Shown: positions 1 through 41,328 of the stretch, in pieces
Layout of the letters: every line of letters starts with the position of its first letter
Numbering within the stretch: the first letter of the stretch is position 1
Origin: an uncultured Lachnospiraceae bacterium
GTDB taxonomy: Bacteria; Bacillota; Clostridia; Lachnospirales; Lachnospiraceae
DNA: 41,328 nucleotides
Assembly (NCBI GenBank): GCA_902778165.1
Contig: CACYWQ010000017.1
Span: forward strand, 1-41,328
Reading direction: 5' to 3'
Position numbers and translations under genes: made by a program
The notes under the pieces: model-generated
What the model saw: the letters and a program-made list of their open reading frames with translations, nothing else
The model's database searches: none
What the model was told of the DNA's origin: nothing

Positions 1-367
1 CAAAACCGGTTGTGATACCGCTTGTCAGATACTCAAGTATCGCAAGCTTAGTCAACCAATAACAGTCTTCCCCTGTCATCTTGGCTTCTCTGGGGAATAT
101 CTCATTGTTAAGCCAGTCCTGAAGATTCAGATCATCCGCCAATGATCTGAAAGCCGTCATTCCCGAATGGGTATGACAGTCCTTAAGTCCGGGCATAAGA
201 ACGTTACCCTCACAGTCTATCTCCTTATCAAAGTTCAAACCTTTGGGGGCTTCATCCGCTGTACCGACGAAACTTATCTCATTGCCGTCTACATGGACCT
301 CTCCTTCAAAAATCTCCTCTCCTTCCGCCATGGTAAGGATCTTTGCATTGTATAATCTTGTCTTCAA
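1..367 (-). CDS. Amidohydrolase, MTA/SAH (nucleoside) deaminase type, partial: N-terminal part only
   Basis: The gene runs off the low-coordinate edge, so only about 122 N-terminal residues are visible. Translation starts at a TTG (365-367) six bases after a GGAGG site; no ATG fits. The protein begins with a small beta-sandwich stretch (LKTRLYNAKILTMAEGEE) typical of metal-dependent amidohydrolases, followed by PGLKDCHTHSGM, whose HTH supplies the first two metal ligands. The next part (LADDLNLQDWLNNEIFPRE, then a helix ending in SGITT) matches the 5'-methylthioadenosine/S-adenosylhomocysteine deaminase and SsnA branch. Family members deaminate MTA, SAH or adenosine to the inosine form. A purine nucleoside phosphorylase gene lies 71 bases upstream on the same strand, which fits a two-step purine nucleoside salvage path. 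The exact substrate cannot be decided from this fragment; a guanine or chlorohydrolase-type substrate is the main alternative. Confidence 0.8.
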   Translation of the reverse strand, partial: MKTRLYNAKILTMAEGEEIFEGEVHVDGNEISFVGTADEAPKGLNFDKEIDCEGNVLMPGLKDCHTHSGMTAFRSLADDLNLQDWLNNEIFPREAKMTGEDCYWLTKLAILEYLTSGITTGF

Positions 368-438
368 CTTATTCCTCCTATGTACTAAGGTCTGCAGTTA
401 CATCCCAAATACATACCTGTTAATAGTCTTAATTAATC

Positions 439-1260
439 TCAGAACTTCTTAACCGACTCAGTAAGAAGTTTCTTAAATTTAGGTGCCGCCTCATTGGCAG
501 CTGCCTGAACCTCATCATGTGTAAGCGGGTTGGCTGTCATACCCGCAGCCAGGTTACATACGCATGATATTCCGCATATCTTCATTCCCATATGATTAGC
601 GGCTATTGCCTCAACAACAGTCGACATACCTACCGCATCAACACCAAGGGTTCTTAACATTCTGATCTCAGCAGGTGATTCGAAACTTGGTCCCGTAAGC
701 TGTGCATACACGCCTTCCTTAAGCACTATGCCTTCATCCTTGGCAGTCTGTCTTATGATATCCTGAAGATCAAGATCATATACGTGAGACATATCAGGGA
801 ATCTGGTTCCCAGTTCATCTATATTGGGTCCGATAAGCGGATTAGGTGCGAAACAGCTTATATGATCTGTTATAAGCATAAATGTTCCGGCGGAGAAATC
901 TGAATTAAGTCCGCCACTTGCATTGGTTAAGAAGAGCACTTCAGCACCAAGCATCTTCATAAGTCTTGCGGGAAGCACAACATCTGAAATGGGATAACCC
1001 TCATAGTAATGAACTCTTCCCTTCATGCATACTACAGGTACCTCACCCACGTATCCGAAGATGAACTTGCCTGCATGACCGGGAACCGTAGATATGGGGA
1101 ATCCCTCGATATCGTGATAATCTATCTCACATTCAACCTTGATATCATTGGCATAATCACCAAGTCCGGAACCCAATACAATAGCCACCTTGGGAACGAA
1201 ATCCGTCTTGGCCCTGACACTTTTAACACAGTTGGTAAGCTTGTCATATATAGCGCTCAT
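439..1260 (-). CDS. punA: Purine nucleoside phosphorylase (type I, trimeric family)
   Basis: This 273-residue protein has the normal length of trimeric purine nucleoside phosphorylases, which split (deoxy)inosine or guanosine with phosphate into the base and (deoxy)ribose 1-phosphate in the cytoplasm. Visible family blocks are VLGSGLGDYAND near the N-terminus (phosphate-binding loop), TVPGHAGKF, GRVHYYEGY, LTNASGGLN, LTGPSFESPAEIRM (the Glu after PA corresponds to the base-contacting Glu), DAVGMSTVVEAIAA, and CVCNLAAGM, whose Asn aligns with the purine-binding Asn. The start ATG follows GGAGG by six bases. It has its own putative promoter at 1306-1334 and is followed by the MTA/SAH-deaminase-like gene, suggesting coupled purine salvage. 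The family is clear; the preferred nucleoside is not. The gene is called deoD or pupG in some organisms. Confidence 0.93.
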   Translation of the reverse strand: MSAIYDKLTNCVKSVRAKTDFVPKVAIVLGSGLGDYANDIKVECEIDYHDIEGFPISTVPGHAGKFIFGYVGEVPVVCMKGRVHYYEGYPISDVVLPARLMKMLGAEVLFLTNASGGLNSDFSAGTFMLITDHISCFAPNPLIGPNIDELGTRFPDMSHVYDLDLQDIIRQTAKDEGIVLKEGVYAQLTGPSFESPAEIRMLRTLGVDAVGMSTVVEAIAANHMGMKICGISCVCNLAAGMTANPLTHDEVQAAANEAAPKFKKLLTESVKKF

Positions 1261-1305
1261 AAATAACCTCCGTAAGACATTTTGTTAAGCTTCATAATCC
1301 AATTA

Positions 1306-1334
1306 AGTATAGCAAATAACCCCGACTTTTTCCA
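1306..1334 (-). promoter_or_regulatory. Putative sigma-A promoter of the purine nucleoside phosphorylase gene
   Basis: On the minus strand TGGAAA (1329-1334) and TATACT (1306-1311) are separated by 17 bases. The -10 element is good and the -35 poor. The -35 lies within the loop and 3' arm of the hairpin that ends the gene behind it, so terminator and promoter overlap. The transcript would start near 1299, about 40 bases before the ATG. Confidence 0.5.
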
Positions 1335-1343
1335 GTCGGGGTT
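1318..1343 (-). terminator. Rho-independent terminator after the DUF3048 lipoprotein gene
   Basis: A perfect 10-bp inverted repeat (AACCCCGACT / AGTCGGGGTT) with a 6-base loop lies 40 bases past the stop codon at 1384. The tail on the minus strand is T-rich but interrupted (ATTTGCTATACTT), so efficiency may be moderate. Confidence 0.75.
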
Positions 1344-1383
1344 ATAATAAAAACGTTGTATTTTCTAGGACTTTTGGCCTATT

Positions 1384-2487
1384 TTACTTAAGTGTTACAT
1401 CACTCCAGAACTCTGAAGGAACGATAGCGATGTATGTCTTACCTGCGTTAAGAGTTATCTCTTCGTCATTCTCAAGATAGTAGTGAGTGATTGCATTCTC
1501 ACCGGGCTTATCCCACTTAATCTTAACAGCCTTACCGTTTGTGATGAATAAGCCTTCACCCTTGGCTGTAGGTATCTCATAAGCACAGTATCCGTTCTTA
1601 TCAAGCTGGCAGAGCTCTGCTGACATAAGAATGAGGTTCTTAAATGTAAGAGGCTCACCTGTCTTACCGTCATCATGTGACTTACCGTACTCATAGTATG
1701 TATATAAGCCTGTGCTTGAATCATACTTAAGCTCTGACTTATTGTGCTTGAAAGGTACGCTTAAGTTAACGTCCGTAGCCTCTTCACCCTCAAGTTCGAT
1801 AGGTTTTGACTCGGTAGAGAACTTGAAATGAGGTCCCTCATAGTATTCATCATACTCAGTAGAGTAAGAAGACTTCTCAAATGCCTTCTCAAGGTCGCCT
1901 TTAACGATGTACTCTGTAAACTCTCTTGCCTTACCGTTGTTGACACGTGAGAATATGCCTGAGAAATGCTGTGCATAGTCACGAGCCATATATGTATCGA
2001 TGTAGAAAGGACCACCATCATGACACATAACCGCATTGTACTCACCTGCCACCCAGATATGTGTGGGACGAATACTTCTGATTGATCCTAACTGCTCAAT
2101 ATTACCCCAATCCTTATAGATAACCATAAGTCTTGTTACACGGTCATTAGCTGTAGAGTTAACCATCTCGTATATGATGTCTGCAGTGTTAAGTCCGAAA
2201 TGAGGAAGTGCCTTGCTCTCATTATCAACCATTGCAGCGATGGGCTTCTGCTTGGCTATAGCCTCATCTATCGCAAGACCTGTAAGTTCTGACCATACCA
2301 TTCCCTCCGGAGGAGTATCCGAAGGCTCTTCAGCCTCTTCTGTTGACTCTGCAACAGGCTCTTCAATCGGAATAATCTCAGCAGTAACAGGCTGCTCTGC
2401 TGATGCCTCTTTCTCCTTGTTGCCACATGCTGCGAATACCACGCATGTACTTAAACAGAGCATTGCGATTAACAATTTCTTCTTCAT
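1384..2487 (-). CDS. DUF3048 (YerB-like) lipoprotein
   Basis: The protein is exported and lipid-anchored: from the chosen start it reads MKKKLLIAMLCL, a hydrophobic stretch and the lipobox FAAC. A Glu/Pro/Ser-rich linker of about 45 residues follows, then the DUF3048 domain (IAAMVDNESKALPHFGL, ADIIYEMVN, LGSIRSIRPTHIWVAGEY, CHDGGP), as in B. subtilis YerB. The C-terminal third (SELKYDSSTGLYTYYEYG onwards) is the usual second domain of this family. The function of the family is not established. A frame-wise longer start exists at 2508, but the inner ATG at 2485-2487 gives a canonical lipoprotein signal and has AAAGGA upstream, though at a wide spacing. A sigma-A promoter precedes it and a terminator follows, so it looks monocistronic. 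Confidence 0.85.
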   Translation of the reverse strand: MKKKLLIAMLCLSTCVVFAACGNKEKEASAEQPVTAEIIPIEEPVAESTEEAEEPSDTPPEGMVWSELTGLAIDEAIAKQKPIAAMVDNESKALPHFGLNTADIIYEMVNSTANDRVTRLMVIYKDWGNIEQLGSIRSIRPTHIWVAGEYNAVMCHDGGPFYIDTYMARDYAQHFSGIFSRVNNGKAREFTEYIVKGDLEKAFEKSSYSTEYDEYYEGPHFKFSTESKPIELEGEEATDVNLSVPFKHNKSELKYDSSTGLYTYYEYGKSHDDGKTGEPLTFKNLILMSAELCQLDKNGYCAYEIPTAKGEGLFITNGKAVKIKWDKPGENAITHYYLENDEEITLNAGKTYIAIVPSEFWSDVTLK

Positions 2488-2530
2488 AATATTAATCATT
2501 CCTTTCATAAATTCCCATAAAACCCTGTAT

Positions 2531-2559
2531 AGTATATCGGAAAGTCTCTACTAATTCAA
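2531..2559 (-). promoter_or_regulatory. Sigma-A promoter of the DUF3048 lipoprotein gene
   Basis: TTGAAT (2554-2559) and TATACT (2531-2536) on the minus strand, 17 bases apart. It lies just after the tyrS stop codon (2567), so the lipoprotein gene can be transcribed independently of tyrS. Confidence 0.7.
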
Positions 2560-2566
2560 GTATTAT

Positions 2567-3787
2567 TTAATACTTAATTCTCTTGTAGTTCTTCTTGCCT
2601 CGACGCACTACAATTCCGTCCCCCGACAGGTCTTCCGGTGCATACAGAGTTCTGATATCCGTAATCTTGACATCATCAACCGAAACACCGCCCTGCTCTA
2701 CCGCTCGTCTTGCATCACTTCTTGAAGGAGTAAGTCCCGATACGGTAAGAATACCGAGTATATCTATCTTACCGTCTCTTAAATCACCTTCAGTGATTGT
2801 GACTGTGGGCATCTCAAGAGTACCTTCACCTGAGAATAACGCCTTGGCTGACTCTTCCGCTTTCTTAGCTTCCTCCTCACCATGAACAAGCTTGGTAAGT
2901 TCATAAGCCAATATTTCTTTAGCCTTGTTAAGTTCTGCGCCTTCCCACTTATCCATCTCATCTATCTGCTCAAGAGGAAGGAAAGTAAGCATTCTTATGC
3001 ACTTAAGAACATCGGCATCTGATACATTTCTCCAATACTGGTAGAAATCAAAAGGAGAAGTCTTATTAGGATCAAGCCATACCGCACCCTTGGATGTCTT
3101 ACCCATCTTCTTACCTTCCGAATTAAGTAAGAGTGTGATGGTCATAGCATATGCATCCTTACCGGTCTTCTTACGTATAAGCTCGGTACCGCCTAACATA
3201 TTCGACCACTGATCGTCTCCGCCGAACTGCATATTGCATCCGTAGTGCTCATTAAGATAGAAGAAGTCATATGACTGCATTATCATATAGTTAAATTCAA
3301 GGAAACTTAATCCCTTCTCCATTCTGTTCTTATAGCACTCGGCACGAAGCATGTTATTAACCGAGAAGCATGCTCCGACGTCTCTTAACAGATTAATGTA
3401 ATTAAGCTTAAGAAGCCAATCGGCATTATTGACCATTATTGCCTTATCATCGCCGAACTCAATGAATCTCTCCATCTGCTTCTTGAAACAATCGCAGTTA
3501 TGCTGGATCATCTCCGGAGTCATCATGGTACGCATGTCAGATCTTCCGGAAGGATCACCTATATATCCGGTTCCACCTCCGATAAGCACAACGGGCTTAT
3601 TACCTGCCATCTGAAGTCTCTTCATAAGACAGAGTGCCATGAAATGACCTACATGAAGGGAATCCGCCGTAGGATCGAAGCCGATATAGAATCTTGCTCC
3701 ACCGGAATTAATAAGATCTCTTATCTCTTTCTCATCGGTTACCTGAGCTATAAGTCCTCTTGCAACCAACTCTTCGTAAATTTCCAT
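2567..3787 (-). CDS. tyrS: Tyrosyl-tRNA synthetase
   Basis: This 406-residue class I aminoacyl-tRNA synthetase charges tRNA-Tyr with tyrosine. The HIGH-type motif is HVGHF at residues 45-49, in DPTADSLHVGHFMAL. GGDDQWSNM near residue 190 is the Tyr-binding segment, and the KMSKS-type loop is KMGKT at 227-231. Residues from about 330 to the end (SDARRAVEQGGVSVDDVKI) form the RNA-binding S4-like domain. Length and order match bacterial TyrRS. The gene has its own sigma-A promoter and a leader of about 50 bases after the predicted start site. That is too short for the T-box leader often found upstream of tyrS in Firmicutes. Confidence 0.97.
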   Translation of the reverse strand: MEIYEELVARGLIAQVTDEKEIRDLINSGGARFYIGFDPTADSLHVGHFMALCLMKRLQMAGNKPVVLIGGGTGYIGDPSGRSDMRTMMTPEMIQHNCDCFKKQMERFIEFGDDKAIMVNNADWLLKLNYINLLRDVGACFSVNNMLRAECYKNRMEKGLSFLEFNYMIMQSYDFFYLNEHYGCNMQFGGDDQWSNMLGGTELIRKKTGKDAYAMTITLLLNSEGKKMGKTSKGAVWLDPNKTSPFDFYQYWRNVSDADVLKCIRMLTFLPLEQIDEMDKWEGAELNKAKEILAYELTKLVHGEEEAKKAEESAKALFSGEGTLEMPTVTITEGDLRDGKIDILGILTVSGLTPSRSDARRAVEQGGVSVDDVKITDIRTLYAPEDLSGDGIVVRRGKKNYKRIKY

Positions 3788-3846
3788 TGTATCAGTTCTC
3801 CATTCTACTAGTTACATCTGCACAGATGTCTGCAGATTCATGCCTC

Positions 3847-3875
3847 ATTCTAGTCAATGACGTGACATTTGTCAA
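3847..3875 (-). promoter_or_regulatory. Sigma-A promoter of tyrS
   Basis: On the minus strand TTGACA (3870-3875) and TAGAAT (3847-3852) are 17 bases apart, close to consensus. The leader that follows contains a small inverted repeat (ATCTGCA / TGCAGAT) before the ribosome binding site. No T-box is present. Confidence 0.8.
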
Positions 3876-3881
3876 CAAATC

Positions 3882-4997
3882 TTATTTGCCTATTATCTTC
3901 TTAAGCACGGGTACCTTAGCTATGGCAAATGATAATGCAACTGAGACTGCGGCGATCGCAATTGCCTCTATGCTCGCCCTAAGATCATTAGGATTAAGCG
4001 GATCCGTATATATTCGCAGTACAAGCAATATAAGATATCCGCTTATTATATATACGCCCAGGCTGTACCTTCCGAATAATGTAAGCACCGGGAATGAATA
4101 TCCCTTAATCAGCCATGTGACTATGTCACATATCGAAATCGCGCATATGCTTCCGATCAAGCCGATCATGAATCTGTATATATCTCTTATAAGCTGTACA
4201 TACCATATACCCTTGGTGATCCTGTAACCGCTTACATATACGAATGAATCTCTGTTATAGAAGATAAATAATAGCGCAAATACCGCGATTAATACTATCG
4301 CGCATATCCATTTCTTCTGCTCATACATATAGGATAACTTATCGATAACACCGGTATGATCTCCATCTTCCCTGTCAGCCTTCTGACTCATGTAAGATGC
4401 ATAATAGAAAGCTATAACATAATACGGCAGAAGGAATTTGTATGCCTGCATATTCATTCCGTCAGGGACAAATAACGAAAGGGCAAAAATCACTATATAT
4501 ACAAGAAGTGAATCCTTAAGATAATAATGGACAAACCACACAATGACAAAGCATATTATCATCGCCCACAAAAACCAGTGATTGGTAATTATTGCAAGAC
4601 ACAGATTAACTATTAACTTAATTCCTCCTTCATTCGGAACACCCGCCTTATTAAGAAGGATCAGGTTACGAATGAATTCACAGACAGTCCAGAATACGAT
4701 AGGTATCAACAACGTTATAACTCTTCTTAGTAGTAAGCTTCTTCTGTCCTTATCGGTACGGGCTTTTAAGACCGATACATATGCATAGTAACCGGCAATA
4801 AGTGCAAACAAAGGCATATGGAAACTGTATATCAACTGGTATAGTCTGTCATCAAAATACATCATCTCAGCACTGAATGCAGCTCCGTTCCCTTCCTGTA
4901 TACAATGGCCCCATACCACCAGAATAACGGCCAGTCCCCTGACCATATCCGTAAGTATGTTTCTTTTGGTTTTCTCCGTGATATTTATATCCGACAT
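3882..4997 (-). CDS. Membrane acyltransferase (acyltransferase 3 family)
   Basis: The protein has 371 residues and about ten hydrophobic segments. It opens with DMVRGLAVILVVWGHCI, the diagnostic first helix of acyltransferase family 3, whose His is the likely catalytic residue, and continues with YSFHMPLFALIAGYYAY, the second conserved block. Members transfer acetyl or other acyl groups to sugars, polysaccharides, peptidoglycan or lipids at the membrane. The substrate cannot be told from sequence and no polysaccharide cluster surrounds the gene. A weak ribosome binding site (GCGGGAAATAATAAC) precedes the ATG. A 50-bp inverted repeat separates it from the purine permease gene upstream; the tyrS promoter begins only a few bases past its stop. 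Confidence 0.88.
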   Translation of the reverse strand: MSDINITEKTKRNILTDMVRGLAVILVVWGHCIQEGNGAAFSAEMMYFDDRLYQLIYSFHMPLFALIAGYYAYVSVLKARTDKDRRSLLLRRVITLLIPIVFWTVCEFIRNLILLNKAGVPNEGGIKLIVNLCLAIITNHWFLWAMIICFVIVWFVHYYLKDSLLVYIVIFALSLFVPDGMNMQAYKFLLPYYVIAFYYASYMSQKADREDGDHTGVIDKLSYMYEQKKWICAIVLIAVFALLFIFYNRDSFVYVSGYRITKGIWYVQLIRDIYRFMIGLIGSICAISICDIVTWLIKGYSFPVLTLFGRYSLGVYIISGYLILLVLRIYTDPLNPNDLRASIEAIAIAAVSVALSFAIAKVPVLKKIIGK

Positions 4998-5029
4998 GTT
5001 ATTATTTCCCGCGGCACAATCATCCGATT

Positions 5030-5079
5030 CTTATACAGTAAGACCCGGTATAACATACCGGGCCTTATTACCGTATAAG
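5030..5079. repeat. Long imperfect inverted repeat (50 bp) between the purine permease and acyltransferase genes
   Basis: The outer arms CTTATAC / GTATAAG and the inner arms around CCCGGTAT / ATACCGGG can fold into a nearly continuous stem of about 23 bp, including a few G-U pairs, with a 3-base loop. Neither strand has a clean T-tract after it. It may therefore be a weak terminator, an RNA-processing or stabilising hairpin behind the permease gene, or a short dispersed palindromic element. Confidence 0.65.
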
Positions 5080-5099
5080 TTCTTAGTAACTTCTTAATC

Positions 5100-6440
5100 T
5101 TATAAGAATACGTACTTAAGTACAAACAGAACTGCAAGAACATACATAAGAGGGCTGACCTTCTTAGCCTTGCCTGCACATGCGTTGATTACTACATAAG
5201 AGATGATACCTACTGCGATACCGTCTGAGATGCTGTAAAGAAGGGGCATAGCAACTAGTGCAAGATAAGCGGGAACTGCCTCTGTAAGATCCTTGAAATC
5301 GATATCAACAACTGCTGTGATCATAAGGAATCCTACGAAGATAAGAGCAGGAGCTGTTGCAAATCCGGGGATTGCAATAAACAGCGGTGATAAGAAGATT
5401 GCAAGTAAGAACATAAGGCCTGTAACGATAGATGCAAGACCTGTTCTACCACCTTCAGATACACCTGCTGAGCTCTCTACGAATGTTGTGGTTGTAGAAG
5501 TACCGAGTACGGCACCTGCACTTGTAGCGATAGCATCTGCAAGGAGTGCTTCCTTAATCTTGGGAAGCTTACCGTCCTTATCAAGCATATCTGCCTTATT
5601 GGCACATCCGATAAGTGTTCCTATTGTATCGAAGACATCAACGAAGAGGAATGAGAACATGATTACAATGAAATCAAGTACTCTGAAGTTCTCAAATGCC
5701 GCACCGTTGAAGCACTGGCCGAATGTAAGGCCAAGCGCACCGAGGTCAAAGTTGCTCCAGTGAGGAAGAACTGACATACCGGTATATAAGCCGGTGAGTT
5801 CACAGATGATACCGAGTATCCATGTAACGATAACACCGATAAGGATAGAACCCTTAACCTGCTTATAATGAAGTACTGCTATGATGAGCGTACCGATTAT
5901 TGCAAGAAGTGCACAGATACCTACGTTGGTAAAATCTTCCTTGAAGTTGACAATAGTAACGAGTGTTGCATCGCTGTTAACAACGATTGAACCGTTCTCG
6001 AAACCGATGAAAGCAACGAATAAGCCGATGCCCACAGATACACCCTTCTTAAGTGTGATAGGAATGGCATTGAATATAGCCTCTCTCACATTAGTAACAG
6101 AAAGGATGATGAAAATAAGACCCTCAACAAATACTGCAAACAATGCAAACTGCCATGAGTAACCCATAGCGCCGCATACGGTGTAAGCGAAGTATGCATT
6201 GAGTCCGAGTCCGGGAGCAAGTGCGAAAGGATAGTTGGCAAGTAATGCCATTGCACATGTTCCGATAAATGCAGCTAAAGCCGTAGCGATCATGATAGCC
6301 TGGGGATCCATTCCTGAAGCAGACAGGATCGACGGATTGACAGCGAGAATATATGCCATCGTCATGAACGTTGTAAGTCCGGCTATGACTTCTGTTTTGA
6401 CATCGGTATTATTCTCTTTTAACTTAAAGAACTTCTCCAT
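5100..6440 (-). CDS. pbuG: NCS2-family purine permease (AzgA/PbuG type: hypoxanthine/guanine)
   Basis: The protein has 446 residues and about 12-14 membrane segments. It starts with the signature of the AzgA branch (TEVIAGLTTFMTMAYILAV, NPSILSASGMD). Other family blocks are NYPFALAPGLGLNAYFAYTV (first re-entrant motif), FLFVDVFDTIGTLIGCA, and TTTFVESSAGVSEGGRTGL, which lies near the substrate site. AzgA/PbuG proteins import hypoxanthine, guanine or adenine by proton symport. That fits the nucleoside phosphorylase and deaminase genes about 4 kb downstream, although it is a separate transcription unit. A strong sigma-A promoter lies upstream. No purine riboswitch, often found before such genes, is seen in the 127-base gap. 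The symbol follows the nearest B. subtilis relatives and is not proof of orthology. Confidence 0.88.
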   Translation of the reverse strand: MEKFFKLKENNTDVKTEVIAGLTTFMTMAYILAVNPSILSASGMDPQAIMIATALAAFIGTCAMALLANYPFALAPGLGLNAYFAYTVCGAMGYSWQFALFAVFVEGLIFIILSVTNVREAIFNAIPITLKKGVSVGIGLFVAFIGFENGSIVVNSDATLVTIVNFKEDFTNVGICALLAIIGTLIIAVLHYKQVKGSILIGVIVTWILGIICELTGLYTGMSVLPHWSNFDLGALGLTFGQCFNGAAFENFRVLDFIVIMFSFLFVDVFDTIGTLIGCANKADMLDKDGKLPKIKEALLADAIATSAGAVLGTSTTTTFVESSAGVSEGGRTGLASIVTGLMFLLAIFLSPLFIAIPGFATAPALIFVGFLMITAVVDIDFKDLTEAVPAYLALVAMPLLYSISDGIAVGIISYVVINACAGKAKKVSPLMYVLAVLFVLKYVFL

Positions 6441-6490
6441 AAATCAGATACCCTCCTTCATATGAGTATGTTTGGTAGAAATACAATCCA

Positions 6491-6519
6491 ATGATAACAA
6501 CACTTAGTGCCGTTGTCAA
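6491..6519 (-). promoter_or_regulatory. Sigma-A promoter of the purine permease gene
   Basis: TTGACA (6514-6519) and TATCAT (6491-6496) on the minus strand, exactly 17 bases apart. GGAGG follows just before the ATG at 6440. The leader of about 45 bases is too short for a purine aptamer. Confidence 0.8.
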
Positions 6520-6567
6520 TAACAAAACACTATATATTGTGCCGTTCTGCGCACCGTTCTATCTGCA

Positions 6568-7770
6568 TCACCTGCCACTCATCAGCGTGGTCATCGCCTC
6601 GTTAAGGCCGCGGACCGTCAGCATATACATCGGGAAAAGCGTCTTTACCGCGGTCTCGGCTTCTCTCCACGGTGCGCGTCCGGGGGCCATCTTCGGATTC
6701 ATCCATACAACCTTTTTGTAATGTCTCTTCAAAAGATTAAGCCACTCCCAGCCCGACAGGCCGCCGTTCGGTCCTCTGTAGTTACCGGTCTCGGAATATA
6801 ATTCTTCGGGAGCCATTGCGGCATCACCGACTATTATTACCTTATAGTCACTGTCCAGATTACGGAACATCCACTCTGTATCTATCCAGTCTCCGTTCTC
6901 ACACTCGGGTGTATTGTATAACTTGGAATATATGCAGTTATGGAAGTAATATACCTTAACATCCTTATAGTGATTGGACTTATTAACCGACTGGAACAGC
7001 TCATTCATAAGGCTGCTGTATGGGATCATTGTTCCGCCACTGTCCATAAGAAGTAACAATTTAACCGTATTCTTACGCGGCTTATCCATCACTATCTCAA
7101 GCATTCCGCCGTTATTGCAGGTCTTATCTATCGTACCGTTAATATCAAGTTCGGTCTTGGGTATATCAAGCTTACTTGAGAACTGACGCAACTTGCGAAG
7201 GGCCTGCATGAACTGCCTGTTATCTATGATCCTGTCATCTCTGAAATCTCTGTATTTCTTCGCACCTATTACGGCAAATGCGGACTGATATCCTGTCTGA
7301 CCGCCTACGCGTACACCGCCGATATTGCCGCCGGTATTACCGAACGAAGTCTTACCCATAGTGCCGATCCAATGAGAACCTCCGTTGTGCTCGCTGTCCT
7401 GATCTCTAAGTCTGTCCTTAAATTTCTGCTCAACATCATCCTTATCGACCTGTATCTCTTCCACACGGTTAAGCCACTGCTTCTCTTCCATGGCAAGCAT
7501 CTCATTCATCTCGGGCTTATCAAGCCATTTAAGCATATTGGCACCCACCTCCGGGTCCCAGGTCTTGCCCTTGAAGTTGCTCTCAAATACCATGTCGAAC
7601 TTGTCGTATTCAGTTTCGGATTTGACCAAGATCATTCTCGCAAGATAATAAAAATCCGTAAGAGAGCTGTTGTGCATACCCTTATCCAGTGCCTCCATAA
7701 GGGTAAGCCACTCTCCTACGGTCACATTAAGACCTGCGTCTCTTAAGTCATAGAAAAACTTGGTAAACAT
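6568..7770 (-). CDS. VWA-domain (CoxE-like) protein, partner of the adjacent MoxR ATPase
   Basis: The protein has 400 residues and no signal peptide or membrane span. The N-terminal 120 residues (LRDAGLNVTVGEWLTLMEAL and a helical region) match the CoxE-like VWA family. A Gly-rich linker (TGGNIGGVRVGGQTG, about 146-160) leads to a von Willebrand A fold from about 232. The metal-site strand is LLLLMDSGGTM with DSGGT at 243-247, where a classic MIDAS reads DxSxS, so metal binding may be altered. Later blocks VYYFHNCIY and KVIIVGDAAM fit the fold. Such proteins work with MoxR AAA+ ATPases as chaperone-like pairs for metal insertion or complex remodelling; the client is unknown. It lies 62 bases after the MoxR gene, last in the gpsA operon. 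No clear terminator was seen after it. Confidence 0.85.
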   Translation of the reverse strand: MFTKFFYDLRDAGLNVTVGEWLTLMEALDKGMHNSSLTDFYYLARMILVKSETEYDKFDMVFESNFKGKTWDPEVGANMLKWLDKPEMNEMLAMEEKQWLNRVEEIQVDKDDVEQKFKDRLRDQDSEHNGGSHWIGTMGKTSFGNTGGNIGGVRVGGQTGYQSAFAVIGAKKYRDFRDDRIIDNRQFMQALRKLRQFSSKLDIPKTELDINGTIDKTCNNGGMLEIVMDKPRKNTVKLLLLMDSGGTMIPYSSLMNELFQSVNKSNHYKDVKVYYFHNCIYSKLYNTPECENGDWIDTEWMFRNLDSDYKVIIVGDAAMAPEELYSETGNYRGPNGGLSGWEWLNLLKRHYKKVVWMNPKMAPGRAPWREAETAVKTLFPMYMLTVRGLNEAMTTLMSGR

Positions 7771-7832
7771 GGGTTATACCTCTCTTAATGCATACAAGTT
7801 CCCATGGCGAACGCCCTATCCCGGTGTCCGTC

Positions 7833-8678
7833 CTAGACCATGTTGATCTTGGTCTTTACAGTATCCAGATCCTCATCTTTTTTGACAATAACACCCACAA
7901 AAGGAAGTGACTTACGTATTTCTTCCGCAGGGATACCTGCTATCTGAAGCACATTGATCCAATCAATGAGTTCTGATGTGGAAGGCTTCTTACGTATATC
8001 TCTCATGGCACGGATGTCATAGAACACATCAAAAGCATTCTTAAGAACATCTTCTTTAACATTGGGAAGATGAACTCTTACTATCTCTTCCATAAGTTCC
8101 GCATCCGGGAAATCAATATAATGGAAGATGCAACGACGAAGGAATGCATCCGGAAGTTCCTTCTCTGCATTGGAGGTGATTATAACTATCGGACGGTTCT
8201 TAGCCTTAACCGTACGCTTGGTCTCATGGATATAGAATTCCATCTGATCAAGTTCCCACAAAAGGTCATTGGGAAATTCGAGATCCGCCTTATCTATCTC
8301 ATCGATAAGAAGCACTACCTGTTCATCGGATTCAAATGCTTCACCGAGCTTACCAAGCTTAATGTATCTGGCAATATCATCCACACCCTCTTCACCGAAC
8401 TGTCCGTCATAGAGTCTCTGTATCGTATCATACATATACAGACCGTCCTGGGCCTTGGTCGTTGATTTGATATTCCATATGATAAGAGGCTTATTCAAAG
8501 CCCTGGAAATAGCTTCTGCAAGCATCGTCTTGCCGGTTCCGGGCTCACCCTTTATCAAAAGGGGCTTTTTAAGCGTGATGGCAACGTTAACGGCATTAAG
8601 AAGCTGCTCACTTGCAACATATTCTTCCGTTCCCGCAAAGCCTTTGTCTATTCCTTCAGCTATGGTTATATCAGCCAT
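7833..8678 (-). CDS. MoxR-type AAA+ ATPase
   Basis: With the start at the ATG behind GGAGGAAAGA (8676-8678), the protein has 281 residues; a longer frame to 8711 has no ribosome site. Walker A is GEPGTGKT at 44-51, Walker B VVLLIDEID at 121-129, sensor 1 PIVIITSN at 163-170, and the arginine-finger region LPDAFLRRC follows. This is the MoxR branch, hexameric ATPases that remodel or activate protein complexes together with a VWA protein, here the next gene. The pair sits 33 bases downstream of gpsA, probably co-transcribed with it. That position does not itself reveal a client; a link to membrane lipid synthesis would be speculation. Confidence 0.92.
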   Translation of the reverse strand: MADITIAEGIDKGFAGTEEYVASEQLLNAVNVAITLKKPLLIKGEPGTGKTMLAEAISRALNKPLIIWNIKSTTKAQDGLYMYDTIQRLYDGQFGEEGVDDIARYIKLGKLGEAFESDEQVVLLIDEIDKADLEFPNDLLWELDQMEFYIHETKRTVKAKNRPIVIITSNAEKELPDAFLRRCIFHYIDFPDAELMEEIVRVHLPNVKEDVLKNAFDVFYDIRAMRDIRKKPSTSELIDWINVLQIAGIPAEEIRKSLPFVGVIVKKDEDLDTVKTKINMV

Positions 8679-8711
8679 TCTTTCCTCCGTTCTTAAGTGC
8701 CTGTTAAGCAA

Positions 8712-9725
8712 TCATTCCTGCCAGCTTATATTCAGATGCTCATCCTTTTTATCTCTTCCCATAAGTGAACTCAGAGCATCCTTAGCAGGCTTACCGCCGA
8801 ATAACACCAGATTAACCTGCTCAATTATAGGAAGATCCACGCCGTATTTCTCTGATAATCCCATCGCAGCCTTAGCGCTGTATACTCCCTCTACTACCAT
8901 CTTAACTTCAGCCATTGCCTCATCATAACTCTTGCCCTGACCGATAAGTATTCCCGCACGTCTGTTGCGGCTGTGCATACTTGCACATGTAACAATAAGA
9001 TCACCGATTCCCGTAAGTCCGCAGAAGGTCTCGAATTTACCTCCCATGGCCATACCAAGTCGGCCTATCTCGGTTATTCCTCTTGTGATAAGTGCTGCCT
9101 TGGCATTATCACCGAATCCCAGTCCATCGGCAATGCCTGCTGCAAGGGCAACTACGTTCTTAAGCGCTCCCCCAAGTTCCATACCTAGGATATCCGAGCT
9201 TGTGTATACTCTGAACACATCATTCATAAATGCATTCTGTAAGAATTCGGCAGTCTCCTGTTCCTTGGCACCCACAACAACCGTTGTCGGTAATCCTCTT
9301 CCGACTTCTTCTGCATGCGAAGGACCTGACAGCACTGTCACCTTCGCCTGAGGTATCTCTTCTTCTATGACCTGTGACAGAGTATAAAGCGTCTTCTCTT
9401 CTATACCCTTAGCCACATTGACGATTATCTGACCATCGGCAATGAAGTCCTTCATCGAGTGAGCGGTACTTCTTGTATAGGGCGAGGGAACCGCAAGCAC
9501 CAATATGTCTTTATCACTGCATGTAGCCTTAAGGTCTGTTGTGTAATCAATATTATCGGGCAACTTAACTCCCGGCAACTTATCTACATGCTCATGCTTA
9601 CTTCTAAGCATCTCAATCTCTTCGGCTATGATCGACCATACCGTCACATTATGTCCGTTGTCTGCAAGAAGCTTCGCAAGTGCAATTCCCCAGCTTCCCG
9701 CACCTATTATGCCTATTCTTAACAT
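8712..9725 (-). CDS. gpsA: Glycerol-3-phosphate dehydrogenase [NAD(P)+]
   Basis: GpsA reduces dihydroxyacetone phosphate to sn-glycerol 3-phosphate, the backbone of phospholipids. The 337-residue protein has the N-terminal dinucleotide motif GAGSWG at 8-13 in MLRIGIIGAGSWGIALAK, then VLSGPSHAEEVGRGLPT and ELGGALKNVVALAAGI, which carries the catalytic-site Lys, and the C-terminal block GLTGIGDLIVTC. Length and order are standard. The start follows GGAGG by eight bases. It is directly downstream of plsY, whose enzyme uses the product, as in many Firmicutes. Confidence 0.97.
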   Translation of the reverse strand: MLRIGIIGAGSWGIALAKLLADNGHNVTVWSIIAEEIEMLRSKHEHVDKLPGVKLPDNIDYTTDLKATCSDKDILVLAVPSPYTRSTAHSMKDFIADGQIIVNVAKGIEEKTLYTLSQVIEEEIPQAKVTVLSGPSHAEEVGRGLPTTVVVGAKEQETAEFLQNAFMNDVFRVYTSSDILGMELGGALKNVVALAAGIADGLGFGDNAKAALITRGITEIGRLGMAMGGKFETFCGLTGIGDLIVTCASMHSRNRRAGILIGQGKSYDEAMAEVKMVVEGVYSAKAAMGLSEKYGVDLPIIEQVNLVLFGGKPAKDALSSLMGRDKKDEHLNISWQE

Positions 9726-9762
9726 GTTGTCTTCCTCCGTATATGAATGCCCTTAACAGACA

Positions 9763-10482
9763 TCATATATTCTTTGTATCAGTCTGCTTCGTCGACTCCT
9801 CTTCTTCTCTTCCTGAATGGCTCGGATTGACATATCCTTCCGGCTTCTTAACAAGATAAGTCTTACGCTCTTTGCCGTGTATAAGATTAACTATATTGGT
9901 TCTGTGTCTCCAATATGCCATAAGCATAAGGAATATTGCCACAGCATACATCTCAATGAGATTGGCCTGGCTCATGGGTGCGAAGAATCCCATCTGTCCC
10001 ATGATAATAAGCTGTATGACATATAACAGATATACAAGCAACGAGCCAACGGATACGATATGTATTGTGAAGAAAGGTATGAAGAATGCCAGAACTCCCA
10101 CCACTATAAATGACCAATGTGATGAGAATACCAATCCACCTGTACAGGCAATTCCCTTGCCTCCCTTAAATCCCATATAGAAAGGATAGTTGTGTCCCAG
10201 TATCGCTCCCATTGCCGTATATAACACGAGAAGATACTCAATATCGGGATACATATCACCGAATGAACACTTAACTATGGCTATTGCTATCATAGTCTTG
10301 GCGATATCTCCTATCATAACGATAAGCCCCGCCTTAGGTCCCAATACTCTGAGTGCATTGGTGGTGCCGGCATTACCGCTTCCCGCGGTACGAATATCAA
10401 TGCCGTTTAATTTGCCATAGAAGAAAGCTGTCTGAAATAATCCGAATGCATAACCAATTAGTAGGCACCATAATCTGACCAT
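9763..10482 (-). CDS. plsY: Acyl-phosphate:glycerol-3-phosphate acyltransferase
   Basis: PlsY is the membrane enzyme that moves an acyl chain from acyl phosphate to glycerol 3-phosphate, giving lysophosphatidate. Conserved loops are GSGNAGTTNALRVLG (motif 1), HNYPFYMGFKGGKGIA (motif 2, glycerol phosphate site) and the C-terminal block LMAYWRHRTNIVNLIHGKE. About five membrane spans are visible. The 239 residues are longer than the usual 195-215 because of a hydrophilic tail (VKKPEGYVNPSHSGREEEE onward). The start overlaps the der stop by one base (TAATG), so translation is coupled. The tail is probably a lineage feature with no assigned role. Confidence 0.95.
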   Translation of the reverse strand: MVRLWCLLIGYAFGLFQTAFFYGKLNGIDIRTAGSGNAGTTNALRVLGPKAGLIVMIGDIAKTMIAIAIVKCSFGDMYPDIEYLLVLYTAMGAILGHNYPFYMGFKGGKGIACTGGLVFSSHWSFIVVGVLAFFIPFFTIHIVSVGSLLVYLLYVIQLIIMGQMGFFAPMSQANLIEMYAVAIFLMLMAYWRHRTNIVNLIHGKERKTYLVKKPEGYVNPSHSGREEEESTKQTDTKNI

Positions 10483-11819
10483 TATTTATCCTCCTTACGC
10501 TCTCTTATAATAAAGCGCAACGGCGTTCCTGCGAATCCGAACGTCTCTCTTATCTGATTCTCAATATATCTTGTATATGAAAAATGCATGAGTTCTTTGT
10601 CATTGACAAATATTACAAATGTGGGCGGCTTCACGGCGACCTGTGTAATGTAGAATAACTTAAGCCTCTTGCCCTTATCCGACGGCGGCTGCTGCATAGC
10701 CACGGCTTCAGTCATGATCTCGTTAAGCACACCGGTCTGAACTCTAAGCGCATGATTCTCTCTTACCGCATCTATTACTTCATATAACTTGCCTATTCTC
10801 TGACCAGTCTCGGCCGAGATAAACATTATCTGAGCATATGACATAAACGAAAGTGTGGAACGGATCTTGGCGCTGAACTCATTAACAGTCTTATCATTCT
10901 TCTCAACCAGATCCCATTTATTAACGGCGATAATGAATCCCTTGCCACGCTCATGAGCTATACCTGCAATCTTGGCATCCTGCTCCGTAACACCTTCGGT
11001 TGCATCAATTAACAGTACCACAACATCTGCTCTTTCCACAGCTGAAACCGTACGTACTATCATGTATTTCTCAAGTTCTTCCTTGATCTTGTTCTTACGT
11101 CTCAGTCCTGCAGTATCTATAAATATGTAATCTCTGCCGTTATATCTGACAGTCGTGTCAACTGCATCTCTTGTTGTACCCGCAATATCGGATACGATTA
11201 GTCTGTTCTCACCGATCAGCTTATTGATAAGCGAAGACTTACCCACATTAGGCTTACCTATAATGGCAATTCTCGGTATATCATCTTCCTCTTCATCATC
11301 ATTGCTCTCAGGGAAGAACTCAACAACCTTCTCAAGCATATCACCAATTCCGAGTCTGTTAGCCGAAGATATCGGTATCGGATCGCCGAGACCCACATTA
11401 TAGAATTCATAGGTGTCCGCCATGAACTTATTAAAATCATCGACCTTATTAACGATAAGAAGCACCGGTTTCTTGGCGCGCCTTAACATATCAGCCACCT
11501 TCATATCGGCATCTGTAAGTCCCTGTCTGACATCGGTCATGAACAATATAACATCCGCAGTATCGATAGCTATCTGCGCCTGCTCTCTCATCTGACTTAA
11601 GATCACATCCTTGCTGTCAGGTTCGATTCCGCCCGTATCTATCAATGTGAAGTTGTAATCAAGCCACGTTACATCCGCATATATTCTGTCTCTGGTAATA
11701 CCGGGCGTATCCTTAACGATCGATATCATCTCACCCGCCAGAGCATTAAATAACGTGCTCTTACCGACGTTGGGTCTTCCGACCACTGCAACTATCGGCT
11801 TGCCTCTTCTCTTACTCAT
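10482..11819 (-). CDS. der: Ribosome-assembly GTPase Der (EngA)
   Basis: Der is the double-G-domain GTPase needed for maturation of the 50S subunit. The 445-residue protein has the first G domain with GRPNVGKSTLFN (P-loop), DTPGITRD, LIDTGG and NKVD. The second has GKPNVGKSSLIN, SDIAGTTRDAVDT, DTAGLRR and NKWD. A KH-like C-terminal domain ends in GTPLRFIIRERKED. All motifs are intact. It sits between the DUF512 radical SAM gene and plsY, an order often seen in Clostridia. The start follows AAGGAA. Confidence 0.97.
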   Translation of the reverse strand: MSKRRGKPIVAVVGRPNVGKSTLFNALAGEMISIVKDTPGITRDRIYADVTWLDYNFTLIDTGGIEPDSKDVILSQMREQAQIAIDTADVILFMTDVRQGLTDADMKVADMLRRAKKPVLLIVNKVDDFNKFMADTYEFYNVGLGDPIPISSANRLGIGDMLEKVVEFFPESNDDEEEDDIPRIAIIGKPNVGKSSLINKLIGENRLIVSDIAGTTRDAVDTTVRYNGRDYIFIDTAGLRRKNKIKEELEKYMIVRTVSAVERADVVVLLIDATEGVTEQDAKIAGIAHERGKGFIIAVNKWDLVEKNDKTVNEFSAKIRSTLSFMSYAQIMFISAETGQRIGKLYEVIDAVRENHALRVQTGVLNEIMTEAVAMQQPPSDKGKRLKLFYITQVAVKPPTFVIFVNDKELMHFSYTRYIENQIRETFGFAGTPLRFIIRERKEDK

Positions 11820-11850
11820 TGTTATTTCCTTATATGATCCGACTTATATC

Positions 11851-13272
11851 CTAGCGTGTAGGATTAAGCATACATTCCAAAACATCGTATCCGCTTGATT
11901 TTACAATATCCACCTTGACTTGTAAAGCATCCGAGATGTCTCCTACAGTCATATCATCAAGCAGAATATCCGTACCGCTTCTTAACATATTCTCCTGGAT
12001 TAACATTCTGGTTCCCAGGTTACCGCCGGCAGCCACATACTCCTTGCATTGCTCTATCACATCACCGCCGGTTAACAATCCCGTAACGGTTATCTTCTCT
12101 CCGAAGAATCTGTTGGTTATTGGCATTACATTGATTTCCTTCATGGGAAAAGCAGCCATGGCTTCATCCGCTATCTGCCTAATGTAATCCTTAGCCAGGC
12201 AACCTGTTATGACCGTGATGCGCTCAGGCATAATCTTGCCTGCCTTGTTGCGGCCAAATACCTTCTTAAGTTTACCTAATATGCCCTCAGGCTTATCATT
12301 GTCAGCTTGCGAATCGCCTGCTCCGTATGTCTCCTTAGCTTCATCAAGTGCATCATGGAATTCCGTAAGCATCGACTGCATCATACCCACGCCGTTCTCA
12401 ATCTGAAGATATCCGTCATAAGTCTCTTCTGCCGGAAGGGAAACTCCCGCCGTTATATACCATTCATCCGATGCATGAACGAAATGTGTTCCGTGTTCGG
12501 CATAAGCCTTATTTTGCCATTTCTCGATCCTTGTTATTACATCAAGTGCATCTTCCGGTCCGAAAGTCTCAAGAGGATACAAGCCGTCCCTGTATCTGGT
12601 TAATCCAACAGGAACCACCGATAATGACTCAAGCACCGGAACATACTTATATAACTGCGAAAGTGAATACTCCAGTTCTTCTCCGTCATTAACGCCCTTA
12701 CACAATACGATCTGGCCGTTAAGGATTATACCCGCTTCATAGAGTCTGTCCACTTTCTTAAGCGCATCTCCGGCGAAACGGTTATTAAGCATCATGCATC
12801 TTAACTTGGGATTCATTGTATGAAATGAAATGTTGACAGGTTGTAATCTGTATTTGATTATCCTGTCTATGTCATGATCCGACATGTTGGTCAGGGTAAT
12901 ATAGTTGCCCTGCAGAAATGATAATCTGGCATCATCATCCTTGAAATATATGGTTTCACGCATACCCGGACGATTCTGATCGATGAAGCAGAATATACAT
13001 TTATTGGAGCAGTGTCTGTATTCATCCATAAGGCCTGCTTCAAATACAAGCCCTATATCCTCATCTTCATCCTTAACGATGTGATGATCTATGACACTTC
13101 CGTCAGTTTGTAGTATGCTGATATCGACCTCAGTATTCTCACATTGATACTGATAGTCGAATATATCTTCAATCTCCTGCCCGTTAACCTTAAGAAGTAC
13201 ATCTCCGGCCTTAATTCCGAGCCTGTCCGATATGGAATTGGTGACAACACTCTCTATGTGATGTTCGTTCAT
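11851..13272 (-). CDS. DUF512 family radical SAM protein with PDZ-like N-terminus
   Basis: The protein has 473 residues. Residues 1-70 form a PDZ-like domain (SISDRLGIKAGDVLLKVNG). The block CSNKCIFCFIDQ near residues 88-99 has the CxxxCxxC spacing of a radical SAM 4Fe-4S site, although in this family the cluster use is inferred. It continues with GNYITLTNM, VNISFHTMNP, GQIVLCKGVNDG and VPVGLTRYRDGL. The C-terminal part (from about residue 290) is the DUF512 domain, ending in DVLECMLNP. Its biochemical role is not established. Constant linkage to der in Clostridia hints at a role around ribosome or membrane biogenesis, which is inference. No good ribosome site precedes the ATG (TATAGAATA), so initiation may be weak or coupled to the PRPP synthetase gene 36 bases upstream. 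Confidence 0.9.
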   Translation of the reverse strand: MNEHHIESVVTNSISDRLGIKAGDVLLKVNGQEIEDIFDYQYQCENTEVDISILQTDGSVIDHHIVKDEDEDIGLVFEAGLMDEYRHCSNKCIFCFIDQNRPGMRETIYFKDDDARLSFLQGNYITLTNMSDHDIDRIIKYRLQPVNISFHTMNPKLRCMMLNNRFAGDALKKVDRLYEAGIILNGQIVLCKGVNDGEELEYSLSQLYKYVPVLESLSVVPVGLTRYRDGLYPLETFGPEDALDVITRIEKWQNKAYAEHGTHFVHASDEWYITAGVSLPAEETYDGYLQIENGVGMMQSMLTEFHDALDEAKETYGAGDSQADNDKPEGILGKLKKVFGRNKAGKIMPERITVITGCLAKDYIRQIADEAMAAFPMKEINVMPITNRFFGEKITVTGLLTGGDVIEQCKEYVAAGGNLGTRMLIQENMLRSGTDILLDDMTVGDISDALQVKVDIVKSSGYDVLECMLNPTR

Positions 13273-13308
13273 TATTCTATACTGTTAATTATGTCATTAA
13301 TATGAGCA

Positions 13309-14508
13309 TCACGCATGCTCATCCAATTCTTCAAAAGCACGGTTGTTGTAATTCTCAATGGCACGATGAAGCTGTTCAGATGTATCCATAACATTGGACA
13401 TTGATGCTTCATGATTCATCATATGAATGATATCTGCCACGAAACCGCTCATATCCGCTTCAGCAAAATAAGGTCTTTCCTTGATCTCAGGAGGAAGATA
13501 GGTAAGATTGGTGGTTACCACCTTCTCAAACAGACATCTCTCATATGCATGATCAAATGCCTTAAGACCGTTGGTGAAGAGTCCGAATGTACAACACAAA
13601 TATACTCTCTTGGCATTCATCTCTTTAAGTTTCTTAGCCGTATCGATTATGGATTCACCTGATGAAATCATATCATCCATAATGATAACGTCCTTACCGT
13701 CTATGTTATCACCAAGGAATTCATGCGCCACAATAGGATTCTTGCCGTTAACGATCCTTGTATAATCTCTTCTCTTATAGAACATACCGGCATTGACACC
13801 GAGCACATTGGCGAAGTATATGGATCTGTTCAATGCACCTTCATCCGGCGATATAACAACCAGATGATCCTTATCTATGATAAGATCTCTCTCCGTATGA
13901 AGCAGTGCCTTAATAAACGGTGTCGGAGGAGTATAGTTATCGAAATCGCTTAGAGGGATCGCATTGGCAACTCTTGGATCATGCGCATCGATCGTAACGA
14001 AATTATCAACTCCCATGCGTACCAGTTCTTCAAGCATATAAGCACAGTCAAGAGACTCTCTTGAAGAACGCTTATGCTGTCTGCCCTCGTATAAGAAAGG
14101 CATGATGACATTAACTCTCTTGGCTCTTCCCGCAGCTGCTGCAATTATGCGCTTAAGGTCCTGATAATGATCGTCGGGACTCATATGATTGACGAAGTTA
14201 TTCATCCTGTAGGTGATGCTGTTATTGGTCACATCGGTAATGATATACAGATCCTTACCTCTTATTGACTCATCAAACACTCCCTTGGCTTCACCCGTAC
14301 CGAATCTGGGACATCTTACCTTACACAGATAAGAATCTCTTATATAGCCATGCATTGCAGGCTCTTCGGCAAACTTACCCGGTTCTCTCTTACGTGTCTC
14401 CACCAGATGTTTGTCTATATCCGCTCCCAACTGTCTGGCATTATCAAGCACAGCAATCTCAAGCGGAGCCACCGGTAATTTATAATTAAGTTCCTCAAGA
14501 TTAGGCAT
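13309..14508 (-). CDS. prs: Divergent ribose-phosphate pyrophosphokinase (PRPP synthetase family)
   Basis: The chosen start ATG (14506-14508) follows GGAGGAATAAG and gives 399 residues; an upstream in-frame ATG lies inside a terminator and is rejected. PRPP synthetases convert ribose 5-phosphate and ATP to PRPP. Visible family features are MPFLYEGRQHKRSSRES (ATP-binding flexible segment), DNFVTIDAHDPRVA (metal-ligand region), LVVISPDEGALNRS, the catalytic-loop-like FYKRRDYTR and the PRPP loop IIMDDMISSGESI. The last differs from the usual VDDMIDTAGT, and the protein is about 80 residues longer than the usual 315, mostly at both ends. It may be the functional PRPP synthetase of the lineage or a paralogue alongside a canonical prs elsewhere in the genome. 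It heads the DUF512-der-plsY-gpsA cluster. Confidence 0.8.
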   Translation of the reverse strand: MPNLEELNYKLPVAPLEIAVLDNARQLGADIDKHLVETRKREPGKFAEEPAMHGYIRDSYLCKVRCPRFGTGEAKGVFDESIRGKDLYIITDVTNNSITYRMNNFVNHMSPDDHYQDLKRIIAAAAGRAKRVNVIMPFLYEGRQHKRSSRESLDCAYMLEELVRMGVDNFVTIDAHDPRVANAIPLSDFDNYTPPTPFIKALLHTERDLIIDKDHLVVISPDEGALNRSIYFANVLGVNAGMFYKRRDYTRIVNGKNPIVAHEFLGDNIDGKDVIIMDDMISSGESIIDTAKKLKEMNAKRVYLCCTFGLFTNGLKAFDHAYERCLFEKVVTTNLTYLPPEIKERPYFAEADMSGFVADIIHMMNHEASMSNVMDTSEQLHRAIENYNNRAFEELDEHA

Positions 14509-14538
14509 CTTATTCCTCCAATCGGTTCCGAATAATAA

Positions 14539-14580
14539 AAGTCGTGAACCACGATAATAAAATACCATAGTTCACGACTT
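14539..14580 (-). terminator. Rho-independent terminator after the large histidine kinase gene
   Basis: A 15-bp stem with three G-U pairs on the transcribed strand (arms 14566-14580 and 14539-14553) and a 12-base A/T loop is followed on the minus strand by TTTATTATT. It lies 21 bases after the kinase stop and only 30 bases before the PRPP synthetase ATG. Confidence 0.85.
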
Positions 14581-14601
14581 AATACAATTCCGATATTTAC
14601 C

Positions 14602-17166
14602 CTATTCGCTTAACTTAAATCCTATAACGGCCTTGAATAAATCACCGTCAAGGGATATATCAAACGTTCCGCCCATAGCCTCGGTTAAGTTCTTGGCTAT
14701 TGATAATCCAAGGCCTGAGCCTTCGGTCTTACGTGATGAATCACCTCTTGAGAATCTCTCAAGCAATTCGCTTGCACTTATATTAAGTGGGGCAGCCGAG
14801 ATATTCTTAACAAGCAATGACACTCTAGATTCCTTGGAGTCAGGATCTGACACATCCTTATAAGCCACTTCCATATCTACATATACTCTGGTTCCTTCTA
14901 GGGCATACTTATATACGTTGTTATACAGATTCTCAACCACTCTGTATATTCCCCTGCTGTCAGCCATTATATACACAGGTTCTGCCGGTAATCCGAGCAT
15001 TGTCTTAAGACCCTTCTCATCGAATTTCTCAGAGAACTCTCCTACCGACTGATGTATCAGTTCAACGAAGTTAAGTCTCTCAATATTAAGAGATATATTA
15101 CCCGAGCTTATCTTGGAAGCTTCTACCAAATCATCCGTTAACTGCTTAAGTCTCTGGGACTTCTGATCCAGGATATCCACATATCCCTTGATCTTCTCAT
15201 CCTTAATATTCTCTCTTTTAAGCAGATCAACGTAATTGATGATGGATGTAAGCGGAGTCTTGATATCATGACTCACATTGGTAATAAGATCCGCTTTCAT
15301 CTTCTCATCGCGCATCGACGTATTAACAGCTCTGCTTATTCCGTCTCCGATACTGTTAACCGCTCCCGCAAGCGCGAGGTTGTCCCCGTGCATCCCCTTA
15401 ATGTCCACCTTATGATTGATCTCTCCCTCGGATATCTTGGTAATACCCGCTACTATATCATTTCTTACCTTAGCATCTTTAAATAACCAGATACCGATCA
15501 GGATATCTGCGATAAATGCCACGATTATTCCGCCTACTCCAAGCAGTACAAGTACCAGATTAAATGCAAGGAATAACAGATACGGGAGCCATACTCTTAC
15601 TGCAATTTGTCCGTTATCATACAGTTCCGTCACTCCGCCCGTAACCTTGCTTACGATCCACTTAAGAATCGAACCGTTCCACATAAGCTTACACTTAATC
15701 TTACGAACGAGTATAAGATATATCGGAAGAAGGATAATATTGGCTACTACCGCATATACTCCGAATAATACATGCATTCCGCCGTCTATATCACGGTATA
15801 CACTGCTTAATTCCTCAATTAATATGTCCGCACCGCCGCCTACAAGGAATAACACTACGCATGCAACGGCTATATATATCTCTATGGGAACAGAGTCAAT
15901 TCTGCATGCTCTGTTGGTCGTGATCTTATCACCGTTTTCTTCTATTACCTGAACTCTGCCGGCAAGAACAGTCATAATAATCAATACCGCAAGATAAGCT
16001 ACTATCGAAGCAATCAAACCGATACATGCCGGAATAAGTGCATTTGTTGATTTGTTATATTCATTTCTTGCATTATAGAACACATCATTAGCAGCATAAT
16101 TCTCATCTAATGCAAGCCACACTCTCGAACCCTCTCCGAAAGCATATTCATAGCTGCTTATAGCCTGCTTCATCTCCATTGCATCGACTCCGTCAATATT
16201 GGATGCAACCTGCAGTCTGTCAGGATTAAAACAGGTATACTTGGTATGTGAGGTAAATTCCTTGGACAGTTCGTCATTGGTCATCTTACCTACAGCCTGC
16301 TTAAGATTTGAGTATCTCACCATTTTGCCGGATGCATCACGAAGCTGATAGCAGTACAATACATTAGTCTTACCGTCTCCGTATCTGTCACCGTAACTGA
16401 TGTATTCATTGTAATTACTGAACAGATCAACCGAAGAACGTGCAATATCATATATAAGCGCCTTATACTCTCTTCTGTTGGATACATGTGCTATGATACT
16501 CTTCTTATCAACACCCTTATATCTCTCTACAAGAATGTAATCGGTATATATATTCTCGCTGCTCTGAGTCACATTATTCTCACTAAGCCGCCATAATGCA
16601 TCCTCAGCATCTACGTGCTCCGCACTCTCCTCTGTGGCTATATCTCCCATATCCACATCGTTAATAAGGGAATAATAGTATGCTTCAAGTTGGGCCTCCG
16701 TACCGGTAACGGGTATAAGATCAAATCCGTAATTACCCCATTTAACCAGATCATCAAGCCTGTACTGCACACCCTCAGACTCATCGTCTCTGTCGGTATT
16801 GCCTGCAACGTTCGCTCTGGCCTGTGTGGAATAAGTATTCTTATCCCTGTTTGCATATGCGATCACGTCTATCTTCTTATCCGCATCGAAGCTTCCGTTT
16901 GTCTCCATCTGATTCTTGATGACACACATCCTTGTAATGTCATATATCTCACTTGCAAATAACTGTGAGAACACATCCGAATCTTCAAACGCCGTTCCGC
17001 TTCTGTCAGTCAGCCCCATATTCAATGAATAGGTCTCATTTCTGTCAGATGGTATTCTGATCGTTGTCCCCTCATATATTGTTACTGTCGATAATACAGC
17101 GACAAGCGCTATTAGCGATGCCAATATTACAAGCGGTATGCTGTAACTCTTATTCTTAATCTTCAC
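14602..17166 (-). CDS. Large multi-spanning sensor histidine kinase
   Basis: This 854-residue membrane kinase starts at GTG (17164-17166) behind GGGAGG. A first membrane span (about 9-30) is followed by an external domain of roughly 345 residues. A cluster of hydrophobic segments (about 376-402, 426-448, 464-488, 526-563) comes next, then a HAMP-like linker (AGITKISEGEI), the H-box NVSHDIKTPLTS with His633, the N-box NLYNNVYKYA and the G-box GSGLGLSIAKNL. The kinase core is intact. The sensor arrangement, an extracytoplasmic domain plus a block of extra membrane helices, is unusual for this class, and the ligand is unknown. It lies 38 bases after its response regulator gene and is followed by a strong terminator. 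A small hairpin precedes its ribosome site and might reduce its expression relative to the regulator. Confidence 0.92.
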   Translation of the reverse strand: MKIKNKSYSIPLVILASLIALVAVLSTVTIYEGTTIRIPSDRNETYSLNMGLTDRSGTAFEDSDVFSQLFASEIYDITRMCVIKNQMETNGSFDADKKIDVIAYANRDKNTYSTQARANVAGNTDRDDESEGVQYRLDDLVKWGNYGFDLIPVTGTEAQLEAYYYSLINDVDMGDIATEESAEHVDAEDALWRLSENNVTQSSENIYTDYILVERYKGVDKKSIIAHVSNRREYKALIYDIARSSVDLFSNYNEYISYGDRYGDGKTNVLYCYQLRDASGKMVRYSNLKQAVGKMTNDELSKEFTSHTKYTCFNPDRLQVASNIDGVDAMEMKQAISSYEYAFGEGSRVWLALDENYAANDVFYNARNEYNKSTNALIPACIGLIASIVAYLAVLIIMTVLAGRVQVIEENGDKITTNRACRIDSVPIEIYIAVACVVLFLVGGGADILIEELSSVYRDIDGGMHVLFGVYAVVANIILLPIYLILVRKIKCKLMWNGSILKWIVSKVTGGVTELYDNGQIAVRVWLPYLLFLAFNLVLVLLGVGGIIVAFIADILIGIWLFKDAKVRNDIVAGITKISEGEINHKVDIKGMHGDNLALAGAVNSIGDGISRAVNTSMRDEKMKADLITNVSHDIKTPLTSIINYVDLLKRENIKDEKIKGYVDILDQKSQRLKQLTDDLVEASKISSGNISLNIERLNFVELIHQSVGEFSEKFDEKGLKTMLGLPAEPVYIMADSRGIYRVVENLYNNVYKYALEGTRVYVDMEVAYKDVSDPDSKESRVSLLVKNISAAPLNISASELLERFSRGDSSRKTEGSGLGLSIAKNLTEAMGGTFDISLDGDLFKAVIGFKLSE

Positions 17167-17181
17167 TTAACAATCCTCCCT

Positions 17182-17201
17182 GCAAGGCCTCCCTGCCTTG
17201 C
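17182..17201 (-). promoter_or_regulatory. Intercistronic hairpin between regulator and kinase genes
   Basis: A perfect 7-bp stem (GCAAGGC / GCCTTGC) with a 6-base loop sits in the 38-base gap, directly upstream of the kinase ribosome binding site GGGAGG. No T-tract follows, so it is more likely a translation or mRNA-stability element than a terminator. Confidence 0.5.
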
Positions 17202-17204
17202 CAA

Positions 17205-17903
17205 TTATTGTTGTTTCTCAACCTTGTAGCCGACTCCCCATACCACTTTAAGGTACTTGGGTTCTTTGGGATTGATCTCAATCTTCTCTCTTATGTGACG
17301 CACATGAACCGCAACCGTATTGTCTGCACCTAAGGGTTCCTCGCCCCAGATATTCTCATATATCTGATCGATCGAGAATACCTTGCCTGCGTTTCTTGTA
17401 AGCAGAAGCAGAATGTTGTACTCAATAGGTGTAAGCTTAACAACTTCCCCATCAACGCTCACTTCCTTATTCTCATCATTGATGATGAGTCCGCCCTGCC
17501 TGATCATACCCGACTCATCTTCGGCAACGCTTCCAAGCTTAGTGTATCTTCTTAAGTTGGACTTAACTCTTGCCACAAGTTCAAGCGGGTTGAAAGGCTT
17601 GGTCACATAATCGTCAGCTCCGATGTTAAGACCCAATATCTTGTCGGAATCCTCAGACTTGGCCGTTAAGAATATGATCGGTATGCTGCTGTACTCTCTG
17701 ATCTTCATGCAAGCATGTATGCCGTCAAGTCCCGGCATCATGATATCCATGATGGCAAGTCCGATATCGGTATTCTCACGCAGCTTGGCAAGCGCTTCTT
17801 CTCCGTCGTAGGCCTTCACTACGGTATAGCCTTCCTGCTGTAAGTATATCTCTATCGCATCTACTATCTCTTTCTCGTCATCACATACCAAAATCTTATT
17901 CAT
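17205..17903 (-). CDS. OmpR-family response regulator
   Basis: The 232-residue protein has a receiver domain with the acidic pair DDE at residues 8-10, the phosphoacceptor Asp53 in LAIMDIMMPGLDG, Thr in FLTAK and Lys in YVTKPFNPLE. A winged-helix DNA-binding domain follows (VKLTPIEYNILLLL, then GADNTVAVHVRHIREKIE and YLKVVWGVGYK at the end). It is the partner of the adjacent kinase gene. AAAGGA precedes the ATG. Direct repeats in its upstream region are candidate binding sites for the regulator itself. Confidence 0.95.
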   Translation of the reverse strand: MNKILVCDDEKEIVDAIEIYLQQEGYTVVKAYDGEEALAKLRENTDIGLAIMDIMMPGLDGIHACMKIREYSSIPIIFLTAKSEDSDKILGLNIGADDYVTKPFNPLELVARVKSNLRRYTKLGSVAEDESGMIRQGGLIINDENKEVSVDGEVVKLTPIEYNILLLLTRNAGKVFSIDQIYENIWGEEPLGADNTVAVHVRHIREKIEINPKEPKYLKVVWGVGYKVEKQQ

Positions 17904-17958
17904 AGCCTGATCCTTTCTCTACAATACCTATTAAATCACATATTATTAATGAAATAGT

Positions 17959-17995
17959 CTCATAAATTTTTAAGTATTTCTTAAGCCTCATAAAT
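17959..17995 (-). promoter_or_regulatory. Repeat-containing upstream region of the response regulator gene
   Basis: CTCATAAAT occurs at 17959-17967 and again at 17987-17995, and TTAAG at 17970-17974 and 17981-17985 with an 11-bp period. Tandem sites one helical turn apart are typical of OmpR-family operators, so this may be an autoregulatory site. No convincing -35/-10 pair could be picked out in this A/T-rich stretch. Confidence 0.4.
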
Positions 17996-18023
17996 ATGGC
18001 CGACTGTTCATACAGTCGACCAT
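17996..18023 (-). terminator. Rho-independent terminator after yraN
   Basis: A 12-bp stem (ATGGTCGACTGT / ACAGTCGGCCAT on the minus strand, one G-U pair) with the 4-base loop ATGA begins 18 bases past the yraN stop and is followed by ATTTAT. It ends the lepB-rbgA-lepB-rnhB-fliK-like-yraN unit. Confidence 0.75.
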
Positions 18024-18041
18024 TACAATCTACCGACAATA

Positions 18042-18389
18042 TCAGAACGCATTCTTATACCACGTTATTTCTTCGCCCTGTATTGCTATTATATCAAATC
18101 TTACGTAACTGTCCGAATTCTTATATGCAAGATAATATTCGGCACATTTACGGATCTTATTCTGCTTGTTTATATCAACGGCATCTTCCGGATTACCGTG
18201 TCTGTCGTCCTTTCTGTATTTAACTTCAAAAAACACAAGAGTCTTACCTGCATCCGAAGTGCAGCCTATTATATCTATTTCACCGAACCGTCCGCAGGTG
18301 ACATTTCTGTCGATTATCTGCACGCCATTATCCTTAAGATAGGCTATGGCCACATCCTCATAATGAGTTCCTACTTCCCTTGTATTCAA
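18042..18389 (-). CDS. yraN: YraN family (UPF0102) endonuclease-fold protein
   Basis: The start is taken at a TTG (18387-18389) behind AAGGGGGAG, giving 115 residues beginning LNTREVGTHYEDVAIAYL, which matches the usual family length and N-terminus. A longer frame from 18446 would overlap the previous gene and add residues unlike the family. The fold is the restriction-endonuclease-like core: FGEIDIIG (Asp), TLVFFEVKYRKDDRHGNP (the E-x-K pair) and KIRKCAEYYL. Family members are small cytoplasmic proteins of unresolved function, suspected in nucleic acid processing. The gene is last in its operon, as is common downstream of rnhB in Clostridia. Confidence 0.88.
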   Translation of the reverse strand: MNTREVGTHYEDVAIAYLKDNGVQIIDRNVTCGRFGEIDIIGCTSDAGKTLVFFEVKYRKDDRHGNPEDAVDINKQNKIRKCAEYYLAYKNSDSYVRFDIIAIQGEEITWYKNAF

Positions 18390-18429
18390 ATTCTCCCCCT
18401 TGCTGCGAGTCGCATGTTTTTCGCAAACC

Positions 18430-20127
18430 TCATGCTCTGGCATCAAATGATTGCGTACTTAACAATATATTGTTCTTATCCCCTGTGATATTCTCTATGA
18501 CCGACTTATCCGGTTCATCCTTACGGGTCACGGCTGTTGCCACATTATATCCCTTCTTCATAAGCCTTGCATTTAACTCATCGATATGGGATGCAATGAA
18601 ATCTATCATCTCTTCTTTCTCAAGAGTGAATTTCGTATTAAGCTTCTGTCCTTCGGATAATGTCAGGAATACATCCAGATTACCGAGATGCTCCATAGAC
18701 AGATGAAGAAGTGCGGTTAGTTTACAATCCTCACCACCGGCATTTCTTCCTTTCTTACGCGCATATACATAGAGATCACCGTTTGCCTGCATCTCATTCA
18801 TCTTAAGAGGAAGCTGCACGTAATTATACATATCATTGATATGATTCATGAATGTGGTGTTCTCTTTCATGCCGGTCATGGATCTGGCAAATTCACTCTC
18901 GCCCTTGCCGTTCTCGGCCATGAGCCTTTCAAGGCCTTCCGCAAGGTTCATTGTTCGTTCGTAATACTTCTGAACGAATTTCTCTTCCTTGATATCCTTC
19001 GGATTCATAAGGAAGTTATCCTTAAGAAGTTCCGTTATTGCATTCTTAATCTGTGCCTTGATCTCAGGTCTTGCAAGTTCTGCAGGATCTGCGTTATTTA
19101 ACTTATCAAACACATTGAATTTATTAATTGAAGGTTCGGTTATCTTATCCCCGCCATTCTCTCCGTTATTGGATATAAGCTTGGATCCCGTTTCTGCTTC
19201 TTCTGCATCGGTATTTGGCATGGATGTTACTGCATTTGCAATATTCACATCCTGCTTAATACTATCTGTAACCTGTTCGGGATTAACTGACGCTTGTGTC
19301 ACATTGCTTGCATTACCATCCGCCTGTATCTGCGCAGAAACTTCTCCTGCATTCCCTGCTCCGTTTGCACCTGCCTCTTCTGTAAGTACATTACCTTCCG
19401 CAGTAACTGCCTCTTCACCCGGTATCAGTAATTCCTTAAGGCCTGATAAGATATTCTCTATTCCCTGTCCGCCCTCGCTTAGGGCAGAGGTCAGCACATC
19501 AGTAAGCTGAGTCGCAGAATCCGATACGTTCTCAAGCATCCATTGATTATTGTTATTATACAGATGCATCTGGCGAACATTGGCATCATTAACGGGAATA
19601 TCCATCTTATGAAGCATCACGATATCCTTAATATCCGCATCAGGATACATAGTAAGTTCACGGTTAATGGTCTGTAACATATCCTTATTAATGGGCATAC
19701 CGTTCTGCATAAGGGTATCCACCATCTTAACCGTTGAATCCGAAGCTGCGATTCCCGCAGCATCCAGAGCATTCATTATTGTTGTGGAATTACTGAGATT
19801 GGCAAATAATGGACGAAGCGTTAACTGCCCGCCCTGATTGCTTCTGACTTCGAATGACATAAGTTGTCCAAGTGACAGATTCATATCCTGTTCAAGCATC
19901 GTGGTAAGCCTTGCATTATCGCCAAGCAATAACTCAATGGTATTGCCGTCTTTGCTCACTAACTGTCCCTGAATCGTATCACCCGCCGTCAATCCGCTAA
20001 CCTCGCGCATTATAGCCGCAGCCGCCTGGCGCATGAGCGCAGAAGTCGTTCCGGCTCCCGTTGTCTGCACTGACTGGCCGCCGTTTTGAAGCGCGCTTAT
20101 GTTGTTGTTTAACAGATTGATTGCCAT
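18430..20127 (-). CDS. FliK/YlqG-like protein (flagellar hook-length control family, putative)
   Basis: The protein has 565 residues and no signal peptide. The N-terminus (about 1-40) is Ala/Gln-rich. Residues about 50-110 (GDTIQGQLVSKDGNTIELLL to GQLTLRPLF) look like a beta-rich domain. A low-complexity Ala/Asn/Glu region follows (about 215-320). The C-terminal part, about residues 440-530 (LHLSMEHLGNLDVFLTLSEG, then DELNARLMKKGYNV), resembles the FliK C-terminal domain. Its place between rnhB and yraN corresponds to B. subtilis ylqG, a FliK-like gene that is followed there by the FlhB-like ylqH; no ylqH-like gene is present here. It begins 13 bases after rnhB with a poor ribosome site. Whether it acts in hook-length control or elsewhere is open. 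Confidence 0.65.
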   Translation of the reverse strand: MAINLLNNNISALQNGGQSVQTTGAGTTSALMRQAAAAIMREVSGLTAGDTIQGQLVSKDGNTIELLLGDNARLTTMLEQDMNLSLGQLMSFEVRSNQGGQLTLRPLFANLSNSTTIMNALDAAGIAASDSTVKMVDTLMQNGMPINKDMLQTINRELTMYPDADIKDIVMLHKMDIPVNDANVRQMHLYNNNNQWMLENVSDSATQLTDVLTSALSEGGQGIENILSGLKELLIPGEEAVTAEGNVLTEEAGANGAGNAGEVSAQIQADGNASNVTQASVNPEQVTDSIKQDVNIANAVTSMPNTDAEEAETGSKLISNNGENGGDKITEPSINKFNVFDKLNNADPAELARPEIKAQIKNAITELLKDNFLMNPKDIKEEKFVQKYYERTMNLAEGLERLMAENGKGESEFARSMTGMKENTTFMNHINDMYNYVQLPLKMNEMQANGDLYVYARKKGRNAGGEDCKLTALLHLSMEHLGNLDVFLTLSEGQKLNTKFTLEKEEMIDFIASHIDELNARLMKKGYNVATAVTRKDEPDKSVIENITGDKNNILLSTQSFDARA

Positions 20128-20140
20128 AATTTCTGATTGT

Positions 20141-20809
20141 TTATATGAAATTACCTATAAAAGATCTTCTGTGTATCGGACACGGACCAAGCTTCTTAAT
20201 CGCCTCTATATGTGCAGCCGAACCGTATCCCTTATTGGATGCGAATCCGTATCCCGGGAATACTTCATCGTATTTAACCATAAGTCTGTCTCTTGTGACT
20301 TTGGCCATAATACTTGCCGCACCTATGGATATACTCTTGGCATCTCCCTTAATAATCGGCACCTGCTTAATATCCACTTCCGGTATCGTAACCGCATCAT
20401 TTAATAATATATCGGGTTTTTGCTTAAGATTACTTATAGCCTGACGCATGGCCTCGTATGTGGCCTGCAAAATATTGATCTCATCTATACGTTCGCACGA
20501 GGCATATCCTACCGCCCATGCCACAGCCTTCTCGGCAATTATATCGTAGAGTTCTTCGCGTTTCTTCTCTGATAGTTTCTTGGAATCATTGATATAGAGA
20601 ATATCACAATCCGCAGGCAATATCACCGCACCGGCCACAACCGGTCCGGCTAAGGGACCTCTGCCCACTTCATCTATTCCGCATACGAATCCTAAGTGTT
20701 CATATTCTTTCTCATATACTTTGATAGACTCTATACGTTCACGCTCAATGCGTAATTTCTCTTCCGCCTTCTTAGCTCTAAGAAGTGCTTTCTCTTCACT
20801 TTTGGTCAT
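20141..20809 (-). CDS. rnhB: Ribonuclease HII
   Basis: RNase HII removes RNA from RNA-DNA hybrids and single ribonucleotides from DNA. The 222-residue protein has the active-site block GIDEVGRGPLAGPVVAGAV with its Asp-Glu pair, INDSKKLSEKKREEL with the next catalytic Asp, NILLNDAV-like strand, and SIAKVTRD-type segment SIMAKVTRDRLM. About 45 charged helical residues (KALLRAKKAEEKLRIERER) precede the core, a common extension in this lineage. Its start overlaps the signal peptidase stop by 4 bases (ATGA). Confidence 0.95.
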   Translation of the reverse strand: MTKSEEKALLRAKKAEEKLRIERERIESIKVYEKEYEHLGFVCGIDEVGRGPLAGPVVAGAVILPADCDILYINDSKKLSEKKREELYDIIAEKAVAWAVGYASCERIDEINILQATYEAMRQAISNLKQKPDILLNDAVTIPEVDIKQVPIIKGDAKSISIGAASIMAKVTRDRLMVKYDEVFPGYGFASNKGYGSAAHIEAIKKLGPCPIHRRSFIGNFI

Positions 20810-21372
20810 TCTACTTTGCCAAACTCCCTAAAAGGATATATTCTTAATAACACCCTGCCGGTCAGCTCACTCTTCTTGATATTGCCCACATCTTCCCAAC
20901 GACTGTCACGGGAATTGTTACGGTTATCTCCAAGCACGAAGAACTCATCATCAGCAAGAAGTATGGGTTCTATGGCTCTCTCAGGATTCTTGATCACTTC
21001 TCTGCCGTAGTATTCCTCAAGTTTCTCACCGTTTATGAATATCTCACCGTCGGTATTAATCTGAACCGTCTCTCCGGGTAATCCTATAACACGCTTGATA
21101 TAATAAGTATGCTTGTCATATCTGTAGGGGAATACAACTATATCGAAACGCTTCGGATCATGGAATCTGTACGAGAGCTTATCAACCAACAGATTATCTC
21201 CGTCCATAAGAGTAAGTTCCATACTCTCTCCTATAACCTCGGTACGCTGACCGACATAATGAACTACAAGATAGGCAACTAACAGAACCACCAGTATATA
21301 TACGCTCGTGCCCAATACCTCTCGTAATACTCCGCCTTTTCTAAGTGCCTTATTTGTCTCTTTCTTGCTCAT
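20806..21372 (-). CDS. lepB: Signal peptidase I (second copy)
   Basis: This 188-residue type I signal peptidase has one membrane span (about 22-40) and cleaves exported preproteins on the outer face. The catalytic Ser50 lies in VIGESMELTL and the general base Lys93 in YYIKRVIGLPG; GDNRNNSRDSR is the conserved C-terminal block. The usual Pro after SM-x (SMxPTL) is replaced by Leu. It lies 19 bases after rbgA and overlaps rnhB. A paralogue sits on the other side of rbgA. Confidence 0.95.
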   Translation of the reverse strand: MSKKETNKALRKGGVLREVLGTSVYILVVLLVAYLVVHYVGQRTEVIGESMELTLMDGDNLLVDKLSYRFHDPKRFDIVVFPYRYDKHTYYIKRVIGLPGETVQINTDGEIFINGEKLEEYYGREVIKNPERAIEPILLADDEFFVLGDNRNNSRDSRWEDVGNIKKSELTGRVLLRIYPFREFGKVE

Positions 21373-21391
21373 AACAATGCCTTTCCCTTAA

Positions 21392-22246
21392 TCAGTCAAG
21401 ATCATCCGGTGTCTCAAGTGACATTCTTCCGAGTCTTCCCGCTCTGTAATCATCAATCAATAATTTGGCCGCTTTGACGATGTCTGTCTCTGCTCCTGAT
21501 TTAAGACATCCCCTGATGCGTCCTATATGCTCAAGTAAATGATAATCCTGTATCACTTCTTCTTCAATACCGTAATGCTTAATAACGGAATTCGGATACC
21601 TATCAGCTAAATACTTAATAAGATCAACAGCCAGCTCTTCGGGTTGAAGTATCTCATCATTCATCGAGCCGATAAATGCAAGTTTCATTCCCACCGCATT
21701 ATCTTCAAATTTAGGCCACAGGATTCCCGGCGTATCAAGAAGTTCAAGGGACTTGTTAAGTTTGATCCACTGCTTGCCCTTAGTCACTCCGGGCTTATTA
21801 CCCGTCTTGGCCACAGCCTTGCCTGCGAAACTGTTAATAAATGTCGACTTACCAACGTTGGGGATTCCCACAACCATCGCACGAATGGGCCTGTTCTTAA
21901 TCCCCCGCTTTCTGTCGCGTTCTATCTTATCCTTGCACGCTTCATTAACCGTCTGGTTGATGGCCTTAAGACCGGCTCCCGTCTTACTGTTAATCTCAAG
22001 AGCATATATACCCTTTGATAAGTAATACTCCATCCATTTCTTATTGCAGACAGAATCCGCCAGATCCGACTTATTAAGCAGAACCATCCTAAACTTGCCG
22101 TTACCGAGTTTATCTATATCGGGATTGCGACTGCTTATGGGTATTCTTGCATCGACTATCTCTATTATAAGATCGATTAACTTAATATCCTCCTGCATCT
22201 GACGTACAGCCTTGGTCATATGCCCGGGATACCATTGATAATTCAT
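21392..22246 (-). CDS. rbgA: Ribosome biogenesis GTPase RbgA (YlqF)
   Basis: RbgA is a circularly permuted GTPase that helps late assembly of the 50S subunit. In the 284-residue protein the G4 motif NKSDL comes first (about residue 59), then G1 GIPNVGKSTFIN, G2 PGVTKGKQW and G3 DTPGILWP, followed by a helical C-terminal domain that contacts rRNA. MNYQWYPGHMTKA at the N-terminus is the family signature. Its start overlaps the upstream signal peptidase gene by 4 bases. Confidence 0.96.
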   Translation of the reverse strand: MNYQWYPGHMTKAVRQMQEDIKLIDLIIEIVDARIPISSRNPDIDKLGNGKFRMVLLNKSDLADSVCNKKWMEYYLSKGIYALEINSKTGAGLKAINQTVNEACKDKIERDRKRGIKNRPIRAMVVGIPNVGKSTFINSFAGKAVAKTGNKPGVTKGKQWIKLNKSLELLDTPGILWPKFEDNAVGMKLAFIGSMNDEILQPEELAVDLIKYLADRYPNSVIKHYGIEEEVIQDYHLLEHIGRIRGCLKSGAETDIVKAAKLLIDDYRAGRLGRMSLETPDDLD

Positions 22247-22854
22247 CTTCTCTCGCTCCTTACTCCTCTTCCGATATAACCGAACTTGGAGTCTTCTTTG
22301 GTAAGTTTAAACCACGCTCTGCCTTCTATTAACGACTTGTTTAAAGGTCCTATATTACCCGATCTTGAGTCCTCACCGTTATTACGGTTATCACCCAATA
22401 CGAAATACTCATCTTCCTTAAGTGTAAGTGGATTCTCAGCCACTCCCGCATCTTCCATCAGATCATATTTATCCGCGTCTTCTTCCGGCTTATCATTGAT
22501 ATACAATCTTCCGCCGGCTATCTGCACCGTGTCCCCGGGAACCGCAACAACACGCTTAACGTAATAATGTGTATGTTCATTGCCGTTGGGTAGGAATACG
22601 ACTATATCGCCGACTCTGGGCTTAGATAACAGATAACTGAACTTACTGATATATATAGTCTGACCGTTATACAGAGCCGTCTCCATGCTCGAACCGATGA
22701 CACTTGTCTTATGTCCCCAGTTATATACCACAAGCAGTGCCAGCGCCACGGCCGCCACGATTCCGAATAAATATCTAATGGCTTCTACGAAGCTCTCACT
22801 CTCTATCTTATTCCGCTTCCTGCGGAAATTCAGTCCCTGATTTCTTCTTCCCAT
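22243..22854 (-). CDS. lepB: Signal peptidase I (first copy)
   Basis: The 203-residue protein has a basic N-terminus, one membrane span (about 26-44), catalytic Ser56 in VIGSSMETAL and Lys100 in YYVKRVVAVPGDT, and the block FVLGDNRNNGEDSR. It differs enough from the second copy (20806-21372) to be an old duplication. No clear ribosome site stands before the ATG (ATGATATCAGC), and a terminator ends only 20 bases upstream, so its promoter position is uncertain and may overlap that hairpin. Confidence 0.93.
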   Translation of the reverse strand: MGRRNQGLNFRRKRNKIESESFVEAIRYLFGIVAAVALALLVVYNWGHKTSVIGSSMETALYNGQTIYISKFSYLLSKPRVGDIVVFLPNGNEHTHYYVKRVVAVPGDTVQIAGGRLYINDKPEEDADKYDLMEDAGVAENPLTLKEDEYFVLGDNRNNGEDSRSGNIGPLNKSLIEGRAWFKLTKEDSKFGYIGRGVRSERR

Positions 22855-22874
22855 GCTGATATCATATCATAAAA

Positions 22875-22904
22875 GAAGCGATGCGCCAAACGTCACATCG
22901 CTTC
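22875..22904 (-). terminator. Rho-independent terminator after rplS
   Basis: A perfect 9-bp stem (GAAGCGATG / CATCGCTTC) with a 12-base loop is followed on the minus strand by TTTTATG. It lies 24 bases after the rplS stop codon. Confidence 0.85.
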
Positions 22905-22928
22905 AAATCATTCATTGTAATTCGTATA

Positions 22929-23279
22929 TTACTTAATTACTTCCTTAACCTTAGCAGCCTTACCTACTCTGTCTCTTAAGTAATACAACTTAGAACGTCT
23001 TACCTTACCCTTACGAACTATCTCAACCTTAACTACGTTAGGGCTGTGTATGGGCCATGTCTTCTCAACTCCTACGCCGTTACTGTTCTTACGAACTGTA
23101 AATGTCTCACGGTTGCTGCCGCCCTGTCTCTTAATAACCGTACCCTCAAATATCTGGATACGCTCCTTGTTACCCTCTTTGATTCTGTTGTGAACCTTAA
23201 CGGTATCACCTACAGCAAACTCAGGTACCTCTGCCTTAAGCTCTGCAGCTTCGATTTCCTTAATAATCTCGTTGTTCAT
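22929..23279 (-). CDS. rplS: 50S ribosomal protein L19
   Basis: With the start at the ATG behind AAGGAGAATATT (23277-23279) the protein has 116 residues, the normal L19 length. Family blocks are [53 protein letters not shown] and [21 protein letters not shown]19 binds 23S rRNA at the interface with the 30S subunit. It has its own promoter right after trmD and a structured leader, and is closed by a terminator, so its expression can be set apart from the ffh-trmD operon. Confidence 0.98.
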
Positions 23280-23352
23280 AATATTCTCCTTATCCATAAT
23301 GGATGTTCTTACCATGTCTTATGAATGGCAGAGGACCATCTATAATAGCGAC
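23280..23352 (-). promoter_or_regulatory. Candidate structured 5' leader of rplS (L19-leader-like)
   Basis: The roughly 73-base leader between the predicted start site and the ATG contains two short hairpins on the minus strand: ATGG / CCAT (23325-23339) and ATCC / GGAT (23292-23304). The second lies just before the AAGGAG site. L19 leaders with autoregulation are known in Firmicutes; a match to that family could not be tested here. Confidence 0.35.
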
Positions 23353-23358
23353 TAGGGT

Positions 23359-23387
23359 AGTATATCACACCCTATCATCTTACGCAA
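23359..23387 (-). promoter_or_regulatory. Sigma-A promoter of rplS
   Basis: TTGCGT (23382-23387) and TATACT (23359-23364) on the minus strand are 17 bases apart and begin immediately after the trmD stop codon. Confidence 0.7.
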
Positions 23388-23390
23388 GCA

Positions 23391-24158
23391 CTAATTTGCC
23401 TGCTTATCTGACTTATTCATATATGCCTCATACAGATCCGGCCTTCTCTCCTTCGTCCGTATTAAGCTCTGTTCGTGGCGCCATTTCTCCACATTGGCAT
23501 GATGACCGGATAAGAGTATCTCCGGAACCTTCTTGCCCATCCACTCTTCAGGCCTTGAATACTGCGGGTATTCAAGCAGTCCGTCATCGAATGATTCCGT
23601 CTCATGACTCACTTCATTGCCAAGCACTCCGGGCACAAGCCTTGCTATGGCATCCATACATACAAGTGCAGGTAATTCACCGCCCGTAAGCACATAATCA
23701 CCTATGGATATATTATCCGTGACTATCTCTTCAAGCACTCTCTCATCTATGCCTTCATAATGGCCGCATAGGAATATGAGATCCTGTTCACCTGCCAGTT
23801 CCATAGCTTTCTTCTGTGTAAAAACAGGAGCCTGAGGCGTCATATATATAGTGCGGACAGTTCGCCCCGCCGGCGAACAATCGCTCCGAGTGTCAGTGTC
23901 ACAGTCGCCTGCAGTTTGCCCGTATATCCCCTCAAGGATAGCCTTATGACAATCGTATATAGGCTGAGCCTGCATTAGCATTCCCGCACCGCCACCGTAT
24001 GTGTAATCGTCCACACGTCCGTGCTTATTATTCGTATAAGCCCTGATATCCACCGCATTGACGCTTATGATACCAGACTGAATCGCTCTTCCGAGTATAC
24101 TGGTCGATGCTGCATTCTCTATCAATTCGGGAAACAAAGTCATTATATGAAAATTCAT
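23391..24158 (-). CDS. trmD: tRNA (guanine37-N1)-methyltransferase, with a 20-residue insertion
   Basis: TrmD methylates G37 next to the anticodon of a set of tRNAs using S-adenosylmethionine, and prevents frameshifting. The 255-residue protein has [21 protein letters not shown]-type start (segments [17 protein letters not shown]), [27 protein letters not shown] and [14 protein letters not shown], which form the knotted SAM site, and [13 protein letters not shown] near the C-terminus. Between the helix HKAILEGI and the strand TIYMTPQAP there is an extra, Asp/Cys/Thr-rich stretch at residues about 80-100 that the family does not normally have. It is in frame and coded by locally GC-rich DNA with an inverted repeat. 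Catalytic motifs are intact. Confidence 0.96.
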
Positions 24159-24184
24159 ATACTTATCTCCGCATATCCTTACGA

Positions 24185-24691
24185 CTAATCAATAAGACCG
24201 GGCAGAACATGTACCTGCATCTTGGCAGACTCAACATCCACATCAAGCACACAATCGGCTATGGCAGGCAGAAGTAATTCTCTCTCATCATCAAGTTTAA
24301 TGACATATACGTCATTAGCTCCGGTCTGCATTACATCAACAAGCTTACCATTAACACCTATATCAGTCGTTACATCCATTCCGATCAGATCGGCTATGAA
24401 GTATTCGTCCTTATTAAGCTTGACGGCATCAGCTCTTGATACATACAGTTCGGCTTCTCTTAAGCCTTCCGCCTCATTCATCGTGGAGTACTCTTCCATG
24501 CCCAGTATCACCATATTCTTCTGATACTTAACACTCTTAATATGTACTTCACTGACACTGCCGTTATGTGACAGCAATGCTTTCTTAAGCTTGGAATAGC
24601 GCTTAACATCATCCGTCGTCGGATACACCTTGACCTCACCGTGTACTCCGTGAGGTGATGTGATCACTCCGATACGCAGCATATCTTCCAT
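24185..24691 (-). CDS. rimM: Ribosome maturation factor RimM
   Basis: RimM helps assemble the head of the 30S subunit and binds S19. The 168-residue protein has the N-terminal beta-barrel ([20 protein letters not shown]) and a C-terminal PRC-barrel ([13 protein letters not shown] to LPGLID). The start is only 6 bases after khpA with no good ribosome site, so it is probably translated by coupling; an inner ATG three codons on is possible. Confidence 0.95.
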
Positions 24692-24697
24692 ATACTA

Positions 24698-24925
24698 TCA
24701 GCCTATCTCTACGTCTACGCGCTGCTTCTCGTTGGTATTGGCAGCCTTAACAACGGTACGGATTGCCTTGGCGATCCTACCCTGCTTGCCGATAACCTTG
24801 CCCATATCTCCTTCGGCTACATGAAGAGATACGGTTATATTCTTGCCTTCCTGCTTCTCCTCGACAACCACCTCATCGGGCTTGTCAACCAAAGCCTTGG
24901 CAATTACCTCGACTAATTCCTTCAT
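24698..24925 (-). CDS. khpA: KH-domain RNA-binding protein KhpA (YlqC)
   Basis: This 75-residue protein is a single KH domain with the RNA-binding loop VIGKQGRIAKAIR. The ATG at 24923-24925 follows GGAGGTTGACC. KhpA-type proteins bind RNA, often with a KhpB partner, and affect cell division and small RNAs in Gram-positives. Its place between rpsP and rimM is the conserved one. Confidence 0.94.
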   Translation of the reverse strand: MKELVEVIAKALVDKPDEVVVEEKQEGKNITVSLHVAEGDMGKVIGKQGRIAKAIRTVVKAANTNEKQRVDVEIG

Positions 24926-24953
24926 GGTCAACCTCCTTGATGCTCACCTATAA

Positions 24954-25196
24954 CTATTCGGTAATCTTAGCGAGCTTAAGGAGCTTACCAACCATCTCTG
25001 TGGGCTGTGCGCCGTTAGCGAGCCACTTCTTAGCCTTCTCCTCATCAATCTTGAACTCTGAAGGATCAGTATTAGGATTGTATGTACCAATCTCCTCGAT
25101 GAATCTTCCGTCTCTGGGGCTTCTTGAATCTGAAACAACCACACGATAGATTGCATTTCTCTTTGATCCGATTCTTGTTAATCTCATCTTAACCAT
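24954..25196 (-). CDS. rpsP: 30S ribosomal protein S16
   Basis: The 80-residue protein has the standard S16 sequence: [37 protein letters not shown] and [20 protein letters not shown]16 is an early-binding 30S protein. The start at MVKMRL follows AGGAAGAGAACAAA. An intercistronic hairpin lies between this gene and ffh upstream. Confidence 0.98.
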
Positions 25197-25242
25197 TTTG
25201 TTCTCTTCCTTTCTTATCTAAAGAATCAATTTACTTATATAG

Positions 25243-25261
25243 TAACGGATTGTGTCCGTTA
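25243..25261 (-). promoter_or_regulatory. Hairpin between ffh and rpsP
   Basis: A perfect 7-bp stem (TAACGGA / TCCGTTA) with a 5-base loop stands in the 81-base gap. No T-tract follows. It may be an RNA-processing or stability element that sets different levels for ffh and the ribosomal genes. Confidence 0.5.
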
Positions 25262-25277
25262 ATACCTGTTTATGCGG

Positions 25278-26624
25278 CTAGAACGGCATTCTAAATCTGC
25301 CTTTCTTGCCCATCATTCCCTTCATCTGTTTCATCATCTTCTGACTCTGTTCGAATTGCTTGATGAAACGATTGACTTCTGCTATATCAACACCTGCACC
25401 TCTGGCTATTCTGTGCTTACGACTTGGATTCATAAGCTTGGGATTCTCACGCTCTGCCTTGGTCATAGACAGAACAATGGCTTCGGTTCTTGCAAGCTGC
25501 TTCTCATCTACTGCACCCTCAAGATCGGAAGTCTTAATACCCATTCCGAGTCCCGGAAGCATTCCGAGTATTGATGATAAGCCTCCCATATTGCGCATCT
25601 GCTTCATGCTCTCAAGGTAGTCGTTGAAATCAAACTTACCCTTCTTCATGCGTGAAGCCATGTCTTTCTCTTTGGCTTCATCTATATCTATGGCATTCTG
25701 AGCCTTCTCGATAAGTGTAAGGACATCACCCATGCCTAAGATTCTGTTGGCCATTCTGTCGGGATAGAACTGCTCGAGGTCATCAAGCTTCTCGCCCATT
25801 CCGGCATACAGTATGGGGAGTTCGGTCACTGCCTTAACCGACAATGCCGCACCGCCTCTGGTATCACCGTCAAGCTTGGTAAGAATGACTCCCGTTAGTC
25901 CCACCTTCTGCTTGAAATCTTCGGCAACATTGACTGCATCCTGACCTGTCATGGCATCCACGGTAAGTATCGTCTGATGTACCGTTACCGCCTCTTTGAT
26001 AGCCTTAAGTTCAGCCATCATCTCTTCATCTATATGAAGACGACCCGCCGTATCGAGTATCACAACGTTATGGCCGCCCTTCTCGGCATATGCGATTGCA
26101 TGCTTGGCTATATCTACGGGACTTATATCGCTTCCTTCGGAGAATACTTCCACGCCGACCTTCTCACCGTTGACCTGCAACTGCTTGATGGCAGCCGGAC
26201 GATATACATCGCAGGCAACAAGCAGAGGTTTCTTACCCTTAAGCTTCATCTTGGCAGCAAGCTTAGCCGTGGTAGTGGTCTTACCTGCACCCTGAAGACC
26301 GCACATCATTATCACGGTAATAGCCTTACCGGGCTGATAGGTGATCTCCGTAGTCTCACTTCCCATAAGGGCTGTCATTTCTTCATTAACGATCTTGATG
26401 ACCATCTGTCCGGGATTAAGACCGTTCATGACATCAGAACCGACGGCTCTCTCTTCTACTGTCTTAATGAAGTTCTTAACCACTCTGAAGTTAACATCCG
26501 CCTCAAGGAGTGCCATCTTAACATCCTTACAGGCAATATGTACATCTTCTTCCGTCAGTCTTCCCTTGCTTCTTAAGTTCTTAAAGACGTTCTGAAGTTT
26601 TTCGGATAAGCTCTCAAATGCCAT
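25278..26624 (-). CDS. ffh: Signal recognition particle GTPase Ffh
   Basis: Ffh binds the signal sequences of nascent membrane proteins and, with the SRP RNA, brings ribosomes to FtsY at the membrane. The 448-residue protein has the N domain (MAFESLSEKLQNVFKNLRSK), the G domain with GLQGAGKTTTTAKLA, CDVYRPAAIKQL, LDTAGRLH, and TKLDGDTRGGAALS, and the Met-rich M domain ending KMMKQMKGMMGKKGRFRM. All motifs are standard. It follows ylxM directly, as in B. subtilis. Confidence 0.98.
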   Translation of the reverse strand: MAFESLSEKLQNVFKNLRSKGRLTEEDVHIACKDVKMALLEADVNFRVVKNFIKTVEERAVGSDVMNGLNPGQMVIKIVNEEMTALMGSETTEITYQPGKAITVIMMCGLQGAGKTTTTAKLAAKMKLKGKKPLLVACDVYRPAAIKQLQVNGEKVGVEVFSEGSDISPVDIAKHAIAYAEKGGHNVVILDTAGRLHIDEEMMAELKAIKEAVTVHQTILTVDAMTGQDAVNVAEDFKQKVGLTGVILTKLDGDTRGGAALSVKAVTELPILYAGMGEKLDDLEQFYPDRMANRILGMGDVLTLIEKAQNAIDIDEAKEKDMASRMKKGKFDFNDYLESMKQMRNMGGLSSILGMLPGLGMGIKTSDLEGAVDEKQLARTEAIVLSMTKAERENPKLMNPSRKHRIARGAGVDIAEVNRFIKQFEQSQKMMKQMKGMMGKKGRFRMPF

Positions 26625-26667
26625 TATCCATACACCCGTTTATAATCCGATTAAGATATGCCTTATA

Positions 26668-26982
26668 TCAGAGCATGTCCTTAATCTCATCTATAATATG
26701 TATAATCTTCTTATCTTTAGACAGCAGTGCAATCTCATCAAGCTTACTGTCCACGTTCTTATCACGCTTAATCAATCCCAGCGCTTCCTCATATCTTGCC
26801 AGTTGCTTATCACAACGCTTAATCAGGTCGTGAACGCCCTGTCTTGATATATCGTGTTCGGCTGCGATCTCACTAAGTGACATATCATCATAGACAACCG
26901 CTTCATATATCTGCCTCTGATGCCCCGTCAGAAGGCCGCCATAGTAATCATATAACCTGCCGCGTTCAATGATATTATCCAT
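26668..26982 (-). CDS. ylxM: YlxM (UPF0122) helix-turn-helix protein
   Basis: The start ATG at 26980-26982 lies behind AGGGGCAG and gives 104 residues. The protein resembles sigma-70 region 4: RLYDYYGGLLTGHQRQIYE and DMSLSEIAAEHDISRQGVHD (the recognition helix). YlxM is encoded beside ffh across Firmicutes and has been proposed to act with the signal recognition particle; its role is not settled. A strong promoter precedes it, so it heads the ylxM-ffh-rpsP-khpA-rimM-trmD operon. Confidence 0.92.
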   Translation of the reverse strand: MDNIIERGRLYDYYGGLLTGHQRQIYEAVVYDDMSLSEIAAEHDISRQGVHDLIKRCDKQLARYEEALGLIKRDKNVDSKLDEIALLSKDKKIIHIIDEIKDML

Positions 26983-27030
26983 GTTCTGCCCCTGTATAGT
27001 ATAAATACTTGACACCGACGCACAAGATAT

Positions 27031-27059
27031 AATATATAACATAGTGCGAGGGCTGTCAA
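27031..27059 (-). promoter_or_regulatory. Sigma-A promoter of the ylxM-ffh operon
   Basis: TTGACA (27054-27059) and TATATT (27031-27036) on the minus strand are 17 bases apart, near consensus. A second, weaker pair (TTGTGC at 27020-27025, TATACT at 26998-27003, 16 bases) lies downstream. The -35 of the first sits in the 3' arm of a 13-bp hairpin. Confidence 0.75.
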
Positions 27060-27081
27060 GTATTTATTCTTAACAGCCCTC
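27048..27081 (-). terminator. Hairpin after the DUF6033-like gene, overlapping the ylxM promoter
   Basis: The 13-bp arms (GAGGGCTGTTAAG / CTTGACAGCCCTC on the minus strand, one G-U pair) enclose an 8-base A/T loop. It lies 37 bases after the upstream gene's stop, which fits a terminator, but no T-tract follows. Its 3' arm contains the TTGACA of the next promoter, so it could also act as an operator. Confidence 0.55.
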
Positions 27082-27118
27082 ATGTATATCCAATATACCT
27101 TACACTATGACATTGAGA

Positions 27119-27931
27119 CTATACTGCGAAGTTGATCCTCTCCATGGGAGAATTAACTATCTTATCAAGCGCTTCGTCATCAAGCTCCTTGATCATGTTC
27201 ATAAGCTCCTCGATAGAACCTGCCTGGATTCTTCCCTTCTTAGGCAGCTTAGGTGCCTCGAACTTCTTGGCAATGGCTTCCTGTTCCGACTTTCTCTCAG
27301 CCTTAGCTTCGGCTCTCTGTTCAGCCTTTCTCTCTTCGATCCTCTCTGCCTGCTTCTCCGATACTTTGGACAGCTCAGCGAAGATATCCACTCCGCCGTC
27401 GGCATTCATCGAGATAGAGAGATTCTCCAGAATATAGCCTTTCTCTGCCAGCGCATCAAGCTTGGCCTGGAACTCTTCGTCATTCTCAAGTTTCTTAGTC
27501 ATATCGATCAAAGACTCAACCTGCTTCATCTGCGAAACGGCATAGTCTTCATCTTCAGCCATCTTCTCGAGTTCATCAGCGGTGAAGATTACGGTGTACT
27601 CCTTATCTCCCGTTCCTCTCATGGTCGAGAATTCCCGGCTGTCTCCGGCTACTGCGAATCCGTAGTCGCCGTACTGCTCACGCAGTTTGCCTAGCAATTC
27701 CTTCGCCTTGTCGGACAATCCTTCCTCGGCGCTTCCTGACTGTGATACACCCGAAGGTTCATATTTATCCACATAATCATGGATACCTTTGGAAACATTA
27801 TTATTTGCTTCCTTAGGCACAGCATTATTCTCCGGCTTCTTTACAGACGGTTCTTTGCGCTCAAAAATCTTGGGATTGCTTTGGACAGGATTAAAGAATT
27901 GTTTGCCAAGGTCATTAACATTCATGCCCAT
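27119..27931 (-). CDS. DUF6033-like cytoplasmic protein of unknown function
   Basis: The ATG at 27929-27931 follows AAAGGAGGGCAAACGT and gives 270 residues starting MGMNVNDLGKQFFNP. There is no signal peptide or membrane span. A Lys/Pro/Asn-rich segment (about 20-60) is followed by a central region (LGKLREQYGDYGFAVAGDS, YTVIFTADELEKMAEDEDY) and a strongly charged coiled-coil stretch (about 190-225, EKQAERIEERKAEQRAEAKA). The C-terminus is short and helical (IEELMNMIKELDDEALDKI). It resembles the DUF6033 proteins of Lachnospiraceae, whose function is not known. A possible sigma-D promoter upstream suggests, but does not prove, membership of the motility regulon. Confidence 0.65.
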   Translation of the reverse strand: MGMNVNDLGKQFFNPVQSNPKIFERKEPSVKKPENNAVPKEANNNVSKGIHDYVDKYEPSGVSQSGSAEEGLSDKAKELLGKLREQYGDYGFAVAGDSREFSTMRGTGDKEYTVIFTADELEKMAEDEDYAVSQMKQVESLIDMTKKLENDEEFQAKLDALAEKGYILENLSISMNADGGVDIFAELSKVSEKQAERIEERKAEQRAEAKAERKSEQEAIAKKFEAPKLPKKGRIQAGSIEELMNMIKELDDEALDKIVNSPMERINFAV

Positions 27932-28065
27932 ACGTTTGCCCTCCTTTGGCTGTTCCGATATTGCTATCGGTAGAAATCCTTTTCCTGTAACTATAAGCAT
28001 CTGTTATATCTTACCCGCATCTGTTGGCCCGCACAAATGCGCATGGTAATTCTATATCATTCTGT

Positions 28066-28093
28066 ATATCGGTATGATCTTCCGTATACTTAA
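28066..28093 (-). promoter_or_regulatory. Possible sigma-D (SigD/FliA-type) promoter of the DUF6033-like gene
   Basis: CCGATAT (28066-28072), the consensus -10 of sigma-D promoters, stands 16 bases after TTAAG (28089-28093), a partial match to the -35 CTAAA. No good sigma-A pair was found in this region. CCGATAT also occurs by chance inside other genes here, so the call depends on position and spacing. Confidence 0.35.
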
Positions 28094-28120
28094 TACCATT
28101 TTATTAAAAAAATATAAAAA

Positions 28121-29329
28121 TTACAAATTTTTTTCTACTTTGTCTATGGATTCCTTGATATTGCGTGCAACGCGTGCTAAATCCTCATATTCGTACTTGA
28201 CTCTCTCTTCACCGAATCCTTCGGAACGCTTCACTCTCATCTCACCGTACTGAGTGTTGACCTTACCGATGCTTCGCTTCATAGTATATCTGTGACTGAC
28301 ATTCTCTCTTACGCCTATCGTTGTGGTGTATTTAAATATCAGTCTAATAATGTCTTCTCTCTGTTCTGGCGTGCACATCACACACAACATGGTTCCCAGT
28401 CTTGATTTCTTCATGACTATGGGAATCGTATATACATCCAGCGCACCCGCTTCGAATAATCTCTCCATACAGAAAGATATCTTCTCCGGTGTCATGTCAT
28501 CCAGATTGCATGACAGCTCTATTACATCCTTACTCTTCTCATCGGATAGTCCAAGCATCGCTCTGACACAGTTGACCTGTTCGAAATCCTTGGCTCCCAT
28601 TCCGTATCCGGTCTTGGCTACGCGCATAACCGGCATATCCGCAAATGCATTAACGAAATACTTAAGACATGCCGCACCTGTAGGTGTGCATAGTTCTCCC
28701 TGTATTCTGCCGCCGTATATGGGCACATCCTTAAGAATATTGGCAGTGGCCGGAGCAGGTACCGGCAGTACTCCGTGAGCACATCTTACATGTCCGCTTC
28801 CTACATGCACCGGAGATGCTATGACCTTATCAGGGGCCAACTTCTCCATAAGTACACATACACCCGTAATATCCGCTATGGCATCTTTAGTTCCCACCTC
28901 ATGGAAATGAATATCCGTTACGGGTACTCCGTGAGCTGCACTCTCCGCCTTGGCAAGCAGCGTATATATTGACATTACATCTTTCTTGACTTTATCAGAT
29001 ACAGGCATGGCTGCCACTATTGCCTCTATATCTTTAAGACTGCTGTGATGATGTTCATGATGATCGTGTCCGTGGTGATCATCCGAATGATCATGGTGAT
29101 CATGATGCGCTCCTTCCGATACTCCGTCCACCTTGACAGTCATATGGGTACCCGTTACACCAAGCTTAATTACTTTCTCCGGAGTCACTTCGACTCCGTC
29201 AAGTCCTAAGGCATTCATAACAGTCACGTATGATGCCTTCTCTTCGCTTGAACCAAGTAATTCATATAACGCTGCGCAGAGCATATCGCCTGCAGCTCCC
29301 ATAGACAGATCCAAATATATTGTCTTCAT
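28121..29329 (-). CDS. larC: Nickel-pincer cofactor biosynthesis protein LarC (nickel insertion)
   Basis: LarC inserts nickel into the pyridinium bis-thiocarboxylic mononucleotide to complete the nickel-pincer cofactor of lactate racemase and related enzymes. The 402-residue protein has the family start TIYLDLSMGAAGDMLCAALY, a His/Asp-rich loop (about 75-100, with HHDHHDHSDDHHGHDHHEHH), the core block VPVTDIHFHEVGTKDAIADI, and ELSCNLDDMTPEKISF in the C-terminal half. Both halves are in one continuous frame, whereas some lactobacilli make LarC by a programmed frameshift. The ATG follows GGAGG. It lies 11 bases after larB; larA and larE are not in this window. Confidence 0.95.
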   Translation of the reverse strand: MKTIYLDLSMGAAGDMLCAALYELLGSSEEKASYVTVMNALGLDGVEVTPEKVIKLGVTGTHMTVKVDGVSEGAHHDHHDHSDDHHGHDHHEHHHSSLKDIEAIVAAMPVSDKVKKDVMSIYTLLAKAESAAHGVPVTDIHFHEVGTKDAIADITGVCVLMEKLAPDKVIASPVHVGSGHVRCAHGVLPVPAPATANILKDVPIYGGRIQGELCTPTGAACLKYFVNAFADMPVMRVAKTGYGMGAKDFEQVNCVRAMLGLSDEKSKDVIELSCNLDDMTPEKISFCMERLFEAGALDVYTIPIVMKKSRLGTMLCVMCTPEQREDIIRLIFKYTTTIGVRENVSHRYTMKRSIGKVNTQYGEMRVKRSEGFGEERVKYEYEDLARVARNIKESIDKVEKNL

Positions 29330-29340
29330 CAATCCTCCAC

Positions 29341-30105
29341 TTATACGACCCTATGTCTGTTCATATGATTGATCATACTCGCCATATATCCGGCGCCGAA
29401 TCCGTTATCTATATTAACAACGGACACCCCGCTTGCACATGAATTCATCATCGACAATAACGCCGAGATCCCCTCATATGAAGCTCCATAACCCACACTT
29501 GTAGGCACGGCTATAACGGGACAATCAGCCATTCCGCCTATGACGCTTGCAAGCGCACCTTCCATGCCGGCTATGGCTATTATCACAGAAGATGACATTA
29601 TATCATCCATATGACTTAAGAGTCTGTGTATTCCGGCCACCCCCACATCGTATATGCACTTAACTTCATTGCCAAGTGCTCTTGCCGTGACCGCAGCCTC
29701 TTCTGCCACGGGTATATCACTTGTTCCGCCTGTCGCGATAAGAATCGTCCCTATTCCGTCGGGAACAGAGACAGTCCCGCATACCGCGATCTTTCCCTGT
29801 GCACTGTATTCTATATCGTGCTTCTTAGATATATCCGCAGCTTTGGCTTCATCAATCCGCGTGATCAGAATGGTCTCCTGACCGGTCTCTTTCATCTTAT
29901 CGATAATACCGATGATCTGCTCTGCACTCTTACCTGCTCCGTATATTATCTCAGGCACACCCTGCCTGAGTTCCCTGTGAGTATCAAGTTTGGCATAGCC
30001 AATATCCTCAAACGGTGCCTTACGAAGCTTAAGCACAGCTTCATCTATCGATATACTTCCATCCCGAACTCCGACAAGGAGATTCTCCATATCCATTCTC
30101 ATCAT
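29341..30105 (-). CDS. larB: Nickel-pincer cofactor biosynthesis protein LarB
   Basis: LarB carboxylates and hydrolyses nicotinic acid adenine dinucleotide to start nickel-pincer cofactor synthesis. The 254-residue protein has an N-terminal helical part (LKLRKAPFEDIGYAKLDTHR, GVPEIIYGAGKS) and a PurE-like C-terminal domain: GGTSDIPVAEEAAVTA, YDVGVAGIHRLL, AGMEGALASVIGG, PVIAVPTSVGYG, NSCASGVSVVNIDNGFGAGY. The start lacks a clear ribosome site, and ATG codons in frame follow at once (MMRMDM). It lies between the DUF362 protein gene and larC in one operon. Confidence 0.94.
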   Translation of the reverse strand: MMRMDMENLLVGVRDGSISIDEAVLKLRKAPFEDIGYAKLDTHRELRQGVPEIIYGAGKSAEQIIGIIDKMKETGQETILITRIDEAKAADISKKHDIEYSAQGKIAVCGTVSVPDGIGTILIATGGTSDIPVAEEAAVTARALGNEVKCIYDVGVAGIHRLLSHMDDIMSSSVIIAIAGMEGALASVIGGMADCPVIAVPTSVGYGASYEGISALLSMMNSCASGVSVVNIDNGFGAGYMASMINHMNRHRVV

Positions 30106-30126
30106 ATCTTAAATTAATTAAAGAAT

Positions 30127-31251
30127 CTATTTCATTGTTACAAGTTCATAATCTCTTGTGCCTACTCCTATCTTCTCGGCATGAATGAGTGTCTCCTCCC
30201 AGGATACATTGGGATTACTGTTATGCCATACATCACCGTGGTCATGGAAATGTTCGTTTGCCATGTTATCGCCCAGTTGGCTGTTTCTTATAGGCTCGGC
30301 GTTCTGACATAAGTCGACACATGCCTGGTCAAGAGCTACCGGATCAAATGAAGCGAGCATTCCTATATCAGGCAGGATCGGTGCATCATTCTCTCCATGG
30401 CAATCACAGTTAGGTGAAACATCCGTAATAAGACTTACATGGAAATTCGGTCTTCCGCTTACTACAGCCGCCGTATACTCAGCCATTCTTCTGCCAAGCA
30501 TCTGCGGTGCATCCCAATTATCATTCTCTATGGCATCGAAGGCACATGCACCTATACATCTTCCGCATCCCTTACATTTATCGGGATCGATCCACGCTTT
30601 ATTGCCTTCATATACTATTGCATCGGAGCCGCACTCCCTGGCACATCTTCGACATCCGCGACACAGATCCGTGATCACATGCGGATGACCGCTGTTATGC
30701 TGCTGCATTTTACCGGCACGGCTTCCGCAACCCATTCCTATATTCTTGATTGCACCGCCGAATCCTGCCTGTTCATGCCCCTTGAAATGATTAAGGGATA
30801 TCACGATATCTGCATCCATAATGGCACGGCCGATATATGCTTCCTTGCAATATTCACCGTTAGGCACCGGAACAGCTATATCGTCCGTTCCTCTGAGTCC
30901 GTCGCCTATGATTATCTGACATCCCGTAGTCACGGTATTGAAGCCGTTGATATTGGCACAGTCAAGATGTTCAAGTGCATGCTTACGTGAACCCGGATAT
31001 AAAGTATTGCAATCCGTAAGGAACGGCAGTCCGCCGTTTTCCTTAACGACATCCGCCACTGCCTTGGCATAATTAGGCCTTAAATATGCCAGATTACCAA
31101 GTTCACCGAAGTGCATCTTGATCGCCACGAACTTGCCGTCCATGTCAATCGTCCCCATCCCGGCCATCTTTATTAACTTCTTAAGCTTATCGGGAAGACT
31201 GACCCCCAGAACTGTTCTGAAATCCGTGAAAAATACCTTCGATTTCTCCAT
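30127..31251 (-). CDS. DUF362 protein with two 4Fe-4S ferredoxin motifs
   Basis: The protein has 374 residues and no signal peptide. The N-terminal and C-terminal parts are the DUF362 fold (VAIKMHFGELGN, LPFLTDCNTLYPGSRKHA, DIVISLNHFKGHEQAGFGGA, KNIGMGCGSRAGK). Inserted near residues 197-236 are two cluster motifs, Cys 197/200/203/207 and Cys 226/229/232/236, of the CxxCxxCxxxC type. It is therefore likely an iron-sulphur electron-transfer or redox enzyme of unknown reaction. GGAGGG precedes the start and a good promoter lies upstream. Being first in the operon with larB and larC, it may serve the nickel-pincer pathway or an enzyme using the cofactor; that is inference. Confidence 0.85.
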   Translation of the reverse strand: MEKSKVFFTDFRTVLGVSLPDKLKKLIKMAGMGTIDMDGKFVAIKMHFGELGNLAYLRPNYAKAVADVVKENGGLPFLTDCNTLYPGSRKHALEHLDCANINGFNTVTTGCQIIIGDGLRGTDDIAVPVPNGEYCKEAYIGRAIMDADIVISLNHFKGHEQAGFGGAIKNIGMGCGSRAGKMQQHNSGHPHVITDLCRGCRRCARECGSDAIVYEGNKAWIDPDKCKGCGRCIGACAFDAIENDNWDAPQMLGRRMAEYTAAVVSGRPNFHVSLITDVSPNCDCHGENDAPILPDIGMLASFDPVALDQACVDLCQNAEPIRNSQLGDNMANEHFHDHGDVWHNSNPNVSWEETLIHAEKIGVGTRDYELVTMK

Positions 31252-31302
31252 CTACGTAACCCTCCGTACCTTCATACGCTAAAAAAAATTATAAGTACTT
31301 AA

Positions 31303-31331
31303 ATTATACTAAAAATGTGCTTTTTTGTCAC
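31303..31331 (-). promoter_or_regulatory. Sigma-A promoter of the DUF362-larB-larC operon
   Basis: GTGACA (31326-31331) and a perfect TATAAT (31303-31308) on the minus strand are 17 bases apart. A 25-bp palindrome ends one base upstream of the -35. Confidence 0.75.
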
Positions 31332-31332
31332 T

Positions 31333-31357
31333 TTTAAGTCGCAAATTGTGACTTAAA
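31333..31357. promoter_or_regulatory. 25-bp near-perfect palindrome, candidate operator
   Basis: The half-sites TTTAAGTCGCAA and TTGTGACTTAAA flank one central A, with a single mismatched pair. It lies just upstream of the -35 of the DUF362-lar promoter and about 40 bases upstream of the HAD promoter on the other strand. This fits the binding site of a dimeric regulator, probably an activator for the minus-strand operon. Confidence 0.6.
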
Positions 31358-31397
31358 TATACACTTACGCGTCACACCCTGAACAGCCAAATCAATA

Positions 31398-31426
31398 TTG
31401 CCAAAAAAACGGGAATGCCTTATCAT
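31398..31426 (+). promoter_or_regulatory. Sigma-A promoter of the HAD phosphatase gene
   Basis: TTGCCA (31398-31403) and TATCAT (31421-31426), 17 bases apart, on the plus strand. The predicted start of transcription near 31433 lies after the first in-frame ATG (31415), which supports the inner start at 31460. Confidence 0.7.
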
Positions 31427-31459
31427 ATTGAGGAAATACGGAAAACGGAGAATACAGAC

Positions 31460-32101
31460 ATGTACGAATACATATGCTTTGATCTTGATGGTACACTTAC
31501 TCAATCAGAATACGGAGTAATCGGTGCCGCCGAATATGCGCTTAATCAGATGGGAATTAAGGAACCCGACAAGAAGAAGTTACTCAGATTCATCGGCCCG
31601 CCGTTATATGTATCATTCGATGAATTCTACGGGCTTAAAGGTGATGATGTTGAGAAGGCAATCGAGTACTTCAGAAGCATCTACGATACCAAAGGATATA
31701 TGGAATCTCCTCTTTATGACGGCATAGAGGAGTTACTTGATAAGCTTAAGCAGGCCGGCAAACACCTTCTTATAGTCACATCCAAGCCGATTGGTATGGC
31801 CAATAAAGTTGCCGCCAATACTGGTCTTGATAAGTACGTTGAGAAGATCATCGGACCTGACGGCGAGATGAAGGATGCAAGTAAGGCTGCACTTCTTAGA
31901 AGAGCCATTGAATATGCCGGTTCGGATACAAGCCGCATGATCATGATCGGCGACCGCCTCTATGATATTGAGGGCGCCAATGAAGTCGGCATGGACTCAA
32001 TCGGAGTAATATACGGCTACGGAAGTCGTGATGAACTCACAGTCGCCGGTGCCACTTACTTAGCGGACACTCCCGCCGACATCCTTAAATATACACTGTA
32101 A
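31460..32101 (+). CDS. HAD-superfamily hydrolase (phosphoglycolate-phosphatase-like)
   Basis: This is the only plus-strand gene. The ATG at 31460 follows GGAG by nine bases and gives 213 residues; an earlier in-frame ATG lies inside the promoter. Motif I is FDLDGTLTQ (nucleophile Asp and acid Asp), motif II VTSKP, the motif III Lys is near DASKAALL, and motif IV is IGDRLYDIEGA. A helical cap (about 15-80) places it in the subfamily with phosphoglycolate, pyrophosphate and 5'-nucleotide phosphatases. The natural substrate cannot be told. It ends at a hairpin shared with the converging gene. Confidence 0.9.
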   Translation: MYEYICFDLDGTLTQSEYGVIGAAEYALNQMGIKEPDKKKLLRFIGPPLYVSFDEFYGLKGDDVEKAIEYFRSIYDTKGYMESPLYDGIEELLDKLKQAGKHLLIVTSKPIGMANKVAANTGLDKYVEKIIGPDGEMKDASKAALLRRAIEYAGSDTSRMIMIGDRLYDIEGANEVGMDSIGVIYGYGSRDELTVAGATYLADTPADILKYTL

Positions 32102-32113
32102 TCACACAACAAA

Positions 32114-32135
32114 CGGCAGGTCATACGACCTGCCG
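32114..32135. terminator. Bidirectional terminator between converging genes
   Basis: A perfect 9-bp stem (CGGCAGGTC / GACCTGCCG) with the loop ATAC, extended outward by AACAA / TTGTT, is flanked by T-rich runs on both strands. It serves the HAD gene on the plus strand and the small membrane protein gene on the minus strand. Confidence 0.85.
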
Positions 32136-32165
32136 CTTGTTATATCTTATATATCACCGGTGAAT

Positions 32166-32480
32166 CTATCTTCCCCGGGCAAGTGCGCCCTTTATCACGC
32201 CCTTTGGATCTTTGATAAGAACCGATACGGTCCAGATGATAAGTCCGAGTGCAACTACGGATATGCCCAAGTATGCATCATTGATCATATCAGCAGGTGC
32301 AGGTGCGAAATACTCCGCACCGAGTTCCGCATACTCAAATATTGCATCAACCGTCCACATAAGCGAAGCTCCCCAGAACATCAGAGCTAAGAATCCGCGA
32401 TTGTATTCCTTCCTGTCATCTCTTCTGTACCATACGATCGTGCTGACTACTGCAGCAAATACAGTTATAAGTAAAGTCAT
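32166..32480 (-). CDS. Small membrane protein, unrecognised (two spans, WGxS motif)
   Basis: The 104-residue protein was not matched to a family. It begins with a hydrophobic span (about 2-18), then RRDDRKEYN, a second hydrophobic part with MFWGASLMWTVDAIF, a short acidic/aromatic loop, and a last span (about 70-89). The ribosome site GGGGAGG is strong. It lies 18 bases after another small membrane protein, which has a similar MLWGGSAL block, so the two may be distant paralogues or partners. It is last in the sstT-yitT unit. Confidence 0.75.
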   Translation of the reverse strand: MTLLITVFAAVVSTIVWYRRDDRKEYNRGFLALMFWGASLMWTVDAIFEYAELGAEYFAPAPADMINDAYLGISVVALGLIIWTVSVLIKDPKGVIKGALARGR

Positions 32481-32498
32481 TATTTCATCCTCCCCAAT

Positions 32499-32912
32499 CT
32501 ACGCGTTCTCTGCCGCAGTATCACCTGCTTCGGCTCTCTTCTCAATGATTCCCGATACAGCTACCATACCGCCCCATACTGCAGTAACAAGTATAGCCAT
32601 AACCACACCTACACTGCTCATCTCAGCAAGCATATCGGACACTTCACCGTTAGTCACCGCTGTTAAGAACGGGAAATATGGAACAACCTCACCATGCCAT
32701 AAATGTTCAAATGCAAGCAATGCCGAACCGCCCCATAACATCTTATTAAGCCATCCGAGCTTAACAGAGAAAGGCGTCTTAGCATTAGCATTCTCAATCG
32801 CATCAGCCGCGTGAGCGGTTGACTCGGCTCCCTTCTTCTCCTTATTCTTCATTACTGACTGAACCGCTGTTGTTACAACCGCTTCGGTTGCAGGTACAAG
32901 AAAACATGCCAT
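32499..32912 (-). CDS. Small membrane protein, unrecognised (WGGS motif)
   Basis: The ATG at 32910-32912 follows GGAGGAAGATTAGT, one base after the YitT-family stop, and gives 137 residues. A hydrophobic N-terminus (MACFLVPATEAVVTTAV) is followed by a charged Lys/Glu/Ala segment (about 22-48), the block GWLNKMLWGGSALLAFEHLW, a loop (HGEVVPYFPFL), and a membrane span (about 95-120). No family is recognised. Tight coupling to the YitT-family gene and the shared WG-x-S block with the next gene suggest these products act together in the membrane. Confidence 0.75.
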   Translation of the reverse strand: MACFLVPATEAVVTTAVQSVMKNKEKKGAESTAHAADAIENANAKTPFSVKLGWLNKMLWGGSALLAFEHLWHGEVVPYFPFLTAVTNGEVSDMLAEMSSVGVVMAILVTAVWGGMVAVSGIIEKRAEAGDTAAENA

Positions 32913-32913
32913 A

Positions 32914-33846
32914 CTAATCTTCCTCCTTATTCTTATCATCAGCAGCTGCACTATCGACATCTGCGTTTCCTGCAATTACAATATTATCTTCTTTGGAATT
33001 CTTCTTAATATGTGTTCCTATAATCTCGGATACATCACTTATGGCAATAAATGCCGAGGCATCAAGATTCTCAATAATAGCTCTTAGATCGCCGACTTCG
33101 AACCTGGTCAGGACACAGTATAACACAACTTTTTTGCCACTGACCAGCCCCTCACCTTCCATGATGGTAACGGTTCTGCCAAGCTTCTGATATATCTGAT
33201 TTGCAATATCATCCGCATGATCCGTAATGATCATTGCGGCCTTGGCCTGATTGATACCATTCTCAACAATATCAAGCACCTTGGATGTTATAAAATACGT
33301 AAGCAACGAATACATCGCCCTGTCGAATCCGAATAAGAATCCCGCGATGATATATATAACTACGTTAAATCCAAGCACCACCTGACCCACGGGAAGAGCG
33401 AATTTCTTATTTAGAAGAATCGCAACCGTCTCCGTACCGTCTAAGCATCCGCCGGCCTTGATCACCATACCTACACCCAGACCAAGTAACACACCGCCGA
33501 ATGACACCGCAAGGATATATTCATTGGTGGCACTTTCAAACTCCTCAAATATCCTGATCGCAAATGAGAATACCACCATGGCATATGCGGACTTAATAAT
33601 GAACTTATGTCCTAACGTACGCATTCCCACAAGCAGAAACGGCAGATTCATAACAATCGTCAGTAATGATAACTTGATGCCGGTCAAATTATTGATCATG
33701 ATACCGATACCGACGACGCCACCGTCAAGTATCGTACACGGAACCAGGAACTCCTCGATTGAGAAAGCCGCAATAAGCGCACCTATCGTCATCATCACAT
33801 ATGACATTATCTCTTTAATATACTTACTCTTAGAATTCGAATTCAT
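32914..33846 (-). CDS. YitT family membrane protein
   Basis: The 310-residue protein has five to six membrane spans in the first 200 residues (TIGALIAAFSIEEFLVPC, GGVVGIGIMINNLTG, GVLLGLGVGMVIKAGGCLDG), which form the YitT/DUF161 domain. A cytoplasmic DUF2179 domain follows (AAMIITDHADDIANQIYQKL, VLYCVLTRFEVGDLRAII). The function of the family is unknown; a transport role is suspected. The final 25 residues are acidic and add to the usual length. It starts 11 bases after sstT without a clear ribosome site. Confidence 0.9.
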   Translation of the reverse strand: MNSNSKSKYIKEIMSYVMMTIGALIAAFSIEEFLVPCTILDGGVVGIGIMINNLTGIKLSLLTIVMNLPFLLVGMRTLGHKFIIKSAYAMVVFSFAIRIFEEFESATNEYILAVSFGGVLLGLGVGMVIKAGGCLDGTETVAILLNKKFALPVGQVVLGFNVVIYIIAGFLFGFDRAMYSLLTYFITSKVLDIVENGINQAKAAMIITDHADDIANQIYQKLGRTVTIMEGEGLVSGKKVVLYCVLTRFEVGDLRAIIENLDASAFIAISDVSEIIGTHIKKNSKEDNIVIAGNADVDSAAADDKNKEED

Positions 33847-33857
33847 AGGCCAATATT

Positions 33858-35123
33858 CTATACGTCTACTTCAGTGTCTCCTCCGAGAAAAGTCGGCAGC
33901 GACTTACCTTCCTTCTTCCACTTAGCGTATTCAGCAGTCGCGGCGAACATTACATCCCCCGATGAATTAAGCGCAGTCTCAACAGAATCCTGCACAACAC
34001 CTATGATAAATCCCACACCAACTACCTGCATCGCTACATCGGCAGGTACACCGAATAATGAACAAGCCATGGGAATAAGCAGAAGCGATCCCCCTGCAAC
34101 ACCCGATGCTCCACACGCACCAAGAGTGGCTATAAGACTAAGTACAAGCGCAGTGGGAAGATCAACCGATATACCTACGGTATTGGCTGCCGCAAGACTC
34201 ATTACAGCTATGGTAACCGCAGCACCGTCCATATTGATGGTAGCACCAAGAGGTATTGATACTGCATACATCTCCCTGTCCATTCCAAGTTTCTCGCACA
34301 GTTCCATATTTACGGGAATATTGGCAGCCGAACTTCTTGTAAAGAACGCTGTAAGTCCCGATTCCTTAAGACATCTGAATACAAGCGGATACGGATTTCT
34401 CTTAAGAGTTATAAATGCGATAAGAGGATCCACAATAAGCGCTACCGCAAGCATGCATCCCACAAGCAAGATAAGTAACTTACCGTAATCCGTAAATATA
34501 GACAATCCGTTTGTTGATACATTGCCATATACAAGACCCATAATTCCGAAGGGCGCAAGATTAATGATCCATCTAACGGCCTGAGATACTATCTCAGCCA
34601 GATCCTCCATAACCTTCTTGGTTGAATCCGATGCAAGCTTCTTGGCTGCTATTCCAAGCACTGCCGCCCAGAATAATATACCGATATATCTGCCTTCGAC
34701 AATCGAACCCACAGGATTACCTACCATACCCTTAAACAGATTGCCAAGCACCTCTCCTATTCCCGTAGGTACCGACTCAGCCTCTGCCGAAGCCGCAAGC
34801 TTAAGTGTCTGAGGGAAGATAAAACTTCCAAGTACCGCAATAACCGATGCCAAGAATGTGCTTACCATATACAGTGCAATAACAGTTGTGAATCTACTGT
34901 CAAGCTTATCATTGCCCTGTGCGAGTGCGGATATAACAAGCACAAATACAAGCACCGGCGCTATAGCCTTAAGTGCACCTACAAACAGATCCCCAAGCAG
35001 CGTTACAAAGCCAAGATTGTCAAATAACAGACCAAGTATTGCTCCCAATATAAGTCCGCAGATGATCCTGACAATAAGACTCACGCTGTTATAAGTGTCT
35101 GCAATCTTCTTAAGAGTCTTCAT
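33858..35123 (-). CDS. sstT: Serine/threonine:sodium symporter SstT
   Basis: SstT imports serine and threonine with sodium. The 421-residue protein, from the ATG at 35121-35123 behind GGGAGG, belongs to the dicarboxylate/amino-acid:cation symporter family. It has eight membrane segments and the re-entrant loop regions with AFFTRSSAANIPVNMELCE, GATINMDGAAVTIAVMSL and GACGASGVAGGSLLLIPMAC, which are the substrate and sodium sites. A GltP-type glutamate transporter is the alternative, but ANIPVNMELC favours SstT. It heads the unit with the YitT-family gene. Confidence 0.92.
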   Translation of the reverse strand: MKTLKKIADTYNSVSLIVRIICGLILGAILGLLFDNLGFVTLLGDLFVGALKAIAPVLVFVLVISALAQGNDKLDSRFTTVIALYMVSTFLASVIAVLGSFIFPQTLKLAASAEAESVPTGIGEVLGNLFKGMVGNPVGSIVEGRYIGILFWAAVLGIAAKKLASDSTKKVMEDLAEIVSQAVRWIINLAPFGIMGLVYGNVSTNGLSIFTDYGKLLILLVGCMLAVALIVDPLIAFITLKRNPYPLVFRCLKESGLTAFFTRSSAANIPVNMELCEKLGMDREMYAVSIPLGATINMDGAAVTIAVMSLAAANTVGISVDLPTALVLSLIATLGACGASGVAGGSLLLIPMACSLFGVPADVAMQVVGVGFIIGVVQDSVETALNSSGDVMFAATAEYAKWKKEGKSLPTFLGGDTEVDV

Positions 35124-35168
35124 AAATATACATCCTCCCATATTTACATTTATGATTATTCCAAAACA

Positions 35169-35188
35169 GGCAGGCTACATAGCCTGCC
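35169..35188 (-). terminator. Rho-independent terminator at the end of the hydrogenase-linked operon
   Basis: A perfect 9-bp inverted repeat (GGCAGGCTA / TAGCCTGCC) with a minimal loop is followed on the minus strand by TGTTTTGG. It lies 30 bases after the lipoprotein stop and before sstT. Confidence 0.8.
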
Positions 35189-35218
35189 CGCTTGTATTTC
35201 TGTCATATGATCCCAAAT

Positions 35219-36040
35219 CTACTTAAGAATCATTGTACCTTTAACGCCTTCCGAATTCTTGGCCTGCATGGTCATCGAACCTATATTATCGATACTGTCG
35301 GGTACTTCGAATATCAGCACTCTTTCATATGTCTCACCCGATGCCATCGGATCATTGCTGGCTGCCATATCATCAAGCAAGAGTGTGTACTGCTGATGTA
35401 TCTTCTCTCCTCCGTCTATCATAAGATAGAAGTTCGGATTCCTGTAGAACATATCAAATGTCTGCTCGGATGACCCGGTATTGGTTACTTCAAACTTAAG
35501 CACACATAATTGCTTGCCTTCCGTTGCATCCATCGCCATAAGAAGATCTTCGCCGGATGTAGGATAAGAATCCGTTAGTTCATATCCCGTATAACTTATA
35601 CTGAAACCGTCCATTCCATAGAACTGTGCAAGATCTCCGACCTGAGTATCTTCATCCTTCTTGGATGACTCGGAGTCACTTGACTCATCATTCTTGTTTT
35701 CCTTCTTATCCTTCTCGGCATTGGCCTTCTTAGCCAGATAATCCTCGGCTGCCGCCTTAGCTTCACGCTCTTTCCTTCGCTTCTCAGCCTCTTGTGCCTC
35801 TAATGTGGCCAGATCTTCCTCATTAAGAAGTTCACTCTGAGGAGCGTTCATATCATATTTAAGAATAAGACCAGCCGCATATTCCGTAACAAGTTCGGTC
35901 TGTTCCTCAGTAAGTTCAGGCATGGCAACAAGACCGCAACCCGTAAGTGTTGTACCTATAAGAGCAGAAACAAGCATGGATATACCGGTTCTTCTTATGC
36001 TTCTTGCTATTCTGTTATTTGCATAAATTCTTTCGTTCAT
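35219..36040 (-). CDS. Lipoprotein with charged linker and DUF5067/DUF4352-like domain
   Basis: The 273-residue protein has a basic N-terminus, a hydrophobic signal and the lipobox LTGC (Cys35), so it is anchored outside the membrane. Residues about 75-135 are a Glu/Lys/Ala-rich coiled-coil and a low-complexity Asp/Ser/Lys linker. The C-terminal domain (LCVLKFEVTNTGSSEQTFD, then RVLIFEVPDSIDNIGSMTM) has the immunoglobulin-like pattern of DUF4352/DUF5067 proteins. The function is unknown. It is the last gene of the operon, 54 bases after the kinase, and might be an external accessory of that sensor. Confidence 0.8.
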   Translation of the reverse strand: MNERIYANNRIARSIRRTGISMLVSALIGTTLTGCGLVAMPELTEEQTELVTEYAAGLILKYDMNAPQSELLNEEDLATLEAQEAEKRRKEREAKAAAEDYLAKKANAEKDKKENKNDESSDSESSKKDEDTQVGDLAQFYGMDGFSISYTGYELTDSYPTSGEDLLMAMDATEGKQLCVLKFEVTNTGSSEQTFDMFYRNPNFYLMIDGGEKIHQQYTLLLDDMAASNDPMASGETYERVLIFEVPDSIDNIGSMTMQAKNSEGVKGTMILK

Positions 36041-36094
36041 AATCTACCCTGACAGGCTTATTTAACACACAAACCGTCATATCTAATATATCAC

Positions 36095-37624
36095 TTAAGG
36101 CGCTCCCTTATCAAGTGTGAAGTAGAATCCGACACCGTTATCATAATTCTCTGCTCCGTATGCAGAATTCATTGATTTACATATGGCAGCAACTATGGAT
36201 AATCCCACGCCGCTTCCACCGTATTCCCTGGTTCTGGCCTTATCTACCTTATAGAATTTCTCCCATATATGTTTAATACTCTCTTCAGGAATGGGATCAC
36301 CCGTATTAAATACCGTTATCTTAACCTTATTATCAGGCTCATCTTTAACATCAATATCTATCGTCTTATCATAATCACAATGATTCATGGCATTTGACAG
36401 ATAGTTGGTTATGATCTCCTCTGTCAAATATTCATCACCCCATACATATATCGGATTGCCAATCGGGAAATTCACCTTGATGTTATTCTGCTTGGTAAGG
36501 ATCTCCGTTGTCTTTAGCACACCCTGAATCAGTTCCACGATATCAAATCGTTCCATATTTACCGTATCTGCGCCGAATTCAAGTTGATTAAGAGTAAGTA
36601 ACTTCCTTACCATCTCATTCATCTTATTTGCTTCATCGCTTATTACATTGCAATAATATGCCATATTCTCCGGATCATCGATAACGCCCTCAGACAAGCC
36701 TTCGGCATATCCCTGAATAAGAGCAATCGGTGTCTTTAGCTCATGGGATACGTTGGATAAGAATTCTCTTCTCATCTCATCTATCTCGGTCTTCTCTTCT
36801 ATATCTTTCTTAAGCATGGCGTTGGCGCTCTTAAGCTCCGATATATTCTTCTGAAGTGACTCCGACATCTTATTGATATTATTACCAAGAAGCGTGATCT
36901 CATTATCACCCTTAGGGACATACTTGGCATCGAAATCAAGATTGGTCATCTTCTCAGATATCTCCGCCAATTTAAGGATCGGTCTGCTGATACCGTTTGA
37001 GACGATCATAATGATAATGGCACTGATTATAATTACCGCAATCGACACATAACCTAAGAATCTGTTGGTTATTGCAACACTGTTATCAATACTTTCTACC
37101 GCAGATCTTATCAAGAACAGATTACCGCTGTTAAGGCTGCCCCACATCTCAAGATATTCTCCTCCGCTTCTGGGATCACGCGTAAGGCTAAGGGTATAAT
37201 TCTCATTAGCGATGAGCGTCTCATCTTCACCACCCGGAGGCGTCGGAGGTTTGGGCTTATCGCCGAATTGAGTTGCAAATATCTTATCCCACAGGCGCAT
37301 CTTGAGCATATCCGCGTCCTTGCCGGTGAACTTAACCATCTGTGAATCATTGTCCATCACCAGAAGATCCAACGAATACTTCTCGCATATATGCACTATC
37401 TCATCATCATATTCATCGGTATCAAATGCATTGACAGCCTCGGCAGCATTGATGCTTTCATATGCGCTTATGATCTCAGTCTGCTTGTTCTTAAGGTAAA
37501 AACGCTTAAGCAACAGATTGTTGGCAGCAAACAGCATAAACATAGCCAGGGCGAACACCGCTATGAATATGAGTGAGTACATATGTTTAATTGATTTTCT
37601 GTACTTTCTGTCTTTACACTTCAT
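36095..37624 (-). CDS. Sensor histidine kinase without an adjacent response regulator
   Basis: The 509-residue protein has a membrane span at about 16-36, an external domain of about 150 residues that includes a Pro-rich stretch (KPKPPTPPGGED), a second span at about 190-209, a HAMP domain (about 210-262) and a kinase core. The core has the H-box FLSNVSHELKTPIALIQG with His294, the N-box NYLSNAMNH, the F-box region IWEKFYKVD and the G-box GGSGVGLSIVAAI. The core is complete. No response regulator gene is present on either side, and it sits in an operon with the TM1266 regulator and an ABC transporter. It may pair with a regulator elsewhere. The start has only a weak ribosome site (GGTAAGTAAAGAC). 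Confidence 0.92.
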   Translation of the reverse strand: MKCKDRKYRKSIKHMYSLIFIAVFALAMFMLFAANNLLLKRFYLKNKQTEIISAYESINAAEAVNAFDTDEYDDEIVHICEKYSLDLLVMDNDSQMVKFTGKDADMLKMRLWDKIFATQFGDKPKPPTPPGGEDETLIANENYTLSLTRDPRSGGEYLEMWGSLNSGNLFLIRSAVESIDNSVAITNRFLGYVSIAVIIISAIIIMIVSNGISRPILKLAEISEKMTNLDFDAKYVPKGDNEITLLGNNINKMSESLQKNISELKSANAMLKKDIEEKTEIDEMRREFLSNVSHELKTPIALIQGYAEGLSEGVIDDPENMAYYCNVISDEANKMNEMVRKLLTLNQLEFGADTVNMERFDIVELIQGVLKTTEILTKQNNIKVNFPIGNPIYVWGDEYLTEEIITNYLSNAMNHCDYDKTIDIDVKDEPDNKVKITVFNTGDPIPEESIKHIWEKFYKVDKARTREYGGSGVGLSIVAAICKSMNSAYGAENYDNGVGFYFTLDKGAP

Positions 37625-37653
37625 GTCTTTACTTACCGGATAATATCCGATAT

Positions 37654-37905
37654 TTAACCTGCATACATTACCTTGGCTGACACGCCTTTGAGCATACCAA
37701 GCTTACCCGACAAGGCACTTATTGATGTCTGAGGAGCCTCTACTGCCACACTTATTACCGCTATTTCTCCGTCATTATGCTTATGGTGCGGAATCCCCAT
37801 TCGCCCAATGATATATTGTCCGTATTCAGAGAGTATCTCACTAATCTTAGCACTCTCTGATACATCCGATACTATTATTCCCACAAGAGCAATTCTTGAT
37901 TCCAT
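37654..37905 (-). CDS. TM1266 family putative iron-only hydrogenase system regulator
   Basis: The ATG at 37903-37905 follows AGGAGGGAAGT and gives 83 residues. The sequence (SRIALVGIIVSDVSESAKIS, GQYIIGRMGIPHHKHNDGEI, AVISVAVEAPQTSISALSGK, VSAKVMYAG) matches the small ferredoxin-fold family named after TM1266. Members are encoded near [FeFe]-hydrogenase and its maturation genes and resemble the C-terminal domain of NikR. They are thought to be regulators, without proof of a ligand. Here it lies between the fused ABC gene and the histidine kinase gene, which ties this operon to hydrogen metabolism. Confidence 0.88.
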   Translation of the reverse strand: MESRIALVGIIVSDVSESAKISEILSEYGQYIIGRMGIPHHKHNDGEIAVISVAVEAPQTSISALSGKLGMLKGVSAKVMYAG

Positions 37906-37949
37906 ACTTCCCTCCTTAACCGCCATTTATTAACTGTTAAATATCTCTG

Positions 37950-39317
37950 TTAATTATCTCCGTCAATAAGCGGAATGAGCATTTCATTATCCGCAATTCT
38001 AATCTCTGTATCGTGAGTGGTATACAGAAGGGTTCTGTTACCCAGATGTTTAATTATCCACTCTACGGTTTCCTTCTTGGTATCTTCATCAAGCCCCGTA
38101 AAGGGCTCATCCATAATCACAACATCCGAGGGATGAAGCATGGCTCTTGCTATAGCCAGTCGCCTTCTCTCACCGCCGCTTAATTTAGATACCGGAAGTT
38201 CCGTATCAACGGTGGGAATCAACCCCTTAAGCTCATCAGACAGATTACCCACACATCCTGCAATCTCAAGATTCCTGAGTCCGTTGGCACTCTCTATCAA
38301 TCTGTCATCCTGAAATACCATACTTATATCACCCGATTTAACCTCTCCTGAATCAGGCTTAATTATTCCGGATAACATACCAAGAAGCGTTGTCTTGCCG
38401 GCTCCCGACGGCGCTTTAAGATAATATATCTCACCCGCTCTTAACATGACAGATGTGTCAACTACCTTCCTGTCATCATATGACTTACTTATTCTATCCG
38501 CGCAAACGACATATTCAGAATCGCTCCATGCTTCATTTGTACATATCTTATCCGATGTCTTAACATCACTTATACACGGCTTCGGGATCATGGATAATCT
38601 CTTAAGGCCGTATACAAGCAACCGTTCCGTTATCGAACTAATAATAAGTATTACAGCTACCCATGCAAATACACCTGCCGTATTAAGGTATATCTTATCC
38701 CGATATAACCTCTCTCCTATACTCAGTTCAGGAAGGCCTATGATCTCTGCCGCAATTCCTGCCTTGAAACACATACCAAGCGATACTGCAGCCGATGACA
38801 AAAGATATGGCATATAAGCAGGACGATATATCCATATAAATCTCTTAAACGGACCAATCTTATATACATCCGCCATCTGTTTAAGTCTTACATCAACACT
38901 TGCAAGACCCGTCTGCATATTGGCATATATGTTGGGATATACGATCATCAGACTGATACACAGGACAAGATATTTAGGTCCCCACCAGATAAGAAGAATG
39001 ACTGCAACAGCCGCAACCGGAACAGCCTTAAGAAAAGTCACAAAAGGTGAAATAAACTCTTTGACAAATGCGCATTTAAGCGATCCAAAGGCAGATATAA
39101 ACGCAAGGATAAATGCCACTGCAAAGCCCGTAATTATTCTTACAAGCGATCCGCCGATGGATTGCCAGAATGCCGCTTCACGCACCTTGCCCGCCAATTC
39201 TGTAATGACTTCGACGGGCGATGCGAAATAAATCGAATTATTAACTATGATTGCCGTTATCTGCCACAGTAACAGCCAGATAAGCAAAATTACTGATTTC
39301 TTTATCTTAATCTTCAT
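37950..39317 (-). CDS. Fused ABC importer: SsuC-type permease joined to SsuB-type ATPase
   Basis: One 455-residue chain has both parts. Residues 1-240 form a permease of the nitrate/sulphonate/taurine type with about six spans, including the EAA-loop region (QMADVYKIGPFKRFIWIYRP) and AAEIIGLPELSIGERL. Residues about 268-455 form an ATPase with Walker A APSGAGKTT (302-310; first residue Ala in place of Gly), Q-loop Gln336, signature LSGGERRRLAIAR (from 379), Walker B VVIMDEPFTGLD and switch His435 in TTHDTE. The usual importer has separate genes, so a half-transporter that dimerises is implied. The start overlaps the binding-protein gene by 4 bases. The substrate is unknown. The ATPase half is shorter than usual (about 190 rather than 240 residues). 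Confidence 0.93.
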   Translation of the reverse strand: MKIKIKKSVILLIWLLLWQITAIIVNNSIYFASPVEVITELAGKVREAAFWQSIGGSLVRIITGFAVAFILAFISAFGSLKCAFVKEFISPFVTFLKAVPVAAVAVILLIWWGPKYLVLCISLMIVYPNIYANMQTGLASVDVRLKQMADVYKIGPFKRFIWIYRPAYMPYLLSSAAVSLGMCFKAGIAAEIIGLPELSIGERLYRDKIYLNTAGVFAWVAVILIISSITERLLVYGLKRLSMIPKPCISDVKTSDKICTNEAWSDSEYVVCADRISKSYDDRKVVDTSVMLRAGEIYYLKAPSGAGKTTLLGMLSGIIKPDSGEVKSGDISMVFQDDRLIESANGLRNLEIAGCVGNLSDELKGLIPTVDTELPVSKLSGGERRRLAIARAMLHPSDVVIMDEPFTGLDEDTKKETVEWIIKHLGNRTLLYTTHDTEIRIADNEMLIPLIDGDN

Positions 39318-40273
39318 TTTATATCGGCATAAAAATCATCTGCCGGAAGGCTTCCGCCCACAGAAGAGGGATCCTGCTCATACAGAGCTGCCAGATATCC
39401 CGATAATGATTCCTTAGCATCAGCGCCTGAAATGCACACAATATTGCAGTAAGGAATTGCCTTGGCTGCAACGGGTGCCTTCTCTATGATTCCCGCTTCA
39501 GCAACATACTCTGATGCCGTCTCTACATCTGAATTAACAAATTCGGCGTCAGACTTATGATCCTTAACGAATGCCTCTACAGCTGCCGGATGCTCCTTAA
39601 GGAAATCATTACGGACAACAGTTACACCGGTTATAAGCTTAGAACCGTTACCAAGCTTATTCCACTCATCCGTCATATCAAGCACTATCTTAAGCGCCTC
39701 ATTCTTGCTTAAGGCTGCCGTAACGAAGGGCTGCGGAAGCATACCTACCGCTGATGTGTCCTTAGCAAGGACTGCTGCAACTTCTGTTGCCTCGGATTTA
39801 AATTCTATACCAACCTTATCCGTAAGGCCATTCTGTGCAAGAAGATATCTAAGGACATATTCCGGAGTAGAACCCGCTCCCGTTGTATATACCGTTCTGC
39901 CTTCAAGGTCGGCAAGGGATGAAATAGAGTTATCACCACTCACCATATACAGAACGCCGAGGGTATTGATATCTATAACCGATATTCCGCCCTTGGTCTT
40001 GTTATACAGAACCGATGCCACATTCGCAGGAATAAGTGCTATATCAAGCTCTCCGGATACAACGGATGATAATATCACATCTGCCTGTGTCTCCATTGTA
40101 AACGTATAATTATTGTTCTCCTGCTCATGCATCATACGAATGATGCCGATCGATGTAGGGCCCTTAAGTGAACCCACTCTTACCTCGGTCGTATCAGCCG
40201 TCCCGGCACCGCATCCGCATAATACTGTCATCGCCGCAACTAACGCAACAACCGCCCTAACAATTTTTTTCAT
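39314..40273 (-). CDS. ABC transporter substrate-binding lipoprotein (NMT1/TauA-like)
   Basis: The 319-residue protein has a lipoprotein signal (MKKIVRAVVALVAAMTVLC, lipobox LCGC) and a periplasmic-binding-protein fold of the NMT1/SsuA/TauA kind: VRVGSLKGPTSIGIIRMM, GELDIALIPANVASVLYNK, LADLEGRTVYTTGAGSTPEY, VGMLPQPFVTAAL. AAGGAGAGAAA precedes the ATG. It is encoded directly before the fused permease-ATPase and is surely its binding protein. Family members bind taurine, sulphonates, nitrate, bicarbonate, riboflavin or thiamine precursors; nothing here decides which. It starts 50 bases after the iron-sulphur/MCP gene. Confidence 0.92.
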   Translation of the reverse strand: MKKIVRAVVALVAAMTVLCGCGAGTADTTEVRVGSLKGPTSIGIIRMMHEQENNNYTFTMETQADVILSSVVSGELDIALIPANVASVLYNKTKGGISVIDINTLGVLYMVSGDNSISSLADLEGRTVYTTGAGSTPEYVLRYLLAQNGLTDKVGIEFKSEATEVAAVLAKDTSAVGMLPQPFVTAALSKNEALKIVLDMTDEWNKLGNGSKLITGVTVVRNDFLKEHPAAVEAFVKDHKSDAEFVNSDVETASEYVAEAGIIEKAPVAAKAIPYCNIVCISGADAKESLSGYLAALYEQDPSSVGGSLPADDFYADIK

Positions 40274-40323
40274 TTTCTCTCCTTCCCACTCAGCACGAAG
40301 CTTTGTTGTCAGATAAATAATAT

Positions 40324-41328
40324 TTATGATTCAAGCACTTGTTTAAGTGAATCCTCAACGTTTCTTGTAAGAGTCTGCATCATGCCGATTGATTCGGACG
40401 TCTCTTCCGATGAAGCAACAAGACTCTTGGCTCTTGCATCAACGCTCTCAACTATCTCAGCTAATCTCTCGGATTCTTCTATGAGCTTATCAACTGTAGT
40501 CTTGATGTCGTTATTGTTCTTATTACTGTCATCGGCAGTTGTCTTGGAATCTTCGGCAAGTGCCTTAATCTCTTCAGCAACAACGGCGAATCCCTTACCT
40601 GCTTCGCCTGCACGGGCAGCCTCGATTGATGCGTTAAGCGCCAATAAGTTGGTCTGGTTAGAGATAGCTATAACGTCGGCATTATTGGCACCGAGTTTCT
40701 CAAGATATCCCTCGATAGATGACAATACTTCTCTAAGATTCTGAGCGAAATCATTAACTTCCGCCATAGACTCCGTTATGCCGTTTGTCTCTCTGGCATT
40801 ATCCGCACTGACTTTCTCGATCTGATTGATCGAATCCATAAGATTCTCAAAGTTCTCGTTGATACCGTCAACAACAGATGCTTTCTTCGCATTAAGTTCT
40901 TCCTGAACACGCTTAACTTCATCAGCAAGATCGATAGCCTTATCCTTCTCCTCATAAGCTCTGTCCTTAATGTAATGAACACAGTTATGATGATGGCTGA
41001 ATCCGTTATATATGGCAATTGCCATATCCTTACATGTTGAATATCCGCAACAGCCGCAGTCAATATGACGCTTCTCTTCGGTATCCTTCTTAAGTTTCTT
41101 ATATATTGCCTCAAGCTCGGCATTAGACGGAATACGCAGTGCGCAATCTGCACTTCTGTCCGTATACTTCCTTAAGAAATCTTCAAGATTGAGTCCTTCG
41201 AATTGCTTGTTAAGTGCCGCAAGCCTCTTGGCCGGAGTCATATTCCTGCCCCATGCCGACTTCTTGGAATCGTTCTTGCTGTCAGCCTTAATCTTCTGGA
41301 TGGTCATAAATACATCTTCATTCAGGGT
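40324..41328 (-). CDS. C-terminal part of an iron-sulphur and chemotaxis-signalling protein, probably a sensory [FeFe]-hydrogenase-like protein (partial)
   Basis: An ATG occurs at 41305-41307, but the frame stays open to the window edge (seven more codons, TLNEDVF) and no ribosome site is visible before that ATG, so the gene most likely continues upstream. Numbered from the ATG, a linker with [19 protein letters not shown] leads to a 4Fe-4S motif, Cys84-x2-Cys87-x4-Cys92-x16-Cys109 (CGCCGYSTC). The same motif occurs in the C-terminal part of clostridial sensory [FeFe]-hydrogenase-like proteins. After a coiled coil comes the hairpin tip of a chemotaxis receptor ([36 protein letters not shown]). 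There is no membrane span, so the protein is cytoplasmic. The missing N-terminal part is predicted to hold an H-cluster domain; this is inference. Confidence 0.8.

Follow-up and report, generated by a model that had tools for sequence, protein, structure and literature searches.

The window analysed here (the whole stretch of 41,328 nucleotides) ends with six open reading frames (ORFs) on the minus strand, all of them confirmed by its ORF listing. From the first to the sixth gene, they encode the C-terminal half (334 aa) of an [FeFe]-hydrogenase-FeS-MCP sensor (40324-41328; assigned from Pfam and an ORF of the relative L179), a substrate-binding lipoprotein of the NMT1/SsuA fold that belongs to a hydrogenase-linked importer family (SBP; 39314-40273; Pfam and structure searches), a fused ABC permease-ATPase (37950-39317; ORF and Pfam), a TM1266 family protein (37654-37926), a sensor histidine kinase (HK; 36095-37624) and a DUF5067-like lipoprotein (35219-36040). 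In the same order, the intergenic gaps calculated from the ORF coordinates are 50, -4, 23, 29 and 54 nt, which bears out the description in the initial annotation of six genes running in one direction with gaps of about 54 bases or less and a single 4-base overlap. The first ORF is open at the window edge: contig C17 stops at position 41328, and the gene was cut by the assembly, which is a draft of 48 contigs.

About 30 nt beyond the last stop codon lies a GC-rich hairpin (35169-35188), with TGTTTT coming next on the minus strand, identified by a pattern scan and from the sequence. The scan itself reports this hairpin on the plus strand only, and we list it without a strand as the likely operon terminator. 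Thus, of the "strong terminator" that had been claimed, the hairpin with its T-rich tail was found, but its strength is not proven, the scan giving five terminator-like sites against 3.6 in shuffled sequences. It is plausible that this hairpin acts as a strong terminator of the operon.

The hydrogenase-type sensor

The first gene had been said to combine a hydrogenase-type 4Fe-4S motif with the tip of an MCP signalling domain, and the Pfam/NCBIfam matches agree with this. The part of the gene within the window contains a C-terminal 4Fe-4S motif (PF04060, FeS; E 3.5e-7) at 40978-41064, corresponding to residues 89-117 of the translated frame, and an MCP signalling domain with its conserved hairpin tip (PF00015, MCPsignal; E 4.1e-23) at 40336-40668 (residues 221-331), both on the minus strand. 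The H-cluster domain expected upstream of 41328, as opposed to an early stop without one, was found on contig C39, outside the window. There, the N-terminal half of the sensor (306 aa; C39:3-920, minus strand) carries 4Fe-4S and H-cluster domains, the score against PF02906 being 112 bits (cut-off 22.1). In the relative L179, both halves form a single hydrogenase-FeS-MCP ORF of 646 aa, residues 1-306 and 313-646 of which are 88% and 75% identical to the C39 and C17 halves, respectively. Six residues of the sensor lie unseen between the two contigs, equivalent to a gap of roughly 16-18 bases, and comparison of the contig ends revealed no overlap. Inspection of the sensor alignment shows that the cysteines of L1, L2 and L3 are present, but that L1 has Pro in place of the first Cys of its CC pair; in the catalytic-type enzymes aligned, the L1 motif is TSCCP. 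The H-cluster domain on C39 and the single ORF of L179 support the view that the first gene encodes a hydrogenase-type sensor.

The same genome encodes two further sensors of this kind, one with a kinase-receiver-Hpt output and one with GGDEF-EAL, as well as a catalytic-type hydrogenase (family confirmed), and it has three CheW-domain matches. A search for HydG (TIGR03955) gave no matches in it. Because HydG was not found in a genome that is 95.34% complete, a mature H-cluster is not assured and H2 sensing is unproven.

The two-component operon and its RR|HK junction

The initial annotation described the kinase as lacking a local response regulator. This does not hold, as an OmpR-type response regulator (RR; C39:1023-1712, outside the window) lies directly upstream on C39, and the HK, which has a HAMP-HisKA-HATPase_c architecture (Pfam/NCBIfam), is its orthologous partner. 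In 142 of 150 family genomes, our own included, the best match to the RR reaches an E value of at most 1e-80. RR is directly followed by HK in 14 of 20 genomes of the genus and in all five other MAGs, and HK adjoins RR in 16 of 20 family loci. In several relatives (6/20 family loci and 4/4 congener stretches), the operon likewise has the lipoprotein gene after that of the kinase; the DUF5067 match of our copy, at 26.7, falls just under the cut-off of 27. Judging by gene order, the kinase and the second lipoprotein are members of a conserved Lachnospiraceae two-component operon and not of a dedicated hydrogen system, and they are probably not hydrogen-specific. We also asked whether the RR accompanies the SBP in other genomes, and rejected this idea, the RR being a family-wide ortholog. 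When the best RR match and the SBP are on the same contig they are >60 kb apart (tables compared by eye, own genome excepted), and the weaker two-component pairs near some SBP or TM1266 loci (RR about 157-161 bits) are different systems.

Between RR and HK lies a cassette of four genes (sensor, SBP, fused ABC and TM1266), whose two insertion junctions fall on separate contigs, RR|sensor being on C39 and TM1266|HK on C17. Within the genus, the RR|HK junction is empty in the 14 genomes mentioned above and has five different contents in five others, including our own. The locus had been pictured as one unit that senses H2 or redox state, imports a small molecule and signals through the kinase. 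With the RR included, it would be a single dedicated hydrogen-signalling unit, in which the importer or the sensor provides the input of the kinase. The common direction of all genes, the short gaps and the upstream RR do make co-expression likely. However, conservation does not show such a unit, because the RR-HK operon of most relatives examined is without the hydrogenase cassette, as is clear from the adjacency counts given above (16/20, 14/20 and 5/5), and in four congeners the junction is occupied by other, unrelated genes. We consider this explanation unlikely.

The SBP is 64-75% identical to those of L179-L183, versus 53-60% to five congener copies, and the SBP tree contains a clade of six with an SH-aLRT of 98. 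The RR, on the other hand, shares up to 89% identity with congeners and 62-68% with its counterparts in the L179-L183 genomes. These comparisons show that, at the sequence level, the cassette is closer to genes of other lineages than to those of congeners, and it was most likely gained laterally. A conserved gene order in other genomes was found in part: the exact order occurs in this genome only, but the sensor is located beside the importer in L179 and L181. A set of 20 other genomes was inspected around the sensor gene, and in none of them did the 1.5-kb flanks, some of which are cut by contig ends, contain an importer or TM1266 gene.

The importer, TM1266 and hydrogenase genes across genera

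The fused ABC importer that had been proposed is confirmed by the presence of BPD_transp_1 and ABC_tran on one chain, next to the NMT1/SsuA-like SBP; in many relatives, permease and ATPase are two separate genes. The SBP scores 33.4 bits against the NMT1/THI5-like family PF09084 (gathering score 20.5), and 68 bits against the SsuA aliphatic sulfonate binding family TIGR01728, below its cut-off of 163.5. A sequence search of solved structures returned 3hn0 alone at E <= 0.01. A fold search with a predicted model (mean pLDDT 92.3) suggested similarity to proteins for sulfonate, PQQ, bicarbonate/nitrate and thiamin with its precursors, and to menaquinone enzymes, with Z alike across classes. No ligand is called for the SBP, because the fold search matched many ligand classes. 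The idea of a TPP-type riboswitch as a pointer to the substrate was not supported at the 34 loci tested (33 with the SBP), where Rfam at gathering thresholds detected merely one tRNA and one tmRNA. The fourth gene had been called TM1266, rightly so, as the protein (compare structure 2nzc) scores 97.3 bits against the curated family TIGR03959, the cut-off of which is 60.8; it is the sole copy detected in the genome.

Among 59 genomes, each representing one genus, 29 have the SBP-ABC genes no more than 6 kb away from a gene for an [FeFe]-hydrogenase, TM1266 or a maturase. Considering loci with full flanks, such linkage was observed for 22 of 42 SBP loci, whereas none of the 30 control windows showed it (Fisher p = 3e-7, a value that is too small owing to the relatedness of the genomes). 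Hydrogenase is the commonest neighbour family of the SBP after the ABC genes (36 loci), and ten linked arrangement classes with at least 28 changes of linkage are distributed over the SBP tree. The link of the importer to [FeFe]-hydrogenase, TM1266 or maturase genes is real, and the linkage of importer and TM1266 to hydrogenase genes in many genera is supported. In the open-access literature, judged from titles and the starts of abstracts and with most subscription journals lying outside it, no description of the importer-hydrogenase link was recognised. Co-occurrence per genome is not informative, neither for TM1266 (34/59 genomes with the SBP and 47/91 others) nor for H-cluster genes, because 138 of 150 genomes have one. 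Family labels were confirmed for HydE, HydG and HydF in L107 and L173. Separately, the SpoIIE label was confirmed at L101.

It could be argued that the linkage has no function, importer and TM1266 being near hydrogenase genes through inherited gene order. Gene order is indeed partly inherited, a tig neighbourhood being common to 28 SBP loci, and 30 of the 59 SBP loci, 20 of them with full flanks, have no hydrogenase-related gene within 6 kb. Against this stand the excess over control windows (its significance inflated by relatedness), the variety of arrangements and changes on the SBP tree, and the rank of hydrogenase among the neighbours, and we regard the explanation as improbable. Another possibility is that the importer supplies H-cluster assembly with a precursor or maturation co-substrate, which would help most in genomes that are short of maturases or lack them. 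On the one hand, TM1266 adjoins the maturases HydE/F/G in 18 of 30 loci and the ABC of this importer in 6 of 30, the row SBP-ABC-TM1266-HydE-HydG-HydF is seen in one genus (L173; families confirmed), and HydG was not found in our genome. On the other hand, that absence concerns one genome only, and no fewer than four genomes (G033, G038, G046 and G144) have both the SBP and maturases, so that no simple replacement applies; as a general maturase replacement, the importer is not supported. We consider a supply line of this kind quite unlikely.

Proposed reading and relation to known systems

It is highly improbable that the arrangement arose as an artefact in assembling the 48-contig draft: the TM1266|HK and RR|sensor junctions do occur in this assembly only and involve two contigs whose ends do not overlap, but they sit on separate contigs as reciprocal ends of a single insertion, and the order sensor-SBP-ABC-TM1266 is seen independently in L179. 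We lean towards the view, which we hold to be rather probable, that two modules have been joined. The first would be the Lachnospiraceae two-component operon, consisting of a 194-aa protein, the OmpR-type RR, the HK and the DUF5067-like lipoprotein; the second would be the cassette of sensor, SBP, fused ABC and TM1266. With the cassette placed behind the RR, its genes would be expressed whenever the HK/RR pair switches on the operon to which the pair itself belongs. The hydrogenase-MCP protein, which would be soluble and similar to HydDB group C2, would use its H-cluster region to react with H2 or with the ferredoxin/redox pool, and the change would be relayed via its C-terminal 4Fe-4S cluster to the coiled coil of the MCP domain, modulating CheA. 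The importer may bring in a small compound linked to the function of the hydrogenase, and TM1266 may adjust the response. No promoter, RR-binding site or importer substrate was identified. A more far-reaching possibility, which we find doubtful, is that Lachnospiraceae [FeFe]-hydrogenase systems have an undescribed dedicated ABC importer, serving H-cluster assembly or the control of output jointly with TM1266, and that in this species the cassette was captured by a two-component cargo site.

The importer recurs beside [FeFe]-hydrogenases, TM1266 and, once, maturases in gut-type bacteria. Its substrate would show what hydrogenase systems import, and could also point to the function of TM1266. 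The variable RR|HK junction provides a natural series for following gene capture by an existing signalling operon.

The importer shares its fold and gene set (SBP, permease and ATPase) with SsuABC, TauABC and ThiXYZ, and may do so with PqqT, but differs from NMT1/SsuA-type systems by its score below the SsuA family cut-off, its fused permease-ATPase and its recurrent hydrogenase neighbours. Like PhoB/PhoR- and WalR/WalK-type systems, the two-component pair consists of an OmpR-type RR and a HAMP-HisKA kinase, which are adjacent in most relatives examined. Unlike these systems, it has a lipoprotein gene after it and a site of variable content between RR and HK, and, among the matches listed, it reaches no curated equivalog cut-off (for the kinase: PnpS, 205.4 against 400 bits; WalK, 201 against 725; PhoR, 188.3 against 334.2).

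The sensory [FeFe]-hydrogenases of Thermotoga maritima and TamHydS have a PAS output domain, unlike the sensor described here, whose output is an MCP domain. A point of resemblance is the extra C-terminal 4Fe-4S cluster, which the abstract of PMC13104023 gives for a putative sensor. The combination of an H-cluster catalytic domain and a methyl-accepting chemotaxis output in the same protein is shared with HydDB group C2, classified as "chemotactic (putative)" [FeFe]-hydrogenases for which H2 sensing is merely proposed (doi 10.1038/srep34212). The passages on group C2 in that paper mention neither an importer nor a two-component operon, both of which are present at our locus. Finally, by the curated cut-off the TM1266 protein is a member of the "iron-only hydrogenase system putative regulator" family (TIGR03959). 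A gene named like TM1266 adjoins hydG in Clostridium thermocellum and is a member of the Rex regulon, according to a passage of PMC8457756. TM1266 adjoins HydE/F/G in the 18 of 30 loci mentioned above, but here it adjoins an ABC importer, in a genome without detected HydG.

The sensor gene on two contigs

The order, spacing and domains of the six minus-strand ORFs at 35219-41328, which encode the C-terminal half of the sensor, a substrate-binding lipoprotein (SBP), a fused ABC permease-ATPase, a TM1266 protein, a histidine kinase (HK) and a DUF5067-like lipoprotein, are as stated in the initial annotation. The window is the entire contig C17 of a genome of 2.35 Mb (48 contigs, 95.34% complete), and position 41328 is the end of this contig; the first gene is therefore truncated by the assembly and not by a stop. 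The H-cluster domain sought upstream of 41328 was found on contig C39. A search of the genome for this domain gave four places, one of which lies at the extreme start of C39 and exits the contig end in the matching direction; the 306-aa protein encoded there carries a hydrogenase domain (PF02906, 112 bits) together with two 4Fe-4S motifs. No exact overlap between the C39 and C17 contig ends was found. Both halves are encoded by a single 646-aa ORF at locus L179 (MAG Lachnospiraceae Tb.RUG.225), whose residues 1-306 match the C39 half at 88% identity and whose residues 313-646 match the window half at 75%, with six residues unseen between the contigs.

The whole sensor consists of a ferredoxin-like domain, an H-cluster domain, an FeS motif and an MCP signalling domain, in this order. 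L1, L2 and L3 retain their cysteines, except that the first Cys of the L1 CC pair, which has a role in proton transfer, is replaced by Pro, as it is in the two other sensor-type proteins of the genome. These three sensory H-cluster proteins, on contigs C20, C38 and C39/C17 (L009, L008 and L006), share an SQPCP motif and differ in their outputs, which are HisKA-HATPase-receiver-Hpt, GGDEF-EAL and MCP. Sensor matches at E <= 1e-140, a small number of them partial or with another output type, come from 67 of 397 family genomes, and neither the importer (SBP and ABC genes) nor TM1266 was found near the sensor at 20 fetched sensor loci (20 genomes; 1.5 kb flanks).

MCP output of the sensor is plausible in this host, because its genome has three CheW-domain matches, one of which lies in a 696-aa frame that we assign to CheA even though this frame reads through one TGA. 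The monomeric hydrogenase of the genome belongs to TIGR04105 (610.8 bits; cut-off 450). A HydG search that was positive in 7/14 control genomes gave no match in this 95.34% complete genome, despite its four H-cluster domain proteins, including the TIGR04105 hydrogenase. This leaves three readings: HydG lies in the absent 5% of the genome, maturation proceeds in an unusual way, or the sensor responds to redox state and lacks a complete H-cluster.

The two-component operon and its occupied junction

The kinase had been described as lacking a local response regulator, which proved incorrect: an OmpR-type response regulator (RR; Response_reg and Trans_reg_C) adjoins the hydrogenase half on C39. 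Of 150 genomes representing one genus each, 142 have a close match to RR (best E 1e-80 or better). At 20 such loci, an ortholog of the window's kinase directly follows RR in 16, follows after one intervening gene in one and was not seen in three; the DUF5067-like lipoprotein comes next in six. Within the genus, RR and HK are adjacent in 14/20 genomes, one of which has them joined in a 751-aa frame; the junction is occupied by other genes in 5/20, including the present genome, and in the remaining one it is cut off by a contig edge. RR and HK are also adjacent in all five genomes of L179-L183, the loci from other MAGs. The kinase and its lipoprotein are part of an older two-component operon into which the cassette (sensor, SBP, ABC and TM1266 genes) was inserted, and the adjacent RR-HK sites of relatives are empty sites of this insertion. 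The sensor starts 102 nt after RR and the kinase 29 nt after TM1266; these junctions are on different contigs, and both agree with one insertion between RR and HK.

The other occupied junctions, in four congeners (L333, L337/L358, L342/L360 and L351/L359), hold unrelated cargo: a pyruvate/ferredoxin oxidoreductase-type gene (POR_N) in G153, where the contig ends after the cargo, and, each followed by kinase and lipoprotein, a methionine synthase activation domain with a methionine-synthase-like gene in G152, a 5'-nucleotidase in G161 and a SPOR-domain lipoprotein in G150. We infer that RR autoregulation may make this site attractive to cargo.

A PilZ-domain gene (L006:2346-3035), kept in congeners, lies upstream of a 194-aa protein and RR, hinting at a c-di-GMP or motility context. 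In another genus, a sensor-type gene of the same kind lies near an RR ortholog (L263, G080:C15) with a dicarboxylate-symporter-family gene between them; a member of this family, SstT, comes after the lipoprotein in the window.

Origin of the cassette

The SBP is 64-75% identical to those of L179-L183 versus 53-60% to five congener copies, which rank 26th or lower by distance, and it groups with L179-L183 in the SBP tree (six rows, SH-aLRT 98). RR has the opposite pattern, with up to 89% identity to congeners (low end 67%) versus 62-68% in the L179-L183 genomes. The latter we take to be outside the genus, since the 194-aa protein scores 68-110 bits there versus 203-343 in congeners, and the upstream PilZ gene is missing. 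The simplest reading of these sequence comparisons is a lateral gain of the cassette. Its arrangement is sensor-SBP-ABC-TM1266 in L179, SBP-ABC-sensor in L181, SBP-ABC-TM1266 in L180 and L183, and SBP-ABC alone in L182.

Importer and hydrogenase genes in the family

Among the 150 genomes, 59 have SBP homologues, 81 have TM1266 and 34 have both, at most 6 kb apart in 16. An H-cluster gene (18), TM1266 (16) or a maturase (1) lies within 6 kb at 29 of the 59 SBP loci. For loci with full flanks the count is 22/42, versus 0/30 control windows taken at fixed positions in the same set of genomes; Fisher's test gives p = 3e-7, which overstates the case because rows are related to each other. In a wider set, 58/141 non-redundant loci are linked (41/95 with full flanks), and a tree of 112 SBPs requires at least 28 linkage changes. 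Open clustering of the genes around the SBP puts only the ABC genes ahead of the hydrogenase family, which occurs at 36 loci; tig (28), TM1266 (27), clpP (26) and clpX (23) come next. Of 30 TM1266 loci, 18 lie next to maturases, six next to the importer and six next to neither. We consider the importer-hydrogenase association real; no earlier description of it was found in the open-access literature searched. At 28 loci (e.g., L073, L086 and L184) the importer, with or without TM1266, has trigger factor as a neighbour, in most cases along with clpP and clpX, a position that is probably inherited.

Ten arrangement classes besides none were distinguished on the tree; they include TM1266 or a hydrogenase, each either upstream or downstream, as well as a trio. 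One genus (L173) has SBP-ABC-TM1266-HydE-HydG-HydF in a row, and in G031 a 1111-aa ORF (L071:11215-14550) lies between the SBP and fused ABC genes. The trio comprises a sensor hydrogenase with PAS, a SpoIIE phosphatase and a monomeric hydrogenase, families that were checked in L101 (TIGR04105, 615 bits versus a cut-off of 450; SpoIIE; PAS). The importer lies beside the sensor hydrogenase and SpoIIE genes at 12 non-redundant loci (L082, L097, L101, L164, L170, L175, L187, L193, L206, L215, L226 and L235; L170 and L223 are one place), divergently in all but L235, and the monomeric-type hydrogenase is present where the rows reach far enough. MCP-linked [FeFe]-hydrogenases form group C2 of HydDB, with no role assigned in that classification (doi 10.1038/srep34212). 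The trio resembles HydDB C3.
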